From Flavobacteriaceae bacterium CG2_30_34_30 (lineage in GTDB: Bacteria > Bacteroidota > Bacteroidia > Flavobacteriales > Flavobacteriaceae): 58,915 bases of DNA. The position numbers were made by a program, and so were the translations under genes. Location: contig MNYN01000083.1 in NCBI GenBank assembly GCA_001873105.1, positions 1 through 58,915 of the forward strand, in the 5' to 3' direction. Below, in pieces: positions 1 through 58,915 of the stretch. The notes under the pieces were generated by a model that had not been told where the DNA came from, searched no databases, and worked only from the letters and a program-made list of their open reading frames with translations. Positions within the stretch are counted from its first letter, which is position 1. Every line of letters starts with the position of its first letter.

Positions 1-408
1 TGAAATGCCGCTACCGGTATCTAAAAAAATGGCAGTGGTTACTACAGAGGCAGTTCCTTGTGTACTTATAAAATCAATATCAACCCTTGGTGTAAGAGGA
101 GGAATGGCACTACAAAAATAAGCCGACGTTATATTTTCACTAAACGTTCTGTAATTTACTACGTTAGTACTGGAATTTAAAGGGTAATTTTTTGTTATGA
201 CAGAGCTTAATATGGAATCTTGGGTAGTTAATTGCAAGGAAAGAGTTTCAAAATTAGTACTGTTAATTTTAAAAAATACAAACTGCTCAATACCTCCACA
301 TTGTTCTAATGCAATTTCTTCAAAATCAAATGATGTAATAATGATATCGCCATCATCACATGCGTTTAAAGCAAAAAGGAGTACAATAAATAAAAAAAAT
401 CGTTTCAT
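1..408 (-). CDS. putative lipoprotein, 3' end cut off by the window
   Basis: The reading frame is open from an ATG at 408 leftward through the window edge, giving 136 codons without a stop. The N-terminus is a short basic start, a hydrophobic stretch and a lipobox-like LNAC with Cys at about residue 17. It is followed at once by acidic residues (DDGD), a pattern seen in surface-exported lipoproteins of Flavobacteriia. The rest shows no motif I recognise. A TAnnTTTG promoter box lies 18 nt upstream. The function is unknown. An ORF on the opposite strand at 197-484 is treated as a shadow because this frame has a clean signal peptide and promoter. Confidence 0.7.
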   Translation of the reverse strand, partial: MKRFFLFIVLLFALNACDDGDIIITSFDFEEIALEQCGGIEQFVFFKINSTNFETLSLQLTTQDSILSSVITKNYPLNSSTNVVNYRTFSENITSAYFCSAIPPLTPRVDIDFISTQGTASVVTTAIFLDTGSGIS

Positions 409-426
409 AAGCAAGGATGTCTTCGG

Positions 427-434
427 CAAAAGTA
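427..434 (-). promoter_or_regulatory. -7 promoter box for the left-edge lipoprotein
   Basis: Read on the minus strand the sequence is TACTTTTG, an exact match to the Bacteroidota -7 consensus TAnnTTTG, ending 18 nt before the ATG at 408. No well-spaced TTTG -33 element is evident; the nearest TTTG motifs are 10 and 22 nt upstream. Confidence 0.45.
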
Positions 435-499
435 ATAGTTTTGTCAAACTTTATCCCAAAGGAAAACTAAATATTTGTAATTAATCTTTTTTTACAAGA

Positions 500-1648
500 A
501 TGAACCGAGTATATTTTGACAGTGCAGCTACAACCCAACTTCGTGAGGAAGTGATTGTAAGAATGATAGAAGTAATGAAAAATGATTATGGAAACCCTTC
601 ATCTACACATTCTTATGGTAGAACATCTAAAGCTATAATTGAAAATGCCAGAAAAACTATAGCAAGTTACTTAAACGTTACTGCAGCTGAAATTATTTTC
701 ACTTCCGGTGGTACTGAAGCAGACAATTTAATTATAAATAGTTGTGTAAGAGATTTAGAAGTGAAACGCATCATTACTTCTCCCATAGAGCATCACGCTA
801 TTTTGCATACAGTAGAACAACTGCATAAAGATTTTAATATAGAAATTGTATTTGTAAAAATAAATGCATCCGGTTTTGTGGATTATGGTCATTTAGAAAC
901 CCTCCTACAGGATTCTACAAAGAAAACCTTGGTTAGTTTGATGCATATCAATAACGAAATTGGGAGTATGTTAGATATCGAACGGGTAGCAACTTTATGC
1001 AAGGAACATCACGCTTTATTTCATTCCGATACAGTGCAGTCTATTGGACATTATCCTTTAGATTTAGGAAAAATTCCTGTAAATTTTACTGCGGTTGCCG
1101 GACACAAATTTCATGGACCAAAAGGAGTTGGTTTTGCTTTTGTTAGAAAAAATAGTGGATTGCACGCACTAATTCACGGTGGAGAGCAAGAACGCGGTCT
1201 AAGAGCCGGTACAGAATCGGTGCATAATATAGCAGGATTAGAAACGGCATTTCAATTAGCCTATGATCATCTGGAAAAAGAAAAAGCCTACGTTACCGAT
1301 TTAAAAAGATATTTTATCGAGCAATTGGTTAAGAATATACCCGGAGTAGTCTTTAATGGCTCTTGTACTGATATGGAAAACAGTACATATACTTTGATTA
1401 GTGTACGTTTGCCTATTGCTCAAGAAAAAGCGTTGCTCTTGTTATTTCAATTAGATTTAAAAGGAATTGCTTGCTCAAAAGGTAGCGCTTGCCAGAGTGG
1501 AAGCGATAAAGGCTCGCATGTACTACAAGCCATTCTTAGCGAGGAAGAAATTAAAAAACCATCGATAAGATTTTCCTTTTCGGCATTTAATACTAAAGAA
1601 GAGATAGATTATGTGGTGGGTGTTTTAAAAGAGTTTATTGGTGCATAA
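500..1648 (+). CDS. cysteine desulfurase (class V aminotransferase family, IscS/NifS-like)
   Basis: Removes sulfur from L-cysteine as a protein-bound persulfide for Fe-S cluster or thio-cofactor assembly, using pyridoxal phosphate. The 382-residue length fits IscS/NifS enzymes. The PLP lysine is K203 in AGHKFHGPKG. The catalytic cysteine is C331 in KGSACQSGS on the mobile loop. SGGTEADN at about 69-76 and the HSDTVQ block around 175-180 are the usual PLP-binding segments. No iscU or iscA follows; the next gene is convergent, so which scaffold it serves is unknown. Divergent from the lipoprotein at the left edge. The family assignment is secure; IscS versus NifS is not resolved. Confidence 0.93.
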   Translation: MNRVYFDSAATTQLREEVIVRMIEVMKNDYGNPSSTHSYGRTSKAIIENARKTIASYLNVTAAEIIFTSGGTEADNLIINSCVRDLEVKRIITSPIEHHAILHTVEQLHKDFNIEIVFVKINASGFVDYGHLETLLQDSTKKTLVSLMHINNEIGSMLDIERVATLCKEHHALFHSDTVQSIGHYPLDLGKIPVNFTAVAGHKFHGPKGVGFAFVRKNSGLHALIHGGEQERGLRAGTESVHNIAGLETAFQLAYDHLEKEKAYVTDLKRYFIEQLVKNIPGVVFNGSCTDMENSTYTLISVRLPIAQEKALLLLFQLDLKGIACSKGSACQSGSDKGSHVLQAILSEEEIKKPSIRFSFSAFNTKEEIDYVVGVLKEFIGA

Positions 1649-1681
1649 TTGGATTCACCATTTTAATTTTCCTAAATCTTT

Positions 1682-4144
1682 CTAAAACCGCATCGTGGTT
1701 CGCACATTAAACACTCTTGGCGTAAGAAAGTTTGGTACAGAATACTGTACTTTAGTACTGACATCTCTCACAAAAGTATTGGTAATGGAATTTTGTACAT
1801 CAAAGATGTTGAAAATTTCAAATCCTAAAGTAAATTCTTTAAAAGGTTTTAACCAACCGGAATTTTTAAGTTTACTTTCATCTACTAAAACATAGGAAAA
1901 ACCAACATCTGCTCTTTTGTAATCCGGTAATCTGGTTTGAAAATCATACGGATCGGCAAAACTTGGCGAACCGCCCGGAAGTCCTGTATTGTATACTAAA
2001 TTGATATATACTTTTACCCCTGGTATTCTTGGCATATAATCTTGAAATAAAATGGCAAATTTTAATCGTTGGTCAGTAGGTCTTGAAATATAACCTCGAT
2101 TGTCCAAATTTTCTTCGGTTTTTAAATAGCCAAAACTTAACCAACTTTCCGTGCCAGGCACAAACTCACCTGTAAGGCGAAGATCTAATCCATAGGCATA
2201 AGCTTCGGCATTATTATTTGCACGATAACGTATCCTTACATTTTCAAGGGTATATGTATTGACATCGGTTAGACTTTTATAGTACATTTCTGAATTTAAG
2301 ACAAATGGGCGATTCCACATTTTAAAACTATAATCGTTGCCTAAAACAATATGAAACGACTGTTGTGCCTTAACATCCGGAATTACAGTTCCTGTTTCAT
2401 CACGCAATTCTCTATAAAACGGAGGTTGGTGATACAAACCTCCGGAAAGTTTAAAGAGCATGTCTTTTTGCCAGTTTGGTTTTATGGCTATTTGCGCACG
2501 AGGGCTAAACACGGTTTGAGTTTCGCTTGTTATACCCTCACCACTTACTGTCCAGTTGTGGGCACGTACTCCAGCATTTAGCCAAACTTCATTTTCGCCC
2601 ATAGTATATCGCTTACTCCATTGCAAAAACCCAGATAAACGATCTATTTGTACGTCGTTAAAGGCTCTGATATTGTTGAAAGGCACCAAGGGTGATGTAA
2701 AAGGGCTATAAGGTTGGTCGTTAATAAATTCAGATCCTATGGGTCGAATAGAAAATCCGGCAGAGTCTATAATTTCAAATTCCTGAATACGATCGCGTAT
2801 ATCTTCTCGGGTGTATTTGAGTCCGTATTGAACTAAATTACCATTTTTGTTATAATCACCTTTGTGTTCTATATTAAAAATTAAAGCATCTAAATCATTT
2901 CTAGCATGAGTGAGTTGCCCGCCAATGGCACGGCTAAATTCTACATCTCCCAAACCACTGGAGCCTATGTCGGTATTCACTTCTCCAATGCGGTATTGGG
3001 CCAAAATATCAAAATATTCCTGCTCTTGCGTATGGTATGCTGATGCAATCCATTTTAAAGTTAGATTTTCATTAACTACATACGTACTTTTTAAAGCACC
3101 AAAATAGGTGTCATATCGATCTTCTTCTTGCCCTTCATAAAAAATAAGCAGCGCAATAGGGTCGGTTAATGTGCCAAAATTTGTTTGACGGGTTAAGGGT
3201 TTGTAGCTGTATTTGTTGATGGCTAAGTTTCCTAAAAATCCAATTTCTAATTTGTTATTTACTTTGTATGTTAAGTAAGTTTGTACATCTGCAAAAACGG
3301 GTTTAAAATTGGTTTCTGTTTCTTGTGCATCTACTAATAGGCTATTGTCTCTATACCGAAGTCCGGCGATAGCGGTTAATCTTCCGTTTTTTGAAATTCC
3401 TCCTGCAGCAACACTAGCTCCTAGCAAACTCAAATCGGCTGAGGCATCAAAACTTGCTGGTCTGCGATAGGTAATGTCTAAAACAGAGGAAAGTTTATCG
3501 CCATATTTTGCTTGAAAACCTCCTGCTGAAAAATCTACACTAGAGGTAAGATCGCTATTTACAAAGCTTAATCCTTCTTGTTGTCCACTCCTAATTAAAA
3601 ACGGACGATAGACTTCAATTTCATTTACATACACTAAATTTTCGTCATAATTTCCTCCCCTAACGGAATATTGGGTGCTTAGTTCATTATTGCTACTCAC
3701 ACCAGGTAAAGCTTTTAAAAGATTTTCTACACCTGCATTTGCACCTGGAATTCTTCTAATGGTTTCCGGAGTTAGGCTTGTTATGCCTTGCACTTTCTTG
3801 TTTTCTCTTCCAGAAATAACAATTTCACCAATTTGTTCAATGCCTAATAGCATAACCGGGTTAAATTCAAAATCTTCATTGCGTTTTAAATTTAATTTTA
3901 GAGATACCTTTTTAAAGCTAATATGAGAAAATACAATAGTGATTTCTTGTTCGGCAGGAACTTCAAACAAATAAAAACCGCTAAAGTCAGACAAAACGCC
4001 TTTATCTCCATAGGTGATGTTTACACCTGGAATGGGTTGGTTTTGATCGTCTAAAATAATTCCTTTAATGGTTGCAGTTTGTGCTAATAGGTTGGAACCT
4101 AAAAATGCTATAAAAAATATACGGACTAAAATATGTGTTTTCAA
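1682..4144 (-). CDS. TonB-dependent receptor with carboxypeptidase-regulatory-like domain
   Basis: An outer-membrane receptor of 820 residues that should import a ligand with energy from TonB/ExbBD. In order: a signal peptide (about 1-21), a carboxypeptidase-regulatory-like beta-sandwich domain (about 22-110, as in PF13715), a plug domain (about 120-235, with YSVRGGNYDENLVYVNE) and a 22-strand-type barrel ending in Phe. No SusD partner is adjacent, so this is not a classical SusCD pair. There is no in-frame ATG; the start appears to be TTG, 11 nt after the stop of the M23 peptidase gene, so the two are probably co-transcribed. The substrate cannot be read from the sequence. Confidence 0.92.
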   Translation of the reverse strand: MKTHILVRIFFIAFLGSNLLAQTATIKGIILDDQNQPIPGVNITYGDKGVLSDFSGFYLFEVPAEQEITIVFSHISFKKVSLKLNLKRNEDFEFNPVMLLGIEQIGEIVISGRENKKVQGITSLTPETIRRIPGANAGVENLLKALPGVSSNNELSTQYSVRGGNYDENLVYVNEIEVYRPFLIRSGQQEGLSFVNSDLTSSVDFSAGGFQAKYGDKLSSVLDITYRRPASFDASADLSLLGASVAAGGISKNGRLTAIAGLRYRDNSLLVDAQETETNFKPVFADVQTYLTYKVNNKLEIGFLGNLAINKYSYKPLTRQTNFGTLTDPIALLIFYEGQEEDRYDTYFGALKSTYVVNENLTLKWIASAYHTQEQEYFDILAQYRIGEVNTDIGSSGLGDVEFSRAIGGQLTHARNDLDALIFNIEHKGDYNKNGNLVQYGLKYTREDIRDRIQEFEIIDSAGFSIRPIGSEFINDQPYSPFTSPLVPFNNIRAFNDVQIDRLSGFLQWSKRYTMGENEVWLNAGVRAHNWTVSGEGITSETQTVFSPRAQIAIKPNWQKDMLFKLSGGLYHQPPFYRELRDETGTVIPDVKAQQSFHIVLGNDYSFKMWNRPFVLNSEMYYKSLTDVNTYTLENVRIRYRANNNAEAYAYGLDLRLTGEFVPGTESWLSFGYLKTEENLDNRGYISRPTDQRLKFAILFQDYMPRIPGVKVYINLVYNTGLPGGSPSFADPYDFQTRLPDYKRADVGFSYVLVDESKLKNSGWLKPFKEFTLGFEIFNIFDVQNSITNTFVRDVSTKVQYSVPNFLTPRVFNVRTTMRF

Positions 4145-4155
4145 ATGGACTTCTA

Positions 4156-5841
4156 TTATTTTCTATAAAATATTGCTTCAAATTTAGTATTATTTCCAAC
4201 ATTATCGGTAACAATAAGTTTTAAATTAAACTCTGTTTCGTTTGTAATGTTGTCTTCAAAAGTATAGGTAAGTAGATTTTTTTTGTATTCATATTCCATC
4301 AATACCCATGTATCGTTAATGGTAGCTCGATAGCTTTTAATTCCGCTTAAGGTATCTTGTATTTTAATTTCCAAAGTTTTGTTGTTGCTTATCCATTTTC
4401 CGTTAGCAAAATTTATTGGAGTAATTATAGGTGGTACGGTGTCTATTGCTAATCCATAATTACCAAACTCACGTACTTTTGTAGAAAGAATAGTTCCTTC
4501 TCTGTTAGTACTGTTGTAATAAGGTTGTCCTCTATAATTTAATTTACCTATAAAGACTTTATCCATATCTGCTGCGGCAAAATTAAAAGCGTCAACAGAA
4601 ATGGTAATATTAGAATGAATAGGAGAGGTATCTTTATGAAAAAACAATGTGTCAGCATCTGCATTTATGATTAATGAAATATCTTCATACAAACTATTAG
4701 GTGGAATATAAATATCAAATTTTCCTTGTTTTATCGTAGCACCTTCTTTAGCAAAGACAAAATGTGTTCCTTCCACTTTAGGTTTTTCTTTTAATATTGG
4801 AAGTGATTTGCCATCAATTGGAATAGAAATCAAAACAGCATTACCCTTATAATCAGAAACGGTGATGGTATAAACCGAATTAAAACCATCTTCCACCCTA
4901 ATATATCCATTACTATTTGATTCTTTATAAATGCTTAAAGGGTTGTTTTTTTCAATAAATAACTTTTGAATTTTTGTTTTCTTTTCAGAAAAATAACCAT
5001 AATCAATAAATCGGTTGATGTATCGGGTTTCATCAAAGGAAATCTTATCAAACACAAGAGACACACTTTTTTCGCCATTAAAAGTCGATTCAATTTTATA
5101 CACACCATTTCGGTTGTTTGCAGCGTTTTGTTGGTCCACAGTAGAAATACCAAAACCTAAAGTGCCTGAAGCAATTATTTTTTCAGCAACATAGGAACCG
5201 TCATTTTTTGGAAGTAGCCGAAGCTGCATCGGGTTTGCGTCTTGATTTACCTGAGCATCTTCACTGATAGGATATACAAAAACACTATTTATTAATGGTT
5301 TACGAGTATCAGCGATGTCTATACCAAATAATTTCGGATTCATAGGTCTAGAAGCATTATCTCTTATTTCATAGTGTAAATGTGGTCCACCACTGCCTCC
5401 TGTATTTCCGGTATAAGCTATTAAATCGCCTTTTTTTATGGGTAAATCCACTAGTTTTGGGAAAAGTTCAATTTCATAAGTCTCTTTTTTATACTGGGTT
5501 TGTTTTACCAACTCCTGAATAGCACCGGCATATTCCTTTAAATGTCCGTAAACGGTAGTATAACCGTTTGGATGTTGTATGTAAAGTGCTTTTCCATATC
5601 CAAAATGCGCTACTTTAATGCGGCTAACATACCCATCGGCAGGTGCGTAAACAGGCAATCCTTCTTTTTGTTGGGTTTTAATGTCTAAACCACTATGAAA
5701 ATGATTGTTTCTTAGCTCACCAAAAGTACCTGACAATTCTAATGGAATATCTAGAGGATTAGAAAAAGAATCAGTCGGAATTTCTTTTTGAGAAAATAAG
5801 GGCAGACTAAATAAAAGTAAAATAAAATATTTTCTATTCAT
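4156..5841 (-). CDS. M23 family metallopeptidase (LytM/peptidoglycan endopeptidase type)
   Basis: Predicted secreted zinc endopeptidase acting on peptidoglycan cross-links. I placed the start at the ATG at 5841, which begins a clean signal peptide; the 21 extra upstream codons look non-coding. The M23 zinc and catalytic residues are present: H49 and D53 in HSGLDI, H100 in YGHL, and H154/H156 in GPHLHYEIR. The roughly 400-residue C-terminal part is beta-rich and does not resemble a known catalytic domain. It may position the enzyme or bind a partner. The peptidase domain looks active, unlike degenerate EnvC/NlpD-type activators. It lies just upstream of the TonB receptor gene. Confidence 0.9.
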   Translation of the reverse strand: MNRKYFILLLFSLPLFSQKEIPTDSFSNPLDIPLELSGTFGELRNNHFHSGLDIKTQQKEGLPVYAPADGYVSRIKVAHFGYGKALYIQHPNGYTTVYGHLKEYAGAIQELVKQTQYKKETYEIELFPKLVDLPIKKGDLIAYTGNTGGSGGPHLHYEIRDNASRPMNPKLFGIDIADTRKPLINSVFVYPISEDAQVNQDANPMQLRLLPKNDGSYVAEKIIASGTLGFGISTVDQQNAANNRNGVYKIESTFNGEKSVSLVFDKISFDETRYINRFIDYGYFSEKKTKIQKLFIEKNNPLSIYKESNSNGYIRVEDGFNSVYTITVSDYKGNAVLISIPIDGKSLPILKEKPKVEGTHFVFAKEGATIKQGKFDIYIPPNSLYEDISLIINADADTLFFHKDTSPIHSNITISVDAFNFAAADMDKVFIGKLNYRGQPYYNSTNREGTILSTKVREFGNYGLAIDTVPPIITPINFANGKWISNNKTLEIKIQDTLSGIKSYRATINDTWVLMEYEYKKNLLTYTFEDNITNETEFNLKLIVTDNVGNNTKFEAIFYRK

Positions 5842-5937
5842 AAAGACGAAGATATACAATTCCTTTTGATACAAAAAATGTCTTAACACCTTTAAAAATT
5901 GCATAGAACCGAATTTATTAAAAAAAAAATGAAAACT

Positions 5938-5969
5938 GTTGGCTTATATAGTAATCTATGTTAACTTTG
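5938..5969 (+). promoter_or_regulatory. promoter for the zapA operon
   Basis: GTTG at 5938-5941 followed after 20 nt by TAACTTTG at 5962-5969, matching the Bacteroidota pattern TTTG-N~19-TAnnTTTG closely. The -7 box ends 26 nt before the ATG at 5996. Confidence 0.6.
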
Positions 5970-5995
5970 TTAATTGACATTGAAACACTATTTTA

Positions 5996-6286
5996 ATGAG
6001 TAATCTTTCTGAAATTGTTGATTCTCTTGAAAATAGAATTAGTAAACTTCTTCATCGTTATGAGGCTTTGAAGAAGAATAATTTAAAATTAGAAGAAGAA
6101 TTAGCCTTGGAAATACAAAATCATTCAAAAACCATGAATGATTTAGAACTTTGGAAGGAGCAAATAAATTCTCTTAAAATAGCCAATGCAATGTTAGGCA
6201 GTGACCAATATAAACGAGAAACAAAGCTCAAAATAAATGCATTAGTTCGTGAAATTGATTTGTGTATTGCCCAATTATCCGAATAA
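5996..6286 (+). CDS. small coiled-coil protein upstream of zapA
   Basis: A 96-residue, highly charged protein predicted to be almost entirely helical, with heptad-like spacing of Leu/Ile from about residue 5 to 70. It has no signal peptide or membrane segment. It sits 6 nt upstream of zapA behind a good promoter, so the two are co-expressed. I do not recognise a named family. By position and structure it could be a division-site coiled-coil protein working with ZapA, as ZapB does in gammaproteobacteria, but that is inference. It is a real gene: ATG start, tight operon spacing and protein-like composition. Confidence 0.8.
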   Translation: MSNLSEIVDSLENRISKLLHRYEALKKNNLKLEEELALEIQNHSKTMNDLELWKEQINSLKIANAMLGSDQYKRETKLKINALVREIDLCIAQLSE

Positions 6287-6292
6287 AAAATT

Positions 6293-6583
6293 ATGTCAGA
6301 ACCGCAAAAAATAAAACTATCTATCGCAGACCGTGTATATCCTTTGACTATTAATCCGTCACAAGAAGAAGGTTTACGTAAAGCAACTAAAAAGATAGAA
6401 GAAATGATTAAGCAGTTTGAACAAAATTATGCAGTGAGAGACAAACAAGATGTACTAGCCATGTGTGCATTACAATTTGCCGCTCAAGTAGAGCAAAAAT
6501 CATTACATATAGAAAGTGACCAAGAGCAAATAGAGGAAAAATTAGGAGCATTAAACCAGCTTTTGCAAGATCATCTTTCGTAA
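6293..6583 (+). CDS. zapA: cell division protein ZapA
   Basis: ZapA bundles FtsZ filaments at the division site. The 96-residue length is typical. The N-terminal half has the globular-head signature (KIKLSIADRVYPLTI, then the EEGLRKATKKIEEMI helix). The C-terminal half is the coiled-coil dimerisation helix, with DVLAMCALQFAAQ in its start. Cytoplasmic. It follows the coiled-coil gene by 6 nt and is followed by the 6S-like RNA, the same neighbour order as zapA-ssrS in many proteobacteria, and then by rny. Confidence 0.9.
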   Translation: MSEPQKIKLSIADRVYPLTINPSQEEGLRKATKKIEEMIKQFEQNYAVRDKQDVLAMCALQFAAQVEQKSLHIESDQEQIEEKLGALNQLLQDHLS

Positions 6584-6605
6584 ACGTTCTTTTAAATAAA
6601 ATTAT

Positions 6606-6780
6606 AAGGTACTGCCTACATTATTACAAATTTTTGATAAACTCAACACGAATTCTTTAAAAAGGGTGAGTTAAGAGTGTAAAAGCGAGCCGTCTTCGAG
6701 CGGATACTTGACCATTCTATTAACCCTAAACTTATTTTAAGGGGTTTATACAAATCAACGTTTTAATGTAGGCTTTTTTT
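6606..6780 (+). ncRNA. ssrS: 6S RNA (flavobacterial type)
   Basis: The 218-nt gap between zapA and rny holds a structured RNA. GCCTACATTA at 6614-6623 pairs perfectly with TAATGTAGGC at 6764-6773 and is followed by a T-run. That closes a long rod. Inside are further helices: AACTCA 6640-6645 with TGAGTT 6667-6672, and AACCCT with GGGGTT around 6722-6746 as a hairpin. A closed terminal stem, internal bubbles, about 170 nt and the zapA-adjacent position fit 6S RNA, which binds the housekeeping RNA polymerase holoenzyme. I recall a flavobacteria-specific 6S class from comparative genomics; a covariance-model search would confirm membership. Ends are approximate. Confidence 0.72.
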
Positions 6781-6801
6781 ATATCTAAAAACCAAGCAAA
6801 A

Positions 6802-8367
6802 ATGGAAAACATGTTTTTAATATTAGCAATTGGGGTAATAGGCATTGTACTAGGCTTCTTAATTGCTAAAGTGATAGAGAGAAAAAATGCCTCTCAAATG
6901 ATAAAATCTGCTAAAAAAATTGCAGCAGGAATACTTAAAGAAGCTAAAGCAGAGTCTGAAACACTTAAAAAAGATAAAATTCTTCAAGCCAAAGAAAAAT
7001 TTATTGAACTAAAATCAGAACACGAAAAAGTAATTCTTGGCATAGACCGAAAAATAGCTGAAGCAGAAAAAAGAACCCGTGACAAAGAATCACAGGTGTC
7101 TAATGAACTTGCGCGAAACAAGAAGTTAAACAGCGATTTAGAGGAAGCAAAAAAAGACTATTTAGGTCGATTAGAATTTTTAGAAAAGAAACAATCGGAA
7201 GTAGATCGTTTATATAGAAGTCAAATAGAACAACTGGAAGTCATTTCCAGCCTTTCGGCTAATGATGCTAAGGCACAACTTTTAGAAACCATAAAAGATG
7301 AAACCAAAGCTAATGCAATGGCATTTATTCAAACAAGTGTGGAAGAAGCAAAAATGACCGCACAGCAAGAAGCTAAGAAAATAATAATAAACACCATACA
7401 AAGAATAGGAACAGAAGAAGCTATTGAAAATTGTGTTTCCGTATTTAACCTAGAAAGCGATGATGTTAAAGGTAGAATTATAGGTCGTGAAGGAAGAAAC
7501 ATTCGCGCACTAGAAGCCGCAACAGGAGTTGAAATTATTGTCGATGACACCCCAGAAGCAATTATTTTATCTTGTTTTGATTCTGTTAGACGTGAAATTG
7601 CTCGTTTGTCTCTTCATAAACTAGTGACTGATGGCAGAATTCACCCCGCACGTATTGAAGAAATTGTAGAAAAAACGACCAAACAAATAGAAGAAGAAAT
7701 TATAGAAGTAGGAAAACGTACTGTAATTGATTTAGGCATTCATGGCTTACATCCGGAATTGATAAAAATTGTAGGCAGAATGAAGTATCGTTCCTCTTAT
7801 GGGCAAAATTTACTACAACACTCGCGTGAAGTATCCAAACTTTGTGGTGTAATGGCAGCCGAACTAGGATTAAACGCCAAAATGGCCAAAAGAGCTGGAT
7901 TGCTTCACGATATAGGAAAAGTACCGGATACTGAAACAGAAATGCCACACGCATTGTTAGGCATGCAATGGGCAGAAAAATATGGTGAAAAACCAGAAGT
8001 TTGTAATGCCATAGGCGCACACCACGATGAAATTGAAATGACCGGTTTACTCTCCCCAATTGTTCAAGTTTGTGATGCTATTAGTGGCGCAAGACCAGGC
8101 GCAAGAAGACAAATTTTAGATTCCTACATAAAACGATTAAAAGATTTAGAAGATATTGCATTTGCTTTTAACGGTGTAAATAAAGCCTATGCCATTCAAG
8201 CAGGTAGAGAATTGCGTGTTATGGTAGAAAGCGACAAAGTAACCGATGAAAAAGCAGCGAGCCTATCGTTTGAAATTTCTCAAAAAATTCAAACCGATAT
8301 GACCTATCCGGGGCAAGTAAAAGTTACTGTGATTAGAGAAACTAGAGCAGTAAACATAGCCAAATAA
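6802..8367 (+). CDS. rny: ribonuclease Y
   Basis: Membrane-anchored endoribonuclease that starts mRNA decay. The 521 residues show the full architecture: one N-terminal transmembrane helix (about 4-22), a long coiled coil (about 30-200), a KH RNA-binding domain ([19 protein letters not shown], about 224-242) and an HD phosphohydrolase domain whose metal-binding H369-D370 lies in LLHDIGKV. Upstream lie zapA and the 6S-like RNA; downstream xerD is convergent. The 6S RNA gene separates it from zapA, so part of its expression may come by read-through from the zapA promoter. Confidence 0.96.
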
Positions 8368-8406
8368 AACAAGAGTTTTTTTGTTTTTTTGTAACATCAA
8401 GGATAG

Positions 8407-9309
8407 TCAAAGTTGTTTTCTGGGATGATATTTTAGCATGACCTCTGCCAAATGGCTCTTGTCCACGTGCATATATATTTCAGTTGTGGTAATGCTTTCG
8501 TGACCAAGCATTTGTTGAATGGCTCTTAAATCGGCACCGTTTTCTAAAAGATGGGTGGCAAAAGAATGACGAAACGTATGTGGACTTATATTTTTACGAA
8601 TTCCTGCCTTTACTGCTAGGTTTTTAGTTAATGTAAAAATCATGGCACGCGTTAGTTTATTTCCACGCCTATTTAAGAAAAGCGTGTCTTTTTCTATTGT
8701 TGAAATTTCTTGATGCACTCTTATTTCTTTCCTATAGATAGTAATGTATTTTTCGGTAATAGGAGCAATGGGAACAAATCGTTGTTTGTCTCCTTTTCCG
8801 GTGACCTTAATAAATCCTTCCTCAAAATACAAATCCGATATTTTTAGATTAATCAATTCAGAAACGCGAAGACCACAACTGTAAAGGGTTTCAAATATAG
8901 CTCTGTTTCGTTCCCCTTGAGGATGACTTAAATCAATGGCGTTTATGAGCAAATCAATCTCTTCCTGCGAAAGTGTATCGGGTAATTTTCTGCCTATTTT
9001 TGGTGCTTCAATAAGCTCTAAAGGATTCGTCTTTCGGTAATCTTCAAAAATAAGATAGTTAAAAAAACCTTTTAATCCCGAAATAATTCGACTTTGTGAT
9101 CTTGGGTTTACTTTTTTAGCAATGGCATAAATAAACTCCTGTAGCTCTTTTTCTGTAATGGAAATAGGTGAGACCACTATTTGATTTTCATCTAACCACC
9201 GAATTAATTTTTTTATATCCAAGGTATAGCTTTGTAGGGTGTTTTCAGAAAGACCTCTTTCTATACGCAGGTAATTTTGAAAATCTTTTAGGGAGTTGTT
9301 CCATTTCAT
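8407..9309 (-). CDS. xerD: tyrosine recombinase XerD (site-specific, chromosome dimer resolution)
   Basis: 300 residues, the normal length for XerC/XerD. An N-terminal SAM-like core-binding domain (about 5-90) precedes the catalytic domain. All catalytic residues are present: R148 (CGLRVSEL), K172 (TGKGDKQR), H244 and R247 (HTFRHSF), H270 (LGHESI) and nucleophile Y279. The protein should cut and rejoin dif sites at the terminus with FtsK. It has no integrase-type neighbours and is encoded convergently with rny, so it is the housekeeping enzyme. XerD rather than XerC is chosen on overall resemblance. Confidence 0.92.
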   Translation of the reverse strand: MKWNNSLKDFQNYLRIERGLSENTLQSYTLDIKKLIRWLDENQIVVSPISITEKELQEFIYAIAKKVNPRSQSRIISGLKGFFNYLIFEDYRKTNPLELIEAPKIGRKLPDTLSQEEIDLLINAIDLSHPQGERNRAIFETLYSCGLRVSELINLKISDLYFEEGFIKVTGKGDKQRFVPIAPITEKYITIYRKEIRVHQEISTIEKDTLFLNRRGNKLTRAMIFTLTKNLAVKAGIRKNISPHTFRHSFATHLLENGADLRAIQQMLGHESITTTEIYMHVDKSHLAEVMLKYHPRKQL

Positions 9310-9389
9310 GATATCAAATGTAAAGATACTTTACAATAAATTTATCTTAAAATTAGAAAGGCTTTAAGTAAATTTAATTCAATTGGTTT

Positions 9390-9397
9390 TATATTTG
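9390..9397 (+). promoter_or_regulatory. -7 promoter box for the outer-membrane barrel gene
   Basis: TATATTTG matches TAnnTTTG exactly and ends 25 nt before the ATG at 9423, the commonest spacing in this window. A clear -33 element is not visible. Confidence 0.5.
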
Positions 9398-9422
9398 TAC
9401 CACTAACTATAAAATAATAATT

Positions 9423-9956
9423 ATGAAACGAATTATCTTAGTAATTTTTGCAACTTGTTTTGCAATAACTACGAATGCACAAGGCATTGACTTTGGAGTA
9501 AAAGCAGGTGCTAATTTTTCTACGATTACTGATGCATCTGGATTTGATAACAAAACAGGTTTTCACGCCGGAATATTTTTGGGACTTAAGTTTACTGACA
9601 AATTAGCGTTGCAACCGGAATTGCTTTATTCGCAACAAGGTGCAGAATTTAATGCCGGAAAATTTGACTTGGATTATGTAAATATTCCTGTGGTATTAAA
9701 ATTATATTTGATACAAGGGTTAAACCTGCAAGTAGGCCCTCAGTTTGGTTTTGTAGTAAACGATGATATAGAAAATATTGGTGTATTGGCAAAAAACAAA
9801 GATTTTGATTTTTCAGGTGTTGTAGGAGCAGGTTATGATTTGCCTTTAGGACTTCGCATAGATGCTAGGTACAATTTTGGACTTAGCGATGTTATAGAAT
9901 CAGAAAGCTGGAAAAACGGCGTGTTTTCCTTAGCACTTGGATATTCGTTTTTATAA
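9423..9956 (+). CDS. outer membrane beta-barrel protein (PorT/OmpX-like family)
   Basis: 177 residues with a signal peptide cut near AQG (about 1-19), followed by alternating polar/hydrophobic strands typical of a small eight-stranded barrel: FGVKAGANFSTI, FHAGIFLGLKF, LALQPELLYSQQGAEF, and a C-terminal GVFSLALGYSFL ending with an aromatic-hydrophobic pair. This matches the outer-membrane beta-barrel domain (PF13568) common in Bacteroidota. It has its own promoter box and terminator, so it is monocistronic. The specific role is unknown. Confidence 0.85.
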   Translation: MKRIILVIFATCFAITTNAQGIDFGVKAGANFSTITDASGFDNKTGFHAGIFLGLKFTDKLALQPELLYSQQGAEFNAGKFDLDYVNIPVVLKLYLIQGLNLQVGPQFGFVVNDDIENIGVLAKNKDFDFSGVVGAGYDLPLGLRIDARYNFGLSDVIESESWKNGVFSLALGYSFL

Positions 9957-9971
9957 TGAGTTTTTAAAAAT

Positions 9972-10005
9972 AAAAAAGTGGAAGCATTTAACTTCCACTT
10001 TTTTT
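9972..10005. terminator. bidirectional intrinsic terminator between barrel gene and DoxX gene
   Basis: A 13-bp perfect stem (AAAAAAGTGGAAG at 9972-9984 with CTTCCACTTTTTT at 9992-10004) with a 7-nt loop. The A/T flanks give a U-tract in either direction, and the element lies between two convergent genes. Confidence 0.85.
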
Positions 10006-10029
10006 ATGTTCAAATTAGCTAAATATAAT

Positions 10030-10401
10030 TTAAACGTGGCTTTTAAATTTATCCCAATGCGCTATATATAATATAACCGTCAATATTGCTACAATAGCAC
10101 CCGGTAAAATATTTTTAATATCTAAAACTAAATGAAATAGGAGAATGTTTACAACTAAAGGTGCTAAAATTAATAAAGCAAAGCTAACCTTTGCGTTAAA
10201 CAACAACAATAATCCTGCAATAATTTCAACCAAAGCAATAAGTGGAAACATATACCCTGTTGCCATTAAAGCTCCCATAAAATTTTGAGCAGCTTCCGGC
10301 ATTTCCATTGGAGGCATAAAATTGAAAAATTTATTAGCTCCAAAAATAATTAGTGCTAGGCCTAATAAAATACGAGAAATTAAACTAATTTTTGTGTTCA
10401 T
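10030..10401 (-). CDS. DoxX-like small integral membrane protein
   Basis: 123 residues with four hydrophobic helices: the opening ISRILLGLALIIFGANKFF, then MATGYMFPLIALVEIIAGLLLL, a middle LLILAPLVVNILLF and GAIVAILTVILYI. This is the topology of the DoxX/DoxD-like family. Members are linked to quinone or thiosulfate redox chemistry in a few archaea and bacteria, but most are uncharacterised. The gene stands alone, transcribed toward the shared terminator. A second DoxX-family gene lies at 37512-37934. Confidence 0.8.
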   Translation of the reverse strand: MNTKISLISRILLGLALIIFGANKFFNFMPPMEMPEAAQNFMGALMATGYMFPLIALVEIIAGLLLLFNAKVSFALLILAPLVVNILLFHLVLDIKNILPGAIVAILTVILYIAHWDKFKSHV

Positions 10402-10498
10402 TTTTTAAGGTTTTAGTGATTATTCGTATTAAAAGTAAACAATTTTAATTAAAAATTATTTTTTTTTTGAAATATTCACCGGATGCTTAAATTTTGAA

Positions 10499-10506
10499 TA
10501 CTTTTG
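10499..10506 (+). promoter_or_regulatory. -7 promoter box almost abutting the aroQ start
   Basis: TACTTTTG matches TAnnTTTG and ends only 4 nt before the aroQ ATG at 10511. If used, transcription would begin at or a few bases from the start codon, giving a leaderless or nearly leaderless mRNA. No well-spaced -33 element is visible. Confidence 0.4.
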
Positions 10507-10510
10507 ATTT

Positions 10511-10927
10511 ATGAAAATAATTATTATAAACGGGCCCAATATAAATCTCTTAGGTAAACGAGAAAAAGGTATCTATGGTAAAAAAAGTTTTGACGATTTT
10601 TTTGTAGAACTTCAATTTAAATTTAGAGAGATTGAACTCACCCATTTCCAATCGAATGTGGAAGGTGAAATTATAAATAAAATCCAAGAAATTGGATATT
10701 TTTATGATGGCATTATTTTAAATGCCGCCGCTTATACACACACTTCTGTTGCTATAGGCGATGCTGTTAAAGCAATTTCTACACCAGTTGTTGAAGTGCA
10801 TATTTCCAATACTTTTTCTAGAGAAGATTTTAGGCATATTTCCTTTATTGCACCAAATGCCAAGGGAGTCATCGCCGGTTTTGGATTGCAAAGTTACGAA
10901 CTTGCCATTATCAGTTTTATAAAATAA
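10511..10927 (+). CDS. aroQ: type II 3-dehydroquinate dehydratase
   Basis: Catalyses the third step of the shikimate pathway, 3-dehydroquinate to 3-dehydroshikimate, as a dodecameric cytosolic enzyme. The 138-residue length is typical. Key residues: INGPNINLLGKRE at the N-terminus, catalytic Tyr22 on the flexible lid (GIYGKKSF), the LNAAAYTHTSVAI loop (70-82) and catalytic His97 in VEVHISN. The lid reads REKGIYG where REPEIYG-like sequences are usual, a small deviation. It is divergent from the DoxX gene, and a promoter box lies almost on the start codon. Confidence 0.95.
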   Translation: MKIIIINGPNINLLGKREKGIYGKKSFDDFFVELQFKFREIELTHFQSNVEGEIINKIQEIGYFYDGIILNAAAYTHTSVAIGDAVKAISTPVVEVHISNTFSREDFRHISFIAPNAKGVIAGFGLQSYELAIISFIK

Positions 10928-11027
10928 CCACTTCAAAATAAAAAAGGCTTATGTAAATTTCAGTAGTGGGAAGGATGCAGTTTCATAACCCAAAACTTTT
11001 AACCCGAAATCCTATCAGATTAAAAAT

Positions 11028-11059
11028 AAAAAGCACCAAATTTTAATTTGGCGCTTTTT
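11028..11059. terminator. bidirectional terminator between aroQ and lpdA
   Basis: Arms AAAAAGCACCAAATT and AATTTGGCGCTTTTT form a 15-bp stem with a single A-C mismatch in the plus-strand RNA, which becomes a G-U pair in the minus-strand RNA. It therefore probably works best for lpdA. It lies between convergent genes. Confidence 0.8.
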
Positions 11060-11074
11060 AAAATCTAAAATCTT

Positions 11075-12451
11075 TTACAAGTGAATTACTTCACCATAAG
11101 CATCAGCCACAGCTTCCATAACCGCTTCACTCATTGTGGGGTGCGGGTGTATGGTTTTTAAAACTTCGTGGCCTGTGGTTTCTAATTTTCTACCTAAAAC
11201 AGCTTCAGCTATCATATCGGTTACACCGGCACCAATCATATGACATCCTAACCATTCACCGTATTTGGCATCAAAAATAACCTTAATAAAACCGTCTGGA
11301 GTTCCTGCAGCTTTTGCTTTTCCTGAGGCTGAAAAAGGAAACTTTCCTATTTTTAATTCGTAACCTGCTTCTTTGGCTTGTTTTTCGGTCATACCAACGC
11401 TGGCAATTTCAGGAGTGGCATAGGTACATCCTGGTATATTACCATAATCAATAGCTTCCACATGGATTCCTTTTATTTTTTCTACACAAGTAATACCTTC
11501 TGCTGAGGCAACATGTGCTAAAGCAGGTCCGGGAATAACATCTCCAATGGCATAATACCCGGGAATATTGGTTTGGTACCATTCGTTTACCAAAATTTTG
11601 TCTTTATCTACCACAATACCCACGTCTTCTAAACCTATATTCTCGATGTTTGATTTTATGCCTACTGCTGAAAGTACAATATCGGCTTCTAAAATTTCTT
11701 CGCCTTTTGGCGTTTTTACTTTTGCTTTTAAAACTTTCCCGGAGGTATCTACTGATTCAACAGAGGAGTTGATCATCACTTTAATTCCCGCTTTTTTGAT
11801 AGAGCGCTCAAATTGTTTAGAAATATCTTCATCTTCTAAAGGAACTACATTTGGAAGAAATTCTACAATGGTTACATCAGTTCCCATGGCATTATAAAAA
11901 TGTCCAAATTCTACTCCTATCGCGCCGCTACCAACAATAATCATTTTCTTTGGTTGTGTTTTTAAAGACATGGCTTCGCGATAACCAATTACTTTTTTTC
12001 CATCTTGTTTTAAACTTGGAAGCTCTCGCGAACGTGCACCGGTGGCAATAATAATATGGTCTGCACTATATTCCTTTCCATCTACTTCTACTTTTTTCCC
12101 GGGTTTTAATTTTCCAAAACCGTTGATGACATCTATTTTGTTTTTTTTCATCAAAAACTGAACGCCTTTGCTCATAGCATCAGCAACACCTCTACTTCTG
12201 TCAATAACTTTGGTGAAATCTTTATCCGCATCTTTTAGGGTTAGTCCGTAATCCTCTGCGTGTTTTAAATAATCAAAAACCTGAGCGCTTTTTAATAAGG
12301 CTTTTGTGGGAATACATCCCCAATTTAAACAAACCCCGCCAAGACTTTCTTTTTCAATTACTGCGGTTTTAAAACCTAATTGGGATGCACGAATTGCGGT
12401 TACATAGCCGCCGGGTCCACTTCCTAAAACAATGATGTCGTATTTATTCAT
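11075..12451 (-). CDS. lpdA: dihydrolipoyl dehydrogenase (E3)
   Basis: FAD enzyme that reoxidises dihydrolipoamide in the pyruvate and 2-oxoglutarate dehydrogenase complexes and the glycine cleavage system, passing electrons to NAD+. 458 residues. The FAD-binding GSGPGG starts at about 10, the redox disulfide is C41/C46 in GGVCLNWGCIPTK, the NAD-binding motif is GSGAIGVEFG, and the C-terminal dimerisation domain carries the catalytic HPHPTMSEA. No E1/E2 genes are nearby, so it is a shared E3. A relative with a different active-site context lies at 43101-44468. Confidence 0.95.
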   Translation of the reverse strand: MNKYDIIVLGSGPGGYVTAIRASQLGFKTAVIEKESLGGVCLNWGCIPTKALLKSAQVFDYLKHAEDYGLTLKDADKDFTKVIDRSRGVADAMSKGVQFLMKKNKIDVINGFGKLKPGKKVEVDGKEYSADHIIIATGARSRELPSLKQDGKKVIGYREAMSLKTQPKKMIIVGSGAIGVEFGHFYNAMGTDVTIVEFLPNVVPLEDEDISKQFERSIKKAGIKVMINSSVESVDTSGKVLKAKVKTPKGEEILEADIVLSAVGIKSNIENIGLEDVGIVVDKDKILVNEWYQTNIPGYYAIGDVIPGPALAHVASAEGITCVEKIKGIHVEAIDYGNIPGCTYATPEIASVGMTEKQAKEAGYELKIGKFPFSASGKAKAAGTPDGFIKVIFDAKYGEWLGCHMIGAGVTDMIAEAVLGRKLETTGHEVLKTIHPHPTMSEAVMEAVADAYGEVIHL

Positions 12452-12520
12452 TTTTATGTGATTTTTTTCATTAAGAATTTCGCTACGAATTTACGCAATA
12501 AGGTTGGAATGAGAAAAGAA

Positions 12521-12552
12521 AAAAGTCCTTTGAATTTTTCCAGAGGACTTTT
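12521..12552 (-). terminator. terminator after the msrB pair
   Basis: AGGACTTTT (12544-12552) and AAAAGTCCT (12521-12529) pair as a 9-bp stem. On the minus strand this is followed by a T-rich run, 21 nt downstream of the distal msrB stop codon. Confidence 0.75.
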
Positions 12553-12572
12553 GCTTATCTATAGTACATTTT

Positions 12573-12971
12573 TTACTCTTTAAAATCGAGACTTAATGAA
12601 TTTATACAGTATCGCTGACCGGTCGCTGTAGGGCCGTCGTTAAAAACATGTCCTAGATGACTTCCACAAGTGGCACAAAGAATTTCGGTGCGCACCATAC
12701 CAAAAGTTTTGTCTTTTATATAGGTAACGGTACCTTCAATTGCTTGGTCAAAGGAGGGCCAGCCACAACCGCTGTCAAATTTAGCATCGCTAACAAACAA
12801 TTCTGTTTTACAAGCAGCACATTGATATATTCCTTTTTCTTTATGTAAATTGTACACTCCTGTAAAAGGTCTTTCTGTTCCCTTTTTTCGCAGGATTTGG
12901 TATTTTTCTTCCCCCAATTCTTTTAACCATTGGGTTTCTGTTTTTTGGATGGGATATATTTTTTCGGTCAT
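12573..12971 (-). CDS. msrB: peptide-methionine (R)-S-oxide reductase, cytosolic copy
   Basis: Repairs methionine-R-sulfoxide in proteins. 132 residues with no signal peptide. The zinc site has C51/C54 (CAAC) and C99/C102 (CATC). The catalytic cysteine is C122 in RYCINSLSLDF, and C69 in SGCGWPSF may act as the resolving cysteine. Its start overlaps the stop of the upstream msrB by 4 nt (ATGA), so the two are translationally coupled. Lacking an export signal, it should act in the cytoplasm while its partner acts in the envelope. Confidence 0.93.
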   Translation of the reverse strand: MTEKIYPIQKTETQWLKELGEEKYQILRKKGTERPFTGVYNLHKEKGIYQCAACKTELFVSDAKFDSGCGWPSFDQAIEGTVTYIKDKTFGMVRTEILCATCGSHLGHVFNDGPTATGQRYCINSLSLDFKE

Positions 12972-13450
12972 TGTTTTTTAGGAATAAATTTTAGTGCAAC
13001 ACCGTTAATGCAATGCCGCATACCGGTTGTATTTTTAGGGCCATCATCAAACACATGCCCCAAATGACTTCCACAGTTGGAACATTTTAATTCGGAGCGC
13101 GCATACCCAATTTTGTAATCTACATCATATTCGATATTTTTTTCTATCGCACGATCAAAAGAGGGCCATCCTGTTCCGGAATCAAATTTGTACTCAGATT
13201 TATATAAAGGCACACCACAAGCTTTGCATACATAAATACCTTCGACCTTGTTTTTATTTAAAGGACTAGAAAATGCTCGTTCTGTTCCGGCTTGTCTTAA
13301 TACCGAATATTCTATATCAGAAAGTTGTGCTTTCCATTGGGTTTCGGTTTTTACTACAGCATATTTTTGTACCTCCTTTTTAATTTCTTGTGCTTTTGAA
13401 TTGCAACTAAAAGTGAGTATGGATAGTATTAAAATTGCGATTTTATTCAT
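12968..13450 (-). CDS. msrB: peptide-methionine (R)-S-oxide reductase, probably exported or lipid-anchored
   Basis: 160 residues: an N-terminal export signal with Cys16 in a lipobox-like TFSC, then the MsrB fold. Zinc cysteines are C75/C78 and C123/C126; the catalytic cysteine is C147 in MRHCINGVALKF. The position that is Cys69 in the downstream paralogue is Thr93 here (SGTGWPSF), so the reductive half-reaction must use another cysteine or an external thiol. HCING instead of YCINS marks a divergent subfamily. First gene of a two-gene operon. The likely role is repair of oxidised envelope proteins. The lipobox is not canonical, so plain secretion is possible. Confidence 0.9.
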   Translation of the reverse strand: MNKIAILILSILTFSCNSKAQEIKKEVQKYAVVKTETQWKAQLSDIEYSVLRQAGTERAFSSPLNKNKVEGIYVCKACGVPLYKSEYKFDSGTGWPSFDRAIEKNIEYDVDYKIGYARSELKCSNCGSHLGHVFDDGPKNTTGMRHCINGVALKFIPKKQ

Positions 13451-13522
13451 AATTAATAAAAATTAAATAGTTGTATAAAATATTTACGTTTTAAATTATG
13501 ATAGGGTTTTGAAAATAACATT

Positions 13523-14029
13523 TTAATCTATTTTTAATGCATGCATAACCGCATGGTAATCGGTGATATCCACACCACTTTTAAATCCAAAATCGGCTGG
13601 AACAATAACAAAACGAAAGGTTTGATTTTGTGTAAAACCAGCTCCTAAAGTGCTTAAATCAAAATTTCCGTCAATTATTAATTTTACATCAAAAAAGGTG
13701 TGGTTATAAACATATTGAATAATATCACCACCACCTAAAAAGAAATTTTGGGGTATTAAACTCCAAGCATCTACATTATTTGGTAATTCTTCATCAAGTC
13801 TATACACCAATATAGCATCCGATTCAAAAACTTCTATACTGGTAGGTATATCGACAACCACCTCTTGAAGCTGCGTAGCCGGAACAAATTGAAAATTAAC
13901 GGTTCTCTCAAAAGTTTGTCCTAAAAACAAACCACCATCCTGGCCATCAAAACCAGGCGGCCCTTGTGGTCCTTCACAAGAAGAAAAAATAAATGCAGAT
14001 AAAAACAGGATAAAATGGAAATTTTTCAT
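13523..14029 (-). CDS. putative lipoprotein with short collagen-like segment
   Basis: 168 residues. A signal peptide ends in SSC with Cys18 as the lipid-attachment residue, followed by a short Gly-X-Y run (GPQGPPGFDGQDGG, about 20-33) of collagen type. The remaining roughly 130 residues are beta-rich with many aromatic residues and no recognised domain. Proteins of this shape, a lipidated Cys plus a brief collagen-like linker, are frequent in flavobacterial genomes. The linker may hold the domain away from the membrane. Function unknown. Monocistronic. Confidence 0.75.
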   Translation of the reverse strand: MKNFHFILFLSAFIFSSCEGPQGPPGFDGQDGGLFLGQTFERTVNFQFVPATQLQEVVVDIPTSIEVFESDAILVYRLDEELPNNVDAWSLIPQNFFLGGGDIIQYVYNHTFFDVKLIIDGNFDLSTLGAGFTQNQTFRFVIVPADFGFKSGVDITDYHAVMHALKID

Positions 14030-14159
14030 AAGTATATAATTTTAAGATATTTTAAAGTTTTTGCAAAAGCTATACCAAAAATTTTAGATAGTGTTTTTAA
14101 GAGGGTAATACTACGAGATTTTACAAATTTTTATATCACAAAATTGGTTAAAAAATATT

Positions 14160-14187
14160 TTTGAAGTACAAGTTTTTTATAATTTTG
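14160..14187 (+). promoter_or_regulatory. promoter for the M48 protease gene
   Basis: TTTG at 14160-14163 and TAATTTTG at 14180-14187, separated by 16 nt; the -7 box ends 25 nt before the ATG at 14213. The spacer is slightly short against the usual 17-23 nt. Confidence 0.5.
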
Positions 14188-14212
14188 AACTAACAAGAAA
14201 AAAAAACGAGAT

Positions 14213-15034
14213 ATGAAAATAAAAAGTTCTTTCATTTATATTGTACTAATGACTACAATAATTGCCTGTACGACGAATCCTTTTACAGGTAAACAAACCT
14301 TAGCTCTAGTTCCTAATTCTCAAATTTTGCCGATGTCTTTTCAAGAGTATGGTGTATTTCTTTCTGAAAATAAGGTAATAAAAGGAACATCAGATGCCAA
14401 TAGAATTAAAAATATTGGACAAAAAATTGCAACTGCTTCTGAACGTTGGTTAAATGCTAATGGCTATGCAGGCTATTTAAACGAATACCAATGGGATTAT
14501 AATTTAGTTCAAGACGACGCTGTTAATGCTTGGTGTATGCCTGGAGGGAAAATTGTTTTCTACACCGGAATTTTACCTATTGCCAATACCGATGCAAGAA
14601 TAGCAGCCGTAATGGGTCACGAAGTTGCACATGCGCTTGCCAATCATGGGCAACAACGTATGAGTGCCGGACAATTACAACAATTGGGTGCCGTTGCCGG
14701 GAATGTAGCATTATCAAAAAATCCCGAAAATCAGGCTATTTTCAATACGGCTTATGGTATTGGTTCGAATGTAGGTGTTATGCTTCCTTTTAGTAGAAGT
14801 CATGAAACCGAAGCCGATAAAATTGGTTTAACCCTAATGGCTATAGCAGGATATGACCCGGCAGAAGCATCTGAATTATGGAGACGTATGCAAACAAATG
14901 CTGGAGGTCAAGCTCCACCTGAATTTTTAAGCACACACCCTGCCAGCGATACGAGAATAAATAATATCAACTCATGGGTTGCTGGAGCAAAAGCAGAAGC
15001 GAGAAAATATGGTGTTACTACTTTTCAAAAATAA
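14213..15034 (+). CDS. M48 family metalloprotease, lipoprotein (LoiP/BepA-like)
   Basis: A predicted lipid-anchored zinc protease of the envelope. 273 residues; signal peptide with lipobox IIAC (Cys19). The zinc motif is HEVAH with H136, E137 and H140, and the third ligand is the Glu in SHETEADKIG. FLSTHPASDTRI near the C-terminus is characteristic of the bacterial M48 group that includes LoiP and BepA, which handle misfolded outer-membrane proteins. No TPR domain is present, so it is closer to LoiP in build. It ends in a strong terminator. Confidence 0.9.
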   Translation: MKIKSSFIYIVLMTTIIACTTNPFTGKQTLALVPNSQILPMSFQEYGVFLSENKVIKGTSDANRIKNIGQKIATASERWLNANGYAGYLNEYQWDYNLVQDDAVNAWCMPGGKIVFYTGILPIANTDARIAAVMGHEVAHALANHGQQRMSAGQLQQLGAVAGNVALSKNPENQAIFNTAYGIGSNVGVMLPFSRSHETEADKIGLTLMAIAGYDPAEASELWRRMQTNAGGQAPPEFLSTHPASDTRINNINSWVAGAKAEARKYGVTTFQK

Positions 15035-15075
15035 TGTAGTAATAACCTATTACATCATTTATTTTTCTATTTTAG

Positions 15076-15102
15076 AAGCTGCCAATTTTGGCAGCTTTTT
15101 TT
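15076..15102 (+). terminator. terminator whose U-tract touches the next start codon
   Basis: AAGCTGCC (15076-15083) and GGCAGCTT (15090-15097) form a perfect 8-bp stem with a 6-nt loop, followed by five more T residues. The T-run ends at 15102 and the ATG of the MFS gene is at 15103. It should terminate the M48 transcript. Confidence 0.85.
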
Positions 15103-16452
15103 ATGAGAAACAGGATACAAAGACCACTAGTTAAAGGAAGTAGAAAATTATTATACGCTTGGGCTTTTTACGATTGGGCAAACTCGGTGTATAGTTTAGT
15201 GATTGCTTCCGCTATTTTTCCAATTTATTATCAGGCTTTATTTGATGCTGCTGATACAGACATGGTTACTGTCTTTGGTGGTCAAATACGAAGTACCCCT
15301 CTAATAAGTTATGTTACTGCTTCAGCATTTCTTGTAGTAGCCATTATTTCCCCCATCCTTTCCGGAATGGCCGATTATGTGGGAAATAAAAAAAATTATA
15401 TGAAATTCTTTTGTTATCTGGGAGCTCTTTCTTGTATTGGGTTATATTGGTTTGATTTAGCAACAATTTATTTTAGTTTGGCTTGTTATTTCTTTGCTTT
15501 AATAGGTTTCTGGGGAAGTTTGGTCTTTTATAATTCCTTTTTACCGGATATTGCCTTTTCAGAACAACAGGACAAAATAAGTGCGAGAGGATATTCATTA
15601 GGATATATAGGCAGTGTATTCTTACTTGTTTTCAATTTGGCGATGATTATGCAACCTCAATTTTTTGGTTTGGGGGAAGGGGGTACAGCAAGTTTTCAAG
15701 CGATGAAAATATCTTTCGTAATGGTAGGTATTTGGTGGATCGTTTTTAGCCAATATTCCTTCTATTTTTTACCGAAAGGAAACAAAACAGGAAAAAGAGT
15801 TACAAAAAACGTGTTATTTAATGGCTTTAAAGAATTGCAAAAAGTGCAACATTCGCTTATTGAAAGTCTGCAATTAAAAAGATATTTAACGGCCTTTTTT
15901 GTGTATAGCATGGCAGTGCAAACCGTAATGCTTGTGGCTACCTATTTTGGCGAACAGGAAATCGCTTGGGGCGACTCTTCCGAAAAAACTATCGGACTTA
16001 TTGTAAGTATTTTAATCATTCAATTGGTAGCCGTTTTAGGGGCTGAATTAACAGCAAAAGCTTCCTATAAATTTGGAAACATACCTACACTTATCGCAAT
16101 AAATAGTATTTGGCTAGTAATTTGTATCGTAGCATTTTTTATAAAGCAACCCATTCAGTTTTATATTACCGCTAGTTTTGTTGGGTTGGTAATGGGAGGC
16201 ATTCAGTCGTTATCGAGATCCACCTATTCTAAATTTCTTCCTGAAACAAAAGATACTACTTCTTATTTTAGTTTTTATGACGTCACAGAAAAAATTGGAA
16301 TTGTCATAGGAATGCTTATTTACGGATTTATCGATCAAATTACCGGAAGTATGCGTAATTCAATCTTATTTCTTGTGGTGTTTTTCTTTATTGGAATTGT
16401 TTTATTACTTCGTGTACCTAAAAGAGTTCCTACCGTTTTCTCTGATAAATAA
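15103..16452 (+). CDS. MFS transporter, UMF1/Atg22-like family
   Basis: A 12-helix inner-membrane permease of 449 residues. The diagnostic opening LLYAWAFYDWANSVYSLVIA and the later QSLSRSTYSKFLP match the vacuole-effluxer (Atg22-like) UMF1 branch of the major facilitator superfamily. Bacterial members have no firm substrate; amino-acid or nucleoside-type efflux is suggested by homology only. A TTG at 15088 would extend the frame by 5 codons, but those codons are the terminator stem and U-tract, so the ATG at 15103 is preferred. With the terminator directly in front, either the mRNA starts very late or translation initiates within the U-tract context. Confidence 0.85.
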   Translation: MRNRIQRPLVKGSRKLLYAWAFYDWANSVYSLVIASAIFPIYYQALFDAADTDMVTVFGGQIRSTPLISYVTASAFLVVAIISPILSGMADYVGNKKNYMKFFCYLGALSCIGLYWFDLATIYFSLACYFFALIGFWGSLVFYNSFLPDIAFSEQQDKISARGYSLGYIGSVFLLVFNLAMIMQPQFFGLGEGGTASFQAMKISFVMVGIWWIVFSQYSFYFLPKGNKTGKRVTKNVLFNGFKELQKVQHSLIESLQLKRYLTAFFVYSMAVQTVMLVATYFGEQEIAWGDSSEKTIGLIVSILIIQLVAVLGAELTAKASYKFGNIPTLIAINSIWLVICIVAFFIKQPIQFYITASFVGLVMGGIQSLSRSTYSKFLPETKDTTSYFSFYDVTEKIGIVIGMLIYGFIDQITGSMRNSILFLVVFFFIGIVLLLRVPKRVPTVFSDK

Positions 16453-16507
16453 ATATTTTTACTTAAGTTTGCCATATATCTTTAATCTAAACAAGTTTAC
16501 TTAACCT

Positions 16508-17425
16508 ATGAAACTGAATTCTTTATATGCATTTCTGCTTTTAAGTTTTTTTGCCCTTATTCATATTTCTTGTGAAAATGAACCTTTAGAAGGCGATTTT
16601 GTGTCAGATATTCCGGAAGAAGTTATCGCTTCTTTTACTGCAGTTGTTGAAGGAGTAACTTTTGTGGGGGATACAGCACGGGCGGTTACCCTAAGTGGTA
16701 TGACCACAATTACCGGAATTAAAGGGAATGGCGATATTATCGTGATGACATTTCAAGGAGTAGGGGTAGGTTCCTTCAATCTTACCGGAAATAGCGGAGA
16801 AGCTACTTTTGGAATAAGCTCTTCCCCCAACGCTTTTTCTACACAAAATGAAGGAGGTATTGGCGAAATTATCGTTACTCAATATGATGTGGATTTAGGT
16901 TTAGCTTCAGGTACTTTTGCCTTTGTTGCAACACGTGCTTTGGTAGATGCTAACGGACAACCTATTCTTGATGAAAATGGAAATCCTACCTTTGATAGCG
17001 TTACTGTAACCGATGGTATTTTTACGAATATACCTTTGGAAAGCGATGGAAGTACAACCTTACCGCCGGAAGAAGATTTTATGAGAGCAAGAATTGATAC
17101 TTTGGCTTTTGATACATCCAATATCACTATAGTAACTTCCGGATTTATCACGGTTCAAGGGGTGAACACCTTAACCAACGAAAGCTTAACGATTACTTTT
17201 CCTGAAACAACTGTACCTGGGACCTACGATTTGACTTTCACAGGCGAATATAGTGCTGGTTATTTTGATAATACAGTTACTTTTACTTCTAAAACAGGCG
17301 TGCTGACTATAATTGAAAATAGTGCTAGTTTATTACAATTTACGTTTAGTTTTGAGGCTTCTTTGTTGGAAGATGGTGAAATTGAACATGTCGTTACTGA
17401 CGGTCTTTTTCAATACTTTTTGTAA
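16508..17425 (+). CDS. putative lipoprotein with two DUF6252-like beta domains
   Basis: 305 residues. The signal peptide ends in HISC with Cys22 as the lipidation site, followed by an acidic stretch (ENEPLEGDF). Two copies of a beta-rich module follow, about 40-165 and 190-305. Each opens with a segment like FTAVVEGVTF or MRARIDTLAF and contains a TFxxxxVGSFNLT or TFPETTVPGTYDLT turn. The pattern resembles a Bacteroidota family of unknown function (DUF6252). Monocistronic, with its own terminator. Probably outer-membrane-anchored; its role is unknown. Confidence 0.75.
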   Translation: MKLNSLYAFLLLSFFALIHISCENEPLEGDFVSDIPEEVIASFTAVVEGVTFVGDTARAVTLSGMTTITGIKGNGDIIVMTFQGVGVGSFNLTGNSGEATFGISSSPNAFSTQNEGGIGEIIVTQYDVDLGLASGTFAFVATRALVDANGQPILDENGNPTFDSVTVTDGIFTNIPLESDGSTTLPPEEDFMRARIDTLAFDTSNITIVTSGFITVQGVNTLTNESLTITFPETTVPGTYDLTFTGEYSAGYFDNTVTFTSKTGVLTIIENSASLLQFTFSFEASLLEDGEIEHVVTDGLFQYFL

Positions 17426-17446
17426 TAAATATAGAGTAATAAATTG

Positions 17447-17478
17447 AAAGCCGTTAATGAATCATAAACGGCTTTTTT
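17447..17478 (+). terminator. terminator after the DUF6252-like lipoprotein
   Basis: AAAGCCGTT (17447-17455) pairs with AACGGCTTT (17467-17475) as a perfect 9-bp stem followed by a T-run. Its strength is on the plus strand; the minus strand has only a short T-run. Confidence 0.8.
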
Positions 17479-17522
17479 ATTGGACAATATTAATTTTTAA
17501 AATTAAAACTACTTGTTTCTAC

Positions 17523-18257
17523 TCAGAAAGATTTTATAGAACCCGATCCTGCAGTTTTCGTGTCTTTTATTCTAGGGTTCCCTTTGTAAACAATATCTCC
17601 TGAACCCGCTATTCTTGCTTTTAAATCTTCTGTGCATAGTACCATTATATCTCCGGAACCTGCAATAGAGACATCCGCTTTTTCAGTGCTTAAATTAAAC
17701 AGGTTTAAGTCGCCTGATCCGGCTAGTTTCCCGGTTAAGATGGTGGCTTTTCCTGCTAATTCAATATCGCCCGATCCAGCTACTTTTGTAAGTAAATTGG
17801 AAGTCTCAATCACAAGTTTTATGTCTCCTGACCCTGCTAGACTAACTTCCATATCTTCGCTTTTTAAATTCAAATTTTCTGTTCTAATATCGCCAGAACC
17901 AGCCAAGCTTATTACGGAAACAGATTGTACAGGTACAAGAACCTCTATTTTGTTATTTCGACTGGGTTTTAAATTGGTATTGTTTTCTGTTTTAATTACT
18001 AAGGAATTGCCGTTTACTTCAATTATTGTTACTTCTAATAAATTTTCTTCGCCTTTGATGGTTATTTGCCCTTCTTCCCCTTCTACAAGGGTTACAAAAT
18101 AAATTCCGGCGACTGCTATTTTATCATAATCGGTTGTTTTTATGGTTTTTGTAATCACATTACCATTTCCTGAAACTGTTTTATTTCTTAATTGTGCTTG
18201 TGTGGTGATTACAAAAAAGAAAAGAAAAAGACTCGTATAAATTTTTAGATTTTTCAT
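17523..18257 (-). CDS. head GIN domain protein (DUF2807), exported beta-helix repeat protein
   Basis: 244 residues with a signal peptide (about 1-21). The C-terminal half carries seven copies of AGSGD or AGSGS at residues 119, 141, 160, 179, 199, 217 and 236, a spacing of 18-22 residues that fits one rung each of a right-handed parallel beta-helix. This is the 'putative auto-transporter adhesin, head GIN domain' family. It lies 70 nt downstream of the DUF4097-like gene on the same strand and may belong to the sigma-factor operon. It is probably periplasmic or surface-exposed. The adhesin label is by family name only. Confidence 0.85.
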   Translation of the reverse strand: MKNLKIYTSLFLFFFVITTQAQLRNKTVSGNGNVITKTIKTTDYDKIAVAGIYFVTLVEGEEGQITIKGEENLLEVTIIEVNGNSLVIKTENNTNLKPSRNNKIEVLVPVQSVSVISLAGSGDIRTENLNLKSEDMEVSLAGSGDIKLVIETSNLLTKVAGSGDIELAGKATILTGKLAGSGDLNLFNLSTEKADVSIAGSGDIMVLCTEDLKARIAGSGDIVYKGNPRIKDTKTAGSGSIKSF

Positions 18258-18327
18258 GATTGTTTGTTTTTAATGGGTTGTTATATACTTTGTGTTTTGT
18301 TTTAAATTTTGAATAAAAATGTATTTT

Positions 18328-19413
18328 TTAATTTTTTAGAAGGGTTACGCCACCATACCTGGAGGTAATGGAAATAGTATTTCCAGAGTTTTTTGACCCA
18401 TAGGATCCTGCATATTCTTTATTTGACCCTTGTTCATTTTGATTTGTAAGGTTTAAAAGTTCTTTTCCTTTTAAGCTCGCATAAGAAAGAGTTGCATCAA
18501 AATTAAATTGTGAATCGGCATCAAACCCTAAGCGAATGGACGTATAACTACTAATTATTGCAATATTTTTTATTCCTTTTGCCACTCGGTTGATGGTAAT
18601 TTTTCCGTAACTGGTTTTTAAATCCATTCTTTTAAAAATGGTACCGATATCTTTGGTAACATAGTTTCCCTTACCAATAATTTCATTAGCTCTGCCAACA
18701 GTAACTTTTCCATAATCACAGTCAAAATTTAGATTTTCAACCTCTATAAATTCCGATTTTGTATAGTCGCCATTTAGGTGTACTCGGGTGGCATTATCTA
18801 CTACAAATCCGGAATAATCTGCACTAATTGTGCCATTGTTTAAAAAGGAAATGGAAGAATTATTTGTATAATCAAAGCGCAATTGGTTATCGTTACCCAG
18901 CAATTCTCCTAGAATTAATTTACCATAATCACATGAAATTCTGGCATTTCCTTCTAATTTATTCAAACTGATAGCACCATAATTATTACTAAGATCCACA
19001 TTGTTTTTTATTGGTAACTTTATGGAATAATTAATTTTCATATTCACATTATTACTTTTAAAACCCCAAAAAGACCAATTGTTTCTCCGTTTTTCAAAAG
19101 TTGTTTTAGCAGATACTAGCGATTTATTTGCCATAAAATCGACATCTATTTCATCCAATCGTCTTTGCACTTCTTCTTCATTATCACCATTCGTGGTTAT
19201 GGTAATTTTTATTTCTATACGGTTTTCACTCCAGGTGGTGACATCTACATTGCCATAGCTATTGCTAACTTGTAGCAACGCATCAGCATGAACTGAAAAT
19301 TCTTTTTCTATCTTTTTTTCTTTGGTGTATTTTCCATTTAATATATCGTTGTTAGCAATGGCAATAAGCGGAAGACACAAGATTAATAATAAGGTTTTAT
19401 AATAAGTTTTCAT
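18328..19413 (-). CDS. DUF4097-like exported beta-repeat protein of the sigma-factor operon
   Basis: 361 residues with a signal peptide (about 1-20), no lipobox and no membrane anchor. The body is a series of short beta repeats containing SYGNVDV, NYGAISL, DYGKLIL, DYTKSEF, DYGKVTV, SYGKITI, SYTSIRL and SRYGGVTL, that is (S/D/N)YGxxxx turns roughly every 20-30 residues, as in the adhesin-like DUF4097 family. The gene overlaps the 3' end of the membrane protein gene by 17 nt, so the products are co-translated. I infer a periplasmic partner of the anti-sigma protein, or a target of the sigma factor. Confidence 0.75.
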   Translation of the reverse strand: MKTYYKTLLLILCLPLIAIANNDILNGKYTKEKKIEKEFSVHADALLQVSNSYGNVDVTTWSENRIEIKITITTNGDNEEEVQRRLDEIDVDFMANKSLVSAKTTFEKRRNNWSFWGFKSNNVNMKINYSIKLPIKNNVDLSNNYGAISLNKLEGNARISCDYGKLILGELLGNDNQLRFDYTNNSSISFLNNGTISADYSGFVVDNATRVHLNGDYTKSEFIEVENLNFDCDYGKVTVGRANEIIGKGNYVTKDIGTIFKRMDLKTSYGKITINRVAKGIKNIAIISSYTSIRLGFDADSQFNFDATLSYASLKGKELLNLTNQNEQGSNKEYAGSYGSKNSGNTISITSRYGGVTLLKN

Positions 19414-19948
19414 TTTTGTTGATTTTTAGTTGTTTAATTTCTTCAATTTTTGACAATACATTTTCTAGAAGAGTAATTCTATTCTGAAAATTTGAAATCA
19501 TGGCATAAATAACGCGTTTGTCATTTCCGCTTTTAGCGAGATCTAATTTTAGATTTTCGTATTCCTTTTCCAGGTTTTCAAGCTGAATTAACGCATCATC
19601 TACTAACGATTTTGTAAAGGGTGAAATTTCCTTTTCTAGATTTTCTAACTCTACTTTAATCGTGCTGGTGAAAAAGTTTTGGGTTTGTGCCATTTCTGGG
19701 GAGACACTGGCTAAATCGGTTTCTTTTTGTTGGTTTGCATTTACAGAAAAACCTAATCCTATTAAAATTAAAAAAGAAGCTGCAATTCCAAACTGTTTCC
19801 AAAAGGAAGGTGCATCCCTTTTGTCTTGAGTGTGCTTTTTTAATTTTTCCATAAAGCGCAAGGCATGTCCTTCTATTGGAACTTCCAAAAGAAATGCATC
19901 TTTTGCCGCCAATTCACGCATTTTATTGTCTAAGGCATCCTTTATCAT
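19397..19948 (-). CDS. single-pass membrane protein, putative anti-sigma factor
   Basis: 183 residues: a cytoplasmic N-terminal segment (1-50) with a helical region, one transmembrane helix (about 53-70, FGIAASFLILIGLGFSVN) and a periplasmic helical/coiled-coil part (75-183). It starts 11 nt after the ECF sigma gene and overlaps the next gene by 17 nt. Position and topology fit an anti-sigma factor that holds the sigma at the membrane. The N-terminal part is short for a zinc-type anti-sigma domain and has no zinc motif, so it belongs to another class, if it is an anti-sigma factor at all. Confidence 0.7.
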   Translation of the reverse strand: MIKDALDNKMRELAAKDAFLLEVPIEGHALRFMEKLKKHTQDKRDAPSFWKQFGIAASFLILIGLGFSVNANQQKETDLASVSPEMAQTQNFFTSTIKVELENLEKEISPFTKSLVDDALIQLENLEKEYENLKLDLAKSGNDKRVIYAMISNFQNRITLLENVLSKIEEIKQLKINKNENLL

Positions 19949-19959
19949 TTTTTATTTTT

Positions 19960-20526
19960 TTATGTTATTTTTTCTTTTTTACTCTTTTCAAATGCTTTCC
20001 GAAGATTTTCTTTCGCCCGTGAAAGCATCGTTCGGCAATTGGCATAGCTCATTTTCATTATCTCTGAAATTTCATCATAGTCATACCCTTCTAAGTAATG
20101 CAAAGTCAATATTAATCGATAGTTTTCTTTTAATTCAGACAAGCAGTTTATTACTTCTTTTGCTTTTATTTCAGAATAACTTATTTCTGAATATGTAAGG
20201 TTATCATCGTCTTCTAATAACAATTTTTCCAAATCAACAGCTGCATGAACAATTTGCTTTCTATATTTTGTGATGCTTTTGTTTATGACAATTCGTTTTA
20301 GCCAAGCACCAAAACTGGCATTCCCATGAAATTGATGTAGTTTTGTAAAAGCTGTTAAAAACGATTCTTGCATCACATCTTCGGCTTCTTGCGGATCTTT
20401 TACAATATGAATAGCAGAATTATACATAGCTAAATAATACCGATTATACACCTCTAGTTGTGCTAGCTGATTTCCATTTTTGCAGAGCTCAAGCAGTTGA
20501 TCAATATGATGGTTGGTTAGTGCCAA
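19960..20526 (-). CDS. ECF-type RNA polymerase sigma factor
   Basis: 188 residues with sigma region 2 at about 20-90 (DPQEAEDVMQESFLTAFTKL for core binding and -10 recognition) and region 4 at about 125-180 (LSELKENYRLILTLHYLEG, then the EISEIMKMSYANCRTMLSRA helix-turn-helix). It lacks region 3, as expected for ECF sigmas. There is no in-frame ATG near the N-terminus; the start is most likely TTG at 20526. First gene of an apparent operon with the membrane protein and two beta-repeat exported proteins, which suggests a response to envelope conditions. A TGTAACA element lies 44 nt upstream. Confidence 0.93.
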   Translation of the reverse strand: MALTNHHIDQLLELCKNGNQLAQLEVYNRYYLAMYNSAIHIVKDPQEAEDVMQESFLTAFTKLHQFHGNASFGAWLKRIVINKSITKYRKQIVHAAVDLEKLLLEDDDNLTYSEISYSEIKAKEVINCLSELKENYRLILTLHYLEGYDYDEISEIMKMSYANCRTMLSRAKENLRKAFEKSKKEKIT

Positions 20527-20755
20527 AAAAATAATTTCATTTGTAATAAAGATACATACTAAATCAAAATGTTACACTTTTCATTAAAAAATATAATTTG
20601 GCTTACCGTGGGTGGCATAACTATTGAAATATATCTGGAGAATAAAGTACTTAATACGTTTTATCCTATTAATAATCAGTGTTATTACATTTTTGCTACC
20701 TGTCAGAATCTAGTGGTAGAAAAAATGTGTTATGACATAATGACTTAAATAAACT

Positions 20756-23206
20756 ATGGCAAGATCAAAAATTATAGATATAGACAGTTTGTCATTCCAG
20801 GAATTGAATGAGGAAGCAGAGTTAATTCCCTTAATGACTCCGGAAGACGAAGAAGCTATCAACAAAGAAGAACTACCCGATGTGTTAGCCATTTTGCCTT
20901 TGCGAAATACCGTTTTATTTCCTGGGGTTGTAGTTCCAATTACTGCAGGAAGAGATAAATCCATCAAATTAATAAACGAAGCTAACAAGGGCAATAAAGT
21001 CATTGGTGTTGTTTCACAAATATCCGAAGGTATAGAAGAGCCTAGCGAAAAAGAAATAAACAAACTAGGGACTGTAGCTCGAATTTTGCGTGTTTTAAAA
21101 ATGCCTGATGGCAATACAACCGTAATTCTTCAAGGAAAAAAACGCTTTGAAATTGATGAAATTATTACTTCTGAACCTTATTTTAAAGCCAAGGTTAAAG
21201 ATGTAGAGGAAGCAAAACCGGCAAAAACCAATAAAGAATTTAAAGCAATAATCGATTCCATTAAAGAGTTAGCGCTTCAAATTATTCAAGAAAACCCTAA
21301 TATTCCTTCAGAGGCTTCTTTTGCTATTAAAAATATAGAGAGCAATTCATTCTTAATCAATTTTGTGTCTTCTAACTTAAACATTAAGGTCGAGGAAAAA
21401 CAGAAGTTATTAGAAATCAACTCGTTGGAAGATCGTGCTATGGAAACGTTGAAGTATATGCACATTGAATTTCAAAAACTTTCTTTAAAAAACGACATCC
21501 AATCAAAAGTGCGTTACGATTTAGACCAACAACAACGCGAATACTTCTTACACCAACAAATGAAAACCATACAGGAAGAACTTGGCGGTGTTTCTTATGA
21601 AGAAGAAGTAGAGGAAATGAAAGCACGTTCTTTAAAGAAAAAATGGAGCGAAGAGGTGGCAAAACACTTTGAAAAAGAATTAGCAAAATTGCAAAGAATG
21701 AATCCGCAAGTTGCCGAGTATTCCATTCAGAGAAATTATTTAGATTTATTTTTAGACCTTCCTTGGAACGATTTTTCCAAAGATAAATTTGATTTAAAAC
21801 GCGCCCGTCGTATTTTAGATCGCGATCATTTTGGATTAGAGGATGTTAAAAAACGTATTATAGAATATCTGGCAGTACTAAAATTGCGCAACGATATGAA
21901 GTCGCCTATCCTTTGTTTGTACGGTCCTCCCGGAGTTGGTAAAACTTCCTTAGGAAAATCTATTGCCGAGGCGTTGGGAAGAAAATATATTCGGGTATCT
22001 TTAGGAGGCTTGCGGGATGAGTCTGAAATACGTGGGCACAGAAAAACCTATATTGGAGCTATGCCGGGACGTATTGTACAAAGCATAAAAAAAGCTGAAA
22101 AGTCAAATCCGGTTTTTGTTTTAGACGAAATTGATAAACTTTCTCTTGGCAACCAAGGCGACCCTTCCTCAGCATTATTAGAAGTATTAGATCCGGAGCA
22201 AAATTCTGATTTTCACGATAACTTTTTAGAGGTTGGATATGACCTGTCAAAAGTAATGTTTGTTGCCACTGCAAATAGTTTAAATAATATCCAACCTGCT
22301 TTATTAGACAGAATGGAAATCATTAACGTAACCGGATATACCATTGAAGAAAAAGTAGAAATTGCAATCCAACATCTTTTGCCTAAACAACTTAAAGAGC
22401 ACGGATTAAACAAAACCCATTTAAAAATTGCTAGACCCCAATTAGAAAAAATTGTTGAAGGCTACACCCGAGAATCCGGAGTAAGAGGCTTGGAAAAACA
22501 AATAGCAAAAATGGTACGTCACGCCGCAATGCACATTGCTATGGATGAAACCTATAACTTAAAAGCTACTAACGAGGATATTCTTAAAGTTTTAGGTTCG
22601 CCAAAAATGGAGCGAGACAAATATGAAAATAATGATGTTGCCGGTGTGGTAACAGGATTGGCGTGGACCAGCGTGGGAGGGGTAATTCTTTTTATTGAAT
22701 CTATTTTATCAAAAGGAAAAGGTAATCTTACCATTACCGGAAATTTAGGAAAAGTGATGAAGGAATCAGCTACAATAGCTATGGAATATATCAAATCCAA
22801 TGCCGACGAATTAGGCATAGACCCAGGTGTCTTTGAAAAATATAATGTACACATTCATGTGCCGGAAGGTGCAACTCCCAAAGATGGACCCAGTGCCGGA
22901 ATAACGATGCTTACTTCATTGGTTTCACTATTTACACAACGAAAAGTTAAAAACAATTTAGCCATGACCGGCGAAATAACTTTGCGAGGTAAAGTGCTAC
23001 CAGTGGGTGGAATTAAAGAAAAAATTCTAGCGGCAAAAAGAGCTCGTATTAAAGAAATTATGCTTTGTGAAGAAAATAAAAGTGATGTTGAGGAAATAAA
23101 AGCAGACTATTTAAAAGGCTTGACTTTTCATTATGTAAAAGATATGGGTGAAGTGATACACTATGCATTAACTAATGAAAAGGTGAAAAACCCTAAAAAT
23201 TTATAA
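20756..23206 (+). CDS. lon: endopeptidase La (Lon, ATP-dependent protease)
   Basis: 816 residues with the full Lon layout: an N-terminal substrate-binding domain (from about 40), a helical region, the AAA+ module with Walker A ([15 protein letters not shown]) and Walker B (FVLDEIDKL), and the C-terminal protease with the Ser-Lys dyad S713 (KDGPSAG) and K754 (VGGIKEK). It degrades misfolded and regulatory proteins in the cytoplasm. Transcribed divergently from the ECF sigma operon across a 229-nt gap; ends at a clear terminator. A real in-frame ATG is present at the start. Confidence 0.97.
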
Positions 23207-23243
23207 CTTCGGTAGGTACTTTAATTATATAACAAATTTATGG

Positions 23244-23275
23244 AAAAGGAAAGTGATTTTATTACTTTCCTTTTT
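23244..23275 (+). terminator. terminator after lon
   Basis: AAAAGGAAAGT (23244-23254) pairs with ACTTTCCTTTT (23264-23274) as a perfect 11-bp stem with a short T-run following. Confidence 0.75.
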
Positions 23276-23365
23276 CTGTAAAGTCTTAAAAATAAATTAT
23301 ACTTGCACTCGTTAATAAGGTACGCTTGTTCTCCCAAATCTGAGAATACTAACTTTAAAATATCC

Positions 23366-24385
23366 ATGCAGAAAAATCTTTTTATTGCATTTTTATTAGT
23401 TTCTACTACATTGAGTTATTCTCAACTAGGCGGAAGAGCAACCTACCAGTTTTTGAATTTGGTAAATTCACCAAGACAAGCTGCATTAGGGGGAAAGGTT
23501 ATTACTAATTATGATTATGACCCAACACAAGGGTTATACAATCCTGCTACTATAAATCCCGCGATGGATAATCAACTTTCTGTAAACTATGTAAATTATT
23601 TTGCAGACGTAAGCTATGGCACGGCAGCGTATGCCTATTTATGGGACAGACGTACCCAAGTGTTTCATACGGGTGTTACCTATATTAATTATGGCAGTTT
23701 TGATGGTTTTGATGAACAAGGAGAACCCACAAACTCCTTTGGAGGTGGCGAAGTAGCCCTTTCCATGGGGTATGCAAGAAATATTCCTTGGACAGATTTT
23801 CACGTTGGGGTTAATGTAAAACTTATCTCTTCTAAATTAGAACAATATTCCTCATTAGGTGGCGCTATTGACATTGGTATTATTTATGTATATGAACCCT
23901 GGGATTTGCAAATAGCTGCAGTTGCAAGAAACATAGGCACCCAATTTACACCTTTTAATGAGGTATATGAACAATTGCCTCTTGAAGTAGATTTCGGCAT
24001 TTCTCAAATACCCTTAAATGTTCCAATACGATGGCATTTTACACTAGAAAACCTGCAAACCTGGAATATAGCTTTTTCTAATCCTGCTCGTGAAGAGGTC
24101 GATTTAGAAGGAAATGTAATCAAAGAAAAGGTGAGTTTTTTAAACAATGCCTTTCAGCGAATGATTTTTGGGGTAGAACTTTTTCCAAAAGGTGGTTTTA
24201 ATATCCGATTAGGCTACAACGTAAGAAGGTCTGAAGAATTACGAATTATTGAACAACGATCTTTTGCAGGTTTAAGCGCCGGTTTTTCCATAAAATTAAA
24301 TAAATTGCGTGTTAGTTATTCTTTCTCCAAATATAATGCTGCTGCATCAGCTAGTTTCTTTGGGTTGAATATGGATTTACGTTAA
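23366..24385 (+). CDS. porQ: type IX secretion system protein PorQ
   Basis: An outer-membrane protein of the type IX secretion system, related to PorV. 339 residues from the ATG at 23366, which starts a clean signal peptide; an upstream TTG at 23303 adds 21 residues that do not look coding. The mature N-terminus LGGRATYQFLNLVNSPRQAA, followed by ALGGK and the YNPATINP turn, is the PorQ signature. The remainder is a FadL-like barrel. Next comes cmk after 34 nt. In the model organisms PorQ is an accessory factor in attachment of exported proteins. No other type IX component is in the window apart from a PorV-family paralogue at about 54-55 kb. Confidence 0.9.
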   Translation: MQKNLFIAFLLVSTTLSYSQLGGRATYQFLNLVNSPRQAALGGKVITNYDYDPTQGLYNPATINPAMDNQLSVNYVNYFADVSYGTAAYAYLWDRRTQVFHTGVTYINYGSFDGFDEQGEPTNSFGGGEVALSMGYARNIPWTDFHVGVNVKLISSKLEQYSSLGGAIDIGIIYVYEPWDLQIAAVARNIGTQFTPFNEVYEQLPLEVDFGISQIPLNVPIRWHFTLENLQTWNIAFSNPAREEVDLEGNVIKEKVSFLNNAFQRMIFGVELFPKGGFNIRLGYNVRRSEELRIIEQRSFAGLSAGFSIKLNKLRVSYSFSKYNAAASASFFGLNMDLR

Positions 24386-24419
24386 TAAAAGTATCTCCAC
24401 TTATTGTGGAATATTAGTT

Positions 24420-25115
24420 ATGAAAAAAATTACTATCGCAATTGACGGTTATTCTTCAACAGGTAAAAGTACCGTTGCAAAACGTCTTGCTAAACATCTG
24501 GGCTATTTATATGTGGACACCGGAGCCATGTATCGGGCAATCGCTTTATTTGCTTTAGAAAATGGTTTGATTTCAAAAACACACTGCAATCAAAAAGAAC
24601 TTATTGAAAAACTTCCCGAGATTACTCTTTATTTTCAATTAAATTCAGAAACAGGTATTGCAGATATGTTTCTTAATGGAAAAAATGTAGAAAAAAGAAT
24701 TAGGTCTTTAGAGGTTTCCCAATATGTAAGTAGGATTGCAGAGATTTCGGAAGTAAGAAAAAAATTGGTGGAACAGCAACACAAAATTGGTAAACAAAAA
24801 GGGGTGGTAATGGATGGAAGAGATATAGGAACCGTTGTTTTTCCTCAGGCTGAACTAAAAATATTCCTCAATGCAGCTCCTGAAGAGAGAGCCAGAAGAC
24901 GGTTTAAAGAATATATTGATAATGGTGCAGAAGTAACTTTTGAGGAAATACTAAAAAATGTAATGGAGCGCGATCGGATAGACACTACACGACTGGATTC
25001 GCCTTTGGTGAAAGCTAAAGATGCTATAGAACTGGATAATACCTTTACCAACAAAGAAGATTTTTTTCAAAAAGTACTACAACTTACTAAGGATAGAATA
25101 TCTGGGCATTTGTAA
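24420..25115 (+). CDS. cmk: (d)CMP kinase
   Basis: Phosphorylates CMP and dCMP with ATP. 231 residues, a normal length. The P-loop GYSSTGKST is at 10-18, the CMP-binding segment VDTGAMYRAIA follows, then MDGRDIGTVVFPQAELKIFL and the lid arginines (ERARRRFKEY). The gene begins 34 nt after porQ on the same strand and is probably read from the same transcript. The pairing of porQ and cmk is positional and implies no shared function. Confidence 0.95.
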   Translation: MKKITIAIDGYSSTGKSTVAKRLAKHLGYLYVDTGAMYRAIALFALENGLISKTHCNQKELIEKLPEITLYFQLNSETGIADMFLNGKNVEKRIRSLEVSQYVSRIAEISEVRKKLVEQQHKIGKQKGVVMDGRDIGTVVFPQAELKIFLNAAPEERARRRFKEYIDNGAEVTFEEILKNVMERDRIDTTRLDSPLVKAKDAIELDNTFTNKEDFFQKVLQLTKDRISGHL

Positions 25116-25166
25116 GCAGTATTTATTTTATTAATTTATTCCTTTATACTACTTTACTTTTATAAC

Positions 25167-25715
25167 ATGAAATTTGAGCCAACATACGGCAAACTTAAAA
25201 ATGGGAAAACAGTTTTAATCAGAAACTGTGAAATTCAAGATGCTGCAAAACTTTTAAAATCGGTTAAACAACAAATAGCAGATAGTATCTATATACCAAA
25301 AACCGAAGAGGAATTTACCCTTACAGAAGAACAAGAAAAAAAATGGATTTCATCTTTTATGGTGGCATCTAATTCTTTGCTGTTAGTTGCTGAATATGAA
25401 GATGAAATTATTGGGAATATTGACTTGACAGGACACACCAGAAAAATTATGCAACACACTGCCGTTATAGGTATGGGGATGTTGTTAGATTATCGAAATA
25501 TGGGTCTCGGGCAATTATTGTTGAAAGGTGCAATACATTGGGCAAAACAAAACCCTCAGTTAGAATTACTTTGGCTGCAAGTTTATACTGAAAACCACTT
25601 AGGCGTTTCCCTTTATAAAAAAATGGGTTTTGAAGAAAACGGTATTCTTAAAAACTATTTCAAACAAGACGGACGGTATTATGATAATCTTACCATGAGT
25701 TTGGTTGTAAAATAA
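25167..25715 (+). CDS. GNAT family N-acetyltransferase
   Basis: 182 residues with a single GNAT fold. The acetyl-CoA-binding motif A is at GMLLDYRNMGLGQLLLKGAI (Q/R-x-x-G-x-G/A type), followed by motif B with LYKKMGFEENGILKN and the terminal YYDNLTMSL typical of RimJ/RimL-like and PhnO-like members. The acceptor, whether an amine, a peptide N-terminus or an antibiotic, cannot be decided. It lies 51 nt after cmk, with the near-consensus box TACTTTTA just upstream, so it may have its own promoter. Confidence 0.88.
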   Translation: MKFEPTYGKLKNGKTVLIRNCEIQDAAKLLKSVKQQIADSIYIPKTEEEFTLTEEQEKKWISSFMVASNSLLLVAEYEDEIIGNIDLTGHTRKIMQHTAVIGMGMLLDYRNMGLGQLLLKGAIHWAKQNPQLELLWLQVYTENHLGVSLYKKMGFEENGILKNYFKQDGRYYDNLTMSLVVK

Positions 25716-25733
25716 AACCACAAAAATTGTTTA

Positions 25734-26444
25734 TTATTCATTTACAAATGCTACACTATGGCAGGCAACTACCGCTGCAGTTTCTGTACGTAATCTGCTT
25801 TCGCCTAGTGTTACTGCTATAAACGAATTTGTATGTGCAAACGCTATTTCTTTTTCTGAAAAATCGCCTTCCGGGCCAATTAAAATTACAATAGAATCTT
25901 TGGCTTTAATTTCATTTTTTAGAGATTTTCTGTCAGTATCCTCACAATGGGCAATGTATTTTTTTGAAGGAGTATTTTTTTGTTGTAACACAAATTCTTT
26001 AAATGAAATAGCAGGATGTAAAATAGGCAAAAATCCTTTAAGCGATTGCTTCATGGCACTTTGAATGATTTTTTCAAAGCGTTCAGGTTTTATGTATTTT
26101 CGTTCGCTTCGTTCGCAAAAAATGGGGGTTATTTCACTTATGCCTATTTCAGTAGCCTTTTCTAAAAACCATTCAAACCGATCGTTCAGTTTTGTGGGTG
26201 CTACGGCAAGATGTAGATGGTAAGGAAGTGGTTTTTGGGGAAATTCAGCGGTTATTTTAGCAAAACAGGTATTGGAATTAGCTTGTGTAATTTCAGCAGT
26301 AAAAAATGAACCTTTTCCATTCGTTATATCCAAGGTATCGCCAACATTTTTGCGAAGTACTTTTATAATGTGTTTGCTTTCTTCTTTGCTGAAAAAAATT
26401 TCTTGTAAAAGAGTAGTGGCATTTGGATGATAAAACAATTGCAT
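25734..26444 (-). CDS. rsmE: 16S rRNA (uracil(1498)-N3)-methyltransferase
   Basis: SPOUT-class methyltransferase that modifies U1498 of 16S rRNA. 236 residues: an N-terminal PUA-like RNA-binding domain (about 1-70) and the trefoil-knot domain with the SAM-binding signatures IGPEGDFSEKEIA and LGESRLRTETAAVVA near the C-terminus. It lies 48 nt downstream of tsaD on the same strand and is probably co-transcribed, giving a small translation-quality operon. Confidence 0.94.
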   Translation of the reverse strand: MQLFYHPNATTLLQEIFFSKEESKHIIKVLRKNVGDTLDITNGKGSFFTAEITQANSNTCFAKITAEFPQKPLPYHLHLAVAPTKLNDRFEWFLEKATEIGISEITPIFCERSERKYIKPERFEKIIQSAMKQSLKGFLPILHPAISFKEFVLQQKNTPSKKYIAHCEDTDRKSLKNEIKAKDSIVILIGPEGDFSEKEIAFAHTNSFIAVTLGESRLRTETAAVVACHSVAFVNE

Positions 26445-26492
26445 AACTTAAAAATATAAATAATTAAAAAGGGTCTAAGTAATAAAATGCAG

Positions 26493-27518
26493 CTATCCAA
26501 ATGGCATACGAGCCTTAGAGGAAATAGTTAAAGCAGAAAAATCGCCATTCCGATATTTTAGTTCACCTACCATAGCAATCATTGCCGCATTGTCTGTACA
26601 AAATTCAAAACGAGGAATATGTGTTTTCCAACCATATTTTTCTTCTGCTTCTTGTAGGGCTTTACGAATGCCGCTATTGGCCGAAACACCTCCACCTATG
26701 GCAATTTCTTTAATTCCTGTTTGTTTTACAGCATTTTTGAGCTTATCCATCAAGTAACTTACAATGGTATGTTGGATAGAGGCACAAATATCGTTTAAAT
26801 TTTCTTCTACAAAATTAGGATTTAATTTTGTTTGATTTTGAACAAAATATAGAATAGCAGTTTTTAAACCACTAAAGCTAAAATCCATAGCGCCAACTTT
26901 TGGTTTGGTAAAGAGGTATGCTATAGGATTTCCCATTTGTGCATAATTATCAATAAATGGACCGCCCGGGTAAGGGAGTCCTAATATTTTGGCAGATTTA
27001 TCAAATGCTTCACCTACAGCATCATCTTTTGTTTCTCCTAAAATTTTCATATCAAAATAGTCATTTACCTGTACAATTTGGGTGTGGCCACCACTAATCG
27101 TTAGAGCTATAAAAGGAAAATTTGGTTTGCTTTGTCCTTCCGCCTCAATAAAATGTGCTAAAATATGCGCTTGCATGTGGTTTACTTCAATCAATGGAAT
27201 ACCTAAACCTAAGGCCAAAGACTTTGAAAATGAAGCGCCTACTAGGAGGGAACCCATTAATCCGGGTCCAATGGTAAATGCTATGGCATTTACATCTTTT
27301 TTGTCGATATTTGCTTGACGTAAGGCTTGGTGAACTACAGGAACAATATTTTGCTGGTGTGCTCTGGATGCTAATTCCGGTACCACGCCGCCATATTCTT
27401 CGTGAATTTTTTGTGTTGCTACAACATTTGATAGTATCTTTCCGTTGTGTAACACTGCCGCAGCAGTATCATCGCAAGAGGATTCAATACCTAAAATGTA
27501 AATGGACTCATTTTTCAT
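26493..27518 (-). CDS. tsaD: tRNA N6-adenosine threonylcarbamoyltransferase
   Basis: Transfers the threonylcarbamoyl group to A37 of ANN-decoding tRNAs, with TsaB and TsaE as partners. 341 residues. ASKHA-fold signatures: GIESSCDDTAAAVL at the N-terminus, the metal-binding histidines in HMQAHILAH, the SGGHT motif and GGVSANSGIR. Divergent from tamB with an 83-nt intergenic region; rsmE follows. No partner genes are in the window. Confidence 0.96.
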   Translation of the reverse strand: MKNESIYILGIESSCDDTAAAVLHNGKILSNVVATQKIHEEYGGVVPELASRAHQQNIVPVVHQALRQANIDKKDVNAIAFTIGPGLMGSLLVGASFSKSLALGLGIPLIEVNHMQAHILAHFIEAEGQSKPNFPFIALTISGGHTQIVQVNDYFDMKILGETKDDAVGEAFDKSAKILGLPYPGGPFIDNYAQMGNPIAYLFTKPKVGAMDFSFSGLKTAILYFVQNQTKLNPNFVEENLNDICASIQHTIVSYLMDKLKNAVKQTGIKEIAIGGGVSANSGIRKALQEAEEKYGWKTHIPRFEFCTDNAAMIAMVGELKYRNGDFSALTISSKARMPFG

Positions 27519-27562
27519 TTAAAACGGCATAAAAATTGGTTTATTTAATACCCAGTGAAGCG

Positions 27563-27590
27563 CAAAGTTAAAACATTAAAACGGATCAAA
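27563..27590 (-). promoter_or_regulatory. promoter for tsaD-rsmE
   Basis: On the minus strand TTTG (27590-27587) is followed after 16 nt by TAACTTTG (27570-27563), an exact -7 box. It ends 44 nt before the tsaD ATG, in the region shared with divergent tamB. Confidence 0.5.
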
Positions 27591-27601
27591 AAATTTAAGG
27601 A

Positions 27602-30600
27602 ATGCCCATAAGTAAAAATCATCATGATAACCAAATGAATAAGGGCATACCATCCAAGCCATTGAAAAAAAAGAATAAAAAATGGCGAAAAATTCTCTTA
27701 CGTATTTTTTTAGCCATTGTATTACTTCTTATTACATTGGTGGTTTTAATTTCTTTTCCTGCCGTACAAACTAAAATTGCAAACCAAGTAACAAAAAGCT
27801 TAAATGAAAGCTATGGCACCGATATTCATATAAAGAGAATCGGTCTTAATTGGAAAGGACAGGTGGCAATTCAGGAAGTGTATATTGCAGACCACCACCA
27901 AGACACTTTAATTTATGCAAAAAAATTAGATACGGATATTTTAAATTTTAGAAATCTTATTAAAGCGCAGCTCGGTTTTGGAAATATAGACATGCAAGAC
28001 GCAAAGTTATATATAAAAACCTATCGTGGTGAAGAAACGGATAATCTGACCATTTTTTCTAAGAAATTTGCACCTAAAGTTCCAGACCCGGAATCCCATT
28101 TTTTACTAGAATCTAACACCATTAAACTTAGTAATGCGGATATTAAAATAATTAATGAAAACTTAGAAAACCCTGACGTTGTAAGCTTTACTAATTTAAA
28201 TTTGAAGGCAAACCAATTTAAAATATGGGATGTCGATGTGAACTCAAATATTGAATATTTAAATTTTATGTTCAATAATCAAGTTCAAGTAACTAATCTG
28301 ACTTCTAATTTTTCTTATACTAATGAAAAAATGGAGTTTAAGGACATGCATCTCACCACAGAGGAATCTTTCTTAAAAGGCGATATAGTAATGACCTACC
28401 AAGAAAATGGTCTTTCTAATTTTGAAGAGGAGGTGCTCATTGAAGCAAACATTAAAGAATCGTCTATCGCTACAAACGATTTAAATGTATTTTATAAGGA
28501 GTTTGGCAAAGACCAAACTATCGTTTTTTCTTCCAAATTTAACGGTACTCTTAATGATTTTGAATTACAGGAATTACAACTCACCAACCAAGGTACAACC
28601 ATCTCCGGAAACTTCTTGTTTCGGGATTTGTTAAAGGGAGGAGATTCCTATACAGTTATTGCAACAAACCATAACATCAATTCAAATTACTTTGATTTAA
28701 GACGTTTTATGCCGAATGTTTTAGGAGGTATTCTTCCGAAAGAAATGGAAACTTTAGGTAATTTTACTTTTAATGGAAATACATCAATAACGGGCACAAA
28801 ATTAGTTACAAATTCTACTTTAAATACTGCCTTAGGCTTTGTAGGAGCCGATTTTAAAATGGGTTCTATTGATAATGTCAGTAATGCAACCTATGAGGGA
28901 AAAATGGATATAAGAAATTTTAATATAGGAAAGTTAACAGGCACAAAAACCTTAGGTAAAACCTCGGCAAAACTACAATTTAATGGGAAAGGATTTTCGC
29001 AGCAAACCTTAAACACCAAGTTAAATGGCAAAATTTCAAACTTTATGTTTAATGACTACAACTACACAAACATTACTGTAGTTGGAACACTTAAAAATCC
29101 AATTTTTAACGGAAGTTTAGAAATTGATGATCCAAATTTAAAAATGCAATTTAAAGGTTTAGCCGATGTTTCTGAGGCACAAAATAATTATGATTTTGAA
29201 GCAAAAATAGACTACGCCGATTTATACAAAACCAATCTTTTTAAAAGAGACAGCATCTCTATTTACACAGGTTCTATCACCATGGATATGCGAGGAACCT
29301 CAGTAGATGATGTGGTTGGAACCATTAGGTTTTATGAAAGTACCTATCAAAATCTAGTTGATGATTACTTTTTTGACGATATTCTAATTACCTCTAGCTT
29401 TGAAGAAGACATTCGCACCATTGAAGTAATTTCTCCGGATATTGTTACAGGAAAAATGACCGGCAGGTTCTTTTTAGAAGATTTACCAAGTCTTTTTCAA
29501 AATTCTGTAGCGAGTATATATACTAATTACGTCCCTATTCGAACTACAGAAAATCAGTATGTGAATTTTAATTTTGAAATTTTTAGTAAAATAGTCGAAA
29601 TTTTTGTCCCACAAATTAAGATTGGAAACAATACAACCTTAAGAGGCTCTGTGGCTTCAGATGAATCAGAATTCAAATTAAATTTCAAAACACCTGAAGT
29701 TACTGCTTTTGATAAGTATTTTGAAAAAATAAGCTTACAAGTAGATAATAACAATCCACTTTTTAATACGTACATAGAAATCGATTCTATTAACCTTGGG
29801 TTCTATGCTTTTTCTGACTTTAATTTAATCAACGTCACACTAAAAGATACTTTATTTATAAGGTCAGAATTTGTTGGAGGTAAATCAAGTTCCGATTTAT
29901 TTAATTTATCCTTGTACCACACCATCAATCCTAGAGGAAAATCGGTTATCGGCCTAAAACGATCGGATATTACGTATAAAGAGAATAAATGGTTTATAAA
30001 TGAAAAAAATGACACTTTAAATAAAATGGTCTTTGATAACAAATTTAAAGACATCCGATTAGATTCCTTAATAATAAGTCATAATAACGAAATTATACAA
30101 ATGGCGGGGCTGTTTAAAGATTCTAGTTATAAAGACATAAAGTTACAATTTAGAGATGTAGATATAGGAAAAATAACTCCTGAAATTGATAGTTTGCAAC
30201 TTTCAGGAAATGTAAACGGTACTTTTAATTTTTTGCAGAAGGAAAATTTATATTATCCTAATTCTAATGTTACCATCGATAGTTTAGTGGTAAATAATAA
30301 TGATTTAGGTAACTTAATTCTTGAAATTTCCGGTAATGAAGACCTAACAAGTTATAATATAAATACAACCTTGACCAATAACGATATCAAATCGCTTACA
30401 GCAAAAGGAGTGATTAATGTGAATGAAGTAAATTCAACTATCGATTTAGATGTTGTTTTAAACGATTTTAATCTTGTGGCGTTAAGCCCATTTGGAGGTA
30501 GTATTATAACAGACATCAGAGGGTTTGTTTCCGGAAATGCCAAAATAGCCGGAGCTTACAAATCGCCCGACATTACCGGAGAATTAGATCTAAGTCAAGC

Positions 30601-32107
30601 CGGAATGAAAATACCTTACCTCAATATCGATTTTTTATTTAAAGATAAATCAAAAATTAACCTAACAAAAAATCGTTTTACCATACCAAATACTTCGGTT
30701 ACCGACACAAAATTTAATACCACAGCAAATTTAAAAGGCTATTTCGAGCACTCTAATTTTTCGAATTGGAAAATGAACCTAGATATAGATACAGATAGAT
30801 TTGTGGTTTTAGACACCGAAGGAAATGAAGAGTCCTTATATTATGGCACAGCATTTATTGATGGGTATGCCTCCATTTATGGTCCAGTAAATGAATTAGT
30901 AATTAAAGTAGATGCTATTACAGCACCGGGAACCACATTTAAAATTCCTATCAGCGATACCGAATCTATTGGAGATGATTCCTTTATTTATTTTCTTTCT
31001 CCAGAGGAAAAAGCTGCAAGAATTTCAGGGGAAACATTGGTTAGAGAGGATCTAAAAGGGCTTTCGTTAGAATTTGATCTTCAAATAACCAGAGATGCTT
31101 TAGTAGAAGTTGTTGTGGATATAAAAAACAATTCCACCTTAAAGGGTAGAGGAGAAGGCACTCTTTTAATTGAAATAAACACACTGGGCAGATTTAATAT
31201 GTGGGGTGACTTTCAGGTGTATGAAGCCGTGTATGATTTTAGGTATGCTAATTTAGTACAAAAGGAATTCAAAGTGGATAGAGGAGGAAATATTAGTTGG
31301 GATGGCCAGCCCGAACGTGCTAGATTAGATATTCGGGCAACTTACCAAACCCAAGCTAACCCTTCGGTATTGCTAGATAATCCTACCATTAATAGGAAAA
31401 TTCCTGTAGATGTTTCCATTATTTTACAAGGAGAATTAATAGCACCACTTTTTGAATATGAAATCAACTTTCCCAACATTAGCTCCATTGTAAAATCGGA
31501 ATTAGATTTTAAACTAGAAGACAAACAACAACGCGAACTTCAGGTATTGTACCTTATTACCACAGGCTCTTTTTCTGGCGATCGTTTTTCAGTTGATCAA
31601 GGCACATCTTCTTTAGTAGAGCGATTTTCCGGTTTAGTGAATGATATTTTTGCAGATCAAGATGGTAAATTTAATGTGGGAATTGATTATACACAAGGCA
31701 GTAACAATCCAAATGCAGAAACATCCGATAGATTTGGGGTGACACTTTCCACCCAAATAAGCGAGCGCATTTTAATTAACGGAAAAGTAGGGGTTCCTGT
31801 TGGTGGAGTAAGTGAAAATACTATAGCTGGCGATTTTGAAATTCAAATTTTACTCAATGAGGATGGCACCTTTAAACTAGTGTTTTTTAATAGAGAGACC
31901 GAAATTCAGTTTATAGGCGAAAATCAAGGTTTTGCTCAAGGTGCCGGAATATCTTATTCTATTGATTTTGATACCTTTAAAGATTTTACAGACAGATTGT
32001 TTCGAGGTAAAATAAAACTTGAATTAGAATCGGAAGTAGAAGAGGAAAAAGAAAGAGCCAAAACTTTAGAGCTTTTAAAATTAAATGGTTTAAAAGAAGA
32101 AGAGTAG
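27602..32107 (+). CDS. tamB: translocation/assembly module TamB
   Basis: A 1501-residue AsmA-like protein that bridges inner and outer membranes and takes part in lipid transport and outer-membrane assembly. A basic N-terminus is followed by one transmembrane anchor (about 33-55), then about 1,000 residues of repeated beta-strand groove, and the conserved C-terminal TamB/DUF490 domain (about 1000-1480, including FNMWGDFQVYEAVYDFRYA). A second ATG at 27635 is a possible start. No tamA is adjacent; in Bacteroidota TamB is often encoded apart from its Omp85 partner. Divergent from tsaD. Confidence 0.92.
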   Translation: MPISKNHHDNQMNKGIPSKPLKKKNKKWRKILLRIFLAIVLLLITLVVLISFPAVQTKIANQVTKSLNESYGTDIHIKRIGLNWKGQVAIQEVYIADHHQDTLIYAKKLDTDILNFRNLIKAQLGFGNIDMQDAKLYIKTYRGEETDNLTIFSKKFAPKVPDPESHFLLESNTIKLSNADIKIINENLENPDVVSFTNLNLKANQFKIWDVDVNSNIEYLNFMFNNQVQVTNLTSNFSYTNEKMEFKDMHLTTEESFLKGDIVMTYQENGLSNFEEEVLIEANIKESSIATNDLNVFYKEFGKDQTIVFSSKFNGTLNDFELQELQLTNQGTTISGNFLFRDLLKGGDSYTVIATNHNINSNYFDLRRFMPNVLGGILPKEMETLGNFTFNGNTSITGTKLVTNSTLNTALGFVGADFKMGSIDNVSNATYEGKMDIRNFNIGKLTGTKTLGKTSAKLQFNGKGFSQQTLNTKLNGKISNFMFNDYNYTNITVVGTLKNPIFNGSLEIDDPNLKMQFKGLADVSEAQNNYDFEAKIDYADLYKTNLFKRDSISIYTGSITMDMRGTSVDDVVGTIRFYESTYQNLVDDYFFDDILITSSFEEDIRTIEVISPDIVTGKMTGRFFLEDLPSLFQNSVASIYTNYVPIRTTENQYVNFNFEIFSKIVEIFVPQIKIGNNTTLRGSVASDESEFKLNFKTPEVTAFDKYFEKISLQVDNNNPLFNTYIEIDSINLGFYAFSDFNLINVTLKDTLFIRSEFVGGKSSSDLFNLSLYHTINPRGKSVIGLKRSDITYKENKWFINEKNDTLNKMVFDNKFKDIRLDSLIISHNNEIIQMAGLFKDSSYKDIKLQFRDVDIGKITPEIDSLQLSGNVNGTFNFLQKENLYYPNSNVTIDSLVVNNNDLGNLILEISGNEDLTSYNINTTLTNNDIKSLTAKGVINVNEVNSTIDLDVVLNDFNLVALSPFGGSIITDIRGFVSGNAKIAGAYKSPDITGELDLSQAGMKIPYLNIDFLFKDKSKINLTKNRFTIPNTSVTDTKFNTTANLKGYFEHSNFSNWKMNLDIDTDRFVVLDTEGNEESLYYGTAFIDGYASIYGPVNELVIKVDAITAPGTTFKIPISDTESIGDDSFIYFLSPEEKAARISGETLVREDLKGLSLEFDLQITRDALVEVVVDIKNNSTLKGRGEGTLLIEINTLGRFNMWGDFQVYEAVYDFRYANLVQKEFKVDRGGNISWDGQPERARLDIRATYQTQANPSVLLDNPTINRKIPVDVSIILQGELIAPLFEYEINFPNISSIVKSELDFKLEDKQQRELQVLYLITTGSFSGDRFSVDQGTSSLVERFSGLVNDIFADQDGKFNVGIDYTQGSNNPNAETSDRFGVTLSTQISERILINGKVGVPVGGVSENTIAGDFEIQILLNEDGTFKLVFFNRETEIQFIGENQGFAQGAGISYSIDFDTFKDFTDRLFRGKIKLELESEVEEEKERAKTLELLKLNGLKEEE

Positions 32108-32154
32108 CATATAAAATATTTATTTTAAGTAAAGGTATTTGTAATGAATTTAAA

Positions 32155-32196
32155 AAGGGAAGAGATAAGAAAAACAAGTTTCTATTCTCTTCCCTT
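32155..32196. terminator. terminator between tamB and the M28 peptidase
   Basis: AAGGGAAGAGA (32155-32165) and TCTCTTCCCTT (32186-32196) form a perfect 11-bp stem around a 20-nt loop. The U-tract is better on the minus strand, so it serves mainly the M28 gene. The genes converge here. Confidence 0.65.
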
Positions 32197-32220
32197 GTTT
32201 CTTGAAAATTACATTTTCTA

Positions 32221-33780
32221 TTAATCTAACCCACCTTTTCGATTTCCATCTCTGGGTTTAGGCCATTCCATTTGCTCACCACTTCTTTTATTTATGGGTA
32301 ATAGTATTTTATCTCTTGCCGTTTTCTCAGCATCTTCACTAGCTAAATAGGTCATAATTGCAATAAGTGCCACGTTGTTTTTTACATCATCAAATACAAT
32401 TTTATCGTAAGTATCTCTATTGGTATGCCATGTATAATTCCAATAAGACCAACTCAAAGAGCTCATCGAAAAAGCAGGAACACCCATAGCTACAAATGAG
32501 GAATGGTCAGACCCACCTCCCGAAGGAGTGCCGGGGAACGTAGTTTCAATATGCTTGCTTATTTCTTGGGGAACGTCTTGTAACCATTTGCCAATATAAT
32601 TATAGGAGTGTAAAAAACCTTGCCCGTTTATGGTGCTTACACGACCCGTGCCATTGTCTTGGTTAAAAACAACTTGAATGTTTTCTACAATGGAGGGATT
32701 ATCGCTTACAAAAGATCTGGATCCGTTTAATCCTTGTTCCTCACTTCCCCAAAGTCCTATAAGAATGGTTCTTTTTGGATTTGGATAGTATTTTTTTAAA
32801 ACACGAGCAACTTCCATCATGGTAATACTTCCGGTGCCATTGTCAGTAGCTCCGCTACCACCATCCCAAGAGTCAAAATGTGCTGAAAGAATAATGTATT
32901 CTTCCGGTTTTTCAGAACCTTCTATGCGGGCAATAGTATTAAAAGTAGGAACTATACCTAATTCCTTAGATACAGTAGTTATACTAATTTTTGGTTTTTT
33001 TCCATTTTCAGCCAGGCGATACACCATACCATAATCTTCAAGGGAGAGATCTACAGTCGGTATTTTTTTGGTTCGAGCGCCAAATATTTTATTTGCACCA
33101 AATCCTTTTGACCAATACGATTGAATGATACCGGCAGCACCAGCTTTTTCTAAAGCAGCATCGATGGTTCTTGAAGTATAACCGCTATTTCTAAGGTTGT
33201 TATTCCAAGTAGTTGATTGTTCTGTTCTTGCTTCTTTCATTTTTTTTAAGGATTCCGGTGTTGCAAATTCTTCCCAATTATAATCTGGTCTTCCAGTCAT
33301 TTGCGGCATAGAAACCAATATAAATTTACCTTTCACTTGGGTAGCCATCCAGGTTGAAAAACTAATAGAATCTTGGATGATTTTAGGAAGTAAAATAACT
33401 TCAGCCACAGTACCATTTTTGGGAGTAGCAGGGCTCCATGCAAGTTGCATTCCTTCTAAAGATTTTACTCTGGGTTCTAATAAATCGATATGCGACACAC
33501 CGCGTTCCCATCCCCGCCACTCGCCATATTGTTGGTTTGAGGCAGGAATTCCCCATTCCGAAAATTTTACCACTGCCCAATCATTTGCTTTTTTCATTTG
33601 TGGACTTCCTACCAATCTAGGACCTATTTCATCAAGAAGTTCATGCGCTAGTTGTTCTAGTTGTGAGTTTTCAAAAGCTTCCTTCATTACATTTTCAATA
33701 AAGGCCTCTTTTTCCTGTGCAAAAATAAAAGTTGAAGCGAACACTAGGAAAATCAATAAAAGGGATGATTTTTTTTTCAT
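32221..33780 (-). CDS. M28 family zinc aminopeptidase, secreted
   Basis: 519 residues with a signal peptide (about 1-21). A PA-type insert domain lies in the N-terminal half, and the di-zinc peptidase domain includes SAHFDSWDGGSGATDNGTGS (His and Asp ligands), GSEEQGLNGS (catalytic Glu and ligand), NQDNGTG and GGGSDHSSFV (final His). All expected ligands are present, so it should be active, probably as an aminopeptidase or carboxypeptidase in the envelope or medium. There is no type IX C-terminal sorting domain. Monocistronic, behind its own -7 box. Confidence 0.92.
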   Translation of the reverse strand: MKKKSSLLLIFLVFASTFIFAQEKEAFIENVMKEAFENSQLEQLAHELLDEIGPRLVGSPQMKKANDWAVVKFSEWGIPASNQQYGEWRGWERGVSHIDLLEPRVKSLEGMQLAWSPATPKNGTVAEVILLPKIIQDSISFSTWMATQVKGKFILVSMPQMTGRPDYNWEEFATPESLKKMKEARTEQSTTWNNNLRNSGYTSRTIDAALEKAGAAGIIQSYWSKGFGANKIFGARTKKIPTVDLSLEDYGMVYRLAENGKKPKISITTVSKELGIVPTFNTIARIEGSEKPEEYIILSAHFDSWDGGSGATDNGTGSITMMEVARVLKKYYPNPKRTILIGLWGSEEQGLNGSRSFVSDNPSIVENIQVVFNQDNGTGRVSTINGQGFLHSYNYIGKWLQDVPQEISKHIETTFPGTPSGGGSDHSSFVAMGVPAFSMSSLSWSYWNYTWHTNRDTYDKIVFDDVKNNVALIAIMTYLASEDAEKTARDKILLPINKRSGEQMEWPKPRDGNRKGGLD

Positions 33781-33804
33781 AAGAGTTGTTTAAAAAGATA
33801 TTTT

Positions 33805-33812
33805 CAAAGATA
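33805..33812 (-). promoter_or_regulatory. -7 promoter box for the M28 peptidase gene
   Basis: Minus-strand TATCTTTG, an exact TAnnTTTG match, ends 24 nt before the ATG. No well-placed -33 motif is seen. Confidence 0.5.
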
Positions 33813-34002
33813 GGAATTACAAATGATTGCATTGCTTAAAATAATTTTTAGTATGTATAATTAAAAAAAAAAAGAAAGCAAATACAATATGCGGTTCATT
33901 ACTCTTTAGTGATAAAAATATTTATCGTATCATTTAAAAATAAGTGCTTATATTTTAGTACTTTTACATCCTGCAATAAAACAGTTGCATTTCTATTAAT
34001 TT

Positions 34003-34449
34003 ATGGCAAAATCACAACAAACATACAACAAGAACGAAAGAGAAAAGCTTAAACAAAAGCGTAAAGAAGATAAAGATAAAAGAAAACGCGAAAAGAAAGA
34101 CAATCCTGAAAAAACAAGCTACGATATGTATGCTTATGTAGATGAATATGGAAATTTATCTTCTACACCAATGGATCCTTCAAAGAAAATTAAAATAAAC
34201 GCAGAGGATATTGAGCTTGGTGTTCCAAAACGAGAGCCGGAAGAAAAAGAAGATCCCATTAAAAAAGGAAAAATTTCTTTTTTCAATACCGAAAAAGGCT
34301 ATGGTTTTATAAAATTAGAAAACTCTGAAGATAGTGTCTTTGTTCATGTTAATGGACTTATTGACAGTGTAAAAGAAAATGATAAAGTGGTGTTTGAAGT
34401 GGAGCAAGGAATGAAAGGACTTAATGCAATCAATGTCAAACTACAGTAA
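34003..34449 (+). CDS. cold-shock-domain protein with lysine-rich N-terminal extension
   Basis: 148 residues. The C-terminal part (about 87-148) is a cold-shock/OB-fold domain with RNP1 (KGYGFIK) and RNP2 (VFVHVN), so it should bind single-stranded RNA or DNA. The first 40 residues are very basic and helical (KRKEDKDKRKREKKD), followed by an acidic linker. Most CspA proteins are about 70 residues and lack such an extension, so this is a fused or extended type that may add nonspecific RNA or ribosome binding. A terminator follows directly. Confidence 0.88.
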   Translation: MAKSQQTYNKNEREKLKQKRKEDKDKRKREKKDNPEKTSYDMYAYVDEYGNLSSTPMDPSKKIKINAEDIELGVPKREPEEKEDPIKKGKISFFNTEKGYGFIKLENSEDSVFVHVNGLIDSVKENDKVVFEVEQGMKGLNAINVKLQ

Positions 34450-34468
34450 TAGCATTATTTATATATTT

Positions 34469-34502
34469 AAAAAGTTCAGAAGTAAAATCCTGAACTTTTT
34501 TT
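34469..34502 (+). terminator. terminator after the cold-shock-domain gene
   Basis: AAAAAGTTCAG (34469-34479) pairs with CTGAACTTTTT (34490-34500) as a perfect 11-bp stem with a T-run. Confidence 0.8.
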
Positions 34503-34574
34503 AATTTAGAAGACTTCCAACACTAATTTTTATAACAATAGGAAGTTGCAAATCACAAATTTTATTTTACAAAA

Positions 34575-35264
34575 ATGAAGGACGAAAAACATTACGTAAT
34601 TAGAAGTGGATGGTTGCGAGCATCCATCTTAGGAGCTAATGACGGGATATTATCCACCGCCAGTATTATCATAGGTGTGGCAGCAGCATCTGATTTTAGA
34701 GAACCAATTGTTCTTGCTGGAGTGGCCGGACTAGTAGCAGGTGCCTTGTCTATGGCAGCCGGTGAATATGTTTCTGTAAGTTCACAATCAGATATCGAGA
34801 CCGCAGACCTACAAAGAGAAATGCGGGAATTGAAAGAAACTCCAGAAGCAGAATTACATGAATTAGCTAAAATTTATGAAAATAGGGGGTTAGATAAAAA
34901 CTTATCTCTTCAAGTTGCAGAACAATTAACTGCGCATGATGCCTTAGGAGCTCATGCAAGAGATGAGTTAGGGATAAATTATATTACACAAGCCAAACCA
35001 TTACAGGCAGCGTTTGCATCAGGAGCGGCGTTTGTTTTTGGAGGTATTTTGCCTGTATTAGTTGCATTAGCGGCTTCTGTAAAACAAATGGTGTATTTGC
35101 AGTATGTATTTGCATTGTTGTTTTTAATTATTTTAGGAACTGTTGCCGCAAAAGCAGGAGGTTCAAATATAAAAAATGCGATACTCCGAATCACTTTTTG
35201 GGGTACGATAGCAATGGGAATCACTGCGTTGATAGGTTATTTATTTGGCGTAAGTGTGGGCTAA
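34575..35264 (+). CDS. VIT family membrane protein (CCC1/VIT1-like metal transporter)
   Basis: 229 residues with five predicted helices. The opening LRASILGANDGILSTASIIIGV, then AGALSMAAGEYVSVSSQSD in the second helix, are the signatures of the vacuolar iron transporter/CCC1 family, followed by the cytosolic metal-binding helices (about 75-145) rich in Glu and the C-terminal helix pair. Plant and yeast relatives move Fe2+ or Mn2+ out of the cytosol; bacterial members are taken to do the same. Direction and metal are inferred from the family. Convergent with the FKBP gene. Confidence 0.9.
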   Translation: MKDEKHYVIRSGWLRASILGANDGILSTASIIIGVAAASDFREPIVLAGVAGLVAGALSMAAGEYVSVSSQSDIETADLQREMRELKETPEAELHELAKIYENRGLDKNLSLQVAEQLTAHDALGAHARDELGINYITQAKPLQAAFASGAAFVFGGILPVLVALAASVKQMVYLQYVFALLFLIILGTVAAKAGGSNIKNAILRITFWGTIAMGITALIGYLFGVSVG

Positions 35265-35352
35265 CTACCAAAATTATTTTCTTTGAAAAAAATAAGGATG
35301 TTAAAGTGAGAAATGTACAAAACACACGTCAACACCCTACTTCCATTTACAC

Positions 35353-35781
35353 TTATTGAATAGCGATAACTTCAAGATCAAATAGTAAATCTTTTCCTGC
35401 CAAAGGGTGGTTTGCATCTACAACAATGGTTTCGTCTTTAATTTCAGAAACAATTAATTGTCTTTCAGAGCCATCCGAGGATTTAGAAACTAAAGCCATA
35501 CCTATTTCCAGTTTTAGTTCTTCCGGTAGTTTATCTTTATCCACTTCTTGAAAAAGTTCTTTTTTCACTTCTCCGTAAGCTTCGGTATGTGGAATTTTTA
35601 TCGTTTTCTTTTCACTTACTTTCATACCTAAAACACCATTTTCAAAACCTGGTATAAGCTGACCTTTACCTAAAGTGAATTCAAGCGGTTCTCTTTCTAT
35701 CGAGCTATCAAAGATTTGCCCGTTTTCTAATTTTCCGGTGTAATGTACTTTTACAGTGTCCTTTTGTTTTACTTGGCTCAT
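35353..35781 (-). CDS. FKBP-type peptidyl-prolyl isomerase, SlyD-like
   Basis: 142 residues: VKVHYTGKLENGQIFDSS and LIPGFENGVLGMKVSEKK are the FKBP active-site strands, with the insert-in-flap domain (about 70-125) that gives SlyD-type chaperone activity. There is no signal peptide, so it is cytosolic. The His-rich metal-binding tail of E. coli SlyD is absent. It should catalyse proline isomerisation during folding. Monocistronic. Confidence 0.9.
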   Translation of the reverse strand: MSQVKQKDTVKVHYTGKLENGQIFDSSIEREPLEFTLGKGQLIPGFENGVLGMKVSEKKTIKIPHTEAYGEVKKELFQEVDKDKLPEELKLEIGMALVSKSSDGSERQLIVSEIKDETIVVDANHPLAGKDLLFDLEVIAIQ

Positions 35782-35975
35782 AATTTTAATTTTTAATTAG
35801 TAACAATTATTCTATTCTTGCGAATCTAATGGAAAATGTTTGCATAGCAAAAGGATTAAGAATAAGAAGCACACCCTTAAGAAAAGATTAACAATAGAGT
35901 GTTATATTATGATTTTTATCAGGATATATTCCATTGTTTTAAGTATCTTTAAATGCAAAATAAATCCTATAAGTC

Positions 35976-36416
35976 ATGAAAAAGCGAGTTCCCATCAGTA
36001 CCATTATGACTAAAAATGTCATAAAATTAAATTTAAGTGATCCTCTTACTAAGGCCGAAAAATTGTTTAAAAAACATAACATTCGGCATATACCGGTGGT
36101 TAATGGCACTAAAATAGTTGGCATGCTAAGCTATACCGATTTATTGCGAATTTCATTTGCCGATGCTGTATATGATGATGAAGAAATTGATGTAGTGGTG
36201 TATGATATGTTTGATATAAGCCAAGTAATGACAAAAAAAATTATTACCATAACGGAAGATACAACCATAAAAGAAGCCGCAGAAATACTTGCTTCTAAAG
36301 AGTTTCATGCCTTGCCGGTATTAAAAGACGGGCATTTAACCGGAATCATTACAACCACCGATTTAATAAAATATCTTTTAAAACAATATGATTCGTACTC
36401 GGTAGAAGAGGAATAA
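35976..36416 (+). CDS. CBS-domain-pair protein
   Basis: 146 residues made of two CBS motifs, about 8-60 (VPISTIMTKNVIKL through HIPVVNGTKIVGMLSYTDLL) and about 78-135 (ISQVMTKKIITI through HALPVLKDGHLTGIITTTDLI). It is a free-standing Bateman module of the type that binds adenosine nucleotides. There is no fused enzyme or channel, so the partner is unknown. It has an ATG start and the near-consensus promoter box TATCTTTA about 25 nt upstream. Confidence 0.9.
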   Translation: MKKRVPISTIMTKNVIKLNLSDPLTKAEKLFKKHNIRHIPVVNGTKIVGMLSYTDLLRISFADAVYDDEEIDVVVYDMFDISQVMTKKIITITEDTTIKEAAEILASKEFHALPVLKDGHLTGIITTTDLIKYLLKQYDSYSVEEE

Positions 36417-36687
36417 AATTTAAAAATTATTTTTAGTTTTAAAAAATTTACTTCAAAAAACATCTTATCTTTTATAGATTGTTTTATCCATTGAAATTTT
36501 GTGACTTCCAACAAGAAAAAAATAGAATAAGCCAAAAAAATAAAAAATACAAGACATTTCTATGGGTTACCTATGATACTAGGTTTGTTTTATTTCTATA
36601 AGCATAACTATTAATAAATTGCTAAAAAATAATTTTAATTCTTTTTTTTAAAATAAAAGCCATACCTTTTTATAAAATAAGTATCTA

Positions 36688-36933
36688 ATGAAAAATCACA
36701 GCAATTTTTTTACAAACTCCGTGACAGTATTTTTAACCATAGAATTCGGTGGTTTAGGTTACGCACAGCAGCCAACACATGTGCCAAGTTCGCAAAATAA
36801 TAGCCCTATTAACCTTAATAATTGGTTTGATATAACAGTATATATTATTTTACCGATTTGTATGGTATTGTTTTATTTTTTATGGCGAAGACAGATAAAA
36901 AAAGATAAAGACAATAATGAAAATAAAAAGTAA
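36688..36933 (+). CDS. small hypothetical single-pass membrane protein
   Basis: 81 residues. A hydrophobic N-terminal stretch with an AQQ site (about 10-28) may be a signal peptide. A low-complexity linker (PTHVPSSQNNSP) follows, then a transmembrane helix (about 46-66, including ITVYIILPICMVLFYFLW) and a strongly basic, charged tail. I recall similar short proteins in flavobacteria but can give no function. ATG start and protein-like composition support a real gene. The flanking gaps (about 270 and 220 nt) are AT-rich and empty. Confidence 0.6.
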   Translation: MKNHSNFFTNSVTVFLTIEFGGLGYAQQPTHVPSSQNNSPINLNNWFDITVYIILPICMVLFYFLWRRQIKKDKDNNENKK

Positions 36934-37154
36934 ATGGTTTTTTACTTGAAGTACTTAAAATATGCATATTAATTTTCGGAATAATTAATTTTAGAATTCC
37001 ATGTAAATAAAATGGGCTACTTGATGGAGAATGAAAGTTACCTTAATGCTTAAGTTTAGAATTTGTTGTGCTTTTTTATTTTGCGCAATAATTAGGAATC
37101 AATATTTTAGAGGATTTAAAAATAAATTTCCTTTTGAAAAGCCATTCAGAAAAA

Positions 37155-37343
37155 CTAAGCTAAAGTCAAGTCATTTTTTAAATCATTTAATTCCTGGAGC
37201 AATTGGTCGGCTTCAAAATAAAAAATATCACTCAAACTATCATCGGTTTGTTTAAGATTGTACGCACGTTCCATCAGACCTTTGTATTTAGCTTCCATTT
37301 TACTAAATAAAGCTTCCTTAGGTGGGGATTTTAAATTATTCAT
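37155..37343 (-). CDS. small helical protein, Lacal_2735-like
   Basis: 62 residues, charged and helical: a KMEAKYKGLMERAYNLKQTD helix, a short link, then a DIFYFEADQLLQELNDLKNDL helix. This resembles the short two-helix 'Lacal_2735 family' proteins found across Flavobacteriaceae. No catalytic motif. It is preferred over the overlapping plus-strand ORF at 37031-37255, which has a biased, non-protein-like composition. Function unknown. Confidence 0.65.
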   Translation of the reverse strand: MNNLKSPPKEALFSKMEAKYKGLMERAYNLKQTDDSLSDIFYFEADQLLQELNDLKNDLTLA

Positions 37344-37511
37344 CTCTTTTTCTTTTTAAATACTTTATAAATATCGTAAATTAAATAATATAAACTTTTA
37401 AATAACAAGGAATTAACACATAATTTTATGTTAATTTTACTTTTACAGAACCATATAAAAGTTATTCCTTTTTTTTGTACATTGAAATTTATAACCAAAC
37501 CTTCTGTAACG

Positions 37512-37934
37512 ATGAGTAAATCCTATTCCACTATTCTGAATTTAAGAAATACCGATATAGCATTATTTGTTTTACGTGTTGGAGTCGGAATGTTAATGCT
37601 TACCCACGGAATTCCAAAATTAATGCAACTGTTTAGTTCTGAGCCTATCGCATTTGGTGATCCTATTGGGTTGGGAGTAGAGGCGAGTTTTACTTTAGTT
37701 GTTTTTGCTGAAGTTATTTGTTCCGTATTAATTCTTGTAGGATTAGGAACAAGGTTAGCTGCTATCCCTCTTGCAATTACGATGGCGGTTGCTTTCTTTG
37801 TAGTTCTTGCTCCAGACCCTTTTCAACGAAAAGAAATGGCTTTGATGTATTTGATTATTTATCTGGTTTTATTTTTAACAGGTAGTGGAAAGTTTTCCTT
37901 AGATCATTATTTTTTAAAACGAAAACAAAAATAA
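37512..37934 (+). CDS. DoxX family membrane protein
   Basis: 140 residues from the ATG at 37512; an upstream ATG at 37428 adds 28 residues of AT-rich, unlikely sequence. Four transmembrane helices are seen, with FVLRVGVGMLMLTHGIPKLMQL at the start and LVVFAEVICSVLILVGLGTRLAAIPLA in the middle, the standard DoxX signature. It differs in sequence from the DoxX-like protein at 10030-10401. The likely role is a quinone-linked or oxidative-stress membrane protein, by family only. Monocistronic. Confidence 0.85.
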   Translation: MSKSYSTILNLRNTDIALFVLRVGVGMLMLTHGIPKLMQLFSSEPIAFGDPIGLGVEASFTLVVFAEVICSVLILVGLGTRLAAIPLAITMAVAFFVVLAPDPFQRKEMALMYLIIYLVLFLTGSGKFSLDHYFLKRKQK

Positions 37935-38054
37935 TTAAACGGATTATGTAAGTTTTTATTCACACAAGCTACATATTAGCTATTCAATTTCTTTTGGCTT
38001 GATATTTGTAATAAAATTAACGCTACTTTCAGAAATGTGTTTAGAAAGATTAGT

Positions 38055-38062
38055 TAATTTTG
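38055..38062 (+). promoter_or_regulatory. -7 promoter box for the secreted protein at 38081
   Basis: TAATTTTG matches TAnnTTTG exactly and ends 18 nt before the ATG. Confidence 0.45.
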
Positions 38063-38080
38063 CCCCTAAATCTTTGATTT

Positions 38081-38740
38081 ATGAATCGGTTTTTTCTTTT
38101 ATTTTTCATCGTTATATTAAGCATAAGTGCATATGCACAAATTGATAATTCAAGTGGTTTTAGTACCCCTATAAATGCAGAAGACATTAATTCTACTTTA
38201 AACACACCATTACTTACACCAAACAAAAATACGGGATTATCTAACAATTCTAGTTTTTTAAACAAACCAGATGAAACTAAACCTCTTTCTGAAAATAAAG
38301 AAAAGAATTTTGACATGAATACAGACCATGGTTTGATGACTAAAAAATTTGACTACAAGCCAAGTTGGTTAACTAAAGACAATGAAATTAGTGAAGAATT
38401 TAGTAAAGGACAACTTTTAGGAACGTTTGGCACAAAAAGTAAATATGTAGAAATTCTTTGCAGAGACCACCAATATGTGGATGGTGATAAAGTGAGTATT
38501 CTTATTAACGATCACGTGATTGTACATACCGTAAATTTAAGAGCAGATTTTCAACGATTTGTAATCGACTTACAAGAAGGCAGAAATGTTATACAATTTT
38601 TAGCTCTAAACCAAGGCACTTCCGGTCCGAATACAGCCCACTTCAAGATGTATGATGAAAACAATAATTTACTTACCGAAAACCAATGGAATTTAAATAC
38701 CGGTGTTAAAGCAAGTATGGTTGTTTTTAAAGAAAATTAA
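38081..38740 (+). CDS. secreted protein of unknown function
   Basis: 219 residues. Signal peptide about 1-20 (cut near AYAQ), a low-complexity Ser/Thr/Asn-rich linker (about 21-75), and a C-terminal domain (about 105-219) with regular beta strands: SKYVEILCRDHQYVDGDKV, SILINDHVIVHTVNL, RFVIDLQEGRNVIQFLAL, TAHFKMYDENNNL. The strand pattern resembles a jelly-roll or carbohydrate-binding sandwich. No catalytic motif is visible. I do not recognise the family. Probably periplasmic or extracellular. Confidence 0.75.
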   Translation: MNRFFLLFFIVILSISAYAQIDNSSGFSTPINAEDINSTLNTPLLTPNKNTGLSNNSSFLNKPDETKPLSENKEKNFDMNTDHGLMTKKFDYKPSWLTKDNEISEEFSKGQLLGTFGTKSKYVEILCRDHQYVDGDKVSILINDHVIVHTVNLRADFQRFVIDLQEGRNVIQFLALNQGTSGPNTAHFKMYDENNNLLTENQWNLNTGVKASMVVFKEN

Positions 38741-39023
38741 TTCTTCAATCTCTTTATTTTTAAATAAATACCTTGGTTTAAAAATCGATTTTTTAAATTT
38801 ATTCCCCATGTCATTCTATTAAAACCTTCATCAATAAATAGGTTTTTATAAATTTCTGACTTGACGTGATTTGGACATTTATTTTTGTTCTTGAATTAAG
38901 AAAAGCTAAATCTTTCCATATAATAATTTAAAAGAAATAAGCTAAGAGACTTGCATTTTATTAAAAATCTGTAATTTTTTAATAAAAAATCCGACTAATA
39001 AAATTAATAAAAACAAATAAAGT

Positions 39024-39599
39024 ATGTCTAACAACACATTTAAAATCGGATTAAATTCAATAACTCTTGAAACTGCTAATGAACAGCAAAAAGCGTTATT
39101 AGAAAGAGCTAAGAAAGGTGCTGGCATGATACCTAATATGTATAAAAACATGGTAAATCTGCCCGGATTGCAAGACACTTATGATACTGGATATGCCTAT
39201 TTTAGAAAAGAAGCCGGTTTCACGCCAGCGGAGCAGGAAGTGGTTTTTGTAACCATAAGCATGGCAAATGAGTGCGGTTATTGTGCAGCTGCGCATAGCT
39301 TTTTAGCTGATAATGTTTCTAAAACCCCGGTAGAAGTTACCAATGCAATTCGAGATGGTATTGAAATTCCGGACACAAAACTAAAAGCACTCTCCAACTT
39401 CACTAAAATTATGTTTGAGAGTAGAGGAAATCCAACAACAGCACAAGCAAAAGCTTTTTTAGATGCAGGATATTCTGAAAAAAATATCTTAGGTATAATA
39501 TTAGCAATATCGGTAAAAACCATTAGCAACTATGCAAACCACATATTTCATACAGAAATAGATGATGTTTTTAGTGGCAGAAAATTAGAAACTGCTTAA
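39024..39599 (+). CDS. carboxymuconolactone decarboxylase/AhpD-like protein
   Basis: 191 residues, all-helical AhpD-like fold. The redox motif C84-x-x-C87 with H91 (ECGYCAAAHSF) is intact, so it can act as a thiol-disulfide or peroxide-reducing enzyme of the alkylhydroperoxidase AhpD core type. Cytosolic. It has a terminator of its own and is followed by the DUF3179 gene. A second AhpD-like protein is at 44535-45095, only distantly similar outside the motif. Confidence 0.88.
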   Translation: MSNNTFKIGLNSITLETANEQQKALLERAKKGAGMIPNMYKNMVNLPGLQDTYDTGYAYFRKEAGFTPAEQEVVFVTISMANECGYCAAAHSFLADNVSKTPVEVTNAIRDGIEIPDTKLKALSNFTKIMFESRGNPTTAQAKAFLDAGYSEKNILGIILAISVKTISNYANHIFHTEIDDVFSGRKLETA

Positions 39600-39624
39600 A
39601 AATTTAAATAATTTTTAAAAAACC

Positions 39625-39662
39625 GGCTAACTGAAATAGATATATTTTAGTTAGCCTTTTTT
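39625..39662 (+). terminator. terminator after the AhpD-like gene
   Basis: GGCTAACT (39625-39632) pairs with AGTTAGCC (39649-39656) as a perfect 8-bp stem, followed by six T residues. Confidence 0.8.
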
Positions 39663-39763
39663 GTATGTAAACCAGTTTTATCTTTTCTTGAATAAAGAGT
39701 ATCTGGAGAATATATTCTGAATTTAATAACATTTCCTATTTCTTATTTTAAAACTAATAATTT

Positions 39764-40693
39764 ATGAAGACACATATATGGTTTTTAGCCTTAATTATTT
39801 TGCAGCTCAACAGTAAAGCTCAAAATAAAAATGGATTTGATATAAGCAATTCCATACTGCCAAAATCAGAAATTAAAGGTGGTGGTCCGCCAAAAGATGG
39901 AATTCCATCTATTAATTTACCAAAGTTTTTAAATACTCAGGAATCACCACTTTCACCTCAAGATAGGGTTTTGGGCGTTTACCTTAATGGCATAGCAAAA
40001 GCGTATCCCATAAAAATTCTTAACTATCACGAAATTGTAAATGATTATTTTAATGAAAAGCCGGTAGTAATTACCTATTGTCCACTTTGTGGAAGTGGAT
40101 TAGCCTTTGATGCTAAAATAAAAAATAAGCCTGCTACATTTGGGGTATCCGGTCTCTTATATAATAGCGATGTGTTACTTTATGATAGAGAAACCGAATC
40201 TTTGTGGTCACAATTACTATACCGAGCAGTTTCCGGACCAATGGTTGGAGCCTCCTTGCAAATAATACCAATTGAGATGACCACCTGGAAAGATTGGAAA
40301 GAATCTTATCCAAATACATTAGTCCTCTCGGAAGAAACTGGGTTTTATAGAAACTATAACCAAAATCCTTATCCGGGATACGATACTTCTTCACAACTTT
40401 ATTTTTCTGTAAATCATACCGACGATCGTTTTCAGGCAAAAGAAACGATTATAGGTATAGAGATTGGCCATACGTTTAAGGCGTATCCTTTTTCAGAATT
40501 AGAAAAAGTAGGGGATAGTATTCTTATGGATACTCTACAAGGCAAGACATTAAAAATAAAATATTCCTCAACTTCTAAAAGTGCTGTAATTCTTGATTTA
40601 CAAGATAATATTTTACCATCAGTTACCAGTTTTTGGTTTGCATGGATGGCATTTCATCCTGATTCTGAAGTATATTTTTTGAAACAAAAATAG
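39764..40693 (+). CDS. DUF3179 domain protein, exported
   Basis: 309 residues with a signal peptide (about 1-19). The DUF3179 core includes YPIKILNYHEIVND (81-94), VVITYCPLCGSGLAFD (101-116, with C106/C109), a central SLWSQLLYRAVSGPM block and a C-terminal FWFAWMAFHPD. The CPLC pair may bind a metal or be redox-active. The family's biochemical function is not established. It follows the AhpD-like gene but is separated from it by a terminator. Confidence 0.85.
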   Translation: MKTHIWFLALIILQLNSKAQNKNGFDISNSILPKSEIKGGGPPKDGIPSINLPKFLNTQESPLSPQDRVLGVYLNGIAKAYPIKILNYHEIVNDYFNEKPVVITYCPLCGSGLAFDAKIKNKPATFGVSGLLYNSDVLLYDRETESLWSQLLYRAVSGPMVGASLQIIPIEMTTWKDWKESYPNTLVLSEETGFYRNYNQNPYPGYDTSSQLYFSVNHTDDRFQAKETIIGIEIGHTFKAYPFSELEKVGDSILMDTLQGKTLKIKYSSTSKSAVILDLQDNILPSVTSFWFAWMAFHPDSEVYFLKQK

Positions 40694-40934
40694 CTTCTTT
40701 GTAAGTATTGCGAATTAACTTTTAATTGGAATTTATACTTTTAAGATAGGTGTTGGGCTAGAAATAAGGAGAGAAAGGTGTTTAGGCAAAGATTGTATTT
40801 ATAGAAAACTTATTTCTTTTGTTTAAAGATTTCTAATTATTAAAAAGAAAAGAATAAAAGCTTAACCTTAAGTTAGGTTATGTAATAAAATTGCATAAAC
40901 AAATGGGATCGTGCTAATACTTTTATAAAAGATG

Positions 40935-41423
40935 CTAGTATTGAATTTGTTTTCTATATTTAATTGTGGAAGGTGCTACACCAAATTCTTCGGTTACTAA
41001 ATCACCAATATGTTGTTCTATCAAACCCACTTTAATAAGTGCCTGATGGTGAATGCTGTGTTCTAAATTATAAAGAAGCTCTCTTTCAATGCTTGTATCC
41101 ATAGCATAACTTTCAATTTCAAGAAACAATCGTTGGTTTAGGTTTAATGTTGTTAGTTGATTTTTGATTTCCATAATTTTATTGATGGCAAATTTTCTAT
41201 TGGTTTCAATTTCTAGATTTCTTTCTCTGTTGCCGTAATTTATTTTTTGTTTTGAAGCACCAAAAAGTAAGCAAACATAAAATTCTACTACATGTCTTAA
41301 ATGTTGGCCAATGGAAGCACCCGAGAGTATTTCGGACTTATGATGGTATTGCTCATCTGTTAATTTAAGCAAAAGATCCTGAAGCTCTGTCAGGTTTATA
41401 TTACAATCTTTTATCATTTTCAA
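40935..41423 (-). CDS. DinB family protein
   Basis: 162 residues, four-helix-bundle DinB/YfiT-like fold. Candidate metal-ligand histidines are in ASIGQHLRHVVEFY (about 41-44) and LLYNLEHSIHHQALI (122-126), the His triad pattern of this family. Many members are thiol transferases (bacillithiol or mycothiol type) and some are DNA-damage-inducible. Bacillithiol use is known in some Bacteroidota, so a thiol-transferase role is plausible but inferred. Cytosolic, transcribed away from the YceI gene's terminator. Confidence 0.8.
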   Translation of the reverse strand: MKMIKDCNINLTELQDLLLKLTDEQYHHKSEILSGASIGQHLRHVVEFYVCLLFGASKQKINYGNRERNLEIETNRKFAINKIMEIKNQLTTLNLNQRLFLEIESYAMDTSIERELLYNLEHSIHHQALIKVGLIEQHIGDLVTEEFGVAPSTIKYRKQIQY

Positions 41424-41455
41424 GAGGTGGTGTTTAATATCCCCAAAGTTACAAA

Positions 41456-41487
41456 AAGTAGCCGAGATATATTTTTCCCGACTACTT
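41456..41487 (-). terminator. terminator after the YceI gene
   Basis: Minus-strand AAGTAGTCG (41487-41479) pairs with CGGCTACTT (41464-41456) as a 9-bp stem with one G-U pair, followed by TTT. It lies 39 nt after the YceI stop codon. Confidence 0.6.
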
Positions 41488-41526
41488 ATCTTATAACTTT
41501 TTCATTATAAAGGGGATTATTGTTAA

Positions 41527-42090
41527 TTACTGTTTGTATTTTGCTACTACGGTAACCTCTACAGTTTTAGCAATGTTTGTAGATGGTTTCCCTTTAGAAA
41601 AACCAATTTCATGATCCGCTAAAGTGGTATTAAATTTTGAATTCAATAATATTTCACTTCCTTTTACTTCAAAAGTAACATTTTCTGTCACTGGTTTTGT
41701 AACCCCATTGATGGTTAAATCGCCGGTAACGGTGGCATTGTAAACACCATCTTTATTAAAATTTACTGCTTCTAAGTTGTCTAACTTACCTTTTAAAGTA
41801 GCTTTCGGATTTTTTGAAGTATCTAAAAATTTATCACTGTTAAAGTGCTTTTGCATTAGGGCTTTTTCAAATTCAAAACTTTGCATTGGAACTGAAAAAA
41901 CGATTTCACCGGTAGATGCATTTAAAGTACTTACAGATTTAAAATTATTAGATTCAATATCTTCTGCAGGGGTAGTGGAGAAGAATTTGATGTGTGTTTC
42001 AGAGCTAACTAATTTGTCGCCTGATTGTGCAAATGCTGTAGTAAGAGTTACTACGGTCATTAAAAACATTAAAATTGCTGAATTTTTCAT
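41527..42090 (-). CDS. YceI family periplasmic protein
   Basis: 187 residues with a signal peptide (about 1-21). The mature part is a lipocalin-like beta-barrel, including TGEIVFSVPMQSFEFEKALM, MQKHFNSDKFLDTSKNPKA and GVYNATVTGDLTINGVTKPV, typical of YceI proteins that bind isoprenoid-like lipids such as polyprenols or quinones. Periplasmic. The OB-fold protein gene lies 33 nt upstream on the same strand and the two are probably an operon. Confidence 0.9.
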   Translation of the reverse strand: MKNSAILMFLMTVVTLTTAFAQSGDKLVSSETHIKFFSTTPAEDIESNNFKSVSTLNASTGEIVFSVPMQSFEFEKALMQKHFNSDKFLDTSKNPKATLKGKLDNLEAVNFNKDGVYNATVTGDLTINGVTKPVTENVTFEVKGSEILLNSKFNTTLADHEIGFSKGKPSTNIAKTVEVTVVAKYKQ

Positions 42091-42123
42091 AGGTATTTAC
42101 GTGTTAAAATTAATTAAAAAAGA

Positions 42124-42600
42124 TTATTTATTATTTATTAAACTACATTTATCAAGAAGTACATTTTCATACATGTCTAAATCTTCATTGTATTCTGCTC
42201 CAGAGCGTATCACTCCTTTTATGGTTAGAGTTTGTCCTATGACTATAGGAGTTTCTTCTATAAAATCTAATGGAAATGTACAACTTACTCCGGATTTTGA
42301 TTCATTGGATTGTAAAAGCACTACTTTTTGACCATTAAAATCGGTGTCTATTTTTGCTACGGTTCCGGTTATTTCTAAAACTTTGGATTCGCCTTCTGCG
42401 TCTAAATATTTTTTATTTGCAGCATCCTTATCGTTAAGATATTCCTGTACAATTTCATTTGCAGATAATAAATAGTCCGACTTGGTGTTTTGCACATCTC
42501 GGTGTGGCATATTAAATAAGTATAGTCCAGTACCTATTCCTATTACCAATAAAACACCTATTGTTATTAGAGTGGTTTTTATGATTTTTCTTCTTGTCAT
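42124..42600 (-). CDS. membrane-anchored OB-fold (tRNA_anti-like) protein
   Basis: 158 residues: a basic N-terminus, one transmembrane anchor (about 9-30), and a C-terminal OB-fold (about 70-155) with VLEITGTVAKIDTDFNGQ, VVLLQSNESKSGVSCTF, TLTIKGVIRSG and a closing VLLDKCSLI. This fits the 'tRNA_anti-like' group, small OB domains whose ligands are mostly unknown. It has no lipobox and is anchored by its N-terminal helix. It lies directly upstream of the YceI gene. Function unknown. Confidence 0.75.
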   Translation of the reverse strand: MTRRKIIKTTLITIGVLLVIGIGTGLYLFNMPHRDVQNTKSDYLLSANEIVQEYLNDKDAANKKYLDAEGESKVLEITGTVAKIDTDFNGQKVVLLQSNESKSGVSCTFPLDFIEETPIVIGQTLTIKGVIRSGAEYNEDLDMYENVLLDKCSLINNK

Positions 42601-43100
42601 TTTTATTCTATTTGATTGGAATTATTTAATTAATAATTTTATGAGGTAATAGTCTTAAAAAGGTTTCTTTACTAACAAAATTTTTATTTTATTTTAATTT
42701 TCTCTATGTATTCCGAAAAATTAATTGTTGATTATTTATGTTAAAATGTTTGTTTTTAAAGGATTGTATGCTTTATAATTTAAAAGCATATTTAAGTTTG
42801 CTAAAAAAATGCAGAAAAATAAATTGGTGGGAGAGATTTAATTTGGAGGGTATTACTTATAAAATAAAAAATAATTCCTAAAATAAAATGAGTTTGAAAT
42901 AATGTAAATGAGTAAAAAGTTAAGATGCTATATACTTTTTCATTTTCGATAATCTTTGTTATCTGCTATATGATAGATATACAATGTTTTTTTCTCAAAT
43001 TGGTTTTCATGAAAATTATACATTCTACTTAATAAAAAGGATTCGTTTAAAAATGGATGGTAGTGGCTAAAACGAATAAAGAAGTCGATTATTTACGTTT
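42601..43100. other. 500-nt AT-rich gap with no recognisable feature
   Basis: Between the OB-fold gene and the FAD disulfide reductase gene. I see no ORF with a start, no strong inverted repeat, no exact promoter box in a useful place and no tRNA-like segment. It is the longest empty gap in the window and may hold a decayed gene or an unstructured regulatory region. Confidence 0.5.
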
Positions 43101-44468
43101 TTAATCTAAAGGTTTTGGGTGCTCCAGCATAGTAGGAAGTAATTCACTTACGGTTGGGTGTATGTGTATGGCGTCTCTAATAACTGAATAGGGTGCTTTA
43201 GCATACATTTGGTCTATGATGGTATGAATATATTCATCTGCTCCGGTGCCTAAAAATGTTGCACCTAAAATTTTATCGGTTGCAGTTTCCACATAAATTT
43301 TGAGCATTCCTTGGGTTTCCCCCATTTCTTTGGCTCTTGCTATTTTTGACATCGGTCTGCTAGCTACTTTTGCGTTAATTCCGGCATTTTTTATGTCAGT
43401 TTCATTCATTCCTACTCTTGCAAGTGGAGGATCAATAAAAGCGGCATAACATAAAAATCGGTCAGATAGATACCTTTTTTTTGTTTCAAAAAGATGGGAA
43501 TTTACAATTTGAAAATCGTTGTATGCGGTATGCGTAAATGCGCCCTGCCCATTACAATCTCCCAATGCCCAAATGTGTTTTATATTGGTTTGAAGTTGGT
43601 CATTTACCTTAATATATCCTCTTTTATCTGTTTCTATTGCTGCTTTACCTAAGCCCAAATCATCGGTATTGGGTATTCTTCCGGTGGCAAGTAAAATATG
43701 AGAGCCTTTTATTGTAGGGCTACCTGTTGAACAATTTGCGGTAACTTCTATTTGGTTTCCAGATTTCTTTGCACTGATGCAGTCGGATTGTAACTGAATA
43801 TGTATGCCTTCCTTTTTGAAAATTTCAGCAATGGCTTTACCAAATTCAGGGTCTTCATTTTTTAGAAGATAATCGCCGCGATCCAAAATAGTTACTTTAC
43901 TGCCAAAGCGACGAAACATTTGCCCGAATTCCAGTCCTATATACCCACCGCCCACAATAATAAGGTGTTCAGGTATTTCTTCTAAGTCTAATATAGTTTC
44001 ATTAGTTAAAAAAGGGGTCTCTTTAAAACCATCAGGTATTCTTGGTTTTCCTCCTACGTTGATATATATCTTTTCAGCGGTATAAATTTTACCGTTAACT
44101 TCCACAGAATGTGAATCGGTAAATCGACCTTTTCCTCTTATTAGGGTTATGTTTTCAATGCTGCTAAACATTTCTTCCAGACCGCTTCTTGAATCTTGTA
44201 TTATTTTATCTTTTCGTTCTTTTATTTTTTTTAGATTAATATGAACGCTTCCATTTATTTCTACACCTAAATCAGTGCTATTATTAGCAATAAAAGCTCT
44301 TCTTGCACTTGCTACATAGGCTTTTGTAGGAGTGCAACCAACGTTTACACATGTGCCTCCAAGACTTCCTTTTTCAAGGATTGCAACGTTGAGTCCGTTT
44401 TTTGCTAGACTAGCTGCCAAAGAGGGCCCTGCTTGCCCTGTGCCAATAATAATTGCATCAAATTTCAT
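43101..44468 (-). CDS. FAD-dependent class I disulfide oxidoreductase (MerA/RclA-like)
   Basis: 455 residues. FAD-binding GTGQAG (about 9-14), redox disulfide C40/C45 in GGTCVNVGCTPTKA, NAD(P)-binding VGGGYIGLEFG, and a C-terminal dimerisation domain with IHIHPTVSELLPTML (the catalytic His motif). There is no N-terminal HMA domain and no C-terminal vicinal cysteine pair, so it is not a true mercuric reductase despite the usual label. RclA-like or uncharacterised paralogues are closer. Last gene of the redox operon on this strand. Substrate unknown. Confidence 0.88.
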   Translation of the reverse strand: MKFDAIIIGTGQAGPSLAASLAKNGLNVAILEKGSLGGTCVNVGCTPTKAYVASARRAFIANNSTDLGVEINGSVHINLKKIKERKDKIIQDSRSGLEEMFSSIENITLIRGKGRFTDSHSVEVNGKIYTAEKIYINVGGKPRIPDGFKETPFLTNETILDLEEIPEHLIIVGGGYIGLEFGQMFRRFGSKVTILDRGDYLLKNEDPEFGKAIAEIFKKEGIHIQLQSDCISAKKSGNQIEVTANCSTGSPTIKGSHILLATGRIPNTDDLGLGKAAIETDKRGYIKVNDQLQTNIKHIWALGDCNGQGAFTHTAYNDFQIVNSHLFETKKRYLSDRFLCYAAFIDPPLARVGMNETDIKNAGINAKVASRPMSKIARAKEMGETQGMLKIYVETATDKILGATFLGTGADEYIHTIIDQMYAKAPYSVIRDAIHIHPTVSELLPTMLEHPKPLD

Positions 44469-44534
44469 AAATATAATAAGTTTTTGGTGTAAAGAAAGAA
44501 TGGAGTTTTAAGTAAAAAATAACAATATACTGTA

Positions 44535-45095
44535 TTAGTATTTATAATTTTTACCACCGTCAGTCTCTAACGAAACGCCTAAGGTTAAAACCATTCTGTT
44601 TACAAAATTAAAATAAGAAACCACTAAGGTAGCATCTAAAATGGCAGAATCGCTTAAATTAAGAGTTTTTAACTTCTGGGTGATATCATCTTGATTGTTT
44701 GTTTCAGGATGTAGGGTAAGGGTTTTTGCAAATTCACATAGAGCCATCTCTTTTTCTGAAAGAGCAAGCTTATGAAAGTTGCTTTTTAAGAGAGCTACTT
44801 TTTCCAAATCTTTCCAGTAATGAAGCAAGGCACTCCCGTGGTGGGTAGCGCAATAACTACATTGATTTGCAACCGAAACCACGACAGCAATCATTTCGCG
44901 TTGGGCTCGCGATAGTTCCGATTTTGAAAACATAATTTCCATGTATAAATCAATATGTTTAACAATACTTTCCGGTCTTAAGCTTTGTATTTTATGCACT
45001 TCTGCAAGTTGCCCTCGTTTTTGCTCAATTTCTTTATAAATTTCTTTAAGTCTTCCTTCGGCATTTTCCGGTTGAATTACGTGTATTCTAGTCAT
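44535..45095 (-). CDS. AhpD-like peroxidase-related protein
   Basis: 186 residues, all-helical. Redox centre C79-x-x-C82 with H86 in QCSYCATHHGSAL, as in the peroxidase-related CMD subfamily. Cytosolic. It lies 66 nt upstream of the FAD disulfide reductase gene and 70 nt downstream of the formate/nitrite channel gene, so it is probably part of their operon. One arrangement is that the flavoenzyme recycles the CxxC of this protein, by analogy with Lpd-AhpD pairs, but nothing in the sequence proves it. Confidence 0.88.
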   Translation of the reverse strand: MTRIHVIQPENAEGRLKEIYKEIEQKRGQLAEVHKIQSLRPESIVKHIDLYMEIMFSKSELSRAQREMIAVVVSVANQCSYCATHHGSALLHYWKDLEKVALLKSNFHKLALSEKEMALCEFAKTLTLHPETNNQDDITQKLKTLNLSDSAILDATLVVSYFNFVNRMVLTLGVSLETDGGKNYKY

Positions 45096-45165
45096 ATTTT
45101 TGTTCGTTTGGTTTAGATTTATAAAAGGGGACTTTTAAAGTAAAAAGTCTCTAAATTTAAGCAAA

Positions 45166-45972
45166 TTATTTTTTGCGATGGGAGCTAAGGGCATACCAAA
45201 AAGGAAGTGCTACCAGAAAAGTACCACCTAATATATTGCCAATTGCTGCGGGAATTAAGTTCCATAAAATTGCATTTTCCCAGCCAGGTCCATTCCCGGT
45301 AGGCATTATCAAAGAAAAATAACCCATATTTGCCGGACTGTGTTGGAAGTTTGCTGCCACAAATAAGCTTACCGCTAAAAAAATAGGCAGGTATTTTCCA
45401 ATAATAGTTTTTCCCATAAGCGCAAAAACAGCTGCCATTCCCACTAGCCAGTTACCAAACATACCAGAAACTACCGCTTGAAACCAATGATGGGCATCGT
45501 GACCGCGGTAATAGTACATTTTTTTTTCAATAATATGCGAAAGGCCCTCCATAACATCTGGAGGATATTGTTGTGCATAATGTATTAATTGACCCGCAAT
45601 ATAAGCCCCAATAATATTCCCTAAAATAGCAACAAACCAAAATTTAAGTGCTCCTAAAGCAAGTTGTTTTGTGGTGCAATGTAATAATGAAGCCGGTAAA
45701 ACAACATTTGTCTCAGTAAACAAGAGGGCACCGGAAAGAATTACCATAAAAAATCCGACCGAAAAACCAAATCCTTGAAGAAGAAGTACTAATCCGGTGG
45801 TTTTTACTCCTGCTGAAATTAATACTGAAAACAGGGCGCCAAAAGTAATAAAAGCACCCGCCATAATAGAGAGCGTTAATGCTTTTAAAAAGGTGAAACC
45901 TTGAATGTTTTTCCAAGTTTCCTTGCTCATTTCACTTATTACGTTGTGTACATCTAAAAAACGGTTTTTCAT
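45166..45972 (-). CDS. formate/nitrite transporter (FNT) family channel
   Basis: 268 residues from the ATG at 45972. A longer frame to 46083 overlaps the upstream gene by 83 nt and its extra residues are unlike FNT proteins. Six helices are present, with ALTLSIMAGAFITFGALFSV in the first, EATNVVLPAS-like loop residues (ETNVVLPASLL) at the selectivity region, and NWLVGMAAVFALMGKTIIGKYLPIF. FNT proteins pass small monovalent anions such as formate, nitrite or hydrosulfide. The substrate cannot be called. It sits 28 nt after the flavodoxin-like gene. Confidence 0.88.
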   Translation of the reverse strand: MKNRFLDVHNVISEMSKETWKNIQGFTFLKALTLSIMAGAFITFGALFSVLISAGVKTTGLVLLLQGFGFSVGFFMVILSGALLFTETNVVLPASLLHCTTKQLALGALKFWFVAILGNIIGAYIAGQLIHYAQQYPPDVMEGLSHIIEKKMYYYRGHDAHHWFQAVVSGMFGNWLVGMAAVFALMGKTIIGKYLPIFLAVSLFVAANFQHSPANMGYFSLIMPTGNGPGWENAILWNLIPAAIGNILGGTFLVALPFWYALSSHRKK

Positions 45973-46000
45973 AAGTAAATCTTGTTGAATAAAACTGTGA

Positions 46001-46747
46001 TTAACGATACTCCGGATTTTCAAAATTCCATCTAGTGCCATCATCCCATTCTTTCCTGGAGTTTCCATAAGCTGGATATCCACCCTGATCTTTCAGCATT
46101 TTAGCAAGATGTAAAAGATTATAAGTCATAAAAGTGGTATTTCTATTGGTAAATTCAGAATTAATGCCAACGGGAGGGTCTATTTTTTTACCATTCCATT
46201 CGGTATCTCCGTAACTTGGACCGGGTCCTACTTCACCAATCCAACCGGCATCTGCTTGTGGCGGAATGCTGTATCCTAAGTGTTGTAGGGCATATAAAAT
46301 TCCCATGGCGCAATGTTTAACGCCATCTTCATTACCGGTTATAATACAACCCCCGGCTTTCCCATAATAGACATATTGTCCTTTTTCATTCTGTAAGCCA
46401 CTCATGGCATAAAGACGCTCTATAAGTTTTGAAGCTATAGAAGATCGTTCCCCCAACCAAATGGGTGAACCTATGATGAGAATATTTGCCTTCTTAATTT
46501 TTTTATAAATTTTAGGCCATGCATCTGTTGTTTCTCCTTCTTTCGTCATGTCTGGCTGAACGCCAACGGGGATGTCATAATCTACAAGACGGATGGTTTC
46601 CACTTCTACACCTTCAGATTTCATGATTTGCTTGGAAACATCCATCAATCCTTGTGTGTGACTTAGTGTAGGTGATTTTTTTAAGGTGCAGTTTACAAAA
46701 ACGGCTTTGAGTTTAGTAAAATCTGGATTCTGGGTGTTCTTTTTCAT
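46001..46747 (-). CDS. flavodoxin-like NAD(P)H-dependent oxidoreductase
   Basis: 248 residues with a flavodoxin-like FMN-binding fold: AVFVNCTLKKSPTLSHTQGL at the phosphate-binding start and ILIIGSPIWLGERSSIASKL at the isoalloxazine loop, as in NADPH-dependent FMN reductases and WrbA-like quinone reductases. Cytosolic. First gene of an apparent four-gene operon with the FNT channel, AhpD-like protein and FAD disulfide reductase. A promoter with near-ideal spacing lies 60 nt upstream. Confidence 0.87.
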   Translation of the reverse strand: MKKNTQNPDFTKLKAVFVNCTLKKSPTLSHTQGLMDVSKQIMKSEGVEVETIRLVDYDIPVGVQPDMTKEGETTDAWPKIYKKIKKANILIIGSPIWLGERSSIASKLIERLYAMSGLQNEKGQYVYYGKAGGCIITGNEDGVKHCAMGILYALQHLGYSIPPQADAGWIGEVGPGPSYGDTEWNGKKIDPPVGINSEFTNRNTTFMTYNLLHLAKMLKDQGGYPAYGNSRKEWDDGTRWNFENPEYR

Positions 46748-46807
46748 TTTAATAGGTTTTAAAATTGTTATTATTGAATATAAAATGCTTTTCGAACCGA
46801 ATTTTAT

Positions 46808-46839
46808 TAAAATTAATCCTTAAAAGGGTGGTAACCAAA
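46808..46839 (-). promoter_or_regulatory. promoter of the redox operon
   Basis: Minus-strand TTTG (46839-46836) followed after exactly 20 nt by TAATTTTA (46815-46808), one base from TAnnTTTG. Spacing is right for the Bacteroidota housekeeping sigma. Confidence 0.45.
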
Positions 46840-46870
46840 ATTGAATATTAAGGGTATTTAATTGTAAAAA

Positions 46871-47164
46871 TTAAATTCTTTTAAATGTAATAACAGTATT
46901 ATTTTGAACAATAGTAACCTTTTTACAATGACTTATATATGTGAATGAATATTCTTGGAAAATATCAAAAGTTTGGTCATTTTCAATTTCAAAAATACCT
47001 TCACATTCTATAGTCCCTTCTGCTGCGTACCTCGTTATTTTATATTGATTTTTTTCTAAAACAATTAAAAACCAAGATCCGGCACCTTCGCCTGCCAACC
47101 ACTGTATTTGGTGTGAAAGATGTGTCGGTTTGTTTGGTGCAGGAAGTGTTTTGGGTATAGTCAT
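46871..47164 (-). CDS. small hypothetical protein paired with the papain-fold gene
   Basis: 97 residues, soluble, no signal peptide. It begins IPKTLPAPNKPTHLSHQIQW, then a stretch with LAGEGAGSWFLIVL and regular strands (NQYKITRYAAEGTIECEGIF, VTIVQNNTVITFKRI). It looks like a small beta-sandwich. Its ATG is 10 nt after the stop of the gene at 47174-47821, so it is very probably co-translated with it. I recognise no family. By position it may be a partner or inhibitor of the upstream protein. Confidence 0.7.
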   Translation of the reverse strand: MTIPKTLPAPNKPTHLSHQIQWLAGEGAGSWFLIVLEKNQYKITRYAAEGTIECEGIFEIENDQTFDIFQEYSFTYISHCKKVTIVQNNTVITFKRI

Positions 47165-47173
47165 TATTTGATT

Positions 47174-47821
47174 TTAATTAGATGCTAATGTGAATACTTC
47201 TTGGCTTTCGCCGATTATTTTTTTATTAGATAATGCGTTTACATTATGACCGGGAGTGGGAGTAAGCATCCAAGGGAATGAAATTTTTGCTAAATGTTCT
47301 AAAGTTGGATTTGCTGAAATAATAACCGTACGAACAAAACGCGAACAATTAGTGCCTTTCCAAAGAAATGGTCCATAAGGCAATGGACTATTTTCTTGAA
47401 GTTGTTTTGCCGCTTCAAATCCTTTTATAAAATTAATTAAACCATAAGATGCATATAAACTTCCAGTACCATGACAAGCAGTATTTTGTTTTAATTCGTT
47501 TAAAATTTCTTCAAAATTTTCTAATCCTCCGGAAAGTGAAAAAGAGGCTTTGGTATGTATTTTTAATTCGTGATCGGTTTCTTCATCCCTCACACGCCCA
47601 TGCCCGTGAGGAGCGTGGTAACGCCCAAAATCAAAATAGTGGCAGTTGCCGTTTTCCCCATTTACTAAAACTAGTGCTGCATGTCCAACACGATAGTAAT
47701 GGTTTTTACAAACACCAATGTTTTGCATTATACCGTCATACCAGGCACCAGCTTTTTTACAAAGCGTTTCCGGCCAAGCAAGAGCAATGATGTAGCTTTT
47801 TGTTTTTATTTTTGTATTCAA
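47174..47821 (-). CDS. DUF6695-like protein, probable permuted papain fold
   Basis: 215 residues, no signal peptide. The order of conserved residues, H47 in YRVGHAALVLV first and C159 in KGTNCSRFVRTVI later, matches circularly permuted NlpC/P60-like proteins (YiiX, LRAT type), in which His precedes the nucleophilic Cys. Between them lies a His-rich loop (FGRYHAPHGHGRVRD, 65-79). I believe this is the flavobacterial DUF6695 family, from memory. There is no in-frame ATG; TTG at 47821 fits the family N-terminus (ALAWPETLCKKAGAWYDG). The activity, peptidase or acyltransferase, is inference. It is followed 10 nt later by its small partner. Confidence 0.65.
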   Translation of the reverse strand: MNTKIKTKSYIIALAWPETLCKKAGAWYDGIMQNIGVCKNHYYRVGHAALVLVNGENGNCHYFDFGRYHAPHGHGRVRDEETDHELKIHTKASFSLSGGLENFEEILNELKQNTACHGTGSLYASYGLINFIKGFEAAKQLQENSPLPYGPFLWKGTNCSRFVRTVIISANPTLEHLAKISFPWMLTPTPGHNVNALSNKKIIGESQEVFTLASN

Positions 47822-47984
47822 TAGTATAAATTGTTGGTTGTAAAATTTTAAAATTAGTTAAAATATTCCTATAAATTTACTTGTTACATAGCGCAAATAA
47901 TGAGAATATTTAAAAAAACCGAATAAATCGTTTATATAGTCTATGTTTCTCTAGCTTCCTTACTGCCAATTCCTTTAATTTTAA

Positions 47985-47992
47985 TAAATTTG
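47985..47992 (+). promoter_or_regulatory. -7 promoter box for the Crp-like regulator
   Basis: TAAATTTG matches TAnnTTTG exactly, 94 nt before the ATG at 48087. This leaves a leader of about 90 nt that contains a short ORF (48005-48094) overlapping the regulator start. Confidence 0.4.
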
Positions 47993-48086
47993 CATAGCAA
48001 TCCCATGAGGGGGCAATGGCATTTCTTAAGTTTTCTTTTAAAACATAATTTTACAATCCTAGCTTTATCGGTATTTACTTCCCTAT

Positions 48087-48665
48087 ATGTATAAAACTAT
48101 TTTACAACAGGTTTCAAAACACATCCAATTGACAGCCTTTGAAAAGGAGGAATTCAAGGGAATTCTTCAACTTTATACGTTGAAGAAAAAAGAATTCTTA
48201 ATACAGCCCAACCAACAAGTAAACCACCAATATTATGTGGTTAAAGGATGTTTAAACGCCTATTATTCGGATGAATTAGGCAACAAACACATACTACAAT
48301 TTGCAATTGAAGATTGGTGGATTAGTGATTTTCAGGCATTTTTTGAGGAAACTTCTTTACAATTGTATATAGAGGCAATAGAAGATTCAATTTTATTGGG
48401 CATTCAAAAAGATGCTTTAGAAACCTTATTTATTCGCATCCCTAAATTTGAACGTTTTTTTCGAATTATTACCACCAAAGCATTTGTTTCGCTTCGAAGT
48501 AGAATATTATCTTTTTTACAAAAAAATACTACGGAACGTTATGTGGAGTTTTGCACTACCTATCCAAAAATTGAAGAGCGCATAACGAACCATCAAATAG
48601 CAAATTATTTAGGCATTCAACCGGAAAGCCTTAGCCGGATTAGAAAAGAACTCTCAAACCATTAA
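48087..48665 (+). CDS. Crp/Fnr family transcriptional regulator
   Basis: 192 residues: a cyclic-nucleotide-binding-like jelly-roll (about 15-120) and a C-terminal helix-turn-helix (about 165-192, ITNHQIANYLGIQPESLSRIRKEL). The PRQVA phosphate cassette of true cAMP binders is not evident, and there are no Fnr-type cysteines, so the signal is unknown. It lies next to, and in the same orientation as, a DJ-1/PfpI gene and an alkene reductase gene, and divergent from the papain-fold pair, which makes these its likely targets. Confidence 0.88.
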   Translation: MYKTILQQVSKHIQLTAFEKEEFKGILQLYTLKKKEFLIQPNQQVNHQYYVVKGCLNAYYSDELGNKHILQFAIEDWWISDFQAFFEETSLQLYIEAIEDSILLGIQKDALETLFIRIPKFERFFRIITTKAFVSLRSRILSFLQKNTTERYVEFCTTYPKIEERITNHQIANYLGIQPESLSRIRKELSNH

Positions 48666-48720
48666 CAGTAATTAACTTTTTTTATTAACCTACATCAACA
48701 ACTACCATTTCTTATATGCT

Positions 48721-48728
48721 TACTTTTG
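48721..48728 (+). promoter_or_regulatory. -7 promoter box for the DJ-1/PfpI gene
   Basis: TACTTTTG matches TAnnTTTG and ends 25 nt before the ATG at 48754. No -33 match at normal spacing, which would fit an activator-dependent promoter. Confidence 0.5.
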
Positions 48729-48753
48729 CTCTGTTATTTAAAAAAGTAAAATT

Positions 48754-49437
48754 ATGAAAAATATACTATTTGTTCTCACAAGCAATGATTCTTTAGGGTC
48801 AACCGGACACAAAACAGGATTTTGGGTGGAGGAATTTGCAGCTCCTTATTATATACTAAAAGACAAAGGATTTGAAGTTACACTTGCATCGCCAAAAGGT
48901 GGACAGCCGCCTATTGATCCAACAAGCGACACAGAAGATGCCGCTACCGAAGCAACCAAGCGTTTTAAAAATGACCAAGCAACACAACAAATATTAGCAC
49001 ATACGCACAAACTGAATTCCATTTCTGTAAATGATTATGATGCAGTTTTTTATCCCGGTGGTCATGGCGTTTTGTGGGATTTGGTAGAAGACAAAACCTC
49101 CATAGCACTTATTGAAAATTTCAACAAGCTTAATAAGCCACAAGCTTTTGTGTGTCATGCTCCGGCAGTTCTAAAACACGTTAAAGGAAGAGACGGAAAA
49201 GCCTTAGTGAATGCTAAAAAAGTAACTGGTTTTACTAATGAAGAAGAAGCGGCGGTACAACTAACAGAAATAGTGCCTTTTTTATTGGAAGATATGCTGA
49301 AAGAAAACGGAGGAGTTTATAGTAAAATAGGCGATTGGCAACCGTATGCTGTGGAAGATGGCCTTTTAATTACCGGACAAAATCCCGCATCTTCTTCGCT
49401 AGTGGCTGAGAAATTAATTGCTAAACTTAACGCATAA
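48754..49437 (+). CDS. DJ-1/PfpI family protein (Hsp31-like type 1 glutamine amidotransferase fold)
   Basis: 227 residues with catalytic C134-H135 in AFVCHAPAVL on the nucleophile elbow, an acidic residue in FWVEEFAAPYY (about 24-34) and FYPGGHGVLWDL (99-110). These features match the Hsp31-like branch, which degrades methylglyoxal (glyoxalase III activity) or acts as a holdase. Cytosolic. It is followed after 1 nt by the ATG of the alkene reductase, forming a two-gene operon. Confidence 0.9.
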   Translation: MKNILFVLTSNDSLGSTGHKTGFWVEEFAAPYYILKDKGFEVTLASPKGGQPPIDPTSDTEDAATEATKRFKNDQATQQILAHTHKLNSISVNDYDAVFYPGGHGVLWDLVEDKTSIALIENFNKLNKPQAFVCHAPAVLKHVKGRDGKALVNAKKVTGFTNEEEAAVQLTEIVPFLLEDMLKENGGVYSKIGDWQPYAVEDGLLITGQNPASSSLVAEKLIAKLNA

Positions 49438-49438
49438 T

Positions 49439-50539
49439 ATGAAAAAAGAACAAGCTTTATTACAAAAATACTTACTCCAAGATTTGCAACTTCCTAACCG
49501 TATGGTTATGGCACCTATGACACGTAGCCGAGCGGACAATCCGGAACATAAACCTACCGCAGCCTTGCAAGGTAAATACTATGCGCAAAGGGCTTCAGCG
49601 GGATTGATTATTTCGGAAGGTTCTCCAGTGTCTGAAAGAGCAGTAGGCTATATCCATACACCCGGAATATATTCTAAAGCACAAGTAGAAGGGTGGAAAG
49701 AAGTGGTCCAAAAAGTACATCAGGCAAAAGGTAGAATTTTTATACAGCTATGGCACGTAGGGCGAATATCCCATCCTGATTTTCATAATGGTGAATTACC
49801 CTTAGCACCATCTGCTATAAATCCTAAAGCAAAATCGTATACTCCGGAAGGACTGAAAGATACGGTTACCCCCAAAGAAATGACGATTGTTGAAATTCAA
49901 ACCACCATAAAAGATTTTGCTAATGCAGCTAAAAATGCTATGGAAGCAGGTTTTGACGGCGTAGAAATTCATTCTTCAAATGGCTATCTATTTCACCAAT
50001 TTTTTAATGCCACTTCTAACCATCGTAAAGATGCTTACGGAGGAAGCATGGAAAATCGCTCAAGAATCCTTTTTGAAACCATAGACGCTATAAAAAAAGT
50101 AATGCCGGAAAACAGAATAGCGCTTCGATTAAATCCTTCACTTCATGGTATTTTTGGAATGACAATGGATGAAGAAACAATCCCAACATTTGATTATATT
50201 ATCAAAAAGTTAAATGATTATAATCTTGCATATCTGCATCTTTCAGAGCCATTTAATGATGTTTCGGAAGTGCCATTTGCCGTAACACAAATTGCAAAGC
50301 GATATCGACCCTTGTACAAAGGCACTTTAATGATAAATTCTGCTTTTGACCAAGCAAAAGGAAATGCGGTTATTGAAGACGGAGATGCCGATTTGGTAGC
50401 TTTTGGGAAACCTTTTATTTCCAATCCAGATTTGGTAGAACGTTTTTCGCAAGATTTACCCCTTTCCGAATGGGATAAAGACACTTTTTATACTCCGGGA
50501 GTCAAAGGATATTTGGATTATGAAAGTAAAACATCCTAA
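49439..50539 (+). CDS. alkene reductase, Old Yellow Enzyme family
   Basis: 366 residues, FMN-dependent TIM barrel that reduces activated C=C bonds with NAD(P)H. Signatures: MVMAPMTRSRADN near the N-terminus, LWHVGRISHPDF, the substrate-binding HSSNGYLFHQFFNA and the YGGSMENRSRI phosphate loop. The ATG at 49439 directly follows the DJ-1 stop at 49437; a TTG at 49418 overlaps that gene and is rejected. NemA-like enzymes detoxify electrophiles such as N-ethylmaleimide, fitting a stress role with the DJ-1 protein. Confidence 0.93.
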   Translation: MKKEQALLQKYLLQDLQLPNRMVMAPMTRSRADNPEHKPTAALQGKYYAQRASAGLIISEGSPVSERAVGYIHTPGIYSKAQVEGWKEVVQKVHQAKGRIFIQLWHVGRISHPDFHNGELPLAPSAINPKAKSYTPEGLKDTVTPKEMTIVEIQTTIKDFANAAKNAMEAGFDGVEIHSSNGYLFHQFFNATSNHRKDAYGGSMENRSRILFETIDAIKKVMPENRIALRLNPSLHGIFGMTMDEETIPTFDYIIKKLNDYNLAYLHLSEPFNDVSEVPFAVTQIAKRYRPLYKGTLMINSAFDQAKGNAVIEDGDADLVAFGKPFISNPDLVERFSQDLPLSEWDKDTFYTPGVKGYLDYESKTS

Positions 50540-50557
50540 GGTTTTAATTGACTTTAT

Positions 50558-50600
50558 AAAAAAAAATCAAAGCATCAAGTACTTTCGATTTTTTTTTTGG
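50558..50600. terminator. bidirectional terminator between the alkene reductase and ABC genes
   Basis: An A-run and a T-run flank an imperfect stem (AAATC-AAAG with CTTT-C-GATTT, one bulged base) around a 9-nt loop, between convergent genes. Confidence 0.5.
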
Positions 50601-50633
50601 ATAGGGTTATATCAAATTATAGAAAGTATTCTA

Positions 50634-51323
50634 TTATTTAATTTTTTTAGTATCGCTTTCCACCCTGCCGTCACGTAAACGAATCACGCGCTTGGCTCTT
50701 TGTGCTACTTCTTCCTCGTGGGTTACTACAATTACGGTGTTACCGGCTTGGTGAATGGCGTCAATGAGCATCATAATTTCCTCCGAGGTTTTAGAATCTA
50801 GGTTTCCTGTTGGTTCATCTGCCAGAATAATGGATGGTTTGTTTACTAATGCTCTTCCTACAGCTACCCGTTGCCGTTGTCCACCGGAAAGTTCGTTAGG
50901 CTTATGTTCCATTCGGTCTGCAAGTCCTACATCAGTTAAAACTTCTTTTGCTCGTTTAATGCGATCCTTTTTACCCACTCCGGCATAAACCATAGGTAGC
51001 GCCACATTTTCCAGTGCGGTGGTTCTTGGCAGTAAGTTAAAGGTTTGAAAAACAAACCCAATCTCTTTATTTCTTATTTCTGCCAATGCATCGTCAGTCA
51101 TTTTACTTACATTAGCACCATTTAACTCATAACTTCCAGAAGTAGGGGTGTCTAAACAACCCAAAAGGTTCATTAAGGTAGATTTTCCAGAACCTGAAGG
51201 TCCCATTAATGCTACATATTCACCACGTTCTATGTCTAAATCAATACCTTTTAATACGTGCAATATTTCATTACCCATTTTAAAATCACGAGTAATCTGT
51301 CTTATTTTTATAACTAAACTCAT
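50634..51323 (-). CDS. ABC transporter ATP-binding protein, MacB/LolD type
   Basis: 229 residues. Walker [11 protein letters not shown]-loop [10 protein letters not shown], signature [15 protein letters not shown], Walker [10 protein letters not shown] and the H-loop VVTHEEE. The sequence fits the LolD/MacB/YknY group that drives lipoprotein release or peptide efflux with a FtsX-like permease. No permease gene is adjacent, so its partner is elsewhere. It lies near lnt, which may be coincidence but would suit lipoprotein handling. Confidence 0.9.
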
Positions 51324-51398
51324 ATAAAATCGTTGGTTTGCGAAGTATAAATACCTGCGATTTGTTTTGCTTTATTGGACGTTATTTACTTCCTAATG

Positions 51399-52169
51399 TT
51401 ACAAACGTACGGTAAAAGTTTCTTTTTTTTGTTCTTTTCTAAAAAACACCAATCCCCAATAAAAAGTGTCTATACTTACTGTTACTTTTGGATGTCTAAG
51501 TATTTCTTTCCAAGCTTCAGTCATTCCTTTTGACCAATAAATGTCATCAAAAATAAATAGAGTGTCATTATGGGCAAGCGGAAGTAAAAGTTCAAAATAA
51601 GTAAGGGTGCTGTCTTTATTGTGGTTCCCATCCACAAAAACAATATCAAAAGTAGTGTTAGTAAATTTTTGAAGTATTTTTTCAAAATCACCCACGTGAA
51701 TTTGTACGGAGTTAATACCAATAGCGTCTAACTTTTTTTTAGCAACTTTTGCCGTATTCTCACAGCCTTCAATAGTGGTAATTGTATTATTTTTATTAAC
51801 AGCTAAAGCAATAGTAGCCAGTCCCAAAGAAGTTCCTAACTCTAGTGAAGATTTAATTGAAAAGTAATGGCTTAATCGAAAAAGAAGTTGTTGTCTTTTT
51901 CTAGAAATTCCGGCATGTTTTGCAATATCTTTTACCTTTCGCAAGTTCTTTTTAAATACTTTGGAGCCAGCACCAAAATCGGTTACAAGGAGGGTTTCAT
52001 CACTCTTTAAAAGGGAGTTTCTATAAGCATTTAAAACAAAATATTCTTGATATTTTTTTGTATCGTAAAAGCATTTGGTTACTAAATCATACACAAAAGG
52101 GGAGTGTATGCCATGCTGATTGGTGGAGGAAAGTAAAAATTTTAAGTAAGCTACTACAGAATAAAGCAT
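51399..52169 (-). CDS. class I SAM-dependent methyltransferase (O-methyltransferase-like)
   Basis: 256 residues from the ATG at 52169; an upstream extension to 52235 overlaps lnt and is rejected. A Rossmann fold with the SAM-binding loop LELGTSLGLATIAL, the acidic strand end TIEGCEN and a FDIVFVDGNHNKDSTLTYFE motif, as in the methyltransferase_24 and catechol O-methyltransferase-like groups. The N-terminal HGIHSPFVYDLVTKCFYD block is typical of a Bacteroidota subfamily. The substrate is unknown. It follows lnt after 13 nt and is probably co-transcribed. Confidence 0.85.
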   Translation of the reverse strand: MLYSVVAYLKFLLSSTNQHGIHSPFVYDLVTKCFYDTKKYQEYFVLNAYRNSLLKSDETLLVTDFGAGSKVFKKNLRKVKDIAKHAGISRKRQQLLFRLSHYFSIKSSLELGTSLGLATIALAVNKNNTITTIEGCENTAKVAKKKLDAIGINSVQIHVGDFEKILQKFTNTTFDIVFVDGNHNKDSTLTYFELLLPLAHNDTLFIFDDIYWSKGMTEAWKEILRHPKVTVSIDTFYWGLVFFRKEQKKETFTVRL

Positions 52170-52182
52170 AGGTATTTGTTTA

Positions 52183-53778
52183 TTACGATAGGACTTCGCC
52201 TCGTCTTTTTGTAAAAGCGATGAGCAAAACGCCAATCAAAACAAAAAGCGCAATGCGGTAAATGAAATCGCCGTATTGCACATAAAACGTATGTTTTTCA
52301 TTTAAGAAAAGACTTCCTGCTAATGCGCCTTTTGTATTATAGGCTAAGGAAGAAGTGATTTCACCTTTTTGATTGATAAAGGCAGAAATTCCGGTGTTTG
52401 CACTTCGGGCGACTCCTCGGCGTGTTTCTATAGCGCGAAGTCTTGCCAAACTAAGATGCTGCTTGTGGCCTTGTGTTTCACCCCACCAGGCATCGTTAGT
52501 GATGATAGACAGGAAGTTAGCATTATTTCGTACATAGCCGGTAACAAACTCCCCATAAACTGATTCATAGCAAATAATAGGTCCAGTTTTAAATCGTTGG
52601 TCAGCACTCCAAAAAACCCCTCTATTTTCTTGAGTGGTTTTCATCGCTACCGTGCCACCCAAATCTAACATAATATCGCCTAATAAGGGTTTTATGATGC
52701 TAACGTAGGGAGTACTTTCTACACCTACCACCAATTTAGATTTATGATATACATCCATTTTTGGCTTGGCGCTAAGCATAAAAGCAGAGTTATAGGTGTT
52801 GTAATACACACCGCTTTTGGCAAGATTGGATTGTGGTGTAACCTCATCTGGGTTATCAAATACCTTATATAAGGATACCCCGGAAAGAAAATGTAATTTA
52901 GGATATTTACTGTTAAAGGCACGAATGCGGGTAGCTAACGGACCGTTTTCAAATACTTCTATGCGTTCTTCTGAAGCAAAAACGGTTTCTGGTGCAAGCA
53001 CAAAATCGGTTTCTTGGGTAATTTTAGTTTCTGCTAGATCAAAAAGCTGGGATGCAATTTCGTCATTAGAGACATTGTACTTTTCGGAATACGGATCGAT
53101 ATTGGGTTGTAATACTACGATGTTTACTTTTTCCCCGCTTTCGTCATAGGTATAAAATAGTATTAAAGAAATGGCTATAGGTACAAAAATGTAGAGGACA
53201 GTTTTTATACCTCCGCGAATAAGAATTTCTTTTTTATGGTGTTCTTGATACAGAATAATGCTTTTTACCACACCAAAATTTACGAGCCAAATCCACAATG
53301 TCCCACCAAAAGTTCCTGTAAAGGCATACCACTGTATCCAAGTAATGTGTTCTGAAAAACCATTACCCAGATTTAGCCAAGGCCAAGAAAATTCCCAGTT
53401 GAGGTGCATTTTTTCAAAGCAAATCCAAAGACAAACTAAAAACACCGAGGAGATAAAAAAGGTTGTTCGCTTGGCAAAATGATGAAAGAGTAAAAAAACG
53501 ATCGCCATCAATAGCGAATTTACCAGTATGGCAAAAGCACCACCAAATTCCGAGGAAAACCAAAGCCAGTTGGTTTTAATAACATTCCAAAGAAAAAACG
53601 TGAGGTAGGCTAGAAGAAAAACACGTATTCCTTTTCGTTTTTTATCAGACAGGCGAATGGATCTCTCTGCTAAAAGCAAGGGTACAAAACCGAAAAATAA
53701 AAGTATTGGAAATCCCCACGTAGGCCAGCCAAAAGAAAGTAGAATACCGGAGGCAATGGCTAAAAGTACATTCTTCAT
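52183..53778 (-). CDS. lnt: apolipoprotein N-acyltransferase
   Basis: Adds the third acyl chain to the N-terminus of lipoproteins. 531 residues: about eight N-terminal helices, then the periplasmic nitrilase domain with catalytic Glu (VLAPETVFA), Lys (YHKSKLVVGVE) and Cys (IICYESVYGE), followed by NDAWWGETQGHKQH and a final helix. All three catalytic residues are present, so it should be active. It serves the many lipoproteins predicted in this window. First gene of a pair with the methyltransferase. Confidence 0.94.
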   Translation of the reverse strand: MKNVLLAIASGILLSFGWPTWGFPILLFFGFVPLLLAERSIRLSDKKRKGIRVFLLAYLTFFLWNVIKTNWLWFSSEFGGAFAILVNSLLMAIVFLLFHHFAKRTTFFISSVFLVCLWICFEKMHLNWEFSWPWLNLGNGFSEHITWIQWYAFTGTFGGTLWIWLVNFGVVKSIILYQEHHKKEILIRGGIKTVLYIFVPIAISLILFYTYDESGEKVNIVVLQPNIDPYSEKYNVSNDEIASQLFDLAETKITQETDFVLAPETVFASEERIEVFENGPLATRIRAFNSKYPKLHFLSGVSLYKVFDNPDEVTPQSNLAKSGVYYNTYNSAFMLSAKPKMDVYHKSKLVVGVESTPYVSIIKPLLGDIMLDLGGTVAMKTTQENRGVFWSADQRFKTGPIICYESVYGEFVTGYVRNNANFLSIITNDAWWGETQGHKQHLSLARLRAIETRRGVARSANTGISAFINQKGEITSSLAYNTKGALAGSLFLNEKHTFYVQYGDFIYRIALFVLIGVLLIAFTKRRGEVLS

Positions 53779-53945
53779 AAAAGCAATTGTGTTTTATGGC
53801 TTAAAGATAAGATAGGTTTTGTGAATTACAAACTTCTTTGCGGTTATAGCGAAAAGAAATGAATAATTAGTGTATCGATGAAAGTGTTGTGTTTTAGGTT
53901 GTTTTTATTTGAAAAAATCCATTCTCTTTTGGGGTTTCTTTAAAT

Positions 53946-55049
53946 TTATCGAAAAATACTCAAATCTACTTTCAGCGAAAACACATTGGAGTATAGGGCA
54001 ACGCTTTGATCGCCTATATCGGTAAGAGCATAATCAATCTGTATGCCTTTGTATTGAAATCCAACCCCTATGTTGGGTTGAAAAGTAACCTGTTCGCTAC
54101 CATCCAGTTGTCGAGCATTTTGAAAATTACCCACTCCGGCTCGTAAATAAATGAGCTCAATATAACCAAATTCAAATCCTAATGCAGGATTAATACTTAC
54201 ACTTTCGGTTGAAATAATGTCGTTGGTTTGTGCAAATCGCATATTCAAATTAGCAGATGCTTGCAAGGAATAATCGCCTCTGAAATCAAACCGGCGTGCC
54301 ATGCCTATTTGTAGTTTTGGAATGGTTATTTCAGTAGTTTCAGGTAATTCTTGGTTTTGGCCCTCTACAGCAGCTTGTACCGTAGCAAATTCTTTTTCGT
54401 CTACGGTCCAGATGTTATATGTGGTGGTAATATCACGCGCCATTATGCCAAACATCCAGTCGTTTTTTACAAATTGAATGCCTAGATCAAATCCAAAACC
54501 CCAAGAGGAAGCAAATTTTCCAATTATCCTGCGAATTACTTTAGCATTTACACCGTAATTTAAACCGTCTAAAGGTAATTTTCTAGCATAGGAAAACGTA
54601 AAGCCATAATCTGCTGTTGAAAATAAGCTAATGCGGTTATAATCAATATTACCTTGCTGGTCAATAAGTTGGGTAGTATTTAAGATATCATCCACCCCAA
54701 AACGAATGACTGAAAAACCTATAGCGCTTCTGTCATCTAAAGGTTTTGCAAATGCAGCATAGTTATAGGTAGCTATATTAGCAAAGTAAGAGGAGTGCAT
54801 TAAAGAGAGTTGGTTATCTTCCAGGTGTACTAACCCCGCCGGATTCCAATAGCCTGAATTTACATCGTTTGTGCCGGCGGTAACGGCATTTGCCATGCCT
54901 AAAGCACGAGCATCTACACCTATATTCATAAACTCATTAGAGTACTTTCTTACCGTTTGTGCGGAAAGTATAAAGGTGCTAAAAAATAATAGCAAAAATA
55001 ACTTCTTTTTCAAGGACAGGTTTTGATGCAAATATCGATTTTTTTTCAA
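53946..55049 (-). CDS. PorV/PorQ family outer membrane protein
   Basis: 367 residues with a FadL-like barrel: signal peptide, then FMNIGVDARALGMANAVTAG and YWNPAGLVHLEDNQLSLMHS, the conserved opening of the PorV/PorQ (UPF0164) family, and a closing VFSLKVDLSIFR. It differs clearly from the PorQ at 23.4-24.4 kb. There is no in-frame ATG; TTG at 55049 or TTG at 55013 could start it, and the latter gives a more ordinary signal peptide. A part in type IX secretion is likely by family but unproven. Divergent from pssA. Confidence 0.82.
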   Translation of the reverse strand: MKKNRYLHQNLSLKKKLFLLLFFSTFILSAQTVRKYSNEFMNIGVDARALGMANAVTAGTNDVNSGYWNPAGLVHLEDNQLSLMHSSYFANIATYNYAAFAKPLDDRSAIGFSVIRFGVDDILNTTQLIDQQGNIDYNRISLFSTADYGFTFSYARKLPLDGLNYGVNAKVIRRIIGKFASSWGFGFDLGIQFVKNDWMFGIMARDITTTYNIWTVDEKEFATVQAAVEGQNQELPETTEITIPKLQIGMARRFDFRGDYSLQASANLNMRFAQTNDIISTESVSINPALGFEFGYIELIYLRAGVGNFQNARQLDGSEQVTFQPNIGVGFQYKGIQIDYALTDIGDQSVALYSNVFSLKVDLSIFR

Positions 55050-55086
55050 TTATTAAACTGCAATTTTACGTAGATATTGTTTCTAA

Positions 55087-55119
55087 TTTGCCTTAGACGA
55101 AAATAGTTTACTATTTTTA
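55087..55119 (+). promoter_or_regulatory. promoter for pssA
   Basis: TTTG at 55087-55090, then 21 nt, then TATTTTTA at 55112-55119, one base from TAnnTTTG; it ends 20 nt before the ATG at 55140. Confidence 0.4.
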
Positions 55120-55139
55120 CAAAATATAAATTGCCTTCC

Positions 55140-55877
55140 ATGAAAAAACAAATTCCAAATGCCATTACCTTATGTAATTTACTTTGTGGATGTATTGCTA
55201 CCATTTATGCGCTGCAAGGGGAGCTTCCTTTTGCTGCCGGATTTGTGGTTTTGGGTATTTTCTTTGACTTTTTTGATGGTATGTTAGCAAGAGTTTTACA
55301 CGTGGAAAGTGGCATAGGGCTACAACTCGATTCACTTGCCGATATGATTACCAGCGGACTAGTGCCCGGAATTTTTATGGTGCAATTGCTTTTTATGTCG
55401 GGTATTAGTCCTACACCGATAAATTTATGGTCAGAAGTCCATTTTTACTTAGATACCGATACCTTTATTCCTTTGTTAGGTTTACTTATCGTTTTGGCAT
55501 CGGCTTACCGATTGGCAAAATTTAATATGGATGTAAGGCAAACGTCTTCTTTTATTGGGCTTCCAACTCCTGCTAATGCGTTGCTTATTATCAGTTTACC
55601 TCTTATTTTAATCTACCAACCTTCTGAAATTGCTTTTCAACTTATTTTAAATCCTTGGATTTTGATTGCACTTACGGTTCTTAGTTGTTATTTGCTCAAT
55701 GCTGAAATTCCTTTGTTTTCTTTAAAATTTAAAACCAAAAGCTTTAAATCAAACTCCATACGCTACGTTTTTTTATTGCTCAGTGTGGTTTTATTGGTTT
55801 CTTTTTGGTTTGTAGCTATTCCCATGGTAATTTTTCTTTATGTAGTATTGTCTGTGTTGTTTAAAGGAAAAAAATAA
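55140..55877 (+). CDS. pssA: CDP-diacylglycerol-serine O-phosphatidyltransferase
   Basis: Makes phosphatidylserine, the precursor of phosphatidylethanolamine, at the inner membrane. 245 residues from the ATG at 55140; a TTG three codons earlier is less likely. The CDP-alcohol phosphotransferase motif is complete: FFDGMLARVL, then G, LDSLAD and G (about 43-72). Several helices follow. No psd is adjacent. A palindromic repeat lies just downstream. Confidence 0.93.
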   Translation: MKKQIPNAITLCNLLCGCIATIYALQGELPFAAGFVVLGIFFDFFDGMLARVLHVESGIGLQLDSLADMITSGLVPGIFMVQLLFMSGISPTPINLWSEVHFYLDTDTFIPLLGLLIVLASAYRLAKFNMDVRQTSSFIGLPTPANALLIISLPLILIYQPSEIAFQLILNPWILIALTVLSCYLLNAEIPLFSLKFKTKSFKSNSIRYVFLLLSVVLLVSFWFVAIPMVIFLYVVLSVLFKGKK

Positions 55878-55914
55878 CCCTTCTCCTTATATGTGCTTTT
55901 TATTTTAGAAATAT

Positions 55915-55947
55915 AACCCTTCAAGGGTTTAAAACCCTTGAAGGGTT
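55915..55947. repeat. nested perfect palindrome between pssA and tviB
   Basis: Two 16-nt arms, AACCCTTCAAGGGTTT (55915-55930) and its exact reverse complement (55932-55947), around one central A. Each arm is itself a 7-bp inverted repeat around one base (AACCCTT-C-AAGGGTT), so the unit can fold as one long hairpin or as two small ones. No T-run follows, so it is not a standard terminator. It is probably a dispersed repeat. Confidence 0.85.
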
Positions 55948-56036
55948 AATTGCCAATTTTATCGGAATTACAAACCCATTGCCATTCCATTTTTTTACCT
56001 TTGCATTCTTCAAAGAAGTATCTACTTAATAAAACA

Positions 56037-57326
56037 ATGATGAAAAATACACCTTGTGTTGCAGTGATTGGTCTTGGCTATGTTGGCCTTCCTTTAGCCG
56101 TTGAATTTGCAAAAAAATATCCCACCATTGGATTTGATATCAACAAAAAACGTGTTGACGAATTAAATCAGGGCAAAGATTTTACGTTGGAGGTAGAAGA
56201 GCAGGATTTAAAAAGTGTCCTTAAACGCACAACGAGCAACGGTCTTTTAATCACCGATTCACCAGATACTTTAGCGCAAGCAAACCGATATATAGTAACC
56301 GTGCCCACACCAACCGATAAACACAACCAACCCATATTAACTCCATTAATAAAAGCTAGTGAAACCATAGGGGCTTATTTAAAAAAGGGAGACATTGTTA
56401 TTTATGAATCTACCGTATATCCTGGCGTTACTGAAGATATTTGTGTTCCAGTTTTAGAACGATTTTCCGGACTTACTTTTAATACCGATTTTTTTGCAGG
56501 CTATTCGCCGGAACGAATTAATCCGGGAGACAAATTGCACACCGTAACTAAAATCCTAAAAGTTACTTCCGGGTCAACACCTGAAGCAGCAAAAATGGTT
56601 GATGATTTGTACAAATCTATTATCACTGCGGGTACACATTTAGCGCCTTCTATAAAAGTAGCGGAGGCAGCAAAAGTTATTGAAAATTCGCAACGTGACA
56701 TTAATATTGCTTTTGTTAATGAACTTTCAAAAATATTTAGATTGCTTGAAATTGATACCCAAGCAGTTTTAGAAGCAGCGGGCACCAAATGGAATTTTTT
56801 AAAATTTAGTCCCGGTTTGGTTGGTGGGCATTGTATAGGGGTGGATCCATATTATTTGGCACAAAAAGCAGTAGAGGAGGGGTACAATCCTGAAATCATA
56901 TTAGCAGGAAGACGATTGAACGACAGTATGGGCAGTTATGTGGCTACCGAAACGGTAAAATTAATGATACAAAAAGATGCCAAAGTAAAAGGGGGAACCG
57001 TTTTGATTTTAGGAATCACCTTTAAAGAAAATTGCCCCGACATTCGAAATACCAAAGTGATAGATGTGATTAATGAATTTAAAAAATACAATCTAACGAT
57101 AGATGTGTATGACCCTTGGGCAAATGCCGAAGAAGTAGCACACGAGTATAATATTTCTCTAGTGCATGAAAAATCGCAATTAAAAACCGATTATGATGCG
57201 GTAGTTTTAGCAGTTTCTCATCAGCAGTTTAACGATTTTAAAATAGAAAACTATTGTAACAGAAATGCAGTTGTTTTTGATGTGAAATCGTTTTTACCCA
57301 TCGATAAAATTGACGGAAGATTATGA
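56037..57326 (+). CDS. tviB: UDP-N-acetyl-D-glucosamine 6-dehydrogenase (TviB/WbpO-like)
   Basis: Oxidises UDP-GlcNAc (or UDP-GalNAc) to the uronic acid with two NAD+. 429 residues from the paired ATGs at 56037/56040; a longer TTG-initiated frame from 55950 runs into the intergenic region and is rejected. NAD-binding IGLGYVGLPLAVEF at the N-terminus, the YSPERINPGDK block, and the catalytic cysteine in GGHCIGVDPYYLAQKA. The sequence closely recalls Salmonella TviB. Its stop overlaps the start of the epimerase gene. Together they supply UDP-GalNAcA for a capsule or O-antigen. Confidence 0.9.
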   Translation: MMKNTPCVAVIGLGYVGLPLAVEFAKKYPTIGFDINKKRVDELNQGKDFTLEVEEQDLKSVLKRTTSNGLLITDSPDTLAQANRYIVTVPTPTDKHNQPILTPLIKASETIGAYLKKGDIVIYESTVYPGVTEDICVPVLERFSGLTFNTDFFAGYSPERINPGDKLHTVTKILKVTSGSTPEAAKMVDDLYKSIITAGTHLAPSIKVAEAAKVIENSQRDINIAFVNELSKIFRLLEIDTQAVLEAAGTKWNFLKFSPGLVGGHCIGVDPYYLAQKAVEEGYNPEIILAGRRLNDSMGSYVATETVKLMIQKDAKVKGGTVLILGITFKENCPDIRNTKVIDVINEFKKYNLTIDVYDPWANAEEVAHEYNISLVHEKSQLKTDYDAVVLAVSHQQFNDFKIENYCNRNAVVFDVKSFLPIDKIDGRL

Positions 57327-58306
57327 TGTACACTCACAAATACCAAGAGCAAGACCTTTCAAAATACGCCTTTTTAGTTACAGGTGGTGCAGGCTTTATT
57401 GGATCAAATATTGTAGAATATTTACTTAAGAATAACGCTAAAAAGGTACGTGTTCTTGACAACCTTGCCACAGGGTTTTTGAAAAACATGGAAGCTTTTC
57501 AATTTCATCCCGCATTTGAATTTTTAGAAGGTGATATTCGTGATTTGGATACCTGTAAAAAAGCGATGAAAGGTATAGATTATGTATCGCATCAAGCGGC
57601 TTTAGGCTCTGTACCTCGTTCTATTGAAAATCCAATATTAACTAATGACGTTAATGTAGGCGGGTTTTTAAATATACTGGTGGCTCAAAAGGAAAGCCCA
57701 ACAGTAAAGCGGTTGGTATATGCTGCTTCCAGTTCCACCTATGGCGATAGTCCTACATTGCCAAAAGTAGAGGACAACATAGGAAAACCATTGTCACCCT
57801 ATGCAGTAACTAAGTTGGTGAATGAGCTATACGCTGATGTGTTTTACAAAACCTACAAAACACCTACTATTGGGTTGCGGTATTTTAATGTATTCGGACC
57901 AAAACAAAGTCCTACAGGTGCTTATGCCGCTGTCATTCCACTCTTTATGCAATCCCTAAAAGACGGTAAAGCTCCCACCATTCATGGTGATGGCGAGCAA
58001 ACGCGTGATTTTACTTTTGTAGAAAATGCGGTGCAAGCTAATTTGCGGGCTCTTTTTGCTCCTGAAAAGGCCATTAATCAAGTGTATAACGTGGCGTATG
58101 GAGAGCGAATAAGCCTAAATAGCTTGTGGAATGAATTGCAAGAAATCGCCAAAATAAAACTAGATGCTGTCTACGGTTCAAACAGAGCCGGTGATGTGCG
58201 CGACTCGCTAGCAGATATTAGCAAAGCTAAAAAACAATTGGACTACAAACCTCGCTTTAGTGTGCGAGAAGGTTTAGAAAAAACGTGGAATTTATTTTCA
58301 TCTTGA
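57323..58306 (+). CDS. tviC: UDP-N-acetylglucosamine 4-epimerase family (TviC/WbpP-like)
   Basis: 327-residue extended short-chain dehydrogenase. NAD-binding VTGGAGFIGSNIVEYLL, AALGSVPRSIENP, catalytic Ser in YAASSSTYGD and the YxxxK pair in SPYAVTKLVNELYADVF, then LRYFNVFGPKQSPTGAYAAVI, which are hallmarks of TviC/WbpP. It interconverts the C4 epimers of UDP-GlcNAc(A). It overlaps tviB by 4 nt (ATGA). It is the last gene in the window before the repeat region. Confidence 0.9.
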   Translation: MMYTHKYQEQDLSKYAFLVTGGAGFIGSNIVEYLLKNNAKKVRVLDNLATGFLKNMEAFQFHPAFEFLEGDIRDLDTCKKAMKGIDYVSHQAALGSVPRSIENPILTNDVNVGGFLNILVAQKESPTVKRLVYAASSSTYGDSPTLPKVEDNIGKPLSPYAVTKLVNELYADVFYKTYKTPTIGLRYFNVFGPKQSPTGAYAAVIPLFMQSLKDGKAPTIHGDGEQTRDFTFVENAVQANLRALFAPEKAINQVYNVAYGERISLNSLWNELQEIAKIKLDAVYGSNRAGDVRDSLADISKAKKQLDYKPRFSVREGLEKTWNLFSS

Positions 58307-58312
58307 TTTTTC

Positions 58313-58337
58313 ATAAACATTTGACCCCGCTGGGGTC
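58313..58337 (+). repeat. hairpin repeat element, plus orientation, copy 1
   Basis: ATAAACATTT followed by the perfect hairpin GACCCC-GCT-GGGGTC, starting 7 nt after the tviC stop codon. It belongs to the same family as the elements at 58360, 58402 and 58453 and, inverted, the tandem array. Confidence 0.85.
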
Positions 58338-58359
58338 TTCTTTTGTTTTTCGATTTTTT

Positions 58360-58378
58360 ATAAACCTCGCTGGGGTTT
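58360..58378 (+). repeat. hairpin repeat element, plus orientation, degenerate copy 2
   Basis: ATAAACCTCGCTGGGGTTT: the ATAAAC lead runs straight into a shortened hairpin with stem AAACCTC/GGGGTTT (one G-T pair) and loop GCT. The linker ATTTG is missing. Confidence 0.6.
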
Positions 58379-58401
58379 TTTGATAACAAACCAAAAATTC
58401 T

Positions 58402-58426
58402 ATAAACATTTGACCCCTCAGGGGTC
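58402..58426 (+). repeat. hairpin repeat element, plus orientation, copy 3
   Basis: ATAAACATTT then GACCCC-TCA-GGGGTC. The stem is identical to copy 1; only the loop differs. Confidence 0.85.
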
Positions 58427-58452
58427 CTCGTGTGGTGCTAATTTGATTTTCT

Positions 58453-58477
58453 ATAAACGTTTGACCCCTCTGGGGTC
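58453..58477 (+). repeat. hairpin repeat element, plus orientation, copy 4
   Basis: ATAAACGTTT then GACCCC-TCT-GGGGTC. Same stem, one change in the lead, different loop. Confidence 0.85.
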
Positions 58478-58514
58478 ATATTTGCCTTTCGTTATTTTCT
58501 TCTATAATGTTGTT

Positions 58515-58915
58515 GAACCCAGCGGGTTCCAATGTGTATAACAAAAGAAGGATACATTGAAAGGAACCCAGCGGGTTCCAATGTGTATAGCAAAAGAAGA
58601 ATACATTGAAAGGAACCCAGCAGGTTCCAATGTTTATAACAAAAGAAGGATACATTGAAAGGAACCCAGCGGGTTCCAATGTGTATAGAAAAGAAGAATA
58701 GATTGAAAGGAACCCAGCAGGTTTCAATGTTTATAACAAAAGAAGAATACATTGAAAGGAACCCAGCGGGTTCCAAAGTTTATAGCAAAAGAAGGATATA
58801 TTGAAAGGAACCCAGCAGGTTCCAATGTTTATAACAAAAGAAGGATACATTGAAAGGAACCCAGCGGGTTCCAATGTGTATAGAAAAGAAGAATAGATTG
58901 AAAGGAACCCAGCAG
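58515..58915 (-). repeat. tandem array of palindromic repeats, 49-bp period, runs off the window
   Basis: Eight full units and part of a ninth begin at 58515, 58564, 58613, 58662, 58710, 58759, 58808, 58857 and 58905, so the period is 49 bp, or 48 where one C is lost. Each unit has the hairpin GGAACCC-AGC-GGGTTCC (first unit slightly shorter) and a conserved linker. Units 3, 5, 7 and 9 carry AGCAGG instead of AGCGGG. The segments 58613-58720 and 58808-58915 are identical over 108 bp, so a 195-bp, four-unit higher-order repeat exists. Read on the minus strand, each unit begins ATAAACATT or ATACACATT, like the plus-orientation elements. It is not CRISPR, because the linkers are not unique. Confidence 0.9.

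Follow-up and report, generated by a model that had tools for sequence, protein, structure and literature searches.

A tandem hairpin array in a Flavobacteriaceae genome as a probable cluster of REP-like substrates of a subclass-1.2 Y1 transposase

A tandem array of short hairpins at the end of a contig from Flavobacteriaceae bacterium CG2_30_34_30 is most probably a cluster of REP-like single-stranded DNA (ssDNA) hairpin substrates of a subclass-1.2 Y1 (HUH-tyrosine) transposase, TnpA, and we place the probability of this reading at about 0.78. The window, by which we mean the whole stretch of DNA analyzed (58,915 bp), is the entire contig C17 of a 2.54-Mb genome assembled into 88 contigs. 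The original prediction from this sequence had assigned the array a possible role in transcription, mRNA stability, or recombination. This proposal proved too general: the strongest correlate of the hairpins is a Y1 HUH transposase gene (tnpA), both in the same genome and at 65 of 80 other loci.

RESULTS

Two opposed sets of hairpins at the contig end

The tandem array proposed in the original prediction is real. TRF reports a 49-bp period over 58515-58913 with 8.2 copies (score, 644), and eight complete units start at 58515, 58564, 58613, 58662, 58710, 58759, 58808, and 58857. The unit length of 49 bp holds for most of them, the fourth and eighth (starts 58662 and 58857) being 48 bp long. A ninth unit starts at 58905 and shows its first 11 bases before the contig ends, so the array does run past the window, as had been claimed; the eight complete units are the visible part only of an array whose full length lies beyond the contig. 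Exact comparison confirmed that 58613-58720 equals 58808-58915 at all 108 bases. The corresponding 195-bp block is composed of 49 + 48 + 49 + 49 bp, and TRF periods of 98 and 195 bp, which span 58515-58915, score higher (721 and 746) than the 49-bp period. The proposal that the array grew by copying of single units as well as of blocks of four is supported. The claimed alternation of AGCGGG and AGCAGG variants holds only from unit 2 onward, since units 1 and 2 both carry AGCGGG. Folding computation indicates that the window units form hairpins as ssDNA, with a 7-bp stem (6 bp in unit 1) and a 3-nt loop in the AGCGGG units and a 6-bp stem and 5-nt loop in the AGCAGG units 3 and 7. The features at this contig end are as follows, where R1 is a covariance model described below.

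57323-58306, plus strand: flanking gene of the NAD-dependent epimerase/dehydratase family (Pfam PF01370 and PF16363), named tviC in the original prediction
58307-58341, plus strand: type A tagged hairpin, the edge unit adjoining the epimerase gene (R1, 28.1 bits, E = 0.0036)
58396-58430, plus strand: type A tagged hairpin (R1, 38.9 bits, E = 3.7e-5)
58447-58481, plus strand: type A tagged hairpin (R1, 42.5 bits, E = 8.1e-6 in the window)
58482-58514, no strand: type A/type B junction, similar to the one that adjoins tnpA on contig C46 (from a pairwise alignment of the two contigs)
58515-58915, minus strand (hairpins with the tag read first): type B tandem array (TRF, unit table, and eight R1 matches with E of 0.00024 to 0.013)
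58613-58807, no strand: 195-bp higher-order block, the first 108 bases of which recur exactly at 58808-58915

The three type A hairpins (58307-58481; GACCCC...GGGGTC), which the original prediction omitted, precede the array in the orientation opposite to that of type B and belong to one feature with it. The edge unit at 58307-58341 has the layout ATAAACAT-tt-GACCCC-gct-GGGGTC and is preceded by TC, not CT; the unit at 58447-58481 is the top R1 match of both the window and its genome (the best of at least 43). The epimerase gene is thought to be a neighbor outside the hairpin system. Elsewhere in the window, TRF marks an A-rich tandem repeat at 34019-34097 (period, 25; 2.9 copies) that overlaps the open reading frame (ORF) at 34003-34449.

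There is no sign of a coding role, in agreement with the original argument that the array period is not a multiple of 3, and ORFs of 78 amino acids (aa) across the hairpins on C46 were taken as chance. A CRISPR array was rejected because the whole 49-bp unit repeats, linker included, with no unique spacers. An Rfam search of eight sources gave four matches at E ≤ 1 (one tRNA and three under the gathering score), none of which covers an array family. At the locus L109, a weak match to the Rfam Flavo-1 RNA (33.8 bits versus a gathering score of 42) lies at 2863-2946, downstream of the hairpin array.

The array family adjoins tnpA in the same genome

A whole-genome search for the array unit, which the original prediction had proposed as a check, found copies at other sites: BLAST matches lie close to the beginning of contigs C46 and C81, with others scattered on C63, C18, and C31. 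A Pfam search of the whole genome for Y1 transposases identified two genes, both of them on C46 beside the array. The order on C46 is tnpA (153 aa, minus strand), type A, type B, and then a second copy of this 972-bp block; the two block copies are identical up to position 957, and both tnpA copies are flanked by the same A-plus-B hairpin arrangement as in the window. Across the A-to-B junction, the window aligns with C46 over about 163 columns, yet C17 carries the epimerase gene at the place where C46 carries tnpA. From this alignment, we take the visible window array to be a tnpA-less member of the C46 hairpin family. A comparison with the related genome G001 gave no support to the idea that the bases right of the C46 array are the end of a disrupted glycosyltransferase gene.

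Across the whole genome, R1 has at least 43 matches at E ≤ 1 on C17, C46, C81, C31, C63, C18, and C58, a lower bound for which 150 of 1,124 first-look candidates were scored. Tagged units also stand at intergenic sites without tnpA, some of which retain a leftover of its 3' end. At C18:46399-46599, a tnpA 3'-end relic of 58 bp (86% identical to C46:4-61) lies between type B and type A units, and a shorter relic lies beside the units on C63. These two sites are not orthologous and share a mosaic of 386 columns, with 270 of 312 aligned bases identical. At both of them, a different palindrome family (GTCCCAGCGGGAC) is intermingled with these units (C18, approximately 46280-46350; C63, approximately 17565-17640). 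Its own tag, read toward the hairpin, is TTTTCTACCGATAT, and because a similar tag is found at a distant tnpA locus (L175), this second family may belong to another enzyme.

The location beside a surface polysaccharide locus, emphasized in the original prediction, looks incidental. Polysaccharide-type genes do adjoin two array sites, C17 (UDP-sugar dehydrogenase and epimerase) and C81 (glycosyltransferases), but other sites lie beside a GARS purine synthesis gene (C31) and a rhodanese-like gene (C63), and the C18 site follows consecutive genes of about 388, 1,050, and 471 aa that we take, from gene size and order only, to be an efflux set. These neighbors do not support a specific association with polysaccharide loci.

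Tagged hairpins accompany related tnpA genes

From a scan of GTDB genomes for TnpA relatives, we used the best 80 of 140 (66 to 81% identity), mostly from Bacteroidota with a few records labeled otherwise; the reading frame is open over the match in 75 of the 80 loci. Close tnpA relatives with tagged hairpins also occur at L051, L053, L057, L063, and L064, in records labeled Falkowbacteria, Ignavibacteriae, Anaerolineales, and Chloroflexi; the cause may be horizontal transfer or wrong binning.

Within 250 bp of tnpA, the density of hairpins with a stem of 6 or more and a loop of 3 reaches 5.6 per kb before the gene and 6.5 per kb after it, compared with 0.06 to 0.48 per kb beyond 1.5 kb. The commonest 8-mers flanking the near hairpins spell TTCTATAAACAT, and CTATAAAC is present at 104 of 370 near hairpins versus 11 of 93 others. 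To avoid selection for hairpins, a further count was anchored on the tag CTATAAACAT with up to one mismatch. Such tags number 268 within 800 bp of tnpA versus 25 beyond 1.5 kb (the interval from 800 bp to 1.5 kb was left out). A hairpin follows 203 of the 268 near tags, versus 1.8% in shuffles, and 10 of the 25 far tags, and in 173 of the 203 tagged hairpins, a 3-nt loop occupies one fixed place. The format of CTATAAACAT, 2 nt, a 6-bp stem, and a 3-nt loop was found within 800 bp at 65 of the 80 loci, with two or more tagged hairpins at 54. Stated more generally, a unit consists of the tag consensus TTTTCTATAAACAT, 2 nt, a stem of 6 to 8 bp with sequence variation in both arms, and a loop that is usually 3 nt long. 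Fifteen loci have no tagged hairpin within 800 bp; at 7 of these, one side extends for less than 800 bp, and 8 have repeated hairpins that lack the exact tag, the two groups overlapping.

Tagged units lie only upstream of the gene at 23 loci, only downstream at 21, and on both sides at 21. Units within 60 bp of tnpA face it almost without exception (13/13 upstream and 16/17 downstream). The commonest neighbor pair is hairpin-tag followed by tag-hairpin, with the tags about 80 to 85 bp apart (41 pairs), and at several loci, a third, untagged hairpin stands between the paired units.

One alternative is that the hairpins are transcription terminators or mRNA 3'-end stabilizers placed after operons and that the array is an overgrown terminator. 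The array does come after a gene, and 57200-58915 contains 8 terminator-like matches versus 1.6 expected, and 7 of the 8 coincide with these hairpins. However, AT-rich shuffles yield few GC stems, so this count partly restates the presence of hairpins, and promoter-like matches are not enriched (3 versus 5.1). A terminator also fits poorly with units in both orientations and leaves unexplained the conserved tag at a fixed distance and the concentration of hairpins at one gene family. We therefore regard this explanation as improbable; if the hairpins are substrates of TnpA, any effect on neighboring transcripts would be secondary.

Stem pairing is kept while stem sequence varies

Covariation was assessed in 127 distinct units without N, at most two per locus, that had been picked by their tag and not by their hairpin; they align without gaps. 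Standard pairs fill 85.6% of 889 pair cells versus 63.9% in shuffles. All 7 pairs have changes on both sides, a coarse measure that 126 of 500 shuffles reach too. Cells with a double change number 207 versus 62.6 in shuffles, and the covariation score is 0.575 versus 0.183, neither value being reached in any of the 500 shuffles; with the register slid, the score falls to 0.076 to 0.141. Stem pairing is kept while the stem sequence varies, with strong compensatory change.

R1 is the covariance model of these 127 units, none of which comes from the source genome of the window. It matches 11 units in the window, the 8 complete array units and the 3 type A hairpins, at E values of 8e-6 to 0.013, and it gives one weak match (E = 0.4) elsewhere in the 58.9 kb at E up to 1. 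Because a model trained on other genomes matches them, the window units are not a chance occurrence.

TnpA is a Y1 HUH transposase with subclass-1.2 motifs

The C46 TnpA protein (153 aa) contains the motifs NHIH, WQ, and YIMNQKEHH. In the survey by Quentin et al. (2018, PMC6006769), the Y---Q--HH signature marks subclass 1.2 of TnpAY1, and the HUH consensus is given as DH[IV]H. By its motifs, we assign our protein to the subclass-1.2 type. Y[IVL]..Q..HH is found at 77 of the 80 related loci and HUH at all 80, with NHIH in place of the published consensus in our protein and in 24 of the 80 matches. An alignment of our protein with 35 of the related ones (36 in all) has H55, H57, Y115, Q119, H122, and H123 invariant, along with W95 and Q96. 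The protein passes the NCBIfam IS200/IS605 transposase model NF033573 narrowly (56.8 bits; cutoff, 55), falls far below the cutoff of the RAYT profile NF047646 (24.3 bits; cutoff, 80), and has YIMNQ at the position of the RAYT motif Y...NP.

The single TnpA sequence matched no PDB sequence at 1e-3; a profile retrieved eight, including IS608 and ISDra2. An AlphaFold2 model from the 36-protein alignment (pLDDT, 90.2; pTM, 0.84) gave 30 Foldseek matches in the PDB at E ≤ 0.001, all of them transposase entries with query TM scores of 0.55 to 0.61. The top matches are ISDra2 and IS608; many of the matched structures have bound end hairpins (IS608 and ISDra2), and the RAYT 4er8 is present with its REP. 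Phage records contained no TnpA relative at 1e-30, and plasmid records contained one, from Bernardetia.

These similarities raise the alternative that tnpA and its hairpins are an ordinary IS200/IS605 insertion sequence, the hairpins being its ends multiplied by tandem insertion. The narrow pass of the IS200/IS605 cutoff, the predicted fold in common with the TnpA proteins of IS608 and ISDra2, and the two identical tandem tnpA copies on C46 would fit such an element. Set against this, the other tnpA copies in the genus are only 45 to 76% identical, the hairpins form multi-unit arrays with differing stems, either on one side of tnpA or on both, and also stand at sites without it, and the nearest units face the gene from both sides at only 8 of the 80 loci. 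An ordinary insertion sequence is, in our judgment, about as doubtful as an overgrown terminator.

Inheritance, unit turnover, and tnpA loss within the genus

R1 matches at E ≤ 1 were found in all five genomes of the genus: at least 43 in the source genome (G000), 28 in G001, 24 in G002, 10 in G004, and 4 in G003, which is the weakest (best E = 0.12). The source genome, G001, and G002 have tnpA, and the latter two include broken or partial copies; it was not found in G003 and G004 at E ≤ 1e-8. One orthologous intergenic site has two units in the source genome (C18:46425-46566) and five in G001 (C58:47098-47286). By the gene order of G001, C81 and C46 probably meet in the source genome. At the equivalent site in G001, two units are accompanied by about 55 bp from the tnpA 3' end with flank, and because this remnant persists, tnpA was probably once there and has since been lost. 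Orthologous sites therefore display inheritance, unit turnover, and tnpA loss; among those compared in the genus, there was no clean pair of empty and filled sites.

The hairpins are spread unevenly. All listed R1 matches of G002 lie on one 330-kb contig (C2) and all of those of G004 on its C6, which suggests that the spread in these genomes is local, not genome-wide. It is wider in the source genome and in G318, a genome in one contig with at least 17 R1 matches at several distant places. At 192969-194169 of the G004 contig (L201) is an array with a spacing of about 179 bp; G001 has tnpA at that site (C71), and no tnpA was found in G004 at E ≤ 1e-8. The 3' ends of rayt genes are built into BIMEs, and REPs accumulate near rayt in some species, according to Nunvar et al. 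(2010, PMC2817692). The clustering of the listed matches on one contig in G002 resembles that accumulation.

The possibility that the array is an assembly artifact, raised in the original prediction, does not apply to the sequence type, since units occur elsewhere in the genome and, at E up to 1, in all four other genomes of the genus that were searched. A broader form of this explanation is that the array is a passive tandem repeat grown by slippage, or an artifact, with the nearby tnpA a coincidence. The array stands at a contig end, its units are approximately 90% alike with exact blocks, as slippage gives, and slippage may indeed be the source of the 49-bp and 195-bp periods. However, the unit format recurs in other genomes with compensated stems, and the orthologous arrays of G001 stand inside contigs and have other unit numbers. 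We give this explanation slightly less weight than either of the two above.

Co-occurrence and variation of the tag

In a sample of 395 genomes across the phylum (tnpA at E ≤ 1e-40; R1 at E ≤ 0.05 with strict filters and 17 candidates scored per genome), tnpA was found in 92 and R1 in at least 40. R1 matches occur in 25 of the 92 genomes with tnpA versus 15 of the 303 without it (Fisher P = 2e-8), and in 7 of the 8 genomes in which the top tnpA match reaches 66% identity or more. Sixty-seven genomes with tnpA have no R1 match in this sample, and one genome (G465) has at least 15 R1 matches and no tnpA at E ≤ 1e-40. Among 196 genomes of the order, tnpA (E ≤ 1e-20) was found in 42 and R1 in 12, of which 7 were shared.

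At 27 loci with 50 to 63% identical tnpA, hairpins lie near the gene at 17, with two or more at 11 and none at the remaining 10. Of the 52 hairpins at these distant loci, 22 have TCTA no more than 20 nt away, versus 12.8% at random places, and several tags are visibly different (TTTCTATTGACAT, TTTCTACCGATGAG, and TTTCTACACAGCTA); tag types in different enzyme lineages include CTATAAACAT and CTACACAGCTA. We read this as the tag changing along with the enzyme, such that R1 misses distant hairpins. On the tnpA tree, tag variants require 24 changes versus 30.9 expected, and 0 of 500 shuffles are as low (66 of the 80 loci labeled, on a tree with few well-supported branches, 8 of 78 starred). This agreement may come from joint inheritance of gene and array alone.

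We lean toward a wider view, with less confidence than we hold for the array itself, in which subclass-1.2 TnpA enzymes are the partners of a large hairpin superfamily over Bacteroidota. The guide tag would have a TTTCTA core and a lineage-specific part (TAAACAT here; TTGACAT, CCGATGAG, and CACAGCTA in more remote relatives), tag and enzyme would change together, and stems would be free to vary as long as they pair. If this is true, guide coevolution in single-strand transposition could be tested directly with natural enzyme/tag pairs.

DISCUSSION

A mechanism consistent with these observations is that TnpA binds the hairpin as ssDNA, reads the tag much as IS200/IS605 and RAYT enzymes read guide sequences, and cuts at or near the boundary between CT and ATAAACAT before rejoining the ends. 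Units, or units with a piece of tnpA, would thereby be copied, joined head to tail, or moved. Once in tandem, the 49-bp units and the 195-bp block are probably amplified through slippage during replication or through unequal recombination, and these periods need only such processes; growth of the array is probably the product of one or the other together with TnpA action.

RAYTs cleave at a CT next to the REP, and the tag helps to choose the site in one system, as reported by Corneloup et al. (2021, PMC8266576). In our data, CT stands before ATAAACAT in most units. In the source genome, the breakpoint of the C46 copy and the flanks of array edges that border other DNA start directly before ATAAACAT, and none of the eight edge units, one of which looks like a chance match, has CT; the TT at one of these edges is also present in inner units. 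Within the genus, CT precedes 7 of 18 edge units versus 35 of 46 inner units (P = 0.008). At the 80 loci, the corresponding values are 39 of 57 and 181 of 231, a difference that is not significant (P = 0.12). We hold putative cleavage between CT and A with moderate confidence; the genus supports it and the 80-locus set does so not clearly.

The DNA substrate of subclass 1.2 was left open by the 2018 survey. A candidate is now defined by its tag, its register, and the stem changes that it permits, which makes binding and cleavage assays straightforward, and dozens of natural enzyme/tag pairs allow tests of how guide sequences change. The hairpin system would also explain why repeats of this type stand at several contig ends in the assembly.

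Compared with the IS200/IS605 elements IS608 and ISDra2, the system has a similar HUH-Y1 fold, by its model, the HUH and Y...Q motifs, and hairpins with a sequence 5' of the foot. It differs in having arrays of many hairpins and tnpA-less copies, whereas an insertion sequence is a single element bounded by left and right ends. Near-identical dispersed complete elements were not found in the genus, with one genome per species compared, and the only such copies in the source genome are the C46 tandem pair.

With TnpAY1 subclass 1.2 as described by Quentin et al. (2018, PMC6006769), our enzyme shares Y...Q..HH, WQ, a length of about 150 aa (listed as approximately 148), low copy number, and an occurrence in Bacteroidetes. 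That survey places the subclass near IS200 transposases but without properties of insertion sequences, typical IS ends, or REPs (REP "no" in Table 1), whereas tagged hairpins flank the gene here. The automatic REP search of the same survey relied on GTAG/GTGG tags. In the open-access full-text literature, to which our search was confined, we found no REP-like elements assigned to subclass 1.2.

The GTAG- and CGTC-tagged repeats of Di Nocera et al. (2013, PMC3733652) are likewise small, tagged, intergenic palindromes, and those tagged with CGTC are present in some Bacteroidetes. The tag here is neither of the two, and the hairpins adjoin a transposase gene, unlike the CGTC repeats as that paper presents them.

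The closest counterpart is the RAYT (TnpAREP)/REP/BIME system, or "REPtron" (Nunvar et al. 2010, PMC2817692; Quentin et al. 2018, PMC6006769; Corneloup et al. 2021, PMC8266576). In both systems, short palindromes that carry a conserved tag on the 5' side of the stem adjoin a Y1 HUH gene and recur at other places in the genome (here at least 43 R1 matches on seven contigs). In both, they stand in tandem and inverted arrangements, and paired changes maintain their stems. The tnpA 3' ends in the repeat clusters also parallel the rayt 3' ends of Nunvar et al. (2010, PMC2817692). The differences are a tag of CTATAAACAT and near variants (others in distant relatives) instead of GT[AG]G, an enzyme with Y...Q..HH instead of Y...NP that fails the RAYT profile cutoff, and copy numbers in the tens (as lower bounds) instead of hundreds. 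Because the enzyme lacks both the RAYT motif and a RAYT profile match, and the tag is not GTAG, we set the system apart within the REP/RAYT kind. On its anatomy, the best reading is that it works like RAYT/REP with a different tag and a different enzyme subclass.
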